IMG/VR virus record: IMGVR_UViG_3300044712_002101
Span: 1-41,929 of that record
Direction: 5' to 3' (one strand)
Source: a virus
Length of the DNA: 41,929 nucleotides
Each line of letters starts with the position of its first letter. Positions within the stretch are counted from its first letter, which is position 1. The position numbers and the translations under genes were made by a program. Under the pieces are notes generated by a model, which had not been told where the DNA came from, searched no databases, and saw only the letters and a program-made list of their open reading frames with translations. Of this stretch, positions 1-41,929 are shown in pieces.

Positions 1-127
1 TCGTCCCTCACGATCCACATGGCTAACAGCAATACGAACGTTCCGGCCGCAATCGTAATAACCGCTATCATCGCGGCGCCCTCTCGCCGATAAGCTTGAT
101 CTCCTGGGCCTTCGCCTCGTAATAAGA
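1..127. repeat. Terminal duplication, left copy (circular contig)
   Basis: These 127 bases are identical to 41803-41929. A duplication of exactly this length at both ends is typical of a circular molecule written out by a de Bruijn assembler. Several genes run through the junction in frame, so this is not a biological terminal repeat. The real genome is about 41,802 bp. Confidence 0.95.
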
Positions 128-280
128 GATTTCCGCCTGCAGCTTTTCGAACTTCGCCATCATCAGCCGGTTACTGGTCGAAACCGTCCGAGCCGACCAG
201 CCGATCACAATGCCGATCACCAGACAACAGACCAGCAGAATGATAGATGCTGCCACCTCATCCTTCACTTTCGGGTTCAT
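68..280 (-). CDS. Small single-span membrane protein
   Basis: The gene encodes 70 residues from the ATG at 280, preceded by a GAAGGAGG ribosome site. A hydrophobic stretch of about 20 residues (near residues 10-30) suggests one membrane span, followed by a charged, probably helical tail. It overlaps the 40-codon gene upstream and the 25-codon gene downstream by ATGA, so all three are translationally coupled in the early leftward operon. I do not recognise a family; small membrane proteins at this place in temperate phages are often of unknown role. Confidence 0.7.
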   Translation of the reverse strand: MNPKVKDEVAASIILLVCCLVIGIVIGWSARTVSTSNRLMMAKFEKLQAEISYYEAKAQEIKLIGERAPR

Positions 281-399
281 GCCGTTGCCTCCTTCGCCTT
301 CATCTTTTGCTTGATGCGCCAGATAACCTCGAACAGCCGCGAAACGCTCTCCCACTCCTGGTCGGTCAACTGCTCACGGGTCACCTGTTGGTTTTTCAC
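277..399 (-). CDS. Small hypothetical protein, GTG start
   Basis: A 40-codon gene starting with GTG at 399 behind GAGGTG. The start overlaps the stop of the preceding regulator (GTGA) and the stop overlaps the next start (ATGA). The product is charged and probably helical, with no recognisable domain. The evidence is the coupling on both sides and the ribosome site; the function is unknown. Confidence 0.55.
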   Translation of the reverse strand: MKNQQVTREQLTDQEWESVSRLFEVIWRIKQKMKAKEATA

Positions 400-797
400 A
401 GCTTCACCTCTTTGAGAAAGTTCTTGATCACCAGCATTTCCCGCTGCTGTTCTGCCAGCTCTGCCTTTAACCGCTCGTTTTCGATTTCAAGGGTGGACTT
501 GAGCCGCACCAGGCCGAAGCCGCGCTTTAATGCCAGCCAGCGCAGTGGGATATCGTTGTCAATCGCTTCCATGAATTGGAGAATATGCTCGAAGGGAAAA
601 TGGCGGGTTTCGTTGGGGTTGTGACTGAGACAGCGGATCAGCTGCTTGTCATCCATCTCGATGTCGTCGGCAATCGCCTTCAGCGGACGTCCGGAGGTTT
701 CAGCAGCAAAGCGCAGCAGCGCCTTCGGGTCGTCATGCCGGGCAATTATCTGGTCGCCGATCTCTTCCTGACTTCTGAATAACTCTTGCTGCTTCAC
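396..797 (-). CDS. Probable phage regulatory protein (CII-like HTH)
   Basis: The gene encodes 133 residues. I chose the GTG at 797, eight bases after GGAGGG, rather than the GTG at 803, which is too close to that site. The N-terminal two thirds look like a helix-turn-helix regulator (residues about 20-90, with a segment reading KAIADDIEMDDKQL). The last 35 residues form a leucine-rich coiled coil with a charged heptad pattern. Its place directly after the Cro-like gene matches the CII/CP76-type activators of temperate phages. The assignment rests on shape and position, not on a clear motif. Confidence 0.55.
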   Translation of the reverse strand: MKQQELFRSQEEIGDQIIARHDDPKALLRFAAETSGRPLKAIADDIEMDDKQLIRCLSHNPNETRHFPFEHILQFMEAIDNDIPLRWLALKRGFGLVRLKSTLEIENERLKAELAEQQREMLVIKNFLKEVKL

Positions 798-810
798 CGC
801 CACCCCCTCC

Positions 811-855
811 GGACAGGAACCTTGAGGAGTAAAAAGTTCCTGTAGGTTCCTGTCC
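811..855 (-). promoter_or_regulatory. 12-bp inverted repeat before the CII-like gene
   Basis: GGACAGGAACCT at 811-822 pairs perfectly with AGGTTCCTGTCC at 844-855, and a third related copy (AGTTCCTGT) lies at 835-843. On the minus strand the stem ends just before the GGAGGG ribosome site of the gene starting at 797. It could be a set of operators for Cro or CI, or an RNA hairpin that controls translation or transcription of the early operon. Confidence 0.55.
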
Positions 856-881
856 GAAACTTGCTAAAAAAAATTATGGAA

Positions 882-1100
882 CTATGCCGCCTGATCAATA
901 ACCGGTTCGTCTTCTTCAACCAAAAGATTCATCTCCCTTAACTTGTCTAAGATTGCGACAGCGGTAGGAGATCTCATGGAGCGATATTTTCCGGCAATGA
1001 CTTGTAAAATGGTGGTCCGAGTGACGTGGAACTCTCGTGCCATGGCAGCAAAGTTCAATATCCGGCAGCGTTCTTCGGTTTTGATGTGATTTATAACCAT
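882..1100 (-). CDS. Cro-like HTH regulator
   Basis: The gene encodes 72 residues with an HTH near residues 17-38 (segment AAMAREFHVTRTTILQVIAG). The protein is short, consists of the DNA-binding part only, and is divergent from the CI-like repressor at 1180, which is the classical arrangement of an immunity switch. AGGA precedes the ATG. By analogy it would repress the repressor promoter and commit the phage to lytic growth. The role is inferred from size and position. Confidence 0.65.
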   Translation of the reverse strand: MVINHIKTEERCRILNFAAMAREFHVTRTTILQVIAGKYRSMRSPTAVAILDKLREMNLLVEEDEPVIDQAA

Positions 1101-1179
1101 TTGCTTTTTCCTGATGATTTGTTAGAATCTCCAACTCTGATTAATTCCCGCCCATTTATTGGGCTGCTGTATTACAAAT
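1101..1179. promoter_or_regulatory. Immunity-switch intergenic region, operator and repressor promoter
   Basis: Between the divergent repressor genes lies a 15-bp palindrome, GCCCATTTATTGGGC (1150-1164), a good operator candidate. On the plus strand TTGCTT (1101-1106) and TAGAAT (1123-1128) are spaced by 16 bp and could form the repressor promoter. The leftward promoter for the Cro-like gene must also lie here, but I cannot place it with confidence. Confidence 0.5.
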
Positions 1180-1581
1180 ATGACAGACTTGGTACAAATG
1201 CAAGAAAAAAATATAACAAAAGTAAAAAAAATTTTATTGGCTTTGGCTGAATATCTCGGTGTCAAAGGAATACGAGGGCTTGCGGAGTGTTTAGGCCTGC
1301 CAGACAATAACCTTTATGCTTGGATAAAGCGTGACAGTATTGGTGATATTGGATCAATTTTAGGCAAATGTCCAAATATCAGCAAGGAATGGCTGGAAAC
1401 AGGTGAAGGTGAAATGATGCAAAGACCTCAAACTGTTGCCGAGCAGATCGGTGAGGGCTACCGGCCAGAAGTGAAGCTGGTGGCAGATTATTTGGAAGTG
1501 AAGGTGAAAGGAAAAACATCGGAAGAAATACTGCGGATGGTGGAAGAGCTGATGGCGGACATCCGTAGTAAATATAAGTGA
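1180..1581 (+). CDS. CI-type phage repressor (HTH only)
   Basis: The gene encodes about 133 residues from the ATG at 1180; a later ATG at 1198 is also possible because neither has a strong ribosome site. The N-terminal half fits the phage CI repressor HTH family: a GLAECLGLPDNNLYAWIKRD helix-turn-helix, then the typical sequence CPNISKEWLETGEGEM. The C-terminal self-cleaving peptidase domain of lambda CI is absent; instead there is a short helical tail, so induction would not follow the RecA-cleavage route. It is divergent from the Cro-like gene and would hold the lytic operon silent in the lysogen. Confidence 0.8.
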   Translation: MTDLVQMQEKNITKVKKILLALAEYLGVKGIRGLAECLGLPDNNLYAWIKRDSIGDIGSILGKCPNISKEWLETGEGEMMQRPQTVAEQIGEGYRPEVKLVADYLEVKVKGKTSEEILRMVEELMADIRSKYK

Positions 1582-1601
1582 AGCCCTGTTTCCAGGGCTT
1601 C
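1580..1601. terminator. Hairpin between convergent genes
   Basis: GAAGCCCTG (1580-1588) and CAGGGCTTC (1593-1601) form a perfect 9-bp stem with a 4-base loop just after the repressor stop codon. The genes on either side converge here. No clear U-tract follows, so termination is plausible rather than certain. Confidence 0.5.
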
Positions 1602-1604
1602 AGG

Positions 1605-1775
1605 TTAGCGGCGAAAGTAGCTGACCACTTCGTTAGGGAATATAACCGCGGCAATCAGGAAAACAACTAGCTCCGGACGTAGCCCGGACAAAAGCAGCCG
1701 CTCGATCTGTTTCAACTTGCTGCACTTCTTTCGGCCCAGGATACGTGATTGATACAACTTGGAATAATCTTGCAT
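1605..1775 (-). CDS. Small basic protein with C-terminal hydrophobic segment
   Basis: A 56-codon gene whose ATG at 1775 is preceded by GAGGGGG. The first half is rich in Lys and Arg (RILGRKKCSKLKQIERLLL); the second half contains a hydrophobic run (VVFLIAAVIF) that could be a membrane segment. It converges on the repressor gene. The family is unknown; the ribosome site and the fit between two regulatory elements support it as a real gene. Confidence 0.45.
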   Translation of the reverse strand: MQDYSKLYQSRILGRKKCSKLKQIERLLLSGLRPELVVFLIAAVIFPNEVVSYFRR

Positions 1776-1825
1776 TACATCCCCCTCGTAAATTAAATTA
1801 GATTCGTCTTTTTAACACAAGCAAA

Positions 1826-1840
1826 TGACAATATATGTCA
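1826..1840. promoter_or_regulatory. Palindromic operator candidate
   Basis: TGACAATATATGTCA is an inverted repeat (TGACA-ATATA-TGTCA) in the short AT-rich space between the divergent genes starting at 1775 (minus) and 1857 (plus). It probably binds a dimeric regulator. Which one cannot be told from the sequence. Confidence 0.45.
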
Positions 1841-1856
1841 CAAAAGGGGGAGTGTT

Positions 1857-2201
1857 ATGGGATCGATTCTGCAACTAACAGGACTCGGCTGGGCTATTAT
1901 CGGTATGTTGAATTTTTGCTCCTTGGTATCAAAACAACCGTTGCCAAGTGACACTATGTTGGGCTTCAGCGCTCTTTTCCAAATGATGATTTTTATCATA
2001 CCCGGTTTGATCTTGGCCGGTATTGGTAACGGGATCAGTAAAAAGAAAAAAGCAGAAACTTCAACGGAAAAGTTAGCCGAAAAACCACCATTTGCCCATG
2101 TACTTGAGAAAAACTGTCCCTATTGCGCGGAAACAATAAAAAAGGATGCCATTATATGCCGCTACTGTGGCAAAGACTTGCAATCGTCACCAGCCTCCTG
2201 A
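1857..2201 (+). CDS. Membrane protein with C-terminal zinc ribbon
   Basis: The gene encodes 114 residues behind an AGGGGGAG ribosome site. Two hydrophobic segments (about residues 5-25 and 38-60) are followed by a Lys-rich linker and a C-terminal double-CxxC zinc ribbon ([20 protein letters not shown], residues about 87-107). Such a build suggests a membrane-anchored protein with a cytoplasmic zinc-binding end. It lies with the HNH and integrase genes on the strand opposite the lytic genes, so it could be expressed in the lysogen. Confidence 0.7.
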
Positions 2202-2479
2202 TTTATTTGTCCTCCAGTGCTGAAGCCAGAAAACGCATAGAGACCTACGTAGACAGCCATGGCGTCCGCAGGGTTCAGAAAACCGGGAAGATTTACCGGG
2301 ACTATGCCGCTGTAAGAGAATTCAAGAGAACACACCCAAAACCTGAAGACGGCCGCGCCTGGGATGTAGATCATATCGTTCCGCTGGCTCAAGGTGGCGC
2401 AGACAAACCATCAAACATGCAATGGGTACCCACTGAAGAGCATCGCAGGAAAAACGGCCGGCCCCGTAAAACATCATGA
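2156..2479 (+). CDS. Exported HNH endonuclease
   Basis: The gene encodes 107 residues. The ATG at 2156 follows AAGGATG and overlaps the end of the preceding gene. Residues 1-24 look like a signal peptide (basic start, hydrophobic core, SSSAEA cleavage region). The rest contains an HNH motif: [17 protein letters not shown], and EEHRRKNG supply the H, N and H positions. HNH nucleases cut DNA with a bound metal ion. A periplasmic one in a lysogen could attack incoming phage or other foreign DNA; that role is inference. The stop overlaps the integrase start by ATGA. Confidence 0.75.
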
Positions 2480-3939
2480 AATCAGCCGCCATCTACATCC
2501 GCAAATCCCGTGAAGACAAGGATAAGCCCTCCCACCGCCTCACCGTCCAGCGGGAGCAGTTGCCCGCCTACGCTGCTGCTCAGGGGTGGAGCAGCACCAT
2601 CTACGACGACGGCCATGCCTCCGCTGCCCAGGGCAAAACCGAAAGCCTTAAGGAACGTGCCCGCCTCGAAACCGATATCCGTGCCGGCAATATCAACCTG
2701 ATACTCACCATTGAACTGTCGCGCCTCTCCCGTGACGACTCCCTCCAGGACTATGTCGCCTGGCTCGATCTCTGCTCAAAGCATGGCGTCAGGCTCGCCA
2801 CCATGTCGCGGATCCTCGACCCGGCGCAACACTCTGACTGGATGTTGCTGCTCATGGAGGGGGGCTTCTCCAGCGTCGAAATGCGCGTCCTGAAGGCCCG
2901 TATGAACGACGGCTGGCAGCAGGCCTATCGTGCCGGCAAATTCCTTGGCGGCACACCGCCACCGCCATACATTTACGATCACGCCACCGGCCGGCCGGTC
3001 ATCGATCCGGACAAGCTCCCGCAGATGACGCGGCTCTGGAACCTTGCCGAAACTCTCTCCGCCAAAGCCATCGCCGAAAAACTCAAGATACCGGAAATTG
3101 CCGTCCGCCGCGCCATCAGTGACGATCGGCTCAACTTCTACCAGGCACAACGTATCAACGAAGAGACCGGCGAAATAATCGCCTGCGACTGGGAGCCGTG
3201 CATGTTTGCAGACCAGGCGCAGCGGATCCGATCCGGCCGGCGCAGTCGCAAAAACGGCAGCGGCCAGCGGGCAGCATACAGTTCGCTGCTCTCTGCAATG
3301 AACCTCGTCTATTGCGGCTATTGTGGCGGATTCGTAAAAACCTGGCAGGGGCCAAAGCGGGGCGAAAAGACACCTACGGCATACTATAGTTGCTCAAAGA
3401 AAAACGGCCATACTTGCCCAAAGGCGCGCATGTTCCAGCAGCCGGACATCAATAGCCTGGTAGTTGGGAATCTATTGAAGGTCATCAGCAACCTGGACGC
3501 GCTGAAGCATTTCTGGGATGTCTCACGGGATGATAACGCCACCATGAAAGAGCTGGCCGAACTGACAAAAAAAGCAAAGGCAGTAGAGCAAAACAAACAG
3601 CGGCTCGTAACGGCAATAGCAGAGGGAGTGATCGAATTCGCGGACGCGAAAGGACAGATGCAGAAACTTAACGAAACACACGACGAGATTAAAAGTAAAC
3701 AGCAGCAGATATTAAGCCAGCTCCAGGATCCGCCGGACTGGGACGCCTTAGCCATCACGACCGAGGAGTTCCACAACATGGACATGGCCGATCAAAGAGA
3801 AATACTCCGCAATGCAATAACCCGCATCGACATCTACAACAGCTACGCCATCATCACCTATCCATTCCCGCGCAACATCTCCGGAAACCGCACCTCAAGA
3901 ATCCATTTACCGCCGCCCAGAAAAAGAGAAAGCCTGTAG
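2476..3939 (+). CDS. Large serine recombinase (phage integrase)
   Basis: The gene encodes 487 residues. The resolvase-type catalytic domain is at residues 1-150, with the nucleophile Ser in YIRKSREDK and the conserved arginines in ELSRLSRDD. A recombinase domain follows (about 155-260), then a zinc-ribbon segment with paired Cys (YCGYCGG ... YYSCSKK ... CPKA, about 275-320) and a C-terminal coiled coil (about 350-430). This is the usual build of large serine integrases that join attP and attB. It would integrate the phage into the host chromosome. It is translationally coupled to the HNH gene. The integron integrase at 29460-30497 is a different enzyme class. Confidence 0.93.
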   Translation: MKSAAIYIRKSREDKDKPSHRLTVQREQLPAYAAAQGWSSTIYDDGHASAAQGKTESLKERARLETDIRAGNINLILTIELSRLSRDDSLQDYVAWLDLCSKHGVRLATMSRILDPAQHSDWMLLLMEGGFSSVEMRVLKARMNDGWQQAYRAGKFLGGTPPPPYIYDHATGRPVIDPDKLPQMTRLWNLAETLSAKAIAEKLKIPEIAVRRAISDDRLNFYQAQRINEETGEIIACDWEPCMFADQAQRIRSGRRSRKNGSGQRAAYSSLLSAMNLVYCGYCGGFVKTWQGPKRGEKTPTAYYSCSKKNGHTCPKARMFQQPDINSLVVGNLLKVISNLDALKHFWDVSRDDNATMKELAELTKKAKAVEQNKQRLVTAIAEGVIEFADAKGQMQKLNETHDEIKSKQQQILSQLQDPPDWDALAITTEEFHNMDMADQREILRNAITRIDIYNSYAIITYPFPRNISGNRTSRIHLPPPRKRESL

Positions 3940-4121
3940 ACGCTTATCTATAGGCTGGTTTGTGGCACACTCACCCGATCTACCGACTGAGCTATTGGGG
4001 AAAAACAATAATCTTACAGACGCCCTTTTGGTGGGGCTTAAGAGGCTGTTTTCGGCTACAAGCCTTTTTCGTCTGCAACTTGAGAGTATATAGCATGGGC
4101 TTTTACGGGCTGTCAACAATA
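3940..4121. other. Candidate attP region with tRNA-like fragment
   Basis: This non-coding stretch follows the serine integrase, the usual place for attP. On the minus strand 3973-4000 reads like the 5' part of a tRNA (CAATAGCTCAGTCGGTAGA is a typical D-arm), but the rest of the tRNA cannot be found, so it is not a functional tRNA. A weak hairpin with a following T-run (4043-4069), enclosed by CAGACG/CGTCTG (4017-4022 and 4070-4075), may end the integrase transcript. The exact crossover point is not visible. Confidence 0.4.
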
Positions 4122-4161
4122 TAAAAAAAGTCCCCGGCGAGGGGAGGGATCAGGCCGGGGC
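4122..4161 (-). terminator. Rho-independent terminator of the late operon
   Basis: On the minus strand GCCCCGGC pairs with GCCGGGGA, followed at once by a run of seven T. It lies shortly after the last leftward gene (stop at 4202) and separates it from the rightward integrase block. Confidence 0.8.
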
Positions 4162-4201
4162 ATGTCATGCGGTGCTGCTGGTGGTGGTGCGGTGAAGGTC
4201 G

Positions 4202-5650
4202 TTAATTCGGTATATCTGCCGCATTGCGGCTCTTTTCGTACCAATTGTTGCCGTCATATTGAAATGTGATTGATCTGTTGTAGCCAGTTGCTGGGTTTGT
4301 CCACGCCGTCATTTTAAATTTTGTATCCCATGTCGCCGTTCCAAGCGCTCCGCCAGAAGTGTTGTAAATCCTGACTGTAATCTCCTGTCCGGCCTGTGGA
4401 GCTGTTCCTGTGGCAGTTGGATTGCTTATAGTGAACCCTGTTCCATTATTTGCGATAATAGTGAACAGCCCGCCATCTGCAACGTTGATCGCCATTGTCC
4501 CTGAATATGTCACCTGCTTGTGCGCCTGGTGTAGCATGTGTGTCCCGCCATTCTGGGCGATGATCCAGCGGACATATCCATTGGCAGCATCTGTACCGTA
4601 CATGATTGGGTCGGTAGCTACATCTGAACCTGGGGTTAAAAGCAACGCCGCGCCGCCGGCTGTCGGCTCTAGTCGAAGCGCAGGCGCTCCGCCTCTTATG
4701 AAAGATGACCCTGTAGAGCCATTGGTCGCATCAATAGCCTTTGCGGTTGTAGTATCTGTCTGCACAGGACTTATCAGTAGCCCGGTATTTCTGAATTCTG
4801 TAATAAGCGCGCCGTAATACCAAGAGGCATTATCTGAAGTTGGTGTCGAGGGAAATGCCGCGCCAATTGTTAAAGCCGTCCCTGCCTTATGTGTGCTGCC
4901 TGAAGAGATGGCGAGGCCTGTATGCCCCCATCCGCCAAAAACATCATCACGCGAATTGAGGTCTATCTCCACAGTAATGTTGCCGCCCACAAGATAGGTA
5001 TATCCGGTATGGGAGCCGGCGGTGGATTTAAGAGTCAAATGTGTGTCGTCTTGTACGGAAGCAATCGTGTAATACGAAACTCCCACCGGCGTGGTTGATG
5101 ACGGCCCGATGTAGATAGTGGCATTTTCCCACCCCGTACCCGTCAAGAATTTATCACCGGACACCCAGGTAACGGCGGTTCCCGATACATCGATAACTCC
5201 TGTTGGTCTTGCATCTGAGGTAGTCATCGGGTTAAGGGAAGTAATGTTAGTACCACTCTTGCCCCCGCGGTGAACCGCAAAAGACCCGGCTAGCGCAATA
5301 TTGAAATTTTGAATTGGGGACGCAGTGGGCGTCACGCCGCTCCACATCTGCGACACGACGTTAAAGTTGTTACCATTATTTGTCGGCGGATTATCGTAGG
5401 AGTTCACCTCTACAGTGCTGGCCGCCAAAGGAAGATCCTGGGTAACATTGGGGACAACATTGCCGCCATTAAAGATGTGCAGCCGGTTTTTTGTATAAAC
5501 GTCGTTGGCGGGCAGTTTCTTGAGCTCTACGGCCGCGGCAGAGAGGTTGGTAAATGGTTTAGCCTGGCCTGAAGGGCTGACGATCAGGCCGGCAGCACCG
5601 GCAGCGGTGCCGTAGAGCAGAGCAGCAATGATAATAATAGCAGTTCTCAT
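4202..5650 (-). CDS. Exported beta-rich protein at the end of the tail operon
   Basis: The gene encodes 482 residues from the ATG at 5650, behind TTGGAGG. Residues 1-19 form a clear signal peptide (MRTAIIIIAALLYGTAAGA). The rest is low in charge and rich in Thr, Gly, Ser and Asn, as in beta-helical or spike-like proteins. I do not recognise a family. Position directly after the tail-tip genes suggests a virion or receptor-related role, but a signal peptide is unusual for a virion protein, so secretion to the host periplasm or cell surface is an alternative. Confidence 0.65.
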   Translation of the reverse strand: MRTAIIIIAALLYGTAAGAAGLIVSPSGQAKPFTNLSAAAVELKKLPANDVYTKNRLHIFNGGNVVPNVTQDLPLAASTVEVNSYDNPPTNNGNNFNVVSQMWSGVTPTASPIQNFNIALAGSFAVHRGGKSGTNITSLNPMTTSDARPTGVIDVSGTAVTWVSGDKFLTGTGWENATIYIGPSSTTPVGVSYYTIASVQDDTHLTLKSTAGSHTGYTYLVGGNITVEIDLNSRDDVFGGWGHTGLAISSGSTHKAGTALTIGAAFPSTPTSDNASWYYGALITEFRNTGLLISPVQTDTTTAKAIDATNGSTGSSFIRGGAPALRLEPTAGGAALLLTPGSDVATDPIMYGTDAANGYVRWIIAQNGGTHMLHQAHKQVTYSGTMAINVADGGLFTIIANNGTGFTISNPTATGTAPQAGQEITVRIYNTSGGALGTATWDTKFKMTAWTNPATGYNRSITFQYDGNNWYEKSRNAADIPN

Positions 5651-5661
5651 GGTTCCTCCAA

Positions 5662-5985
5662 TCATATCTTGTACCAGTTATTATCAGTGGCCGAAGGAAA
5701 TATCCGGATTGCCTCCAGGGCCATGGTTATGTCGAGATAGGGCAGACCGGCAATGGTACCGCTGGCCGGAGTGATGCGGTTGGCGTAGCCGCTGGTGTCG
5801 TCCTTGTCCTTAATGATGACCATAATATTGGCGCTGGGATCGTTGGCTGCCGGGATATTAACCGCTGTGTCCGGTGCGGGGGCCGTAACCTTGACGACAG
5901 TGTCGGAAGGGCTGCCGGTAAAGGTACGGGCATAGCGGATATCCAGCAAGGCGTAGAGTACATCAATGGGAAAAATATTAGCCAT
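5662..5985 (-). CDS. Small protein following the tail-tip genes
   Basis: The gene encodes 107 residues behind AAGGAGCC. It lies between the tail-tip protein and the exported protein, in the same operon. The composition is neutral with many Pro, Ala and Thr and no membrane span. I see no recognisable domain. A tail-associated or fibre-accessory role is likely from position only. Confidence 0.6.
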   Translation of the reverse strand: MANIFPIDVLYALLDIRYARTFTGSPSDTVVKVTAPAPDTAVNIPAANDPSANIMVIIKDKDDTSGYANRITPASGTIAGLPYLDITMALEAIRIFPSATDNNWYKI

Positions 5986-5996
5986 AGCCGGCTCCT

Positions 5997-7886
5997 TTAA
6001 TCGTTAGCGTAAACTTCGTCACGGTACTCGATGCCCGTGAGAGTGGCATTCATGGTGTCCGCCTGGCGCTTGACGCCGATGCAGCGGAACTTCATCCGCT
6101 CCTGGGTCAGCTTGGAAAGCACATAAGGGTACTCGTAATAGTGGTTGGCGGGCAGCCCCTCCGGGCACGGGAGGCTGGTAAGGGCGCTGCCGGCCAGCGT
6201 GCCGGTCCAGACAAAAAGCGTGCCGTCGGTACCCCAGACGGTGAGCTGGTAGCTGATGCCGGCCTCGGGGGTAAATGGCTGGTCCAGGGCGACACTGACA
6301 CCTGGAATAACGGTGACCAGGCGACCGGAGAGGCTGAAATCCTTGGCCTGACTGGCGCAGATAAAGACGTCGCCGGTGGTGACCTCGATGGCGTCCATGC
6401 CGGCATCGAAGCTGACCGTGGAGCCGACGTAGCGGTTCTGTAGCAGCATATAGTCCAGCAGGGCGGTGGCCTGGCTCTCCCGCGTTACCCCGACCTGCAC
6501 CGGAACATTACGGACGATGGGGTATTCGGCACCCTGGACGTCCTCTCGGCTGATATCCTTCTGCTCGTAGTTAGCGGCAGCATCGAGGAAACTGGTGGTG
6601 AGGATATTGGCGCGATCGGCGCGGGGGATGGGGGAAAAGCTGACGTTGTTACTGTTCCCTTCGCCGAACACCTGGCGATGGGTAGTCGCCTTATCCACCC
6701 AGACGCTGTACTTGTTGCCGCGGCGTAGCAGGTTACCACGGGCGGTCTGGGCCGCCTTTATGGCGATGCTCCAGAGATCGGCACTGAAGTCGATAACCGC
6801 GTCGAACAGGTGGCGAGGGGCGCCGTCTTTCGTCTCCATGTTCCAGGTGTCCCAGGCCGCGAAGGCGTCCCAGTCGATGTTATTCTGGGTAATGCGGCCA
6901 TGACTGCCGTCAATGAGCATCCTGGCCACGGCCCAGGCGGTGTGGCGGGAAACGTAGGGGTCGGCGGTCTCGTGGAACAGCAGCAGCGACGTATCAGCCG
7001 GAATGGGTTCGCTCTCCTGGATGTAGAGTACCGACTGGCCGCCGCCAACGGTCCAGGTCTGGACACGGCTGAAATACTTGGTCAGTAGCCGGTCAGGCTG
7101 GGCATAGCCGCTGGAGTCCATGCGCACCAGCCAGTAAAAGAGACCATCCGGAGCGGCGAGGCTGGCATTGATGGTGATCTTGCGCATACCGGTTACCACA
7201 ACGTTATTCACCAGCAGGTAGGTGTTGATGATGCCGTGATCGGTAACCACCGCGGCGTCAATGTGGCTGGCCGGGACGGTCAAGGGGGCGGCGGTAATCT
7301 GCTCGGTCACTTTCGGACGGCCTCCGGAGAGGCGCTCGCTGGCCTTAATGCGCAGCCCCAGCAGCGGGTGCTCGGGATAGGAGAGAGTCGCGTCGACGAT
7401 CTCGGCATAACCGCGCAGATAGATGTCATCCTGCCAGGCGATCTCGGTATGGTCCACCGTGGTACGCCAGAGGCGGAAATCATAATCCCCTTCGGTCAGG
7501 CCGGTCAGTTCGGTCTGGAAACTGACCGGGCGCTGGGCGTTATCGCTGAAGCCGGAGATCAGGAAAGCGCCATCCGGTGAGCTGTCATCGAGGCGCAGAT
7601 TGTCGATGCGCACCTCGTTGACACTGTAATTGCCGGGAGTTGACGAAGCAACCACCACGGCCAACTGGTACTGGTCCAGGGCGAGACCGGCAATGGCGAT
7701 ATTGTAGCTGCCTGAACCGGGCACCGTAATGCTGCCAAGCAGCGTCCAGCCGCTCCCCACGGGACGGTAGTAGAAGTTGAAGTCGGCGGAGGAGACGGAT
7801 GCTCCGGCGACATTGAGGGTGAAGTACATGGCCCGGACAGCGTTGACCGTCTCGAAACCGGCAATGGCAGTGATATCAATATTCAT
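5997..7886 (-). CDS. Tail tip protein, C-terminal part of a gpJ-like protein
   Basis: The gene encodes 629 residues. The ATG at 7886 is five bases after GGAGGG, which overlaps the end of the upstream gene. The middle part (about residues 210-560) has the character of the tail-tip/phage-tail proteins of lambda J type, with a segment on the preparation of a tip hub and many beta strands. The upstream gene ends in a Pro/Gly-rich tail, so the two together look like one J protein split into two polypeptides. It would form the tail tip that contacts the host. Confidence 0.7.
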   Translation of the reverse strand: MNIDITAIAGFETVNAVRAMYFTLNVAGASVSSADFNFYYRPVGSGWTLLGSITVPGSGSYNIAIAGLALDQYQLAVVVASSTPGNYSVNEVRIDNLRLDDSSPDGAFLISGFSDNAQRPVSFQTELTGLTEGDYDFRLWRTTVDHTEIAWQDDIYLRGYAEIVDATLSYPEHPLLGLRIKASERLSGGRPKVTEQITAAPLTVPASHIDAAVVTDHGIINTYLLVNNVVVTGMRKITINASLAAPDGLFYWLVRMDSSGYAQPDRLLTKYFSRVQTWTVGGGQSVLYIQESEPIPADTSLLLFHETADPYVSRHTAWAVARMLIDGSHGRITQNNIDWDAFAAWDTWNMETKDGAPRHLFDAVIDFSADLWSIAIKAAQTARGNLLRRGNKYSVWVDKATTHRQVFGEGNSNNVSFSPIPRADRANILTTSFLDAAANYEQKDISREDVQGAEYPIVRNVPVQVGVTRESQATALLDYMLLQNRYVGSTVSFDAGMDAIEVTTGDVFICASQAKDFSLSGRLVTVIPGVSVALDQPFTPEAGISYQLTVWGTDGTLFVWTGTLAGSALTSLPCPEGLPANHYYEYPYVLSKLTQERMKFRCIGVKRQADTMNATLTGIEYRDEVYAND

Positions 7887-7888
7887 GG

Positions 7889-9442
7889 CTACCCTCCGCC
7901 TGGATCGCCGCCTGGCGGTGGATCAGGGGGCGGATCCGGGAAATAGACCGAGATGGTGGGCAGGTAGAGGGTGGTCTCGCTGTCGTGGAGCAGATAGGTG
8001 CCATTAGTGAGCGCTCCAGTAACCGGTGTGGTGCGGCCGGCATCGCTGAAGGCGTCAAAGCTGATGTCGCCGCTGGTTAAACTGCCGGTCTGGGTGCAGT
8101 AATAGGTAGTGGCGCCGATCTCCAGCTGAAACTCGGCAGCGGCGGCAACAGCGGCGTCAAAACCGGCACCGCTGTCGGTGAGGGTATAGGGGTTGGCGGA
8201 GCCAGTGAAGACGCCGGTGGTGCGGCGGATGAACGGATGCACCGGGCTGGTGGACGGATTGAAGCCGGGCGGATTGGTCCAGGCGCCGCCGCTGGGGCGA
8301 TACTGGATATGGAACGTCACGTCGCGGGCGCTGGGCACGTTGCCGGATAGCTCAAACAGCCCCTGAGGGGCGGTGACGGTGAAGCGGATACCGGTCAGGG
8401 GCCGCTTGGAGCTGAACTGCAGCACGCTGGCCGGGTCAGTGGTGCTGGCGTCATAGGGGAGCTTGGCAGCGCTGGAATACTGCAGGTAAACCTGGCGGAA
8501 ATTATTCAGCGGGAGTTGTTCGCGGTCGCCGTAACGGTAGCTGACCGAGGCATTCTTGAACAGCTCGATGCCGCTGTCGTTGAGCTTGACCGCCCCGATG
8601 CGGGCCACCTTCCCCTTACATGGACAGATGAGCATGTCCAGGTACTCGTTGCCATCGGCATCGAACCAGGTCTTTTCCGAGATAATCTGGCCGCCGGCGC
8701 GGACAGTGCCGAAAATCAGCGGTTTGACAAGCCCCTGACGAAAATCGTTGACCACGCCATCCCAGGTGTAGGTGCGGGAGTCGGCCAGGCTGCCGCCAAA
8801 GCCGGAGAGCTGGGAGAGATCCGGATTCATCGGCATGAGGGCGTTCATGATCATGTTGCCGGCCATGCTGACACCGACACCCACCATAGCGCCGGCGAAC
8901 ATGCCCCAGCCAAGCCCCTGGAAGCCCAGCACGGTGCTGGTGCCGCCGGTGTAAAGCGCCAGGCCGATGGAAGCGGCCATAATGGCAACGGTGCCGATCA
9001 GGCGGCCGACATCGCCGTCACACAGGGGTAGACGCTCTCCCTGGCCGGGGGTGTAGGCGTAGAAGCCAAGGGTGCGGGAAGCATAGCCGCTGATGGGTGA
9101 GACTACCACCCCTTTCTTCGGCAGGGCGTGGAGCAGGGTCTGTTCCGGGGTGACGATAGCCAGATGGAAGGTATGTTCGACACCCTCGGAGCGGATCAGG
9201 GCGATGCAGAAGGGCTTTGGCTCAGTAAGGGGCGACCAGTCGAAGCCGGCGGCCTCCACCAGGGAGCAGGCATCGATCTCGGTGAGCTGCTGTTCGGGCA
9301 GTTCGATCTGCAGTGTCCGGTAGACCTGGCGCACCAGACCGTAGCAGTTCAAACCGGTCTTGATATCGGAGCCGCCCAGGGCAAACTGCACGCCGATGAG
9401 CTGTTGCCAGTCGTCGCTGGTGATCAGGGGGCGATGGGTCAT
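7889..9442 (-). CDS. Tail assembly protein: NlpC/P60 domain fused to gpI/gpJ-like N-terminus
   Basis: The gene encodes about 517 residues from the ATG at 9442, which overlaps the preceding stop (ATGA). Residues about 10-130 form an NlpC/P60-type peptidase as in lambda gpK: Cys in NCYGLVRQVY and His in EHTFHLAIV. A Gly/Ala-rich hydrophobic segment (about 145-200) resembles lambda gpI, and the section after it (ADSRTYTWDGVVNDFRQG and onward) resembles the N-terminus of gpJ. It thus combines three lambda proteins. It ends in a Pro/Gly-rich tail, two bases before the next start. Confidence 0.75.
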   Translation of the reverse strand: MTHRPLITSDDWQQLIGVQFALGGSDIKTGLNCYGLVRQVYRTLQIELPEQQLTEIDACSLVEAAGFDWSPLTEPKPFCIALIRSEGVEHTFHLAIVTPEQTLLHALPKKGVVVSPISGYASRTLGFYAYTPGQGERLPLCDGDVGRLIGTVAIMAASIGLALYTGGTSTVLGFQGLGWGMFAGAMVGVGVSMAGNMIMNALMPMNPDLSQLSGFGGSLADSRTYTWDGVVNDFRQGLVKPLIFGTVRAGGQIISEKTWFDADGNEYLDMLICPCKGKVARIGAVKLNDSGIELFKNASVSYRYGDREQLPLNNFRQVYLQYSSAAKLPYDASTTDPASVLQFSSKRPLTGIRFTVTAPQGLFELSGNVPSARDVTFHIQYRPSGGAWTNPPGFNPSTSPVHPFIRRTTGVFTGSANPYTLTDSGAGFDAAVAAAAEFQLEIGATTYYCTQTGSLTSGDISFDAFSDAGRTTPVTGALTNGTYLLHDSETTLYLPTISVYFPDPPPDPPPGGDPGGG

Positions 9443-10074
9443 ACAAAGCCGCCATTGCCGGGGATGCCGGGAAATGAGTTGAAGCGGCTGACATTGGCGT
9501 GACGGCGACAGTCGGCCAGCTTGCGGCTGCAGCTGTCGGGTGAGCCGGCAGTGAAACCGGCCGGGGCGGCATAACCTCCGGTGGACCATTTCACCCAGCA
9601 GCCGCGCCCCTTGTAGCGGTTCCAGCAGAAGTCACGCATATACTTCTCTTGCAGCAGCTTGGCGGTAAAGGGGTTGAAGATGCCCAGCTCGAAGGTGATA
9701 CTCTCAACGGTAATAGGGCCGACCTTGATGATCTCCAGGGACTCTTCGTAGATGACAGCGGACTGGCCAGTGCTCCATATCTTGAACACCACCGGCTGAC
9801 TGTCGATGCCGGGGGTGGCCTTGATGGCGCTCCCTAGGGTGCCGGCGATATTGGAGACCACCATCTGCACCGTGGTGATCTCCCCCTTGCCGTCGTCGGT
9901 CAGCTCCTGGATCATGATAGGGAACGGCTGGTACTCGTGGCCGTCGGCAGTGACCGCCTCCGGCGACGGGGTCAGGTAACGGACGTCACCAGGGGCCAGC
10001 TGCACGTCAAAGAGCGGCAGCCAGATAGGCGGCTCACTGAAGCTGCGGTGGTCGTTGCCGGGGATGGGGAGCAT
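9439..10074 (-). CDS. Minor tail protein, gpL-like
   Basis: The gene encodes 211 residues. The ATG at 10074 sits behind GGAGG and overlaps the gpM-like stop (TGATG). The C-terminal part has four cysteines in the pattern seen in lambda gpL (FCWNRYKGRGC then SCSRKLADC), where they hold an iron-sulphur cluster. The order tape measure, M-like, L-like, K/I/J-like is that of lambda. It would form part of the tail tip during assembly. Confidence 0.85.
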   Translation of the reverse strand: MLPIPGNDHRSFSEPPIWLPLFDVQLAPGDVRYLTPSPEAVTADGHEYQPFPIMIQELTDDGKGEITTVQMVVSNIAGTLGSAIKATPGIDSQPVVFKIWSTGQSAVIYEESLEIIKVGPITVESITFELGIFNPFTAKLLQEKYMRDFCWNRYKGRGCWVKWSTGGYAAPAGFTAGSPDSCSRKLADCRRHANVSRFNSFPGIPGNGGFV

Positions 10075-10448
10075 CAGACCTCCTCGACGGTGATCTCGAC
10101 GGACCACTGACCATAGGCCAGGGGGGTGAAAATGACCTCGTCGTCGGAGACGCGGCAATACTTGATGGTGATGCCGCCCAGGCCGGACCAGAGGCCCGTC
10201 GGCGGGATGATCCAGAAGGCGTTGGACTTCACCTGGTCGAGCCAGTTCTCCAGGATGTTCTTCTCTGCCTCGGCCAGGCGGCTCCACTTGAGGGGGTACT
10301 TGTAGCGGGAGTGGGGGTAGCGCTCCCGCTGCTGCACGTAGCCGGCCGCCGCCTCGAACTTGATGCGGGGCGTCTTGCGGTGCTGGGGTGAACCCCAGTC
10401 AGGGGAGGGGAGCATGTCAAAGACTTCATCCTGGACAATAACCGGCAT
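10074..10448 (-). CDS. Minor tail protein, gpM-like
   Basis: The gene encodes 124 residues directly after the tape measure gene, with which it overlaps by one base. Length, the segment PRIKFEAAAGYVQQRERYP near residues 27-45 and the position between tape measure and L-like gene match the gpM/DUF2460-type tail-tip proteins. It would help to attach the tip complex to the tape measure protein. Confidence 0.75.
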   Translation of the reverse strand: MPVIVQDEVFDMLPSPDWGSPQHRKTPRIKFEAAAGYVQQRERYPHSRYKYPLKWSRLAEAEKNILENWLDQVKSNAFWIIPPTGLWSGLGGITIKYCRVSDDEVIFTPLAYGQWSVEITVEEV

Positions 10449-12637
10449 CAGATAGCCCCCCCTGCCATGGCGCTGCGAAAGGCGGGCGAGGTGCGCATGC
10501 GGCGCATGACCACATCCACCACCCAGGCTTCACCATCGAAGCGGGGGGCGCCCTGCTGCTCGGCCTGGAGCTGCTGGCCGGACTGGTTGATGATGTTGAC
10601 CTGGACGTTGCCGCCGCCACCGCCACCGTTAAGCGCAGCCAGTGCCGCCATCCCCTTGCGGGAGAGGACACCCTCGCCGGTCTGGAGAATGGCCGGCACC
10701 TCGTCGGCTGTCAGGCCGCCAAAGTGGAAGCGAGGGACGTAACCGCCGGAATGGAAGGTCGGCGGGGTAAAGGCATTGGCATCAGATTGGAGCACGCCGA
10801 AGGAGTTGCCCTCGCCGGCCAGGGAGCCGGTCATGAAGCCGGCCAGCTTGCCAATAAGAGCATTGGTGGCCATCTGGGCATAGAAGTTGGCCAGTGCCCG
10901 CTGCAAAGTGCCGAGGAAGCTGGAGAACACCTGACCCAGAGTGTTGAACTTGCCGGCCATCAGGTCAAAGAAACCGTCGGAGAAGGCCTGCTGCATTGCC
11001 TGGGCGGTTGAGCGGGCCAGCTCGCTGCCCAGCTGGAAGGTGCTGGCGGCATTGGCATGCAGGTTTTTCCAGGCATCGGCAAAGCCACCGGCAAAGTCGT
11101 CGGCAAAGGTGCGAGTCTCCCGCTTCAACGTGTTCAACTCAAGGCGGGTCTGCTGGATTGCCTTGGAAGCGGTGAGCCAGGCCTGGGGATTCTTGGTGAC
11201 ATCGATACTGCCGAGGAAACTTTCCTGGCTGGCCAGCTTTTCTGTGTAGAGCTGTTGTTTCCGCTCGACGGCAGTCTGGCGGTTGATCTCTCCCAGCTTC
11301 TCGGCGGCATCCACCTCCGCCAGGCGCATATTGAGACTCTCTTCCGCCAGGGCGCGCTTTTCCTGGGCGGCCCGCTTCAGTTCGGCCAGCCGCTCCGCTT
11401 CAGTTCTTTCGGCCTGCCGGGCGGCATCCTCGTCGGCCTTGTTCTTGTTCTTTAGCCACTTGGACTCCTCTTCCAGGAGGAACTGCTCGGCGCGCCAGTT
11501 ATTGAAGCCACCGCCGGCCCAGAAAACATGGTCAGCCTTGGGCTTCTTCTCATCCAGTGGCTTGGTGCGCTTGTTGCTCTGCTGCTTCGCCAGCTCTGCG
11601 GTGCTGTAGTCGGAGCCGGTGGGCATAAAGCGCTTCATGATATCGTCAATGGTGGCGTTGATGTTGGCAGTGGTTGGCGCCGTCATTTCGGCGTACATTT
11701 TCCGACCCTTGTCGCTCGTCGGATCTACCCCGGTTTTAATCATACGCCAGGCGTCTCTGACCCGGTCGGGTATGGCTGCGGCATGTACGGCCATGATTTG
11801 TAGGCCGCCAATGAACTCCTTGAGCTTATTGAGTGCCGGGGTGATGGCCCGGACAATATCGGTAAATACCGGCATGAGGGCGCTGCCCATGGCGCCTTTC
11901 GCCTCAAACATGGCGTTGTTCATCCGGTTGATTTCCGCCGCGGCGCTGCGGGCGCCATCGCTGGCGGCCTTGCCATAGGTGAGCTCCAGTTGCACTGCCA
12001 GTTTTGGCAGCAGTTCGTCGGCAATGACTTTGCCGTCCTTGAGCATCTTGTCCAGTTCGGCGGTGCTGACTCCCATGGCATCAGCGGCCATCTTGAAGGC
12101 ACCGGGGAGGCGCTCGCCCAGCTGGCCCCGCAGCTCTTCCGCCTGTACCTTACCCTTGCTCATCATCTGCTGCAGGGCGTTGAAAATGCCCTTGGTTTCG
12201 TCGGCGGACAGGCCCAGGGCGCTGGTAGCCTTGGAGACGGATTCGAAGACCTTGCGGCCGGCTTCACCTTCCAGGGTGGTGCCGCGGATGGCGGCCATGA
12301 ACTTGCCGTAGCTCTCCGCCGTGCCCACCATGTCCAGACCCATCTTTTCGGAGATCTGGCGCACGTACTCGAACTCGCGCCCCCCCAGGGAGGCGGAACC
12401 GGCGGCGGCGTTCATCAGTTTGCCCAGCTTTTCGGTCTGCAGGCCGGCGTCGATGAACGATTTGGTCAGGGCAGCCACACCGGCCAGGGAGAGGGCGCCC
12501 ACCAGCGAGGTCAGGGCGGTGTTAAGCTCACTGAACCTGGTACTGATGCGGGTGACATCGGCGTTGAGCTTCTGGAACTGGGAGCTGACGGCATCGAAGC
12601 CGGTACCGCTTATGTTGATCTTCAGGTCGGCTGACAT
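10448..12637 (-). CDS. Tail tape measure protein
   Basis: The gene encodes 729 residues behind GGAGAGGGG. The N-terminal 220 residues match the tape measure N-terminal region (coiled helices, with segment GQLGERLPGAFKMAADAMGV). The middle is charged and coiled-coil (about 380-510), and the C-terminal part holds hydrophobic stretches and a Gly-rich tail. It sets tail length and may assist DNA entry. It follows the frameshifted chaperone genes, as in other siphoviruses. Confidence 0.93.
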   Translation of the reverse strand: MSADLKINISGTGFDAVSSQFQKLNADVTRISTRFSELNTALTSLVGALSLAGVAALTKSFIDAGLQTEKLGKLMNAAAGSASLGGREFEYVRQISEKMGLDMVGTAESYGKFMAAIRGTTLEGEAGRKVFESVSKATSALGLSADETKGIFNALQQMMSKGKVQAEELRGQLGERLPGAFKMAADAMGVSTAELDKMLKDGKVIADELLPKLAVQLELTYGKAASDGARSAAAEINRMNNAMFEAKGAMGSALMPVFTDIVRAITPALNKLKEFIGGLQIMAVHAAAIPDRVRDAWRMIKTGVDPTSDKGRKMYAEMTAPTTANINATIDDIMKRFMPTGSDYSTAELAKQQSNKRTKPLDEKKPKADHVFWAGGGFNNWRAEQFLLEEESKWLKNKNKADEDAARQAERTEAERLAELKRAAQEKRALAEESLNMRLAEVDAAEKLGEINRQTAVERKQQLYTEKLASQESFLGSIDVTKNPQAWLTASKAIQQTRLELNTLKRETRTFADDFAGGFADAWKNLHANAASTFQLGSELARSTAQAMQQAFSDGFFDLMAGKFNTLGQVFSSFLGTLQRALANFYAQMATNALIGKLAGFMTGSLAGEGNSFGVLQSDANAFTPPTFHSGGYVPRFHFGGLTADEVPAILQTGEGVLSRKGMAALAALNGGGGGGNVQVNIINQSGQQLQAEQQGAPRFDGEAWVVDVVMRRMRTSPAFRSAMAGGAI

Positions 12638-12646
12638 ACCCCTCTC

Positions 12647-13299
12647 CTAGTCGGGACAGCTGGCGCAGATAGTGGCCAGGCTCTCTGCGCCAAAGCTGGC
12701 GCGGCACTGCTCGATATACTGACCGCCGCACTCTTCGCCGGGCTGCTTGTTGCGGCGCTGGCGGCCAGGTTGGCTGCCAGTAGGCGGCTCCTTGACCCCC
12801 ATGAAGGCCATGACGCTTTCACGGAACAGGATCTCCCTGCTGCGGTGTTTGATATACGGCTCGCACTCCTTGAGGGTGAACCCCCAGAGGATAGCATCGC
12901 GCCTGGTTATGTCCCCTCCGGAGAGGATGCAACAGAGCTCTCCGATATGGTCGTACCCAGGGACTTCTCGATGTGGGCGATCAACCCGGCCACCTGCTCC
13001 AAGAGAGAGGCAATCGGGTTGCAGGAAAAAAAATCAGTGACGATCCTGACGGTGGTATCGAAGTCCGCCTCAACGATGTTGTCCAGGTATTCGGCCAGCT
13101 TCTTGCCTGCCAGGGCTTCTCCTTCGCGGCGCAGCACTATGGCCAGGGCTTCGGGCAGTTTATCTGCCAGTGCCCCGATTACGGCCACGGGTTCAAAGGA
13201 GGTGAAGACAACGCCCTGAAGGGCGGGGATCAGTTGGGATATCTGGCCGAGTACCAGGGGCTGCTGGATGTACTCGATGCCATTGATGGTGTATCTCAT
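12647..13299 (-). CDS. Tail assembly chaperone GT, made by -1 frameshift
   Basis: A -1 slip at the T-run (A8 on the plus strand, 13026-13033) joins the first 91 codons of the upstream chaperone to an open frame of 126 codons that ends in TAG at 12647. The added part includes ILSGGDITRRDAILWGFTLK and a Cys-rich end. Lambda and many siphoviruses make a G/GT pair this way; both bind the tape measure protein before tail assembly. The downstream frame has no own start with a good ribosome site, which supports the frameshift. Confidence 0.75.
12907..13299 (-). CDS. Tail assembly chaperone G
   Basis: The gene encodes 130 residues behind AGAGGG. It lies between the major tail protein and the tape measure gene, the fixed place of G-type chaperones. 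The product is helical. A slippery run in codons 90-92 (GAT TTT TTT TCC) gives the longer GT product. Confidence 0.75.
   Translation of the reverse strand: MRYTINGIEYIQQPLVLGQISQLIPALQGVVFTSFEPVAVIGALADKLPEALAIVLRREGEALAGKKLAEYLDNIVEADFDTTVRIVTDFFSCNPIASLLEQVAGLIAHIEKSLGTTISESSVASSPEGT
13026..13033 (-). promoter_or_regulatory. Slippery sequence for -1 frameshifting
   Basis: Eight consecutive T on the minus strand contain a T-TTT-TTT heptamer in the reading frame of the chaperone gene. Slipping back by one base enters a frame that is open for a further 126 codons. Confidence 0.7.
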
Positions 13300-13348
13300 G
13301 GAACCCTCTTTCGCCTGAGTGGGCGGGGCAGCGGACTGCCCTGGTAAT

Positions 13349-14290
13349 TTACAGGAACTTGATGCTGATCTCGTCGTCGCCGCTGCTCATGGCCAGCTGG
13401 AAATCGCAGTTGGCCAGTTCCAGTCCCTCGCGCTCTCCTTCGCCGACTTTGGTGAACACGGCCTTGGGGGCGGCAATCTGGATTTTGTTGTACTGGGTGG
13501 CGCCGACGGCACCGATGTTGAGGGCGCCGGAGGTGCCGCCCTTCCAAAGGCCATACCAGTCCTTGCTGGCCACCAGGGTCATCTCCGGATCAAAGGAGCC
13601 GGACGGGTCACGATCGGCGATCATGAAGCTCTTGTAGCCGGTGACGGCGTTGGCATCCTCGCGGGGGGCCAGCTTATTGCCCATGTCGATGCTAAAGCTC
13701 TTGAACACGGGGGTGTAGCCGCCGATGGTCATGAGGGCATTGTTCATGATGGGGGGCGTCACGGCCAGGAAGGTGCCGGTAAGCATGGCGCCGTCAATCG
13801 GGGCGTTGTAGGCGCCGATGAAGTCGAACTCGGCCATCATCACTTCGCCGTTGTTGCCGGAAAACTTCACCGTACCGCGGGCGCCGTGGATCTTCTTAAT
13901 GACACCGTCGGTGTAGAGGCCGAGGGTGATGGAGGGGACCGACGACGAGGCCGGGGCATAGGTTACGGTTTCCGAGCCGGGAGTGACTACCAGCGTTGCC
14001 GCGAAACCGCAGGCCCGCAGGTACGGGTCGATCAGGGGCAGGTTATTGGCGGCAAAGGCGGCGACCCTGCCCACCAATTCGGTTTTGAAGCTGATGTGGG
14101 CCAGCTGCATGCCGGGGATCTGCTGCACCTTGGAGAGGGTTGGCAGCACTGCCAGGCGGGGCAGCATCTTGATATCCGGCGTCCATTTCGGGTCTATGAT
14201 GGTGATGCCGGTTTCGGAATTGGTCAGGGTTTCGGCGACCCCTTCGGAAGCCTCGATCTTGCCGGCCAGGATTCTCCGTTTCGTCAACAT
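13349..14290 (-). CDS. Major tail tube protein
   Basis: The gene encodes 313 residues behind AAAGGAGG. It is beta-rich and placed before the tail chaperones and tape measure, as the V-type tail tube protein is. Segments such as GARGTVKFSGNNGEVMMAEF fit tail tube proteins. The C-terminus may hold an additional Ig-like part, since 313 residues is longer than a bare tube domain. There is no sheath gene nearby, so the tail is non-contractile. Confidence 0.8.
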   Translation of the reverse strand: MLTKRRILAGKIEASEGVAETLTNSETGITIIDPKWTPDIKMLPRLAVLPTLSKVQQIPGMQLAHISFKTELVGRVAAFAANNLPLIDPYLRACGFAATLVVTPGSETVTYAPASSSVPSITLGLYTDGVIKKIHGARGTVKFSGNNGEVMMAEFDFIGAYNAPIDGAMLTGTFLAVTPPIMNNALMTIGGYTPVFKSFSIDMGNKLAPREDANAVTGYKSFMIADRDPSGSFDPEMTLVASKDWYGLWKGGTSGALNIGAVGATQYNKIQIAAPKAVFTKVGEGEREGLELANCDFQLAMSSGDDEISIKFL

Positions 14291-14292
14291 GG

Positions 14293-14397
14293 TTACTTCC
14301 CTCCTTTAAGTGGCGCCGGTGCCGGTGCCGGTTTGTCATCGCTGACGATCTTGATTTCGCTGGCGTCGGTTTCGGTGATGCTGATTTTGTCGCTCAT
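14293..14397 (-). CDS. Small acidic protein before the tail tube gene
   Basis: A 34-codon gene with a strong AAGGAG site in front of the ATG at 14397. The product is acidic at first, then has a PAPAPAP run and a basic end. The last codons overlap the ribosome site of the tail tube gene, so translation is probably coupled. No family is recognised. Confidence 0.55.
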   Translation of the reverse strand: MSDKISITETDASEIKIVSDDKPAPAPAPLKGGK

Positions 14398-14410
14398 GGC
14401 TGGTTCTCCT

Positions 14411-14566
14411 TCACTTTAATGGCAGTACTGTAGCCGATACAGGTGTTGATGGTGACTGGTCCTGGTCGCTCTTGACCGTGTTCTTTTCGCCGCTCTGCTG
14501 GGAGATGCTGATGGTGACGCAGCCGGAGATCAGGAACCAGAGGGCAATAATGGCGGCCCGCATCAT
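14411..14566 (-). CDS. Small lipoprotein, outer-membrane spanin candidate
   Basis: The gene encodes 51 residues starting at 14566, overlapping the previous stop by ATGA. The N-terminal part is a lipoprotein signal with lipobox LISGC, leaving a mature part of about 36 residues. Very small lipoproteins in the lysis block of Gram-negative phages are usually Rz1-like outer-membrane spanins that fuse inner and outer membrane at lysis. The low proline content makes this tentative. Confidence 0.5.
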   Translation of the reverse strand: MMRAAIIALWFLISGCVTISISQQSGEKNTVKSDQDQSPSTPVSATVLPLK

Positions 14567-14802
14567 GGCTGCTGTTTCCCTTTTACCCAGAGGTAGACCA
14601 GCTGGACAATGCCGTTGGCCTTAGTGGGCAGGAACGGCATCAACTCGGACAGGCCCCAGGCCAGCAGCGCCGGCCAGGAATTGACAAAGAACGCCTTGAC
14701 TAGATCGAGGGCGAGGGTGCGGTCGACCACCGGGGAAAGATCCTCGCCAAAGGCCAAGCAGGCGCTGGAGAGCAGAACCATCGTCAAAAGCAGCTTTTTC
14801 AT
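14563..14802 (-). CDS. Small membrane protein of the lysis region (holin-like)
   Basis: The gene encodes 79 residues from the ATG at 14802, six bases after AAGGAG. It has an N-terminal signal-like hydrophobic segment (with LSSAC, a possible lipobox) and a second hydrophobic region that reads WPALLAWGLSELMPFLPTK. It overlaps the following lipoprotein gene. It could be a holin or a second spanin component. The family is not certain. Confidence 0.5.
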   Translation of the reverse strand: MKKLLLTMVLLSSACLAFGEDLSPVVDRTLALDLVKAFFVNSWPALLAWGLSELMPFLPTKANGIVQLVYLWVKGKQQP

Positions 14803-14813
14803 AAACATCTCCT

Positions 14814-14960
14814 TTACTCGTTAGGCAAATAGTCTTCCTGTTTCATGCCGTTGGGCAGGCCGTTTCTCGATGAGCAGTCGCAGGCGGAAAAGCCGCAGAC
14901 CGGGCAAACCCAGCAGCCGCCATCGGACTGCATCAGGTTGCTGTAGTCGGGGCAGGTCAT
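14814..14960 (-). CDS. Small Cys-rich zinc-ribbon protein
   Basis: A 48-codon gene whose ATG at 14960 overlaps the endolysin stop (ATGA). The product carries CWVCPVCGFSACDC, a dense set of Cys pairs suited to zinc binding. Function unknown. It belongs to the same transcript as the lysis genes. Confidence 0.55.
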   Translation of the reverse strand: MTCPDYSNLMQSDGGCWVCPVCGFSACDCSSRNGLPNGMKQEDYLPNE

Positions 14961-15532
14961 ACCGCGGCCTCGCACACTTTCCTAATATTCTCCTGACGAC
15001 GCTTGACGTCCTTTGGGTGCGTCTGGCCGTATTTCCACGACAGTTTGATGGTGGTGATGTCATCCAGGGTGATGGGGCGCCCCAGATCCTGCAGCCGCTT
15101 GGCCGTGGCCGGGCCGAGGCTGCCATACTGGTTAACGGTGTCGGCCATGGAGAGCAGCGCGGCGGTTTCACCCACCGGAATATTGTAGTCGCTGGCGAAC
15201 TTGGTGGCAGCGTTGATGCAGTGCTGCAGCTGCTGCTGGTCGTAGTCAACGATGATGCCGGCGTGATCCTGCAGCCGTTTTGCCAGGGGCTTGACGTCAA
15301 TGGTCTGGTTGACGATCCCCTTGATCTCGGCATCGGTGAAGCCGCACTCCTTGAGGCAGGCAATGGCGCGGTCGTTGTTCTGCGTGTCGAACTGGGCAAC
15401 GCCGAAGCTCCAGCCGGATTTGCCGGAGCGGACACCGTCGGGATCACTAAAACAGAGGGCGGCATTCATATCGCCTCCCAGCTCGTTGAGCAGGATGACT
15501 TCGCGGAACAATTCGCTGATGGTTTTGGACAC
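14957..15532 (-). CDS. Probable endolysin (peptidoglycan hydrolase)
   Basis: The gene encodes 191 residues. The segment GKSGWSFGVAQFDTQNN (about residues 37-53), with a Glu upstream in LLNELGGD, resembles the SGYSFGxxQxD signature of phage lysozyme-like enzymes. There is no signal peptide, so a holin would be needed for release. The neighbours are small membrane proteins and a lipoprotein, which together form a lysis cassette. The exact glycosidase family is not certain. Confidence 0.65.
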   Translation of the reverse strand: MSKTISELFREVILLNELGGDMNAALCFSDPDGVRSGKSGWSFGVAQFDTQNNDRAIACLKECGFTDAEIKGIVNQTIDVKPLAKRLQDHAGIIVDYDQQQLQHCINAATKFASDYNIPVGETAALLSMADTVNQYGSLGPATAKRLQDLGRPITLDDITTIKLSWKYGQTHPKDVKRRQENIRKVCEAAV

Positions 15533-15535
15533 TGG

Positions 15536-15787
15536 CTACTCCTTTTTCCCTGTTACGGAAGCGATCTTGGCAACTTCGTGGGCCGGCACTCCGGCCTTGA
15601 TGGCCAGCTCGATCACCAGTGCCTTGATGACCTCCATGGAGGCGCGCACTGAACACTCTTCGCACTGCTCCTGGGTGCGGTAGTCGGTGGTGACTTTTCG
15701 CTTGATGTACCAGAGAAAAAATCCGCAGCCGGCCACTGCCAGCAGGTTGATGAACCAGGCATCCATTGTTTTGAAAAGTTCGGTCAT
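15536..15787 (-). CDS. Single-span membrane protein, holin or spanin candidate
   Basis: The gene encodes 83 residues with one N-terminal span (about residues 10-28, AWFINLLAVAGCGFFLWYI) followed by a charged, helical tail containing CEEC. Position directly before the endolysin gene suggests a holin or the inner-membrane spanin. The tail is too short for a typical Rz, which leans towards a holin or accessory membrane protein. Confidence 0.5.
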   Translation of the reverse strand: MTELFKTMDAWFINLLAVAGCGFFLWYIKRKVTTDYRTQEQCEECSVRASMEVIKALVIELAIKAGVPAHEVAKIASVTGKKE

Positions 15788-15807
15788 AACCCCTCCAGGT
15801 TAATTAA

Positions 15808-16230
15808 TCACAACCCCACCGCCGCCCGCTCATCCCGCGCCCACTGGCGGATGCTTTCCACATACTCGCCATAGGCCAGCACCGCCTGCTGCTCGCCCGG
15901 CTGCATCTGGTACGCACCCATGAGAGCGCCAACGCTGATGCGGGCGAAATACATCTCATCCTCGGCATCATAGCGCTCGCGGATCTTCTCCTTGATGCGC
16001 TGGTTGATCAGCTGGAAGTACGGCGCTTCGGTCTTCAACAGCTCCCGCGCCGGATCGTCAGCCGGCAGCTCGGTCAGTTCAATACCGGCCGGGATAACCG
16101 GCTCAATGCCGGCAGATATCGACACGTAGGTGATGCCGTCCAGCGTCACCAGCTCCATAACCCCTTCACCGGATACCTGGTGCACTGTGTACGAGTCGAT
16201 AATTTTTCGGTATGAGCAGATTCTTGCCAT
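15808..16230 (-). CDS. Protein following the DGR reverse transcriptase, possible fibre assembly protein
   Basis: The gene encodes 140 residues behind AAGGAGGCC. Its first 65 bases overlap the end of the reverse transcriptase gene in another frame. The C-terminal half is charged and helical. In other phages the gene after a tail-fibre module is often a fibre assembly chaperone, which would fit here because it closes the fibre-DGR block. There is no clear motif, so this is a positional guess. Confidence 0.5.
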   Translation of the reverse strand: MARICSYRKIIDSYTVHQVSGEGVMELVTLDGITYVSISAGIEPVIPAGIELTELPADDPARELLKTEAPYFQLINQRIKEKIRERYDAEDEMYFARISVGALMGAYQMQPGEQQAVLAYGEYVESIRQWARDERAAVGL

Positions 16231-17185
16231 GGCTGATGGCCTCCTTCATGATATTCAGCAGATGCGGCAGACTGTCGGTTCTTTTGGTATGGCCAAGGAT
16301 CGAGGCGGCTGCCTTTTGATTTTCGGTGCTACATACACGCTTGAACCTGTAAAGACTGTGCTTGCGAATAAAGCGCCGGCTGCGCCAGGTGCGGTAGCCA
16401 ACGAAGTTGAGGCCGCGCTTTACTTTCTGGATGCCGAACTTTGACAGGGTGAGCTTGAGATATCGTGACAGGAAGCCGGTGATGATATCCAGTAGACTGC
16501 GGCACTCCAGTCGGGCCAGGCCGATCAGGATGAAGTCATCCACGTAGCGGACATATTTTCTGATGCCCAGATCCCTCTTGATAAAGTGATCCAGTGGATT
16601 CATGTAGATCAGCGCATAGAGCTGCGACAGAAGATTGCCGATAGGAATACCGGTTTTAGTGTCAAGCTGGGCATACATCATCATGACGGCAACGAGGCGC
16701 TTGTCTTTGATTACCCGCTCGATCTGCCCTCGGAGAATGTCCCGGTCGATGCTGGCGAAGAATTTGCGGATATCCAGCTGCAGGGTGTAGCTGTCGGCAT
16801 CGCTGCTGCGCAAAGCCCGCTGTGTGTAGTCGCTGGCCTTGTGCGTGCCCATGCCGACCCGGCAGGCAAAGGATTGATCGATAAAGCGGCGATTGAAGAG
16901 CGGATAGATAACCCGGTAGATGGCGTGCTGGACAACGATGTCGCGGAAGTGCGGCGCGTGGATCGTGCGGCGCTTCGGTTCCGTCACCTCGAAAACCACA
17001 TAAGGCCGAGGTTGATAGGTGCCGGCGTGGATCTCGCTGTAAAGGTCATCAAGGTTGGAGCCCAGATGCTTCTCGAACTCAAAGGTCGCTTTCTTGCTGC
17101 GCTTCCCCTTACAGGCATCAAGGTAGGCTTGACACAGGTTTTCTCTGGTGAAGATCGTATTAAAAAGGTTGCCGTGACGTTTCAT
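16166..17185 (-). CDS. DGR reverse transcriptase
   Basis: The gene encodes 339 residues. I place the start at the ATG at 17185, after AGAGGTG; a longer frame reaches back through the template repeat and is not used. The RT core carries the catalytic YVDD (in KYVRYVDDFILIGL) and the motif IGNLLSQ, the form typical of DGR enzymes in place of the QGxxxSP seen in retroviral and group II intron enzymes. Its role is to copy the template RNA with errors at adenines so that the cDNA replaces the variable repeat of the fibre gene. Avd, TR, VR and target gene are all adjacent. Confidence 0.95.
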   Translation of the reverse strand: MKRHGNLFNTIFTRENLCQAYLDACKGKRSKKATFEFEKHLGSNLDDLYSEIHAGTYQPRPYVVFEVTEPKRRTIHAPHFRDIVVQHAIYRVIYPLFNRRFIDQSFACRVGMGTHKASDYTQRALRSSDADSYTLQLDIRKFFASIDRDILRGQIERVIKDKRLVAVMMMYAQLDTKTGIPIGNLLSQLYALIYMNPLDHFIKRDLGIRKYVRYVDDFILIGLARLECRSLLDIITGFLSRYLKLTLSKFGIQKVKRGLNFVGYRTWRSRRFIRKHSLYRFKRVCSTENQKAAASILGHTKRTDSLPHLLNIMKEAISHGKNLLIPKNYRLVHSAPGIR

Positions 17186-17444
17186 GCTGCCACCTCTGAC
17201 GTTCGGAATACGCCTACCAGAAAGAGGTGGACCGGTGATTTCGCCCATGGCCGGACAATAGCTCCCTGTATCTCCACTACGCGCTTTACCAGCGTGCGCC
17301 ATGAGGAAAGACAGTCTGCGCGGAACCCAACATTGTTGTTCGAATTCGACCGGGCATTGTTGAAATTGACAGCCCAAACCCCGGCATTCGACCCATTGTT
17401 CCAATTGTAGCAAGAGAGCGGCACCATAATGAGTTATTGCCCGT
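17186..17444 (-). ncRNA. DGR template RNA region
   Basis: This stretch between the avd stop and the reverse transcriptase start has no gene but holds the template repeat (17311-17427) and a 125-base spacer after it. In studied DGRs the RNA from the end of avd to the start of the RT gene is the template, and the spacer carries the priming structure. The ends of the RNA are inferred. Confidence 0.75.
17311..17427 (-). repeat. DGR template repeat (TR)
   Basis: 117 bases, aligned without gaps to the variable repeat at 17878-17994 (offset 567). There are 15 differences, and every one falls on an adenine of the TR (T on the plus strand): 17315, 17334, 17336, 17337, 17339, 17340, 17358, 17360, 17367, 17387, 17388, 17396, 17397, 17406 and 17408. 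The TR holds 26 adenines in total, most in AAC or AAT codons, so mutation at them can yield many amino acids while avoiding stops. Confidence 0.97.
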
Positions 17445-17846
17445 TTACAGCCAACGGTTATCCTCCTTTATTTTAGTGATCCAGCCACCGATCATGCGGC
17501 CCAACTCATCATTCATCCTGCTGATTGCCGTGTAGCGATGTTCCTCTGTTTCCGTAGCCGACTTGGCTGCCTCTTTGCCATCTCTGAATCTGAAGTAGCC
17601 CAACTCATAAGCCAGCATCAGTTGCATTCTTAATCGCTCGTGGGCGATATCCAGATTCGAGAGCGTTGTCTTCTTGTGGTACCGTTTCTGCCCTTCACTG
17701 ATTAAGTCGTAAACCTCGTAAGCCGTGTTCCTGATCCGCTGCGCCAGTGCGTATTTCTCATGACGCGGAAAGTGGTTCAGGTAGATGTTTAACAACTTGG
17801 CAAACTCGATAAACTTCCGGCATAAATTTGCCTCGGCATTAATCAT
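17445..17846 (-). CDS. avd: DGR accessory variability determinant (Avd)
   Basis: The gene encodes 133 residues, highly helical and basic, with the pattern of the four-helix Avd family (segment HEKYALAQRIRNTAYEVYDL and later FRFRDGKEAA). In known DGRs Avd forms a pentameric barrel that binds the reverse transcriptase and the template RNA and is required for mutagenic retrohoming. It sits between the variable repeat and the template repeat, the classical order. Confidence 0.92.
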   Translation of the reverse strand: MINAEANLCRKFIEFAKLLNIYLNHFPRHEKYALAQRIRNTAYEVYDLISEGQKRYHKKTTLSNLDIAHERLRMQLMLAYELGYFRFRDGKEAAKSATETEEHRYTAISRMNDELGRMIGGWITKIKEDNRWL

Positions 17847-17862
17847 GGGCCATCGCTATCGC

Positions 17863-20082
17863 TCAGCCCACAGGGTAACAGGCTGCGCGGAACCCAACAT
17901 AGAGGAGCGAATTCGACCGGGCATAGCTGAAATAGACAGCCCAAACCCCGGCAGCCGACCCAGAGTTCCAATGGAAGCAAGAGAGCGGCACCATTTCGTT
18001 GATAATGTACTGATAGTAGTAATCCACACCGAACAGGCTGGCACCACTGGCGGATATACTGGTACTTGCCCGTGGTAGTCCCAGCCCGGTCAGCTTCCAC
18101 GGATCGCCACTGGTATCGCCGGCCAGCACCTGCTGGCTGCTGTTGCCGAATTTCTGCGTAACTGCGCCGTTGACCATCGGTAGGCTAATGGCATCGAAGT
18201 TGGCGGCCACTCCGGTCGCACCCCAGTGATCGGTGGCGCCGGTGTTGCCGCTGGTAATGCTTTTCATGCTCACCGACTGCTTCAGCACGTAGAATGTCCC
18301 GGTGGTGATGGTGCCAGCTGAGGAGTAGGCGGTATAGCCGCTGGAGTTGATCCCGGATAATTCAAAGGTGTTGGTGGTAGCATTGGCAACAGTGTGGATG
18401 ATGTCGTTAACCTGAGTCATGCCGACGACGCCGGTAATCAGGATCTGGGTGCCGTTGGTCAATCCGTGATTATTACTGGTGACAACTGCCGGGTTTGCCT
18501 GAGTAATACCGGTGATGCTCTTGGTCGTAGCAATACAGGTCATGCCGGGCGAGACTTCGTACATCAGGCCGTTCAGGTCGGCAATGCCGCACTCCTGACC
18601 GTTGTGGGTGGTTTTGGCGAACGGTACACCGGAGCCGGTCAGGGCGCAGTTCTGGTAGCCGTCACTGATAAACTTTACAGTGGTGTCGTCGCTGTCCGCC
18701 AGGGCGTTATTGTTGCATCCTTTCGGGAAATTGGTGGTGCCAGAAGACCACCAGGCGCAGTTGGCCGTACCGCCCGATGCCTGCCCGTGGGCCATGGAAA
18801 TCAGCGCCAGAGCGCCGTAGATGAAGCGGCTGGTACAGAAGAATATCGAGTTGGCATTTTTTGCGCCATTGACGCCATCCCGCGCCTTGGCAACATCCAG
18901 CGCGGCATAGTAGTAGTTGGCCCCGGCAGTGCAGCCAGCCAGCGGGTTGTGAGCGCTGGCAGTTGACAGCGGCTTGCCCCCCTTGATGGAGCTGCCGATA
19001 TAGCCGCTGCCACAGGCATTTTTCGAGGCCATGTACTTGTCAACGAAAAAGCCGCTCTGCTCCACATCGCCGTCAATAAAGGCGCGGTGCAGCGCATAAC
19101 CATCGGCGTTGGCAGCGGCGGTGTTGGCATAGGCGGAGGATGCCTTAATCATAACCACGTTGCGGTTGATACCGTTGCCCCACGTAACCGCGCCGGCCGA
19201 GGAATAGGCAGTGTAACCGGTAGAGTTGACCCCCTGCAGCTCGAAGGTGTTGGTGGTGACATTGGCAACGGTAAAGGTCAGGTCATTGACCTGCGTCATG
19301 CCGACGACGTTATTGATGACCACGGTAGCACCATTGGAGAGGCCATGAGCGGCGGCAGTGACGACAGCAGGATTGGCCTGAGTAATGGCAGTAATGGCGG
19401 TGCTGTACTGCGTGCCGATCTTGTAATAGAACTTCGGCACCCAGACCATGATAGAGCCATCCTGATACTGGTAGTTGCCATAATTGGGCGAAAGGCGGTC
19501 ATTGCAGCCAGCCATGGCGACCATACCGGTCGGGATGGCGGCAGGCGGAGCAATGCCGACGCCGAAACCGGCCATGCCGGGGGTGCCGATGTTGTTGTTG
19601 AAAAACACATCCAGCTTGCCATCCAGGGCGGTCTGCAGGCCGGTGATGGTGTTGATGGCCTGGTTGTGATCCGTGGGGGTGCGGGCGTCGGTGAGGCGGG
19701 CATCGGTGGTGTTGACCGGAGTGAAGCCAAGGGCGTCCTGCTTGCCGTTCCAGGTACTTTTCTCGGTGTCAGTGGCGAAGCGATGGGTGCTGTCCTCGGT
19801 GACATCGGTGGCCGCGTGGCTGTGGCTGGTAGGGGTACGGGCGTCGGAGAGACGTGGGTCGGTAGGGGCGACATAATCCGTTCCGGCTGTTGCTGTAATT
19901 ATATTGGTTCCATCTCCAGCTAGTATGCCGGACAGATTTGTGGAAGTAGTTAAAGAAATCAAGCTGAGGCCGGCCGGTCCAGCCGGAGCGTTGATACTGA
20001 CGACAATGACGGCGGAGGCCGATTCGTTGATAAACACTGTCGGCATGGTATCCTGGATAATGACGGTCGGGATGACGATCAT
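17863..20082 (-). CDS. DGR-diversified tail fibre / receptor-binding protein
   Basis: The gene encodes 739 residues; the ATG overlaps the stop of the gene before it. The N-terminal part (to about 160) has fibre-like repeats (LSDARTPTSHSH, LTDARTPTDHNQ). The rest has the C-type-lectin/formylglycine-enzyme-like fold used by DGR targets, with the variable repeat at residues 697-735. Compared with the template the current protein differs at eleven residues (such as N to H, A, Y, S and L). Two similar inserts of about 70 residues (about 227-297 and 519-592, both with ITQANPAVV) interrupt the lectin region. It should determine which host receptor is bound. Confidence 0.93.
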   Translation of the reverse strand: MIVIPTVIIQDTMPTVFINESASAVIVVSINAPAGPAGLSLISLTTSTNLSGILAGDGTNIITATAGTDYVAPTDPRLSDARTPTSHSHAATDVTEDSTHRFATDTEKSTWNGKQDALGFTPVNTTDARLTDARTPTDHNQAINTITGLQTALDGKLDVFFNNNIGTPGMAGFGVGIAPPAAIPTGMVAMAGCNDRLSPNYGNYQYQDGSIMVWVPKFYYKIGTQYSTAITAITQANPAVVTAAAHGLSNGATVVINNVVGMTQVNDLTFTVANVTTNTFELQGVNSTGYTAYSSAGAVTWGNGINRNVVMIKASSAYANTAAANADGYALHRAFIDGDVEQSGFFVDKYMASKNACGSGYIGSSIKGGKPLSTASAHNPLAGCTAGANYYYAALDVAKARDGVNGAKNANSIFFCTSRFIYGALALISMAHGQASGGTANCAWWSSGTTNFPKGCNNNALADSDDTTVKFISDGYQNCALTGSGVPFAKTTHNGQECGIADLNGLMYEVSPGMTCIATTKSITGITQANPAVVTSNNHGLTNGTQILITGVVGMTQVNDIIHTVANATTNTFELSGINSSGYTAYSSAGTITTGTFYVLKQSVSMKSITSGNTGATDHWGATGVAANFDAISLPMVNGAVTQKFGNSSQQVLAGDTSGDPWKLTGLGLPRASTSISASGASLFGVDYYYQYIINEMVPLSCFHWNSGSAAGVWAVYFSYARSNSLLYVGFRAACYPVG
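17878..17994 (-). repeat. DGR variable repeat (VR)
   Basis: The copy that receives mutations, ending four codons and the stop before the end of the fibre gene. The non-variable 3' part, GGGTTCCGCGCAG, is GC-rich and identical to the TR, as expected of the initiation-of-mutagenic-homology element. A small stem (17864-17868 with 17881-17885) lies just after it, similar in place to the hairpins reported downstream of other VRs. Confidence 0.97.
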
Positions 20083-20381
20083 ATGCGTGCCTTGGCGATG
20101 ATGACGAACTGCTTGCTGGTGACGATCTGGGCGGAGGCGTTAGTGATCTTGATCTCCGCGGGATAGGCCCCGGCGGTTGTCAGATCGGTCGCCAGCCAGC
20201 GAAATTCATATTGCCCATTGGCGGCATCGGTAATGACGGCGGTTTTCTCTAGGACTCCGTCGGCCAGCTCGATCCGCATGGTGATGGTGTAGCCGGTAAT
20301 ATCGATAACGCTGCCGCCGGACATGAGCCGTCCGGTGGTGGGCAGGGTATCGACACAGGTGAGGTTTAAGGTCTGCGACAT
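20079..20381 (-). CDS. Baseplate/fibre-associated protein, BppU-like N-terminal domain
   Basis: The gene encodes 100 residues from the ATG at 20381, behind AAGGGGAG; a longer frame start at 20444 lacks such a site. The beta-rich sequence (DITGYTITMRIEL, then TAVITDAANGQYEFRW and AGAYPAEIKI) resembles the N-terminal domain of baseplate upper proteins. It overlaps the diversified fibre gene and could anchor that fibre to the tail. Confidence 0.6.
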   Translation of the reverse strand: MSQTLNLTCVDTLPTTGRLMSGGSVIDITGYTITMRIELADGVLEKTAVITDAANGQYEFRWLATDLTTAGAYPAEIKITNASAQIVTSKQFVIIAKARI

Positions 20382-20382
20382 A

Positions 20383-20856
20383 TCACATCTCCCCTTCGGC
20401 GGAGCGATACTGCACTGAGTAGAGTAGTTGGAAGCCGGTGACAATACGACCGTCTTCGTTTTTTGCCAGGCTCTCGAACGGGCTCTGGGGCCGGATGTTT
20501 ATGGCATAGCCGCCGCAGGTAGGGTCAGACAGGACAGCGGCGTTGGCATCGGCCATGAGTTCGCGGACGGCGGCCATGGTGGTTTTATCGACTACCTTGC
20601 CGATTACTTTGATATCAAGGTAACGGTCGTGATAACCGTTGGGGGTTTCCGTGCTGACCGCGGCGTCGCCGTCGGCATAAAACAGGGCCGGAGCGTCGTC
20701 GGCCGCCAGATCGATCTCGCGCCACTCGGCCACAGTGCGCAGGCTTGATACGCAGGTGCGGGCGTAGCGGCTGGCCGGATTAGTGAAGACGTAGCCCGGT
20801 TTGATCAGGCAGAGTCTGCCGCCAATGTTGCTGGTTATCTGTTCGCGTCTGGTCAT
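20383..20856 (-). CDS. Tail terminator-like protein
   Basis: The gene encodes 157 residues between the head-tail joining gene and the fibre-associated gene. Size, mixed alpha/beta character and a segment VRELMADANAAVLSDPTCGG, followed by a strand-rich end, fit tail terminator/minor tail proteins of the gpU type. No catalytic motifs. The assignment is from position and general shape. Confidence 0.55.
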   Translation of the reverse strand: MTRREQITSNIGGRLCLIKPGYVFTNPASRYARTCVSSLRTVAEWREIDLAADDAPALFYADGDAAVSTETPNGYHDRYLDIKVIGKVVDKTTMAAVRELMADANAAVLSDPTCGGYAINIRPQSPFESLAKNEDGRIVTGFQLLYSVQYRSAEGEM

Positions 20857-21161
20857 GTTGTTGCCCTGGTCAATGTTATCTGGGTAAACCCGGAGGGATC
20901 CGGGTGAATTGTCTGGATTAGGTATTCCGTGCCTGCGATGAGCAGCAGGCTGTCTTTCTGCAGGTCGTAAGTTGCCACGTCCGCCGGTTTGAGGCAGACG
21001 CCGGGACTGGTGACGATGACTCCCTGGCCAAAGTCGGCCGGGATCTTTACCGGTTGGTCAAAAATGCCACGGACCTTGATCACGCCGGAGATGAGGACAT
21101 CCGTGCCGAACTGTTCAAAGGACAGATCAAGGTCGGTGGCGGTGAGTTCGTCGAAAGTCAC
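20853..21161 (-). CDS. Head-tail attachment protein (lambda FII-like)
   Basis: The gene encodes 102 residues with a GTG start overlapping the stop before it. The sequence fits the Phage_attach (gpFII) family: a VKGIFD-like strand (VIKVRGIFDQPVKIP), SPGVCLKPADV in the middle, and IAGTEYLIQTIHPDPSGFTQI at the end. FII joins the finished head to the tail. Confidence 0.8.
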   Translation of the reverse strand: MTFDELTATDLDLSFEQFGTDVLISGVIKVRGIFDQPVKIPADFGQGVIVTSPGVCLKPADVATYDLQKDSLLLIAGTEYLIQTIHPDPSGFTQITLTRATT

Positions 21162-21520
21162 TTCTTGCCGGCCTTCTTGCCTGAAGTCGATACAGCAGCC
21201 TCATCGGCAACAGCCTCATCGGCAGCAGCCTCATCGGCAGCAGCCTCATCGGCAGCAGCCTCATCGGCAGCAGCCTCATCGGCAGCAGCCTCATCGGCAG
21301 CAGCCTCGATGCCGGTGTCAAGGCTCTCTATGAGCGCCTTGTTGACTTCTCCGTCATAGCCGATGATTTCGCCGGCCTTGAACTGCACCGGGCCAGCAAT
21401 CTCGTAAAGCCCTTCGCCCAAAGGGATAAGGCTGGAAAGGCGTGGCACGGCCTGAGATGACGTCAGGTCGAGGATGCCGCTGTACAGGGTGATCGGTTGC
21501 AATACGGTGTAACATTGCAT
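21158..21520 (-). CDS. Head-region protein with EAAAD repeats
   Basis: The gene encodes 120 residues behind AGGAGAG. The first 75 residues form a small beta-rich domain; residues about 72-110 are a run of EAAAD units, and the end is basic (GKKAGKK). It lies between the capsid and joining genes, where a small head-associated protein (as lambda FI) is often found; FI also has an Ala/Glu-rich part. Function otherwise unknown. Confidence 0.6.
   Translation of the reverse strand: MQCYTVLQPITLYSGILDLTSSQAVPRLSSLIPLGEGLYEIAGPVQFKAGEIIGYDGEVNKALIESLDTGIEAAADEAAADEAAADEAAADEAAADEAAADEAVADEAAVSTSGKKAGKK
21196..21300 (-). repeat. Seven tandem 15-bp repeats inside a gene
   Basis: Unit CAGCCTCATCGGCAG on the plus strand, seven full copies and part of an eighth. 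Only the copy at 21196 has a base change. Each unit codes EAAAD, so copy-number changes by slippage would keep the frame. Confidence 0.95.
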
Positions 21521-21574
21521 GGCTCTCTCCTGTTGCCCCTCTCTCCCGATCCGGAAGAGAGGGGCCCGGGGTTT

Positions 21575-22519
21575 TTAGGTGAAGGTGGTGAGGCAGGCGC
21601 GCTGCCAGTAACCATAACCGACGTTGCGGATGGCCTTGACGCCGTACTGGTGTTTGTTCTCTTTGAACTCCAGCTCGGAGCCTTCGGCGATGGCGGAAAC
21701 GGTGACCCCTTCCTCTTCCTGGCGGATGATGGCCTTGGTTTCGCAATCGGTGCGGAAGGTGGCGAACTTGGTGGTCCAGGTGAGCCGCGCATTGACAGCG
21801 AGGTCGACGCTGAAGCCGCCGACGTTGCCGAGGGTGCGGATCTGGTTACTGCCGATCAGGTTGGAAGCGCCGACGATGATCTCGGAGCCGATGGCTGCTG
21901 CGGCGGCCGACATGAACGGTACGGGCACCATAACCAGGAAGGACTTGGCGTTCTCATTCATCGGCTCGCCCTGGTCGTCTTTGAAGCTGAGGATCTGCTC
22001 GATGGACTTGAGGATACCCCCCTGCATTTCAGCCGCGGTCGGTGCGGTGGTGGTGGTGATATCGCAATCGATATCATTGGACAGGGTGCCGGAGTCGCCT
22101 TCGCTATGGTCGGTGTCGAAGAAATACTGGCCGTCGTAGCAGACAGAAGACTCCGCAGCGATCAACAGGGCTGAAACCAGTTTTGCCCAGTGGCTGTTGG
22201 TGCGCTGGGCCAGCTCGCGCACCCGGACCATGACCTGGCCGGTCTTGTCGCGGCGGATCTCGTCAAGCAAAACTTCCATGGTGGCTTCGTAGGTCTTGTT
22301 GGCGATGGTCAGGCCGTTTTCGCGGAAGCCTTTGGCCTGGCGGCCGCCAATCCATTCGCGCATCTGCGGAGCCATGCCGAGCCATTTGTAGGTTTCCGAC
22401 TCCTGGTTGCTCTGGAAAAGGTTGGTGATGCCGGGGATATAGGAGTTGCCCATATCCTGTTCGAGTGTGGCGTAAAATTCGCCGATGATTGCCCTGCTTG
22501 AAAGTGATCCTGCTCCCAT
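21575..22519 (-). CDS. Major capsid protein, Mu gpT-like
   Basis: The gene encodes 314 residues behind GGAGGATACG. It fits the Mu-like gpT major head family: WIGGRQAKGFRENGLTIANK in the first third and YDGQYFFDTDHSEGD near residue 128. It forms the icosahedral shell. The upstream decoration, protease/scaffold and portal genes are of lambda-like order, so the head module mixes a Mu-type capsid with a lambda-type portal. Confidence 0.9.
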   Translation of the reverse strand: MGAGSLSSRAIIGEFYATLEQDMGNSYIPGITNLFQSNQESETYKWLGMAPQMREWIGGRQAKGFRENGLTIANKTYEATMEVLLDEIRRDKTGQVMVRVRELAQRTNSHWAKLVSALLIAAESSVCYDGQYFFDTDHSEGDSGTLSNDIDCDITTTTAPTAAEMQGGILKSIEQILSFKDDQGEPMNENAKSFLVMVPVPFMSAAAAAIGSEIIVGASNLIGSNQIRTLGNVGGFSVDLAVNARLTWTTKFATFRTDCETKAIIRQEEEGVTVSAIAEGSELEFKENKHQYGVKAIRNVGYGYWQRACLTTFT

Positions 22520-22554
22520 AGTCGTATCCTCCGTAGGATTTAGTGTTGTTGGAA

Positions 22555-23316
22555 TTAGCCTTCAGCGGCCCAGACGCCTCTTTTGCCGCGGATGATGTAG
22601 CCGTCGGTATGGCCGCCCTTGATGGAGAGGAAGTCGCCGCGCTGGGCAGTGGCCTTGGTGTTGATGTAGTCCTTGTTGTCGGTGCCGGTGAGGTCCGGGC
22701 CGACGAACTTGTCGGCAGCGGCCGGGTCGGCGCTGATCTGGACGGTGCCGTAGGGACCGGCGCAGACCAGGATGAAGTCGCCGTCAACGGCGGTGGCGGG
22801 CAGGGTGACAACGGCATCGGCCGTGACAAAGAAGGTTTTGCCGCTGTCTTCGAGGTCGAGGGTTTTGGCACCAGTGATGGTTTCATAAACCCGGCCGGCG
22901 TAGGGGTCGACGAAGGCATCGACGTTGAACTCGACCACGGCGACGGCGGAGGATACGAAGCGGCGCAGGAAGCCGACGAAAACGCCGCCGGTGGGAAGCA
23001 GGGTGAAGGTGTCGTCGTCGGTGGCATAGACCGGCTGGCCGACATCGGTAATGACGGCTCCGGTTACGGCCAGCTGGATCATGCCGGCGCGCTGTACCTT
23101 GACGTTGATGGCAGCGGCTGCTCCGGCGGAGTTGTCGGCCTTGCGCTGGGCAAAACCGGCGAAAGCATCGGCGGAGGTGAGGGGGCGAGCGTGGCCGGTG
23201 GCTTTGACGATGCCGACGGCGGCTCCTTCATAGATGATGTCTGAGGCGATGACCGGGAATTCGTTCACGTCTCCCAGTTCAAAGGTGCGGCATTTATCAG
23301 CTGCGAGTGTAGTCAT
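22555..23316 (-). CDS. Head decoration (cement) protein
   Basis: The gene encodes 253 residues from the ATG at 23316, after AAGGAG. The first half looks like the DUF2190/cement protein family found before the capsid gene (AAVGIVKATGHARPLTSADAFAGFAQ, positions about 33-58). A second beta domain follows. Such proteins bind the outside of the capsid and make it stable. Confidence 0.75.
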   Translation of the reverse strand: MTTLAADKCRTFELGDVNEFPVIASDIIYEGAAVGIVKATGHARPLTSADAFAGFAQRKADNSAGAAAAINVKVQRAGMIQLAVTGAVITDVGQPVYATDDDTFTLLPTGGVFVGFLRRFVSSAVAVVEFNVDAFVDPYAGRVYETITGAKTLDLEDSGKTFFVTADAVVTLPATAVDGDFILVCAGPYGTVQISADPAAADKFVGPDLTGTDNKDYINTKATAQRGDFLSIKGGHTDGYIIRGKRGVWAAEG

Positions 23317-23354
23317 GGTGATTTCTCCTTGAATGGATTGGGGCAACCGCCCGT

Positions 23355-23837
23355 TTATTTGCTCAGGATCCTGGCACGGCCATTTTCAGTGTTGCGGGCA
23401 TAGGCCAGGTATGTTTCAAACTTGTTGCCGAACTCGGCGCGGAGCTTGCTGTCTTTGTCCCACTGGGCCCTGGCGCGATCTTCGAGGGGCGCGTCGGCAG
23501 CAGTGGCGGCGGGCGAAGCATCGTCTGCTTCGATAGCGGGTACGGCAACGTTAGCCTCCTGCTGGGCAGTAAGCGCGCCAGTGCGCAGCAGCTTCTCGGC
23601 GCCGATGATCTGTAGGGCGGCCTGCTCGCCGGTGGTTTTGCCGTCGTACTTCAGACTGGCGATGAGGGCTTCATGGCCGGGGATACAGGCGTCTTCCACG
23701 GACTGGATTCGAGCCCGTTCGGCAGCTGCACCTTCGACACTGGCGGCCTCTACTGCTTCTGCCATGGTGGCCTGTGCTTCGGCGATGATTGCCTGCACCA
23801 GCTCCGGGTGGTCGGCTTTCAGGGTTTCGATATTCAT
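23355..23837 (-). CDS. Scaffold protein from internal in-frame start (Nu3-like)
   Basis: An internal ATG at 23837 has its own GAAGGAG ribosome site and would give the last 160 residues of the protease gene as a separate scaffold. This is the same arrangement as lambda C and Nu3. The product is Ala- and Glu-rich and helical. Confidence 0.7.
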   Translation of the reverse strand: MNIETLKADHPELVQAIIAEAQATMAEAVEAASVEGAAAERARIQSVEDACIPGHEALIASLKYDGKTTGEQAALQIIGAEKLLRTGALTAQQEANVAVPAIEADDASPAATAADAPLEDRARAQWDKDSKLRAEFGNKFETYLAYARNTENGRARILSK

Positions 23838-24743
23838 GGTTGTCTCCTTCAAAGTTGGGTTGATGGCGGCGCTACCGGCCTGCCATGTTTTCTGTGATGC
23901 TGTGCCTGTGTTGTTTTTCAGCCGGGCGACCAGTTCGTCGAGGGTGGAGACACCGTCCACCAGCCCGGCATTGATGGCCTGGCTCCCTTTGTGGATCTTG
24001 CCGTCGGCCATGCGGGTCAGAACATCATCGGCGGTGGTGCCGCGATGTTTGGCCACGGCATCGACGAAGACGCTGTAGGAGTGATCGACCAGGGACTGGA
24101 TGTAGGCGCGGCCCTCGTCGGATAGCGGGGCATATTCGGAGGCGATGCGCTTGTACTTGCCTGCGTAGATCTCGGTGGTCTTCATGCCGGCCTGCTCTTC
24201 GGCGCGGCTGTAGTCGGTGTGGCTGGTGACGACGCCGATGGAGCCGACGATGTTGGTTTCGTTGGAGGCGTAGACGGCATCGGCGGCGGAGCCGATCCAG
24301 TAAGCGGCGCTGGCCATGGTGCCGTCGGTGAAGGCGATAATCTCTTTGCCCTGGCCCCTGGCGCGGAATACCTTCTCGGCCAGGTCGGGGGTGCCGTCGA
24401 TGGTGCCGCCAGGGGAGTCGATGGCGAGGATGACGGCCTTGACCTGCGGGTCAGCCATGGCGCGGTCGAACTCTCTGCCGACGAGGTCGGTGGAGACGCC
24501 GCCGCTGATCCGGGTGAAGAGGTTCATTTTCTTGCCGATGACGCCGTCAATGGGGAGGATGGCGACACCGTCCCGCAGTTCGTAGCCTTTGGGTTCGCTG
24601 TTGAGTGGCCGGCCGAGGCTGGCTTCGACCATTTCCAGGTTGATCTTTTCGCCCCGCAGGTGGCGGGAGTAGATCCCCTGTATTTCGTGGAGCATTTCCG
24701 GGGTGATGGCCCAGGGGCCGCTGACTATGTCGGCGAGTCTCAT
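23355..24743 (-). CDS. Head maturation protease (S49 family) with C-terminal scaffold
   Basis: The gene encodes 462 residues. The S49 (SppA/lambda gpC-like) domain is at about residues 60-280: AIDSPGG, the Ser nucleophile in TMASAAYW and the Lys in AGKYKRIASEYAPLS. The C-terminal 160 residues are helical and charged, as in scaffold proteins, and are also made alone from an internal start. It overlaps the portal stop by ATGA. It would cut scaffold and head proteins during maturation. Confidence 0.92.
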   Translation of the reverse strand: MRLADIVSGPWAITPEMLHEIQGIYSRHLRGEKINLEMVEASLGRPLNSEPKGYELRDGVAILPIDGVIGKKMNLFTRISGGVSTDLVGREFDRAMADPQVKAVILAIDSPGGTIDGTPDLAEKVFRARGQGKEIIAFTDGTMASAAYWIGSAADAVYASNETNIVGSIGVVTSHTDYSRAEEQAGMKTTEIYAGKYKRIASEYAPLSDEGRAYIQSLVDHSYSVFVDAVAKHRGTTADDVLTRMADGKIHKGSQAINAGLVDGVSTLDELVARLKNNTGTASQKTWQAGSAAINPTLKETTMNIETLKADHPELVQAIIAEAQATMAEAVEAASVEGAAAERARIQSVEDACIPGHEALIASLKYDGKTTGEQAALQIIGAEKLLRTGALTAQQEANVAVPAIEADDASPAATAADAPLEDRARAQWDKDSKLRAEFGNKFETYLAYARNTENGRARILSK

Positions 24744-26380
24744 GGTGGCGAGCCTCCTTTGGTTTCGTCTTCCAGGTCGGTGGTGTCATCCGGATCCGCT
24801 TCGACCGGTGGTTCGACTGACACGGCGGGCGCTGCGGGAGCTACGGGAGTAAGGCCGTCGCGGTCGCGGGCCTTTTTCTCCTTCACCTGCTGGCGGTGGT
24901 TCCTTTCCCAGTCGCCGCCGGTCAGTTTGGTAGTCTCTTCCGCCAGGGTGGAGAAGCCGCCTTCCACTCGGGCGCTGGCAGCGGTTACCGCTTCGGTTTC
25001 TTTGATGTGTCCCTTGGCGTCGCCGGCCCATTCGCACCCCAGGTAGGCGCGGCGGATGATCGGGTCGGAGAAGAAGCCGGGGGCAGGCAGGCGGCCCATG
25101 GCAATGGCATCGGTAATGACGGCATCCCAGATGGGCTGGCAGTATTTCTGGGCCAGCCAGGCGCGGGCGGTGAGGAAGAAGCGCCACGCTTCAAGCAGGG
25201 CAGCCTGGGCGGCGCTGTAGGAGGCGGTAAAGTGCTTGACCAGCAGCTCTTTGGGCAGTTCCAGGGCGACGCCGATCTGCTCGGCCATGGCTTCGAGGAA
25301 GACTCCGGCTCCGGTGTTGGGGCGGTTGGGGTTGGCCAGGGTAATGTCTTCGTCGGGATAGAGGCCGATGACGGAGCCGGAGCCGAGCTTCATATCGCCG
25401 GTGTCGATGCGCTGGTCCTTGGTGGCCTGATCAACGAAGATATCTTCCGGGTTGCGGCTCTTGACAAAGACGGTGAACAGCGACGAGACGACGGCGGCGT
25501 GCAGTTCGGAGTCGGTGTAGTCGGCAAAGCTCTTGAGCATCTCCACGACCGGGGCCAGGTCGGGCACGCCGCGGGTCTGGCCGGGGCGGCGCTTACGGTA
25601 GATGTGCAGGCAGAGGGGCCGGCCCTGGGAGTCGAATGCTTTGAGTTTGCTCCACTCACGCTTGGAGGCTAACCGGTTGCCGGGGTGAAAGCGGGCAACA
25701 TGGTAGGCAAGGGGGGCGCCGTTGGCGTCCTTCTCCACACCGGCGACGAGACTGGCGCTGTCGCCGGCAAAGTTCTCGTTGCAGACGCGGTCGGCTTCAA
25801 TGAAGTTGGCCCGCAGGCTGTAGGGGTTGCCGGGGCGTTTAATGCGGGGCAGGTTGACGAGGATATCGCCCGAGGAGAGCACGGAGCGGAAGACCAGATC
25901 CTGACTGGCAAGGAAGTTGTGGTGGTTCTCTACGTCCCAGTTATCGTCGGCGGTGGCCAGCTGGAATTCCCGCATGGCGGCCCGTTCCCAGGCGTCGGCC
26001 TGTTCGTCGTCTAGGCCGGTAAGGACGTCGCGGTCGATGGCGGCCCGGGGCTTGAGGCCAGTGCCGACGACGCAGGTGGTTTTAGTGGCGATGGCGCCGC
26101 AGGCCAGGGGGGCGTTGCGTTCCAGGTCGCGGGCGCGGTCCCGCAAGGTGGGGAGGTCGGGGATGATGACGCTGTCGGCGTCGGTCTGGGTGGTGGCCCA
26201 GTTCTGGGTCTGTTTGCGATCACGCCGGGCGCCGGTGTAACCGCCGACCATAGCCATCTGCAGCCGGGCCTGGAGACGGTTGCGGCCGGCCACCGGGTTG
26301 AAGTAGTTGACGACCCGATCAACCATGGTCGGTTCGATGTCGATGGTTTTGCCACCAAAGCGGACAGAGAGCGCTTTCAT
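24740..26380 (-). CDS. Portal protein (lambda gpB-like)
   Basis: The gene encodes 546 residues. It fits the lambda portal family throughout: RARDLERNAPLACGAIATK near residue 80, and FIEADRVCNEN near residue 195. The C-terminal tail is low-complexity and acidic/Pro-rich. It forms the twelve-part ring through which DNA enters. Starts and stops overlap both neighbours by ATGA. Confidence 0.93.
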   Translation of the reverse strand: MKALSVRFGGKTIDIEPTMVDRVVNYFNPVAGRNRLQARLQMAMVGGYTGARRDRKQTQNWATTQTDADSVIIPDLPTLRDRARDLERNAPLACGAIATKTTCVVGTGLKPRAAIDRDVLTGLDDEQADAWERAAMREFQLATADDNWDVENHHNFLASQDLVFRSVLSSGDILVNLPRIKRPGNPYSLRANFIEADRVCNENFAGDSASLVAGVEKDANGAPLAYHVARFHPGNRLASKREWSKLKAFDSQGRPLCLHIYRKRRPGQTRGVPDLAPVVEMLKSFADYTDSELHAAVVSSLFTVFVKSRNPEDIFVDQATKDQRIDTGDMKLGSGSVIGLYPDEDITLANPNRPNTGAGVFLEAMAEQIGVALELPKELLVKHFTASYSAAQAALLEAWRFFLTARAWLAQKYCQPIWDAVITDAIAMGRLPAPGFFSDPIIRRAYLGCEWAGDAKGHIKETEAVTAASARVEGGFSTLAEETTKLTGGDWERNHRQQVKEKKARDRDGLTPVAPAAPAVSVEPPVEADPDDTTDLEDETKGGSPP

Positions 26381-26613
26381 CCCAGTACACTCACGCGGCG
26401 GACCATGCGGCCGGTGGCGGAAGAGCCGAGCTGTTTGGCCCGCTGGTCCCAGATGGTGATGCCCTGCTGGATGGCGGCCAGATCGGCGCGGGTGACCATG
26501 CGGTCAACGGAGCCGGTGTTGAGACGGTAGGACTGCCCGGAGAGGACAGCTTCTTCGGCGGCGAGATAGTCGGCGAGTCGTGCTTCGGCTTGTGCAAGGG
26601 TGATACCGGCCAT
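26377..26613 (-). CDS. Small head-tail connector protein (DUF6148/gpW-like)
   Basis: The gene encodes 78 residues behind GGGAGAG. The sequence ITLAQAEARLADYLAAEEAV, then RADLAAIQQGITIWDQR, is typical of the DUF6148 family, which sits between terminase and portal where lambda has gpW. It is thought to join head and tail. Confidence 0.75.
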   Translation of the reverse strand: MAGITLAQAEARLADYLAAEEAVLSGQSYRLNTGSVDRMVTRADLAAIQQGITIWDQRAKQLGSSATGRMVRRVSVLG

Positions 26614-26718
26614 GTGCTCTCCCGTCGGGATATTTACAGCATGGCCGTTATGGTGACAGGTTTTATGGGATTGAGTTAACGCTCCCTGCGCTAACCTGCG
26701 CTAATGTGCAAGGCTTTT

Positions 26719-26949
26719 TCAGGCGGTGATGGAGAGACGGTATTTTTCCACGGAGCGGGCGGTGATGGTGGTGGTGCGGCTGCCGTGCTTGGCCCGGTGC
26801 AGTTTGCCTTCATCCAGGAGGTTGAAGACGGTGCGCACGGAGACGGACAGCATGGCAGCCACTTCCTTAGGGGTGTAGAGCAGGTTGTCCAGGATATGCT
26901 GGCGCTTGACTTCGTCGATGTCGCGGCGGGTGATTTTTTCAGCGGTCAT
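26719..26949 (-). CDS. Excisionase-like HTH protein
   Basis: The gene encodes 76 residues behind AGGAG; the start overlaps the terminase stop. A MerR/excisionase-type winged HTH covers about residues 25-70 (YTPKEVAAMLSVSVRTVFNLL, then GKLHRAKHGSR). It could be a transcription factor or a recombination directionality factor. Its place in the middle of the packaging genes is unusual. Confidence 0.7.
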   Translation of the reverse strand: MTAEKITRRDIDEVKRQHILDNLLYTPKEVAAMLSVSVRTVFNLLDEGKLHRAKHGSRTTTITARSVEKYRLSITA

Positions 26950-28810
26950 GGGTCACTCCTGGGCTGTAGGTTTTTCGGGTACGTTCCGGCGCGGCCGGCG
27001 ATGCCGCTTTCTTCATCTTGAGCTGCTTGTATTCTGCCAGGGCCAAAACATAGACACCGCAGTCCCAGTAGTGGTTATCTCTCCCCTTTGGGCAGGTCCA
27101 TTTACCGTCGATGAAACTTTCGGCGGTCAGCTGCTTGGCATAGGGAGCGTCGGTTTCACTGTGCAGCACCCAGGCACCTTGATCGTCGGGATGCTTGTTG
27201 AGTTTGCCGGATAGTTCGTTCTTGAACAGGGTGGTGTTGATGTTGAGCCGATGCAGGCCGCCTTTGATGGGCTTGTTGCTGCCCGGCCAGAAATCAACGG
27301 CTTTTTTCCGCACCTTCTGTGCGTCGGCGTTGCTCATGCCTTTGACGGGGATGAAGCGGCGGTCCTGGAGGCAGAAGGCGTAGACCTCGTGGGTACGGCT
27401 GTGCTGCGGGATGGGGCCGGTACCGCCTCCGGAGTCGATGACCGCGCTCTCCATACTGATGCGAAACTCTTTGCCGCTGGCGGTCAGATAGGGGATATCG
27501 GCAATTTCGGTCAGTTCGGCAAAGCTCTCGGCATAGCCTTCGCGCACCTGCCAGCTCTTAAGGTCGAGGCCAAAGCGGAAGGCGCGGACTTCATACCAGA
27601 AACCGTTCTGCTGGGTATCGGCAGACATGAGGATAATGTGGGCTTCTTCGGGCACGATACCGCGGGGGCGTTCGTCGCGGAGTTTAAGCAGTTCTTCCCA
27701 GGGACGGATAGAACGGTTATGGATGTAGGCGACGCCGCCGTGGCGGTTGTGCCATTTCTGCAGTTTGATGTCGTCGCCCTGGGCTTCGAGCCAGTCGGCG
27801 ACGACGTCGGAGAGGGAGACGTAGGGGGAGAGCCAGCTGGGGAAGTGGAAGTAGACGGAGCGGGGCTGGGGGATCTCTTCCTGGTCGGTGGAGCGCCAGC
27901 CGGTGGTCATGGCAGCCAGGACGGCCTTGTCGCGTTTGTAGTCGTTCCAACGGCCGCTGCAGTGGTCGCATTCGTACCAGGCAGATTTGAGGCGGCGGAT
28001 GGTTTTGGGATCGGCTTCAATCTCGCCGGCAAGGTTGGCCTGCCCGGGCCAGCGGAAGCGATCGAAGGTCATTACCTGCTCGCTGCCGCAGTCGGGGCAG
28101 GTGGCGTAGTATTCCATCATGACGTCGCAGGCTTCGGCTTCTTTGGTAAGGGGGTCGCGGTTTTCCGGATCCTCGGTGTCGATGCCGGGTGAGGAGAGGA
28201 TCCAGATGCGGTGGGTGTCGGGAAAGACGGTGGTGCGGGCCTTGGCGTCTTCGATGTTGCCCAGGGTTTTGTATTTGCTGATCTCGTCCAGGATGACGAC
28301 GCGGTAACTCTCGGAGGAGACGGAGGTTTCGGAGCTGGCCCAGGCGCCATCGATGGTGAAGCCGTTGGCGAGGGTGATGGAGTACATGGTGGTTTCGTCG
28401 GGGTTGCTGCTCTTTATGGCGGCCAGGGAGGGGCTGCCGTCAATCATCTTCTGCAGGCGCTTCTTGATCAGTTTTTTCAGGGTGCGCTCATCGGCGACAA
28501 CTACCAGAGCGTTGTCGGCGGTATATTCGCCTTCCCGCAGCAGCAGGCCGTAGAAGCCAAGGGTACCGCCGATCTGGATGCCTTTGCCGAGGACGATGGT
28601 GCGGATGTAGGGGCGGGTGGCCCAATCGAGGATGCTGTAGAGAGCCGGGTTGTTGCTGTTGCGGTACTGGCCTTTGCGGCTGCCCACGGGGACGACGACG
28701 TTGCGCTCGAACCATTTGGGGCCGGGGAGTCTTTTCCGCTTGCGGAAGACTTTGCGCTCGGCGGCACGGGGGCGGGGGGCGACGGGTCTGGGGCAGAATT
28801 GGACGGTCAT
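26939..28810 (-). CDS. Terminase large subunit (GpA family)
   Basis: The gene encodes 623 residues. It fits the lambda GpA family: a deviating Walker A (GKGIQIGGT), Walker B in VVILDEIS, a zinc ribbon with CPDCGS and CDHCSG (about residues 240-290), and a C-terminal nuclease with MSADTQQNG, VIDSGGGTG and RDNHYWDC. It cuts and pumps DNA into the head with the small subunit, whose gene overlaps it by ATGA. Confidence 0.95.
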   Translation of the reverse strand: MTVQFCPRPVAPRPRAAERKVFRKRKRLPGPKWFERNVVVPVGSRKGQYRNSNNPALYSILDWATRPYIRTIVLGKGIQIGGTLGFYGLLLREGEYTADNALVVVADERTLKKLIKKRLQKMIDGSPSLAAIKSSNPDETTMYSITLANGFTIDGAWASSETSVSSESYRVVILDEISKYKTLGNIEDAKARTTVFPDTHRIWILSSPGIDTEDPENRDPLTKEAEACDVMMEYYATCPDCGSEQVMTFDRFRWPGQANLAGEIEADPKTIRRLKSAWYECDHCSGRWNDYKRDKAVLAAMTTGWRSTDQEEIPQPRSVYFHFPSWLSPYVSLSDVVADWLEAQGDDIKLQKWHNRHGGVAYIHNRSIRPWEELLKLRDERPRGIVPEEAHIILMSADTQQNGFWYEVRAFRFGLDLKSWQVREGYAESFAELTEIADIPYLTASGKEFRISMESAVIDSGGGTGPIPQHSRTHEVYAFCLQDRRFIPVKGMSNADAQKVRKKAVDFWPGSNKPIKGGLHRLNINTTLFKNELSGKLNKHPDDQGAWVLHSETDAPYAKQLTAESFIDGKWTCPKGRDNHYWDCGVYVLALAEYKQLKMKKAASPAAPERTRKTYSPGVTHDR

Positions 28811-29463
28811 GCTTCATCCTCAATGTCGGCGTAGCGATCGAACATGTCGTCGATCATGTCTTCGAAGGCGGTGCTCAGGTCGTGGGTGCGGGCCAGTAAT
28901 CCGGCGCGCTCTTCGTCGCTGGAGATGACCGGCAGGGCCAGGTTAATCAGTTCATGGACGATGGCGGCGGCGTTGTTGTAGATGTCGGCCTTGATGGCGG
29001 CCCAGAGTTTGGCGTCGCGGGCTTCTTCTTCATCCCGGCGGATGAGCAGGCCTTCGCGCTCTTCGTTGTTGAGGCGCAGTTTGCGGGCGGTTTCGCGCTT
29101 GACTTCGTCGGACAGGTCGGAGGTGACGACCGCGGGGACGCTGTTCTTAAGGGGAAGCTGGTCGGCAGCGGCGTAGTAGTCCAGGTCTTTGGCACAATAA
29201 AAGCCATCTTTGCGCGGGATCTTGCCGGCGGCGACGTCTTTGGAGAGCTTGCTTTTCTCGATCTTGTACTGCTTCTGCAGATATTCCAGGGCTGCCGCCT
29301 GGGTTTTGAAGCGCGGCTCGGGGCCGGCCGCGGCCGCGGCGTACTCTTCCAGCGCCTTGCGTGCCTTTTCGACGGCGGCAATGTTGGCGGTGGTAGGCGC
29401 AGCGGTGGCGGCGTCTTTGGCGGCTTTATAGATAGCCTGCAGGTCGGCAGCGTGGGTGGTCAT
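28807..29463 (-). CDS. Terminase small subunit (Nu1-like)
   Basis: The gene encodes 218 residues. The middle part ([20 protein letters not shown], then [10 protein letters not shown], about 53-90) is the winged HTH of Nu1-like subunits that reads the packaging site. The rest is helical. The start codon overlaps the stop codon of the integron integrase (ATGA), so the two genes are translationally coupled. Confidence 0.85.
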
Positions 29464-30497
29464 GTCAGCATCCTGTCCAGTGGGCTTTTGATTGATGGTT
29501 TTTTCTGCATGACGTGGGTGTAGATCATGGTCGTGGTTACGGACTTGTGGCCGAGAAGTTCCTGCACGGTACGGATCGTTTCGCCATCTTCGAGCAAGTG
29601 GGTGGCGTAGGAGTGACGGAAGGTGTGCGGGGTAACGTGCTTGTGTATCCTGGCTGCCAGCCGTGCAGCCTTGACCGCTTTCTGAATTACCGTTTCATGG
29701 ATGTGTGGCCGTCCCTGCTCTCCGGTGTCCTGATTCACCCAGCGGGAATGAGCCGGGAAAAGGAACTGCCAGCCGAATTCGCGGTTTGCGTTCGGGTATT
29801 TCCGGGCAAGAGCCCCAGGGAGTTCGACTGCTCCCCAGCCGTCGCGCAGATCCTGCTCATGGATCGCCTTAACTTTGTCAATATGCCGCTTTAGCCGCTC
29901 CGTGACGGACTCTGGCAGGTTCAGCACCCTTGCGCTGCCGCCTTTGCTTTCCCTCACTGTCACGGTATGCTGCCCGAAATCAATATCCTTTATCCGCAGA
30001 TGTAGACAATCAACTTCGTTTCGCAAGCCGCAGCCATAGAGAAGAGCGCAAACAAGCCAAACGTCGCCCTTGAGGTTATCAAGTATCGCAGCGACTTCTT
30101 CTTTGGTGCAAACAACCGGTATGCGTTGTGGCTTCTTTGCCCTGAGTGCGTTAATCTCGCCCGGTTCTTGGACAAGAACACGACGATAGAAGAACAACAG
30201 GGCATTGAATGCGACATTCTGTGTTGATGCGGAGATGTTTTTCTTTGCTAGGTGAGTCAGGTAATCTTCAATAGCTTTAGCGCCATGGTCTGCGTGAGGT
30301 TGTTTAATCTGGAAGTCGATGAAGTCAGCGACGTAATTGCTATACATTCTTTCGGTTGCCTTTGAATAATGTTTCAGCCGTATAGCCTTACAGAGCTTAT
30401 CTAAGAGGAAATCTTTTTTAATCTGCTTTCCGCTTTTTACAATTCTGTTATCAGGTGTTGGTAGATGGAAAACGTTGTCTTTTCGGGCAGTATTCAT
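29460..30497 (-). CDS. intI: Integron integrase (IntI-type tyrosine recombinase)
   Basis: The gene encodes 345 residues behind AAGGAGGAAA. The tyrosine recombinase residues are visible: Arg in GCGLRNEVD, Lys in RESKGGS, HxxR in [12 protein letters not shown], His in LLGHKSV and Tyr in TTMIYTHV. It carries the extra segment that marks IntI ([20 protein letters not shown], about residues 228-247) and ends in the IntI-typical SPLDRML. One extra residue follows the first Arg compared with common IntI. IntI binds folded single-stranded attC sites and joins cassettes at attI. An attI-like core and six cassettes lie immediately upstream. Confidence 0.92.
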
Positions 30498-30556
30498 GAC
30501 TTTCCTCCTTTTTTGGATATACAGCTAAAACGGGTTGATAATCATTGTTAGATTAC
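30498..30556 (+). other. attI-like site next to intI
   Basis: A GTTAGAT core lies at 30547-30553, 50 bases from the intI start, where attI is expected. Cassette 1 begins after its G (at 30548). The first ten bases across this point, GTTAGATTAC, are the exact reverse complement of the R'' end of attC1 (31174-31183). Confidence 0.75.
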
Positions 30557-30705
30557 TCTGCCAATTCCTCTGCAAGTGCCACGTCCAGCAAAGTCATAAC
30601 CTCTTCGTCAGAGACTTCAGCTTTTGCCGCCAACACTGCGATAACAGATTTTAGAGCCTCCATCTGAAACAGCATCCGTTTGTAAACTTCGTCGGTAATT
30701 TCCAC
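30553..30705 (-). CDS. Cassette 1 small protein, GTG start
   Basis: The gene encodes 50 residues from the GTG at 30705, seven bases after AAGGAGG; the ribosome site lies in the end of the gene before it. The product is acidic and helical, with no known domain. Its stop (30553-30555) lies just inside the attI end of the cassette. Confidence 0.6.
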   Translation of the reverse strand: MEITDEVYKRMLFQMEALKSVIAVLAAKAEVSDEEVMTLLDVALAEELAE

Positions 30706-30707
30706 GG

Positions 30708-30863
30708 TCACGCCTCCTTCATTTCGTTTGGTCTGGTCATGCTGTGGCAGCTTGGACACTCCAAATGCTCAACATTGACCTCATCAAAAACAGCTTGCCA
30801 GTCATGACCGCAGAAATAGCAGTAGACTGATTTTGTAACCCATTGCGCCGGATACTGGCTCAT
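30708..30863 (-). CDS. Cassette 1 small zinc-ribbon protein
   Basis: A 51-codon gene with the ATG at 30863 overlapping the stop of the gene before it (ATGA). Two Cys pairs (YCYFCGHDW and LECPSCHS) form a zinc ribbon. The three genes of this cassette are packed without space and are probably one translation unit. Confidence 0.65.
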   Translation of the reverse strand: MSQYPAQWVTKSVYCYFCGHDWQAVFDEVNVEHLECPSCHSMTRPNEMKEA

Positions 30864-31159
30864 GATTTCCCTACCGCCTTCAGCGCGGACAGTGCTATCG
30901 AGTGCGCTTCTGCTCCATGGATAAACTTATTCCCTGCAATTTCCTGCAACGCTTTCAATAAAACATAGAATGATTCGGCTCTTGTCTGGGTATCATCGTA
31001 GTGCCCATCGAACTCTTTACCGCAATCTTCGCATTTTTTGTATTTGTAAACACCACCTGACGATGGGGTACCTTTTTGATACATGCTCTTGCTCTTGTGG
31101 TTCGAATGTCCGCCGCACTCAGGGCATTCAAGCGGGTGAATAAATTTTTTTACAGCCAT
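30860..31159 (-). CDS. Cassette 1 zinc-ribbon protein
   Basis: The gene encodes 99 residues from the ATG at 31159, behind AGGAGG. Cys pairs in ECPECGGHS and KKCEDCGKEF form a zinc ribbon of the transcription-factor-like type at residues 10-50; the rest is helical. It may bind nucleic acid; the function is not known. The start lies 18 bases from the R'' box of attC1. Confidence 0.7.
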   Translation of the reverse strand: MAVKKFIHPLECPECGGHSNHKSKSMYQKGTPSSGGVYKYKKCEDCGKEFDGHYDDTQTRAESFYVLLKALQEIAGNKFIHGAEAHSIALSALKAVGKS

Positions 31160-31176
31160 GACAACCTCCTTTCGTA

Positions 31177-31236
31177 ATCTAACCACGCCTCGGACCTGAC
31201 CGAAAAGCACGTCAGGTCAAGGCGCAGCCGTTATAG
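31177..31236 (+). other. attC1
   Basis: R'' ATCTAAC (31177-31183), R' GTTATAG (31230-31236). Arms CGCCTcGGACCTGAC and GTCAGGTCaAGGCG pair. The left arm has one more base than the right, the asymmetry that marks L'' and sets the plus polarity. Confidence 0.9.
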
Positions 31237-31244
31237 TGCTCTAG

Positions 31245-31433
31245 TTACAGTTTCAAAGCTGCCACCAGTGCAGAAAGTTTACCGGTGGTGTCTCTTGGCT
31301 CTTGTTCCTCAATGAGTCTGGCCGCCGTTTCAATCGCCATATTGTAGCCATCCACAAAACTCTTCTCTTTGCAGCGGTGTATTTGCCGAGGCATTAACGG
31401 CAGTCCGCAATGTTCGCAAGGCGTAATTCCCAT
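31245..31433 (-). CDS. Cassette 2 small Cys-containing protein
   Basis: The gene encodes 62 residues from the ATG at 31433, after GGAGGG. The N-terminus has CEHCGLPL and a further CK pair, a possible zinc site; the C-terminal half is helical (NMAIETAARLIEEQE). It follows the methyltransferase gene by 16 bases. Function unknown. Confidence 0.65.
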   Translation of the reverse strand: MGITPCEHCGLPLMPRQIHRCKEKSFVDGYNMAIETAARLIEEQEPRDTTGKLSALVAALKL

Positions 31434-31449
31434 GTTCAATCCCTCCCCG

Positions 31450-32136
31450 TCATAGTGCTAAAGCTACCTGTTCGTGCTTCCCTTCGAGTGGATACCCTTG
31501 GAAAAGTGATAATTGTTGCATAACCCGCTCAATCCGTTCACACGCGGGCCAGAAGTAATCCGGGTCCACTTCATAGGCCGTCACGCTGTAACCGGCCTCA
31601 AGACAGGCAATCACACTGCTACCGCTACCCAAATGAGTGTCAAGAATCGCCTGCCCCTGCTTGGCAAAATTCAGGAGCAGCCAGCTATACAGCGGTACTG
31701 GCTTTTGCGTCGGGTGAATCTTGCCCTTGTAGTCGCCGCAGGCCAGCGGGTCCCGGTTGAAAATTTTGGCGTTGGCGTCAAAGCTGGTCCATGCCTGTTC
31801 GCACTCCGCATAACTCCGGTCCTTGAAGCCTGCCCCCTTATTCCAAATGGCAAAACAGCGGGTAGGCGGGAGCGGGAAATAGTTACCGCCCCATATGACC
31901 TGATTCCGGGACACCCGCCGAAGTTCGGCAAAATATTCAGGTGGTGGCGGCTCTTTGTCCCAGTCTTTCTTTGCCATCCGCGACGACACCCACTTGCCTT
32001 TCTGAGCTTGCCCAAAGTCGATACCATACGGAGGGTCAACGATTGCCAAGTCAAAAGCCTTGTCAGCCATTCCCTGCATTCCCTCCATATTGTCACCGAG
32101 GAAGAGAGTTGCTTTGCCAATCGTTACAGATTCCAT
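31450..32136 (-). CDS. DNA methyltransferase (N4-cytosine/N6-adenine type)
   Basis: The gene encodes 228 residues from the ATG at 32136, after AGGGG (32139 is possible). The catalytic motif DPPYGIDF comes first (about residue 35) and the AdoMet-binding motif LDTHLGSGSS late (about residue 170), with HPTQKP before it. This order is that of the beta class of amino-methyltransferases. There is no restriction enzyme gene nearby, so it is probably an orphan enzyme that protects phage DNA from host restriction. It is carried as cassette 2, with a small gene after it. Confidence 0.88.
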   Translation of the reverse strand: MESVTIGKATLFLGDNMEGMQGMADKAFDLAIVDPPYGIDFGQAQKGKWVSSRMAKKDWDKEPPPPEYFAELRRVSRNQVIWGGNYFPLPPTRCFAIWNKGAGFKDRSYAECEQAWTSFDANAKIFNRDPLACGDYKGKIHPTQKPVPLYSWLLLNFAKQGQAILDTHLGSGSSVIACLEAGYSVTAYEVDPDYFWPACERIERVMQQLSLFQGYPLEGKHEQVALAL

Positions 32137-32152
32137 CATCACCCCTACCGCA

Positions 32153-32214
32153 CTATAACCAGCTTGCTGGTGCTGTCTGCGCTGCGCTTGCAGCACAGCA
32201 GCAGACCGTTATGC
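32153..32214 (+). other. attC2
   Basis: R'' CTATAAC (32153-32159), R' GTTATGC (32208-32214), a perfect consensus. The arms around TGCTGG and CAGCAGAC pair imperfectly. GCACTATAAC at its left end is the exact reverse complement of the start of cassette 2 (GTTATAGTGC). Confidence 0.85.
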
Positions 32215-32385
32215 GTCGAGCGCCTTCAATGCTTCACGCAATTTTTCATTCTCGTTTCGTTCACTCTGCCGGGATGCCCTGAGAGTCTGAATAAGCTCTT
32301 CTTGCGCCTTAACCTTGGCTTTCAGCGCGTCAATAGCGCCTTGTTGCGGATATATCCAATATATGCAGGCTCTCAACAGTCTCAC
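32209..32385 (-). CDS. Cassette 3 small coiled-coil protein
   Basis: The gene encodes 58 residues from a GTG at 32385 that overlaps the stop of the lipoprotein gene (GTGA), behind AGGAAAA. The C-terminal 40 residues are a coiled coil (LKAKVKAQEELIQTLRASRQ). The N-terminal part is mildly hydrophobic. The stop codon is the TTA of the attC2 core read on the minus strand. Confidence 0.6.
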   Translation of the reverse strand: MRLLRACIYWIYPQQGAIDALKAKVKAQEELIQTLRASRQSERNENEKLREALKALDA

Positions 32386-32693
32386 GGCTTTTCCTGCTGT
32401 ACTTTTTTGCACTCTGCAGCAAGAGTCTCTTCCTTGAATTTTGGGTCCGCCATTTTCGACCAATCCAGAGTTTTCTGGTTTGCCTGCGCTGCCAGATTCA
32501 CAAGGACTTTTTCAGCCACGCAGCAGCAGTTTCCATTGTAGTAGCTGACAGATACCGTGCCGTTTGTTGCTTCCCACGTATCTGGCCCCATCCAGCCGTG
32601 ATGAGTTTTGACGCGAACCTCTGCACATCCAGAGGAAACGCATAACAAGAAAATGCAGCACACCATCAATACCGTTGTTTTCAGCTTGTTCAT
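32382..32693 (-). CDS. Cassette 3 lipoprotein
   Basis: The gene encodes 103 residues from the ATG at 32693, behind AAGGAG. An N-terminal lipoprotein signal ends in the lipobox VSSGC; the mature part contains NGNCCC. It overlaps the coiled-coil gene that follows. A cell-envelope role, for example surface change of the lysogen or lysis, is possible. No family is recognised. Confidence 0.7.
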   Translation of the reverse strand: MNKLKTTVLMVCCIFLLCVSSGCAEVRVKTHHGWMGPDTWEATNGTVSVSYYNGNCCCVAEKVLVNLAAQANQKTLDWSKMADPKFKEETLAAECKKVQQEKP

Positions 32694-32715
32694 GTCAATT
32701 CTCCTTTTCCTTGTC

Positions 32716-32753
32716 GCACCCACTCAAGGGTGCTGATTTTCCAGCCGTTATAA
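32716..32753 (+). other. attC3, degenerate
   Basis: The right end AGCCGTTATAA is intact and a central hairpin (GCACCC 32716-32721 with GGGTGC 32728-32733) is present, but I find no R'' box (no AAC) on the left. It may still act as an R'-only acceptor, or cassettes 3 and 4 may now move as one. Confidence 0.6.
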
Positions 32754-32764
32754 TCATCTTGGCT

Positions 32765-33355
32765 CTATGGCCTGTCGGCCAGTGCTTCGCGGGCAATTTC
32801 TACCAATCGAGAAAATGCATCTGGCCATGTGGTAATAAGTGCTGAATCCTTCCCAAAATCTCGGATTGCCGCCAAGGCCCAAAAGAACTTCTGTGCACCT
32901 TCTCGCCACTTTTTCGCATCCTCGGAAGCGTTGTCATACCAGAGCCGCCACTTGTCCACGCTCTCCCGATATTCATCAAGTGACTTATTCGCCTCGTTTA
33001 GTTCCTTGCGCAGATGTTCACTCAGTGCCTGTTCGGTCTTCTGCCCCATCATGTATGCCAGTTTCAGCATTTGCTGCTCATCACCCGACGGGCTTTCAAT
33101 AAGCGTGTCCTCTCCATCCCGGAACAGGTAATCAATCGAATCCTGAATCAGCATGGCGCACGCCGTACGGTCATGCGTTAATTTCTCCTGTTCCAATCTG
33201 AGCGGGAGCGTTTCCAGCAGCAGCCGCAACAGGCAGTTTGCATCATGCTTGTCTTGCAGCTTCTGACCGCGCAACGACTCACGGAAGGCAATGTCGTCGC
33301 AGACAGCACAATCACAACCCTGCTCATGACCAGTCAATTCTTCTGCCGTTTTCAT
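32765..33355 (-). CDS. Cassette 4 hypothetical protein
   Basis: The gene encodes 196 residues behind AAGGGAGAG. It starts with a Cys/His cluster (HEQGCDCAVCDD) and goes on with long charged helices, including a coiled coil (about residues 110-160). It overlaps the small zinc protein gene before it by ATGA. Proteins of this kind are common among phage genes of unknown function. Confidence 0.65.
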   Translation of the reverse strand: MKTAEELTGHEQGCDCAVCDDIAFRESLRGQKLQDKHDANCLLRLLLETLPLRLEQEKLTHDRTACAMLIQDSIDYLFRDGEDTLIESPSGDEQQMLKLAYMMGQKTEQALSEHLRKELNEANKSLDEYRESVDKWRLWYDNASEDAKKWREGAQKFFWALAAIRDFGKDSALITTWPDAFSRLVEIAREALADRP

Positions 33356-33522
33356 AGGCTCTCCCTTATTGGTGCTTCACATCCGCAAACCGGACAATAT
33401 GCCCGTCTGCCCCATTGTATGCGACGGTCTTCAGGGGCACCCCGCCAGCCGCATTGACATGAGGCAATCGGCTTTTCCCCTCGACCTCTCCACGGATTTT
33501 CACAGCCACATTGTTTACACAT
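33352..33522 (-). CDS. Cassette 4 small zinc-finger protein
   Basis: The gene encodes 56 residues from the ATG at 33522, after GGAGG. Cys are grouped as CKQCGCENP, CQCGWRG and CPVCGCEAP, enough for two zinc sites. The start is 39 bases from the R'' box of attC4. Function unknown. Confidence 0.65.
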   Translation of the reverse strand: MCKQCGCENPWRGRGEKPIASCQCGWRGAPEDRRIQWGRRAYCPVCGCEAPIRESL

Positions 33523-33560
33523 CGTATGCCTCCGGCAGTGCTTCGCACTCGCCAAGATGA

Positions 33561-33619
33561 TTCTAACCAAACATTCAAGCGGGCTGGTAAAGCCCGCCGC
33601 TTAATTCAAGCCGTTATAA
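33561..33619 (+). other. attC4
   Basis: R'' TTCTAAC (33561-33567), R' GTTATAA (33613-33619). L'' TTCAAGC and L' GCTTAA differ by the single extra base that marks polarity, exactly as in the well-known aadA attC (TTCAAGCC against GGCTTAA). The stem around GGGCT/AGCCC closes it. Confidence 0.92.
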
Positions 33620-34438
33620 TTTTTCTACCTTGGAAGCCGCAATCGACGGTCTCGCCCACTGCCTGCCCCATTTCTGCCAAACTGGATCACGACGCCCTGA
33701 GTTGTCCCGGTACAGCATCGCCATCGGTAAAAATCCTGCATCAATCGTTTGCTGCATCCTGATCTTGGCGGCGTCGAGCGTATCAGCAGGCCAGCCACAC
33801 AGCACGTAAGCACGGAGGGCGTGACTCGTTGTGGTGAATCCTGCATCAAGGAGCATCCGGCCTGCACGTTGCAGCGGTTCCAGGTCATCGGGCGTGTCGT
33901 TGGCAAAAAACAACTGTTTCGGCTTCAAGTCGCGAAGTAAATCAACATGCCACTGCTCAAGCCGCTTTGCCTCCATTCCGCCAGTAAATTGCACCGGCCC
34001 TGCCTTTTTGTTGCGTTTTAGCATGGCAAAAACTGCCCGCTGGTGTTCTTCGGTGCAGGCGAAAAGGTTGTCATCAAGCACGTTCCAACCGTCTGTTATC
34101 GGCAATTCCCGCACTTCATGCCCCTCTCGCCGCCAGACAGAGCAAAACCAGCAACTATTCGGGCATCCCCGAGAAGTTAGAACGAAGCCCTGTTTTACGT
34201 ACCGCCCCGGCACAAACTCCCTACCAGCCTCACCAGTGGCAGGGCCACCAATACGAACCGGCGCAACGCATGACCACGCCTGCGCCAACCGTTCAGCAAG
34301 GGGCAAATCCCATGTGAAAGTACAGGAGACATGCACCTCATCAGCCTCGTCGAAAAGGTCGGGCTCCGTTCCGATCCTGACCAGATCGTCAACAGGTGTT
34401 GCATTCGTTTTGCGGGGAAAAACCCTGATGATTCGCAT
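33614..34438 (-). CDS. Radical SAM protein
   Basis: The gene encodes 274 residues from the ATG at 34438, after GGAG; a longer frame to 34474 would enter attC5. The CxxxCxxC iron-sulphur motif is visible (CPNSCWFC, about residue 100). The rest fits a radical SAM barrel. Such enzymes start radical reactions with S-adenosylmethionine; the substrate cannot be told. This is the only gene of cassette 5. The stop codon is the TTA of the attC4 core. Confidence 0.85.
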   Translation of the reverse strand: MRIIRVFPRKTNATPVDDLVRIGTEPDLFDEADEVHVSCTFTWDLPLAERLAQAWSCVAPVRIGGPATGEAGREFVPGRYVKQGFVLTSRGCPNSCWFCSVWRREGHEVRELPITDGWNVLDDNLFACTEEHQRAVFAMLKRNKKAGPVQFTGGMEAKRLEQWHVDLLRDLKPKQLFFANDTPDDLEPLQRAGRMLLDAGFTTTSHALRAYVLCGWPADTLDAAKIRMQQTIDAGFLPMAMLYRDNSGRRDPVWQKWGRQWARPSIAASKVEKL

Positions 34439-34460
34439 TCCTACTCCATGGCCCGAAAAA

Positions 34461-34521
34461 TTATAACAATACACTGGAAACAGACTTCGCTTCGCTCGCT
34501 GTTCAGTTCAAGCCGTTATCG
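34461..34521 (+). other. attC5
   Basis: R'' TTATAAC (34461-34467), R' GTTATCG (34515-34521). Arms ACTGGAAACAG and CTGTTCAGT pair with two extra bases on the left. GAAAAATTATAAC matches the reverse complement of the start of cassette 5 over 13 bp. Confidence 0.9.
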
Positions 34522-34812
34522 GTATACCATCCATCCTTCTTCGATCTTGTCCAGACGCTCAGTGATTCTTTCAATTCTATTTTCCAGATTCATCACGTAT
34601 CCAGCCAATACAAGGTTGTCAGGTACTCCGAGCTGATGCGCCTTGTCTTTGACGCGCTGTTCCGCCTCAAATTGCCAGATAGCAACCATTTCTTCATGGA
34701 AGCGGGTTAGCTCATCGCGGTGATCTTCAAAGCCCTCGGTATACTCAATATCCCAACAAGGGTCGTATTCCCATTGGCGCTTTAACTCCTTGATTTCGGA
34801 CTCTGTTTTCAT
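34516..34812 (-). CDS. Cassette 6 hypothetical protein
   Basis: The gene encodes 98 residues from the ATG at 34812, six bases after AAGGAG. The product is acidic, helical and Trp/Glu-rich (segment WEYDPCWDIEYTEGFEDHRD), with a coiled-coil end. No family is recognised. The stop is the TTA of the attC5 core. Confidence 0.7.
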   Translation of the reverse strand: MKTESEIKELKRQWEYDPCWDIEYTEGFEDHRDELTRFHEEMVAIWQFEAEQRVKDKAHQLGVPDNLVLAGYVMNLENRIERITERLDKIEEGWMVYR

Positions 34813-34826
34813 ATTCAACTCCTTTC

Positions 34827-34881
34827 CGATAACCAGCGTTCCGACCAGCCCGAAAGCTGGTCAAACGCATGGCTGTTCGGC
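34827..34881 (+). other. attC6
   Basis: R'' CGATAAC (34827-34833), R' GTTCGGC (34875-34881). GCGTTCCGACCAGC pairs with GCTGGTCAAACGC; the left arm has one more base. CCGATAAC is the reverse complement of the start of cassette 6 (GTTATCGG). It is the last full attC. Confidence 0.88.
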
Positions 34882-34920
34882 GCGCCCACTCGCTTCGCTC
34901 GTTAAAATCGCGCGCCGAAC
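34875..34920. repeat. Inverted repeat after the last attC: cassette remnant or terminator
   Basis: GTTCGGCGCGC (34875-34885) and GCGCGCCGAAC (34910-34920) are perfect inverted copies. In the intact cassettes the cassette start is the reverse complement of its own R'' box in the same way, so this may be what remains of a seventh cassette whose gene and attC were lost. It could also act as a terminator of the gene that stops at 34940. Confidence 0.6.
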
Positions 34921-34939
34921 GGAGGCGGCGGATGAGCGG

Positions 34940-35101
34940 CTAGCCGGTGTCCAGGTCTGTAGCGGTGACGATCAATCCGGTTGCAGTGGCCGTGAGATGG
35001 ACGAAGTTGAGGATGGGCATGGTGGCGCGGCTGTTGCCGGCGATCTGCTGGATGCGGCCGAGTGCTTCGACAAACTCTTTCTTCGGCACGGTGAATTTCA
35101 T
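34940..35101 (-). pseudogene. Beta-clamp (DnaN) N-terminal fragment
   Basis: The gene has 53 codons from the ATG at 35101, behind GGAGG, and overlaps the primase stop by ATGA. The start MKFTVPKKEFVEALGRIQQI, then TMPILNF and LIVTATDLD, is the first part of a DNA polymerase III beta clamp (normally about 370 residues). It stops at once after this, 20 bases from the cassette remnant. It is probably a clamp gene truncated by the cassette array. A short protein with a role of its own cannot be ruled out. Confidence 0.7.
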
Positions 35102-36486
35102 GGAGCCTCCGTGGGCGGCAGCAGTTGCTCGAGGACTGCGCCGGTAAATATATTTTTCAGGTTCTCTTTCATGTCGATCAGTCTGGCGGCCTGCTGTTTG
35201 TCTAAGCCGCTGGCTTTGATGAGGGCCAGTTCCTGGCTGTTGAAGACGATGTGACCCTCGGCACAAAGCCGCTGGTACTCCTCTGGGTCGTCGGTGATAA
35301 GCAGGGTGCGGCCGTCGGCGGCGGTGACGGTGTAGACGGTCGGGGTTTCCGGCTCGGTTGGCGCGGCGGCGGCTGGTGGTGAAGCAGGGACACTCGCGCC
35401 AGGTGCAATACAGTCCTGTGGCGGCAGGGGCCGGGGTGCGGCTTTGGGCAGGGTAAGGATGGGGGGGAGGCCCAGCTTGACCCATTCCCTGATATCAACG
35501 CCGGCCTTGTAGGCGTCGCCAGGGTCTTTGCCGACGGGTACGGGGTGACGCTCTGCCTGGGGATACTGCTGCTGCCACCAGCGGGCGGCACGGATGCCGG
35601 CTTCGTCGCTATCCAGGGCGATGAGGATGGCGAGGGCTTTATCGAGGATGGCGGCGGAGCCGGTGTCGGGTTTGGCGGTGCTGTTTCCCTGGGAGATGAC
35701 GCCGGCCAGGTCGCGGCTGTGGGCGTAGACCATGATGGCATCCAGTTCGCTTTCGACGATGACAAAGGCTTTGAGACTGCGGCCGAGGATCATGGGGGCG
35801 GTGCCGGAGCCGGGGACAAGGTAGTAGCGCGGTTCGCCTTCCGGCTTGCGGATCCGGAGGCGGTGCAGCTGGCCCTGCTGGTAGCAGGGAATGACGAGGC
35901 CGATGGGGAGCCAGAGTTTCTTTCTGGTGGTGCCGTCTTCTTTATAAACGCTCTCCAGGCCCCAGGCTTCGCGGCTACGGTAGAGGTCTTTGCCTTTTTC
36001 GCCGGGGTTCCAGCCGAGGCGTGTTTCTTTGACGGTGTCAAGGTTGATGCCGCGCTCTGCCAGCCAGGCGAGCTGAGTGGGGTTATTGAGCAGCTGCTCG
36101 TGGGCCCAGTCGGCCAGTTTGGTGGCGTGCTGCAGCCAGAGGTCGGCGGGGCCGGTGGTCTCCCTAGGGGTGAAGGTTTCCGGATCCTGGGAGGGCTTTT
36201 TAAAGCGGGGTGCCTGGTATTCGGTTTCGGGCTGAAGCTGGCGGCCGATCTGTTTGCACGCTTCGGGGAAGGTGAGGCCGTCGATCTTCATGAGGTATTC
36301 GATGGTATCACCCCCCAGGCCACAGGCGCGGCACCAGAAACTGCCATGCTCGCCCTGTTCGGGCCAGATGTGGAAGCGGTCGGTGCCGCCGCACTTGGGG
36401 CAGGGGCCGTGGTATTCGCCCCCCTGGTGGCTGGAGGCTTTTTTGTAGCTGCGGCCGGAGCCGGATGCGATGTCAAGTAAATTCAT
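35098..36486 (-). CDS. DNA primase (CHC2 zinc finger and TOPRIM)
   Basis: The gene encodes 462 residues. The N-terminal zinc finger has CPKCGG and CRACGLGG (about residues 29-56). The TOPRIM part carries VIVESELDAI and IALDSDEAG (about 240-295). The C-terminal part is low-complexity, followed by a small helical domain. It would make RNA primers for phage replication with the SF3 helicase gene upstream. The ATG overlaps the stop of the gene before it. Confidence 0.9.
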   Translation of the reverse strand: MNLLDIASGSGRSYKKASSHQGGEYHGPCPKCGGTDRFHIWPEQGEHGSFWCRACGLGGDTIEYLMKIDGLTFPEACKQIGRQLQPETEYQAPRFKKPSQDPETFTPRETTGPADLWLQHATKLADWAHEQLLNNPTQLAWLAERGINLDTVKETRLGWNPGEKGKDLYRSREAWGLESVYKEDGTTRKKLWLPIGLVIPCYQQGQLHRLRIRKPEGEPRYYLVPGSGTAPMILGRSLKAFVIVESELDAIMVYAHSRDLAGVISQGNSTAKPDTGSAAILDKALAILIALDSDEAGIRAARWWQQQYPQAERHPVPVGKDPGDAYKAGVDIREWVKLGLPPILTLPKAAPRPLPPQDCIAPGASVPASPPAAAAPTEPETPTVYTVTAADGRTLLITDDPEEYQRLCAEGHIVFNSQELALIKASGLDKQQAARLIDMKENLKNIFTGAVLEQLLPPTEAP

Positions 36487-36890
36487 TTCAGTTTAATCCC
36501 CTGATACCATGTGTATCCGCTGCGCTTTATTGATTTGAATCTGCGTGAAAATATGGAGCCAAAAACTTTCTGCGATATTGATGCAGAAGAGTAGTCCTTA
36601 AACCTGCTATAAATTGCTTTTGATGGAGTTTCAATTTTATCAGTGCATGCGACGCAGCAATCTTTCACAAATTTTTCAATCACCTTGACTACTTCCTCTG
36701 TTGCATCAGTTTTCCGAGTTTTCCCACTTCCAGCACTATTCTCCGGTTTACCAGCCAGACCACAGTAACCAGACTGGGTATTAAACCAGCGCCAGGCCAT
36801 ACACCCAGAGGCGACACAGCGATTGTTATCGTTGTAGTCTCCCCTGGGAGTCATCGGACAAAGTTTATTAAGTGCGTTTTCGTGTTTCAT
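36483..36890 (-). CDS. Protein with C-terminal D5-like winged helix
   Basis: The gene encodes 135 residues from the ATG at 36890, after AAGGAG. The first 55 residues are Cys-rich (CPMTPRGDYNDNNRCVASGC, then GYCGLAG). The last 60 look like the winged-helix end of phage primase/helicase proteins (GSIFSRRFKSIKRSGYTWYQ). It lies between the candidate origin and the primase, so a role in replication start is likely. Confidence 0.55.
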   Translation of the reverse strand: MKHENALNKLCPMTPRGDYNDNNRCVASGCMAWRWFNTQSGYCGLAGKPENSAGSGKTRKTDATEEVVKVIEKFVKDCCVACTDKIETPSKAIYSRFKDYSSASISQKVFGSIFSRRFKSIKRSGYTWYQGIKLK

Positions 36891-36921
36891 TTTAACTCCT
36901 TCCATGACGATACGACCAAAA

Positions 36922-37177
36922 CAGGACAGTATCAGGACAGTGTTTTTCGTCTGTCCTGTATATATAAAGCCTTATATTCTTTATTCTTTTTATATGTAAT
37001 AGGACTATGTAGACAGAAATGTAGTAAAGTCCTAGTAAGTAGTTTAAAAATATCCTTCGACTTTCTGACATTTCGGTCATATCGTCCTGATACAGTTAAT
37101 TTCTATTGTAATTAAAGACGGTTACAAAGCAGGACAGTTTTAAAACGTCTGTCCTGCTACTGTCCTATGTCCTGTTT
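36922..37177. other. Candidate replication origin with iterons
   Basis: This is the longest gene-free space in the genome (36891-37164). CAGGACAG or its complement occurs at 36922-36929, 36933-36940, 36951-36958, 37130-37137 and 37149-37156, with shorter forms near 37083, 37160 and 37169. The pair at 37129-37157 forms a 9-bp inverted repeat, GCAGGACAG/CTGTCCTGC. Between the two clusters lie about 170 AT-rich bases. Repeats around an AT-rich stretch beside helicase and primase genes fit an iteron origin. Confidence 0.6.
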
Positions 37178-37248
37178 GCCTCCGCTGCTGTTTGCATATT
37201 TCTCCCGCTCCCTGCTGTATATGAAGCCCCGAAAGCGCTGGCCATCAT
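37165..37248 (-). CDS. Possible 27-codon gene after the helicase
   Basis: A short frame starting in the ATGATG that overlaps the helicase stop and ending within the iteron region. Coupling to the helicase is the only support; the product is Ala/Ser/Thr-rich with no domain. It may be chance. Confidence 0.25.
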   Translation of the reverse strand: MMASAFGASYTAGSGRNMQTAAEANRT

Positions 37249-38867
37249 CGTCCTGGCTTGACGTCTTCGGGGTAGTGATGTTCGATGCCGTCCCGCAGGA
37301 TCAGGCCGAAGTAGCGGGTGGTGCCGCCGACTTTGTCTTTCTTGTGCTGCTTGCTCATCATGGTGCCGAATTTCTTCTGGGCCGGGCAGCTGCCGGGTTT
37401 GCCGGAAATATTGACTCTGTACCAGCGTTTGAAGAGGTTGTAGAGATCGGTGGCGTTGACCCAGTTGGCCGGGCTCAAGGTGCAGCATTCGTCGACAAAC
37501 TGGGTGATGGTGTCTTCGCCCAGGCGGTAGTCTTCGGTGGCGGTGGTGACCATTTCCGGCGGGCGCAGGCCATCCCGCTGCCACTCCAAACAGCCGCGCA
37601 CCAGCCAGGCAAGGATGCCGCTGGCTTCGCTTTTGAGTTTCTCCCGCAGGTTGTCGTCCCGCTGTTTCTGGTTCGGCTTGGCCGGATCGGGATGGGAGAC
37701 GAAGGAGTAGAGAAACGGAATGAGTTTCAGCCGCTGCCAGAAGGCGAAGTCGTCGCCCGGGGCGTGGGGCAGGTTGTTGGTGAGCAGGATGAGCAGGTGG
37801 GTTGGCTCGAAGTCGATGTAGTCTTTGGCGTTGAGGTCGCGGCCTTTCAAGGTATCGCCGCCGGAGTACCATTTTACCTGTCCGGGAGAAAAGCGCCGGC
37901 CTTCGTCGGTCTCGCTGGCGAAGGCGATGCGCAGTCCTTTCAATGCCATGATGTGGGGCGTGGGGCCGGAGGGTGTGGCGGCCCGTCCCTGGTCGAGGAG
38001 CATTTCAGCGGGGATGGGTCCGGCGACGCTGCCCAGGACGTAACGCAGGGTTTCGACGAGGACGCCTTTGCCGTTCCTGCCCTGGCCATTGAAGACGAGG
38101 AAGATGTGTTCAAGGGAGAGGCCGGTCATGCCGTAGCCGAGGACGCGGCGCAGAAAGTTGATCAGCTCCTGGCGATAGGTGGCCCGTTCTTCTGGGGTGG
38201 CGGTGGGGTCGGCATCGAGGGCGCTCTCCAGAAAAGCCTCGAAGGCGGGGCAGGGTGCGTCGATCCCTTTCCATTCGTGGGGGACGTATTTCAGCAGGTA
38301 GTCACTGGGGCGGCCGTCACGGATCCTGCCGGTCCTCAAGTCGAGGACGCCGTTCTTGCAGGCGATGAGCCACGGGTTGACGTCTAGTTCATCACCTTTG
38401 ATGGCGAGGGGTTCTTCGATCCGGTGGGCGTAGATGATGCAGTTGGTGGCTCCGGATCCGGAGCGCAGCCGGCGGACTCTTTTGAAGTAGTCTTCCCGCA
38501 GTTTCTTGTTCTTGTCTTCGCCGTCTTCGTCGCTTTTCAGATCGGCAGCGGCTTTCAGGTAGATTTTGCAGACTTCCTCGACGCCCTGGTAGCGCTCTTC
38601 CATGGCATCGTATTCCCAATGGTGGCCACGCCAGACGAGCCATTTGTCAAGGGTCTTGTTGTAGATGAATTTGCCGCGGTGCAGCTGGGCGAATAAACTG
38701 CCGTCGCCCAGTTCGTTGGCCTGCAGGCACTGACGTACTTTCTTGGGGGTAAGAGCGCTGTCTTCTTGCGCACCAGGTGCGGCAGCGGCAAGCAGTTCGG
38801 CTTCTTCCTGTTTCCTTTGCTCGACGGCGGCTTTCATGTCGATGACTTTGCTGTCCTGGTCAGGCAT
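37245..38867 (-). CDS. SF3 helicase (D5/P4-type replication protein)
   Basis: The gene encodes 540 residues behind GGGAG. The D5-N region covers about residues 100-260; the helicase domain has Walker A GQGRNGKG (about 265), and the later motifs IAFASETDEG and LLILLTNNLP (about 325 and 360). A C-terminal winged-helix part follows. Primase activity is probably supplied by the separate primase gene. By analogy with phage P4 alpha it may bind the iterons just downstream and open the origin. Confidence 0.92.
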   Translation of the reverse strand: MPDQDSKVIDMKAAVEQRKQEEAELLAAAAPGAQEDSALTPKKVRQCLQANELGDGSLFAQLHRGKFIYNKTLDKWLVWRGHHWEYDAMEERYQGVEEVCKIYLKAAADLKSDEDGEDKNKKLREDYFKRVRRLRSGSGATNCIIYAHRIEEPLAIKGDELDVNPWLIACKNGVLDLRTGRIRDGRPSDYLLKYVPHEWKGIDAPCPAFEAFLESALDADPTATPEERATYRQELINFLRRVLGYGMTGLSLEHIFLVFNGQGRNGKGVLVETLRYVLGSVAGPIPAEMLLDQGRAATPSGPTPHIMALKGLRIAFASETDEGRRFSPGQVKWYSGGDTLKGRDLNAKDYIDFEPTHLLILLTNNLPHAPGDDFAFWQRLKLIPFLYSFVSHPDPAKPNQKQRDDNLREKLKSEASGILAWLVRGCLEWQRDGLRPPEMVTTATEDYRLGEDTITQFVDECCTLSPANWVNATDLYNLFKRWYRVNISGKPGSCPAQKKFGTMMSKQHKKDKVGGTTRYFGLILRDGIEHHYPEDVKPGR

Positions 38868-39153
38868 GGGACTCCCAGAAGTCGACCCGGAGGAAGAGAT
38901 CGTTGACGGCGTGCCAGCTCTTGCCGATAGTTTTGGCGATGCGTGCCTTGTCCCAGTTCATGGCCCGATACTTCAAGGCGATCAGGGCAAGGGCTGGCGC
39001 CCAGTTTGTATCGAAGAGCGGTGTGCCGCGTTTGTTTAACCGGCCACCAACGACGAGCGGTCCGTCGACTCCGGCGAATGTCTTAAGCCACCATGCCGCT
39101 GCCGACTCTTCGGTGACTCCGGCAAACATTATATTTTCAGGCGCTATCGCCAT
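38860..39153 (-). CDS. Small DNA-binding-like protein before the helicase
   Basis: The gene encodes 97 residues; the ATG at 39153 follows GGTGGAGAT, and the end overlaps the helicase start by 8 bases. The second half (WDKARIAKTIGKSWHAVNDL) has an HTH look. It could be a loader or regulator of the helicase. Unknown family. Confidence 0.6.
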   Translation of the reverse strand: MAIAPENIMFAGVTEESAAAWWLKTFAGVDGPLVVGGRLNKRGTPLFDTNWAPALALIALKYRAMNWDKARIAKTIGKSWHAVNDLFLRVDFWESHA

Positions 39154-39237
39154 ATCTCCACCACCGAAAAAATATTATTCGTAACCAAACAGTGAGGATC
39201 GAATTACCCACAGTCGGTAGGGGCTCAAAAGGACCCA

Positions 39238-39411
39238 TTAAAAACTCATAAGGATTGCTGCTGTCTGCCGGTTCCCTTGTAGGATGATTGGAGAGATATC
39301 TTTCCCTTTGAGAGTGAGAGAGGGGCAGGGAGAGTGCGACCCGCTTCCTTTGATTGCGCCCCGGTGGGGCGTATGATCACAGCCAGGATGACATTGTGAG
39401 GCGCCTGCCAT
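39238..39411 (-). CDS. Possible small Cys/His-rich protein
   Basis: A 57-codon frame whose ATG overlaps the stop of the gene before it (TAATG), with GGGGGAG six bases before. The N-terminus is rich in Cys and His (QCHPGCDHTPH). The ribosome site supports it, but composition is odd and there is no domain. The space 39154-39237 holds nothing else that I see, apart from the ribosome site of the next gene. Confidence 0.4.
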   Translation of the reverse strand: MAGASQCHPGCDHTPHRGAIKGSGSHSPCPSLTLKGKDISPIILQGNRQTAAILMSF

Positions 39412-40217
39412 TACCATCTCCCCCGGCTGATCTCGTGATCGATCTCGGCCTGCACTGCTTTGGCGATCTCGGGCCTGAGCTGCTGCTCCACGATCTTGCG
39501 GCCGATGCCGTAGAAGTCGAAGCGCTTGCGATAGGTGGGCGCCTTGGTGGGGAAAATCAGCACAGGGCGCAGGCCGCGAGGATTCATGGCGTTCAAGGTC
39601 TTCTTTAGCGCCAGGGTATGATTGGTGCTGCTACCGGCCGCCACCTTGGCCGTTGCCCGGGAGATCTGGGAGCCGGTGGATACCCGGGCGTAAATGCCCG
39701 GCGGCATCTTGCCCCGCTGTTTGGTGAGCATGAACATATCGCCGGACTTGTTCCCCTTGCGGGTGCGGTTCATCTTGAAACCCGACTCCCGGAACGAGCC
39801 GGACTGGGATAAGATCCTGGTCAGTTGGCCGCGGCTTAGATTACCGTACTGGTCAAGAACCAGCCCTTTGCCCGGCACGGTATAGCGTCCGCCCAGCCCC
39901 ATCTCGAACGGCTTCTTCGGGCGACTGCCACCCTCCACCTGGGGAAGCAGGTAGTGGTCTTTCTGGGAGAGATTGGGCGGATCCTTGAAAAATACCTTGG
40001 CTTCGAGATTTGGAAACCGAGCCCGAGTAATACGCAGGCTGTTCATGGTAAATGGGGTCGGCCGGTCAAAGGACTGGCGCATCCCTTCCTTCTCAGCGTC
40101 CATCACCTTTTGCGCCACGGCGTTGATGCCGTTGGCAATGGCATAGGGCACCTTGCGCTGCACCCGGTCCAGCCGGGAAAGGAGGTCATTGACCCCTTCG
40201 ACCTTGATGGTGATCAT
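39411..40217 (-). CDS. Phage protein resembling minor tail proteins (gpZ-like shape)
   Basis: The gene encodes 268 residues from the ATG at 40217, behind GGAGGGG and overlapping the ligase stop by ATGA. The start IKVEGVNDLLSRLDRVQRKV and IANGINAVAQKVMDAEKEGM recall the gpZ/neck type of tail proteins, and the protein is very basic. It lies in the early region with the ligase, far from the tail genes, so either a structural gene has been moved or the family has another role. Confidence 0.5.
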   Translation of the reverse strand: MITIKVEGVNDLLSRLDRVQRKVPYAIANGINAVAQKVMDAEKEGMRQSFDRPTPFTMNSLRITRARFPNLEAKVFFKDPPNLSQKDHYLLPQVEGGSRPKKPFEMGLGGRYTVPGKGLVLDQYGNLSRGQLTRILSQSGSFRESGFKMNRTRKGNKSGDMFMLTKQRGKMPPGIYARVSTGSQISRATAKVAAGSSTNHTLALKKTLNAMNPRGLRPVLIFPTKAPTYRKRFDFYGIGRKIVEQQLRPEIAKAVQAEIDHEISRGRW

Positions 40218-40747
40218 AACCCCTCCGGCCAGAACTTCAGTTTGAGCAGCTGGTTTGATCTGCCCGGTTGGTAGAGGTTGGCCGGATCCCGCAGCATTAC
40301 CCCTTCGCCGCCCTGTTTCTGCACCATCAGCAGGAACAGCCGGGCTTCGGCAATCTGTGAGATAGGCACATGGGGTACAAAGATTACCGGAGAGTTGGCA
40401 GTGGGCAGATTTGCCCGGAGAAATTCGTAACGCTGGCGGTAATTGCCGGCCGAGGTGGGAGCATCGAAGGCATGGAAACGGCACTCCGGAGTCCAGCGGC
40501 CATACTGCACCGCCTGGCGTGCTGCCTCGAAATTTCCGGGACCGGCATAGATTTCGCCATCCAGGGCATAGGTAGGCAGGGCCATGGCAATACTGGTGGG
40601 CAGGCTAATGATGTGTCCGCCGCGGCTCCACATCTGGCAGCCGTCCCAGTATGCCCGGCAGCCGTCCAGCTTCTCGCTCATCAGCCAGCCCGATACATCC
40701 TGGCGGTTGTAGTCCATACCGTGCATCATGTCCTTTTCGCTGATCAT
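40214..40747 (-). CDS. Minimal ATP-dependent DNA ligase (adenylation domain only)
   Basis: The gene encodes 177 residues from the ATG at 40747, behind AAGGAGGG. The nucleotidyltransferase motifs are present: the active Lys in SEKLDGCRA (motif I), LDGEIYAG (III region), RFHAFD, GGEGVMLRDP (IV) and LLKLKFW (V). The protein stops right after motif V, so the OB-fold domain of ordinary ligases is missing. It would seal nicks in phage DNA, perhaps with a partner that supplies DNA binding. Confidence 0.85.
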   Translation of the reverse strand: MISEKDMMHGMDYNRQDVSGWLMSEKLDGCRAYWDGCQMWSRGGHIISLPTSIAMALPTYALDGEIYAGPGNFEAARQAVQYGRWTPECRFHAFDAPTSAGNYRQRYEFLRANLPTANSPVIFVPHVPISQIAEARLFLLMVQKQGGEGVMLRDPANLYQPGRSNQLLKLKFWPEGL

Positions 40748-41364
40748 GCCGCCCTCCTTACAATCCGCTCCTGGTAGCACTCATTGAGCAGCTCCATGAT
40801 ATGCTCCGGCGTGACCTCGCGCTCCTGGAGCCAGTCGTACAGCGGCTGGTTGGCGTCGAAGTTCAGCACAATGACGCGGCCAGGAGGCGAGGCTAGGAGG
40901 GGATTGCCGGTAGGAACGGGGGGGACAGGGGAAGGGGCTGTAGGTGGTATAGTGGCACCCTTGCGGGCAGCCCACTTGTCTTTATCGTAATACTTGCGGC
41001 ACTTGCCATTGACAGCCGCCAAGGTCTGACAGCCGGCAACTGAGCAGATTGGTTTAGGCGCCGGCGGCTGGGGCGGGTTTTCCTTCTTATCGTGGTAGTA
41101 GCATTTAGGGCAGAGGCCGCGCCCCGGTGATTTGCACTCCTTGCCGCAGCTCTTGCATATCGTCAACTTCTTGCTCATCTCCTCACCCCTTCGCTCGGAT
41201 ATCTCCACCGCTTTGCCCAAACCTGCGCAATCCTTGCAGGCAAAAATCTCGGTATGGCCGGTGCGCTGCCGGTTCGCCTCGCACTGTGCCACCGTCAGAT
41301 CGGCAGACAACCGCTCACAACGATAACGCTGCTGACTGGCAAGAAAGCGCTCAACGTCATCCAC
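40744..41364 (-). CDS. Cys-rich zinc-binding protein
   Basis: The gene encodes 206 residues with a GTG start, eight bases after GAGAGG; it overlaps the MazG-like stop. Many Cys pairs are visible (ACKDCAGLG, ICKSCGKECKS, LCPKCYYH, ICSVAGC), then a Pro-rich linker and a helical C-terminus (PEHIMELLNECYQERI). It looks like a nucleic-acid-binding adaptor. The family is not recognised. Confidence 0.65.
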   Translation of the reverse strand: MDDVERFLASQQRYRCERLSADLTVAQCEANRQRTGHTEIFACKDCAGLGKAVEISERRGEEMSKKLTICKSCGKECKSPGRGLCPKCYYHDKKENPPQPPAPKPICSVAGCQTLAAVNGKCRKYYDKDKWAARKGATIPPTAPSPVPPVPTGNPLLASPPGRVIVLNFDANQPLYDWLQEREVTPEHIMELLNECYQERIVRRAA

Positions 41365-41620
41365 GGAAATAGCCTCTCAGCTCATTCTTCGAGAGCACGT
41401 AATCCGCCACCTGCTGGATATTGATGCCATGCTGCTCCTGGATCTTGCGCAGCGCCGTCTCGATGGACACATACGCATCCACCAGCTCCTCCGCCACACG
41501 CTCCATACTCTCGCCTTCGTTAAGGGCATTGACCGCTTCCAGCAGTTCACCGGAAATATGATCCAGCTGACCGGAAAGGGTGAACGTATCGACAAACTTC
41601 GTGCGCGGGAAAGAGTACAT
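41357..41620 (-). CDS. MazG-like nucleotide pyrophosphohydrolase
   Basis: The gene encodes 87 residues with the helical pattern of MazG-like proteins: ISGELLEAVNALNEGE then RVAEELVDAYVSIETAL, which supply the ExxE and ExxD metal sites. Such enzymes cleave NTPs or dNTPs and can shift nucleotide pools or alarmone levels in favour of phage growth. The start overlaps the stop of the gene before it (TAATG). Confidence 0.75.
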   Translation of the reverse strand: MYSFPRTKFVDTFTLSGQLDHISGELLEAVNALNEGESMERVAEELVDAYVSIETALRKIQEQHGINIQQVADYVLSKNELRGYFRG

Positions 41621-41799
41621 TATGGCCGTACCCCCTCGATCCCGCGCCAGCGGATCTCTTCATAGTCTGAGCAATTAACCGGCTTGCCATTACCAATGGC
41701 GAAGAACACCGCCCGCATGATCTCAACTTTCTTGCGGCAGCCCTTCACCGCCAGTTGGCACCCGATACAGGGAAACGTCACACCCGCGATGGTTTTCAT
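41620..41799 (-). CDS. Small Cys-containing protein
   Basis: The gene encodes 59 residues from the ATG at 41799, which overlaps the stop of the 25-codon gene (ATGA). Cys at PCIGCQL and KGC, and again near the end, suggest a metal site. Function unknown. Ribosome site is weak (ACGAAGA), so coupling to the gene before it is likely. Confidence 0.55.
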   Translation of the reverse strand: MKTIAGVTFPCIGCQLAVKGCRKKVEIMRAVFFAIGNGKPVNCSDYEEIRWRGIEGVRP

Positions 41800-41873
41800 T
41801 CTTCGTCCCTCACGATCCACATGGCTAACAGCAATACGAACGTTCCGGCCGCAATCGTAATAACCGCTATCAT
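41796..41873 (-). CDS. 25-residue membrane peptide across the circle junction
   Basis: The frame starts at 41873 (equal to base 71 of the left copy), overlaps the stop of the 68-280 gene by ATGA and ends in a TGA that overlaps the next ATG. The product is almost wholly hydrophobic (ITIAAGTFVLLLAMWIV) with an acidic end, so it is a single membrane span. The double coupling argues for a real gene. Confidence 0.5.
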   Translation of the reverse strand: MIAVITIAAGTFVLLLAMWIVRDEE

Positions 41874-41929
41874 CGCGGCGCCCTCTCGCCGATAAGCTTG
41901 ATCTCCTGGGCCTTCGCCTCGTAATAAGA
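41803..41929. repeat. Terminal duplication, right copy (circular contig)
   Basis: Exact copy of bases 1-127. Joining the two copies makes a continuous minus-strand gene series (68-280, then a 25-codon gene at 41796-41873, then 41620-41799), each overlapping its neighbour by ATGA, which shows that the circle is correct. Confidence 0.95.

Follow-up and report, generated by a model that had tools for sequence, protein, structure and literature searches.

An ordinary gene cassette consists of a gene and an attC site, which lies downstream of the gene and is moved with it. In Treponema integrons, intI is transcribed towards attI, in the same direction as the cassettes (PMC3607928). Integrons and attC arrays (CALINs) have already been reported in phages (Qi et al. 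2023, PMC9892861), and antisense promoters have been described in the literature for Vibrio cassettes. A search of the open-access literature gave no report of a systematic reversal of genes in cassettes.

The present analysis concerns the complete IMG/VR record IMGVR_UViG_3300044712_002101, a stretch of 41,929 bases hereafter called the window, with phage genes for terminase, portal, head protease, tail and primase, almost all of which are encoded on the minus strand. The integron in the window resembles chromosomal and mobile integrons (class 1, Vibrio superintegron type) in the family of its IntI, the attI by the start of intI, the R''/L''/L'/R' boxes, the extra bases on L'' and the polarity directed outward from intI. 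Unlike in those integrons, the genes are inverted relative to attC, which stands ahead of the gene and its Shine-Dalgarno (SD) sequence, the stop codon comes from R', no Pc is evident, and the genes lie on the strand of intI. The phages of Qi et al. (PMC9892861) are alike with the window in having integron parts in phage genomes and methyltransferase cassettes. TJE1, Vibrio p16 and Shewanella M16-3 were scored, and all three have the canonical gene/attC relation, unlike the window.

Treponema-type integrons and the phages Rctr41k (KX853513) and L019 share with the window that intI and the cassette genes are transcribed one way. However, in the Treponema type intI is flipped relative to attI and the genes keep their usual relation to attC, whereas in the window intI is in place and the genes are flipped. 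In Rctr41k and L019, the attC sites lie downstream of intI with the genes in the usual relation, seemingly as in Treponema. There thus seem to be two routes by which phages bring intI and cassettes onto one strand, namely flipping intI or flipping the genes within the cassettes.

Results

The integrase gene and the attachment sites are as follows, where R1 and R2 are the two covariance models described below.

29460..30497, minus strand: intI, 345-aa integron integrase (TIGR02249, 385.3 bits against a cut-off of 265)
30537..30550, plus strand: attI core GATAATCATTGTTA, left part conserved in relatives, variable to the right of GTTA
31177..31236, plus strand: attC1 (R1 17.6 bits, R2 56.7 bits, both on the minus, that is bottom, strand)
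32153..32214, plus strand: attC2 (R1 11.7 bits, R2 46.6 bits)
32640..32753, plus strand: attC3, 114 nt (R1 11.7 bits), with the SD and ATG of gene c3b in its loop
33561..33619, plus strand: attC4 (R1 32.5 bits, E 3.8e-6; R2 52.7 bits)
34461..34521, plus strand: attC5 (R1 19.6 bits, R2 53.5 bits)
34827..34881, plus strand: attC6, terminal (R2 38.9 bits; not among the five R1 matches)

The TIGR02249 match of intI spans the whole model, and residues R159, K185, H291, R294, H317 and Y326 are intact in IntI and invariant in 10 phage homologues. The left part of attI is kept in relatives whose IntI proteins are 47-81% identical, conservation stops at GTTA, and the crossover is predicted to fall between the G and the TTA, after position 30547. 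The attI site and the array adjoin the 5' end of intI, and not its 3' end as in the Treponema type. With an IntI-type recombinase, an attI by intI and an array of folding attC sites all present, the window is confirmed, at the level of its sequence, to carry an integron. The recombinase at 29460..30497 was also checked for a role in lysogeny; it belongs to the IntI family, and a separate integrase-type serine recombinase (Resolvase domain, PHROG 95 integrase) is encoded at 2476-3936 on the plus strand, among the few genes of the window on that strand. A phage with this recombinase may be temperate and use it as a serine integrase.

The first-pass annotation had assigned plus polarity to the attC sites. 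R1 is a covariance model built from 26 of 69 attC sites of known polarity, taken from a class 1 integron and from bacterial integrons beside related intI genes, and it was run over both strands of the window with no filters; R2 is a second covariance model trained on phage attC sites, and the E-values of both models are rough. R1 finds five of the six sites of the window, on the minus strand only, which corresponds to a top-strand polarity of plus, away from intI; its matches to attC2 and attC3 are weak (E about 0.75). At attC6 the R' box is degenerate (GTTCGGC, 34875-34881), and the hairpin (34826-34880) has a folding energy of −16.2 kcal/mol with z −5.1. The R2 matches beyond its training set, which are L018 (46.5 bits), L013, L014, L003:4565 and L022:8380, have the same polarity. 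In the alignment of phage sites, the attC sequences covary in the attC pattern.

The arrangement of the extra bases is similar in phages and bacteria. Of the 62 phage sites, 58 were parsed; 49 have their extra bases on L'' and 2 on L', and 7 have none on either arm. Among the 69 bacterial and class 1 sites, L'' carries the extra bases in 66, and the other 3 have none on either arm. A C stands directly before R' in 54 of 58 phage sites, compared to 60 of 63 bacterial ones. The extra L'' base that had been noted in attC4 (TTCAAGC against GCTTAA) is present. The phage R' box is often GTTATNN and not GTTRRRY, which is why a strict attC pattern missed phage sites; the Rfam search of the array region gave no attC match.

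DNA folding of single sites, which the first-pass annotation had proposed, supports the hairpins, but as a test of polarity it was rejected, because both strands fold about equally. The arm asymmetry of attC2, taken alone, gives the wrong polarity. Plus polarity is nevertheless supported by the agreement of R1, the L'' extra bases, the box base asymmetry, the attI boundary and the homology ends, and the structure model R1, from which a minus polarity would have spoken against the earlier reading, matched only the strand that means plus.

The DNA comparison of homologous cassette pairs gave four blocks that hold a whole attC and run beyond it. Each of the four starts at most 4 nt from R', continues beyond R'' and enters the downstream gene at its 5' end; in no case does a block cross R'. 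The attC2 of the window together with the 5' end of the methyltransferase gene matches L022:7693-7834 (79% over 145 nt). Where the gene upstream is the common one, homology ends at the R' box (L015/window +8, L115/L119 +6, L009/L013 +10). In L133, the radical SAM gene has its own attC on one side and an attI on the other, and no attC follows it. In contrast to an ordinary cassette, attC is upstream and travels with the downstream gene. The homology edges at R', the layout of L133 and the attI boundary together indicate that attC moves as one unit with the gene that follows it, in the order C-attC-SD-ORF-TAA.

At L021 (7381-7438 and 7787-7844), the attC sites of neighbouring cassettes and the next 84 nt are 97% identical, resembling the outcome of a cassette duplication or a common 5' module.

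Divided in this way, the array consists of the following cassettes.

30548..31230, minus strand: cassette 1, with c1c (start 31159, zinc ribbon), c1b (30863-30708) and c1a (ends 30553)
31231..32208, minus strand: cassette 2, with a DNA methyltransferase (32139-31450; PF01555 1e-11, PHROG 67 5.8e-39) and c2a (31433-31245)
32209..32747, minus strand: cassette 3, with the lipoprotein-like c3b (32693-32382) and c3a (32385-32209), core stop TAA
32748..33613, minus strand: cassette 4, with the zinc-ribbon-like c4b (33522-33352) and c4a (33355-32765), ATGA overlap, SD GGGAG
33614..34515, minus strand: cassette 5, with a radical SAM protein (34438-33614; PHROG 9298 5e-16), core stop TAA
34516..34875, minus strand: cassette 6, with c6, 98 aa (34812-34516), core stop TAA

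Genes were called with a codon-usage caller of our own, the cassette genes being atypical in codon usage. From attI (G at 30547) to 34875 there are 11 ORFs, every one of them on the minus strand, as had been claimed, and no plus-strand ORF in the array of the window has a clearly positive coding score. Cassettes 1 to 4 are multi-gene; neighbouring genes in cassettes 1, 3 and 4 overlap by 4 nt as ATGA or GTGA (ATGA for c1c/c1b, GTGA in cassette 3), and the minus-strand genes carry SD sequences. A scan for relatives of the 196-aa protein of cassette 4 found none.

The earlier reading that the core GTTA supplies the TAA stop codon in cassettes 3, 5 and 6 (at 32209, 33614 and 34516) is correct. 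Of the 52 phage R' boxes with a stop triplet, 41 coincide exactly with the end of an ORF of 40 aa or more; the background rate, taken over all TAAC words of that strand, is 23%. A lipoprotein-like gene starts inside the window's attC3, and the same is seen at a similar site of L005.

The first-pass annotation proposed a comparison of gene orientation in related phages and bacterial integrons, for which related integrases were collected from IMG/VR and a control set from genomes. Fifteen related loci, 14 on viral contigs and one on a MAG contig, were counted apart from the six cassettes of the window; of their 30 cassettes, 28 are reversed, with the best gene on the intI strand, and 2 are opposite. 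For 79 bacterial loci, R1 gave 114 sites, 111 of them with the canonical polarity relative to intI, and the gene is on the usual strand in 66 of 75 bacterial cassettes and reversed in 9. The difference in reversal (28:2 versus 9:66) has a Fisher p of 1.7e-15. In the window all six cassettes are reversed, which has a chance of about 3e-6 at the bacterial rate of 9/75. Viral contigs hold 99 relatives of the cassette 5 radical SAM gene, and in an independent set based on this gene (80 loci kept) 19 of 20 attC matches stand in the reversed relation.

Some other elements were observed in the window. Past the last attC, a perfect 11-bp inverted repeat GTTCGGCGCGC...GCGCGCCGAAC is followed by GGCGGCGGATGAGCGG (34875-34941), a possible array-end element; a piece of GGCGGCGGATGAGCGG occurs twice in L002 (8314-8372, 7507-7519). 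The conserved GGCGGATGAGCGG near the array end was matched, among the fetched loci, in L002 only. A diversity-generating retroelement (16166-17427 and 17863-20082) has an RVT_1 reverse transcriptase, a template repeat at 17311-17427 and a variable repeat (17878-17994) that lies at the 3' end of a 739-aa gene; the repeats differ at 15 positions, all 15 of which are A in the template.

Discussion

We consider it highly probable that the window carries a phage-borne integron of a phage-specific lineage, in which reversed cassettes are recombined by IntI in the normal way and transcribed with the phage operon without Pc. The integrase, the polarity, the gene orientation, the unit boundaries, the recurrence and the cassettes common to phages are established by the sequences themselves, and from them we infer present recombination activity, the strand choice of IntI, read-through expression and selection of the orientation.

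In the proposed mechanism, IntI would fold the bottom strand of attC and cut it at R', between G and TTA (between TAA and C on the gene strand). Excision would take attC plus the gene or genes downstream of it, and the circle would be inserted at attI. Since attI points against phage transcription, every inserted cassette would land on the phage sense strand. In an inserted cassette, attC would form part of the 5' leader, the stop codon would lie at the cassette edge, and transcription would come as part of the phage operon, with no Pc promoter involved. In the array the coding strand is also the recombining strand, so that transcription might expose the latter.

Placement of the cassette genes on the strand of phage transcription, as the first-pass annotation had it, agrees with 51 of the 56 genes called in the window being on the minus strand. 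In the array region, 5 promoter matches were obtained against 4.1 expected, none above chance. With the genes on the phage strand and no promoter above chance, the cassette genes are likely to be expressed by read-through from the phage operon. The promoter matches gave no Pc reading into the array on the gene strand, as an ordinary integron would have; the missing Pc lowers the case for the label of ordinary integron, but not for an integron-like working. Because the cassette genes face attI, a promoter in attI would be antisense. A promoter-like match at 30514-30542 on the plus strand, at chance level, overlaps attI and points into the array, antisense to the cassette genes; it is possibly a relic of Pc.

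One of the two exceptions, a gene of L004 in the canonical orientation (4604-4894, minus strand), has its own consensus promoter TTGACA-16-TATAAT, so that the phage transcript is not needed. The spacer of this promoter holds a palindrome, and no other phage cassette gene carries a clear promoter for itself.

The earlier suggestion that the orientation has been selected is supported, as far as the comparison reaches, by the recurrence in many phages and by the L004 exception, but not by a count of independent events, because 15 phage IntI proteins (with reversed cassettes, or sister to such) form one clade (support 100/99), apart from all bacterial ones sampled. This single clade, together with the frequent position of the module between replication and packaging genes, would fit arrays that are largely fixed, with the reversal set once in the clade ancestor and inherited without ongoing capture or selection. 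We regard such fixation as unlikely, because the cassette contents vary among related phages, and the radical SAM gene at an attC of L015 is 74% identical to that of the window while the IntI proteins are 48% identical. Likewise, the attC sites of L004:5011 and L018:1259 are 96% identical despite distant IntI proteins, L017 and L115 have IntI proteins outside the clade, and reversed arrays with no close intI found on the contig occur in L127, L133, L135, L112, L108 and L109. The cargo is of phage type, with DNA methyltransferase, ThyX (L014, L018), NADAR, radical SAM and PAPS reductase-like genes.

Two further loci are of note. A phage reverse transcriptase (PHROG 1423) is encoded near the intI of another reversed integron (L017:7387-8676). 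At L121:4989-5840, a 12-bp direct repeat TAACCCTTGACC flanks a radical SAM gene beside a different tyrosine recombinase, perhaps as another cassette-like insertion.

Read along the gene strand, every hairpin is closely followed by an SD sequence, and the loop of attC3 even contains an SD and an ATG, as would be expected of RNA leader elements for mRNA stability, termination or control of the ribosome-binding site. That the hairpins are kept in this role and are no longer recombination sites is nonetheless improbable, since the AAC/GTT core boxes, the extrahelical bases and an intact IntI are retained along with the attC-pattern covariation, and RNA use alone leaves the sharp homology edge at R' unexplained. 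A polarity that is really minus, with IntI using the other strand, an ordinary gene/attC relation and attI on the primase side near 34880, is very improbable: the layout gene-TAAC...GTTA-gene does resemble an ordinary array if polarity is ignored, and the attC2 asymmetry alone fits, but the bacteria-trained model scores the other strand only, the extra bases favour L'' over L' (49 sites to 2), the boundaries of shared cassettes contradict it in that homology stops at R' and not at R'', and a conserved attI with the core GTTA adjoins intI in relatives.

Conclusions

The recurrence of the reversed arrangement in a phage-only integrase branch suggests that the integron exists in a phage version whose cassettes are of a distinct kind. 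Whether phages have in this branch an integron of their own, with a separate pool of reversed cassettes exchanged among phages and an attC-upstream route of cassette formation, and in which transcription could expose the recombining strand, is in our judgment evenly balanced.

Integron biology has yet to explain how attC sites come to be joined to genes. Reversed cassettes carry attC at the 5' end, and thus ideas tied to the 3' ends of genes cannot explain them. They offer a large natural collection with the gene-to-attC relation inverted and the rest of the integron machine unchanged, so that tests can separate what Pc, strand choice and cassette formation each contribute. Annotation that assumes the usual gene-attC order will misassign reversed cassettes. 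For the phages, the finding means that they hold a gene-capture platform of their own, with phage-type cargo.
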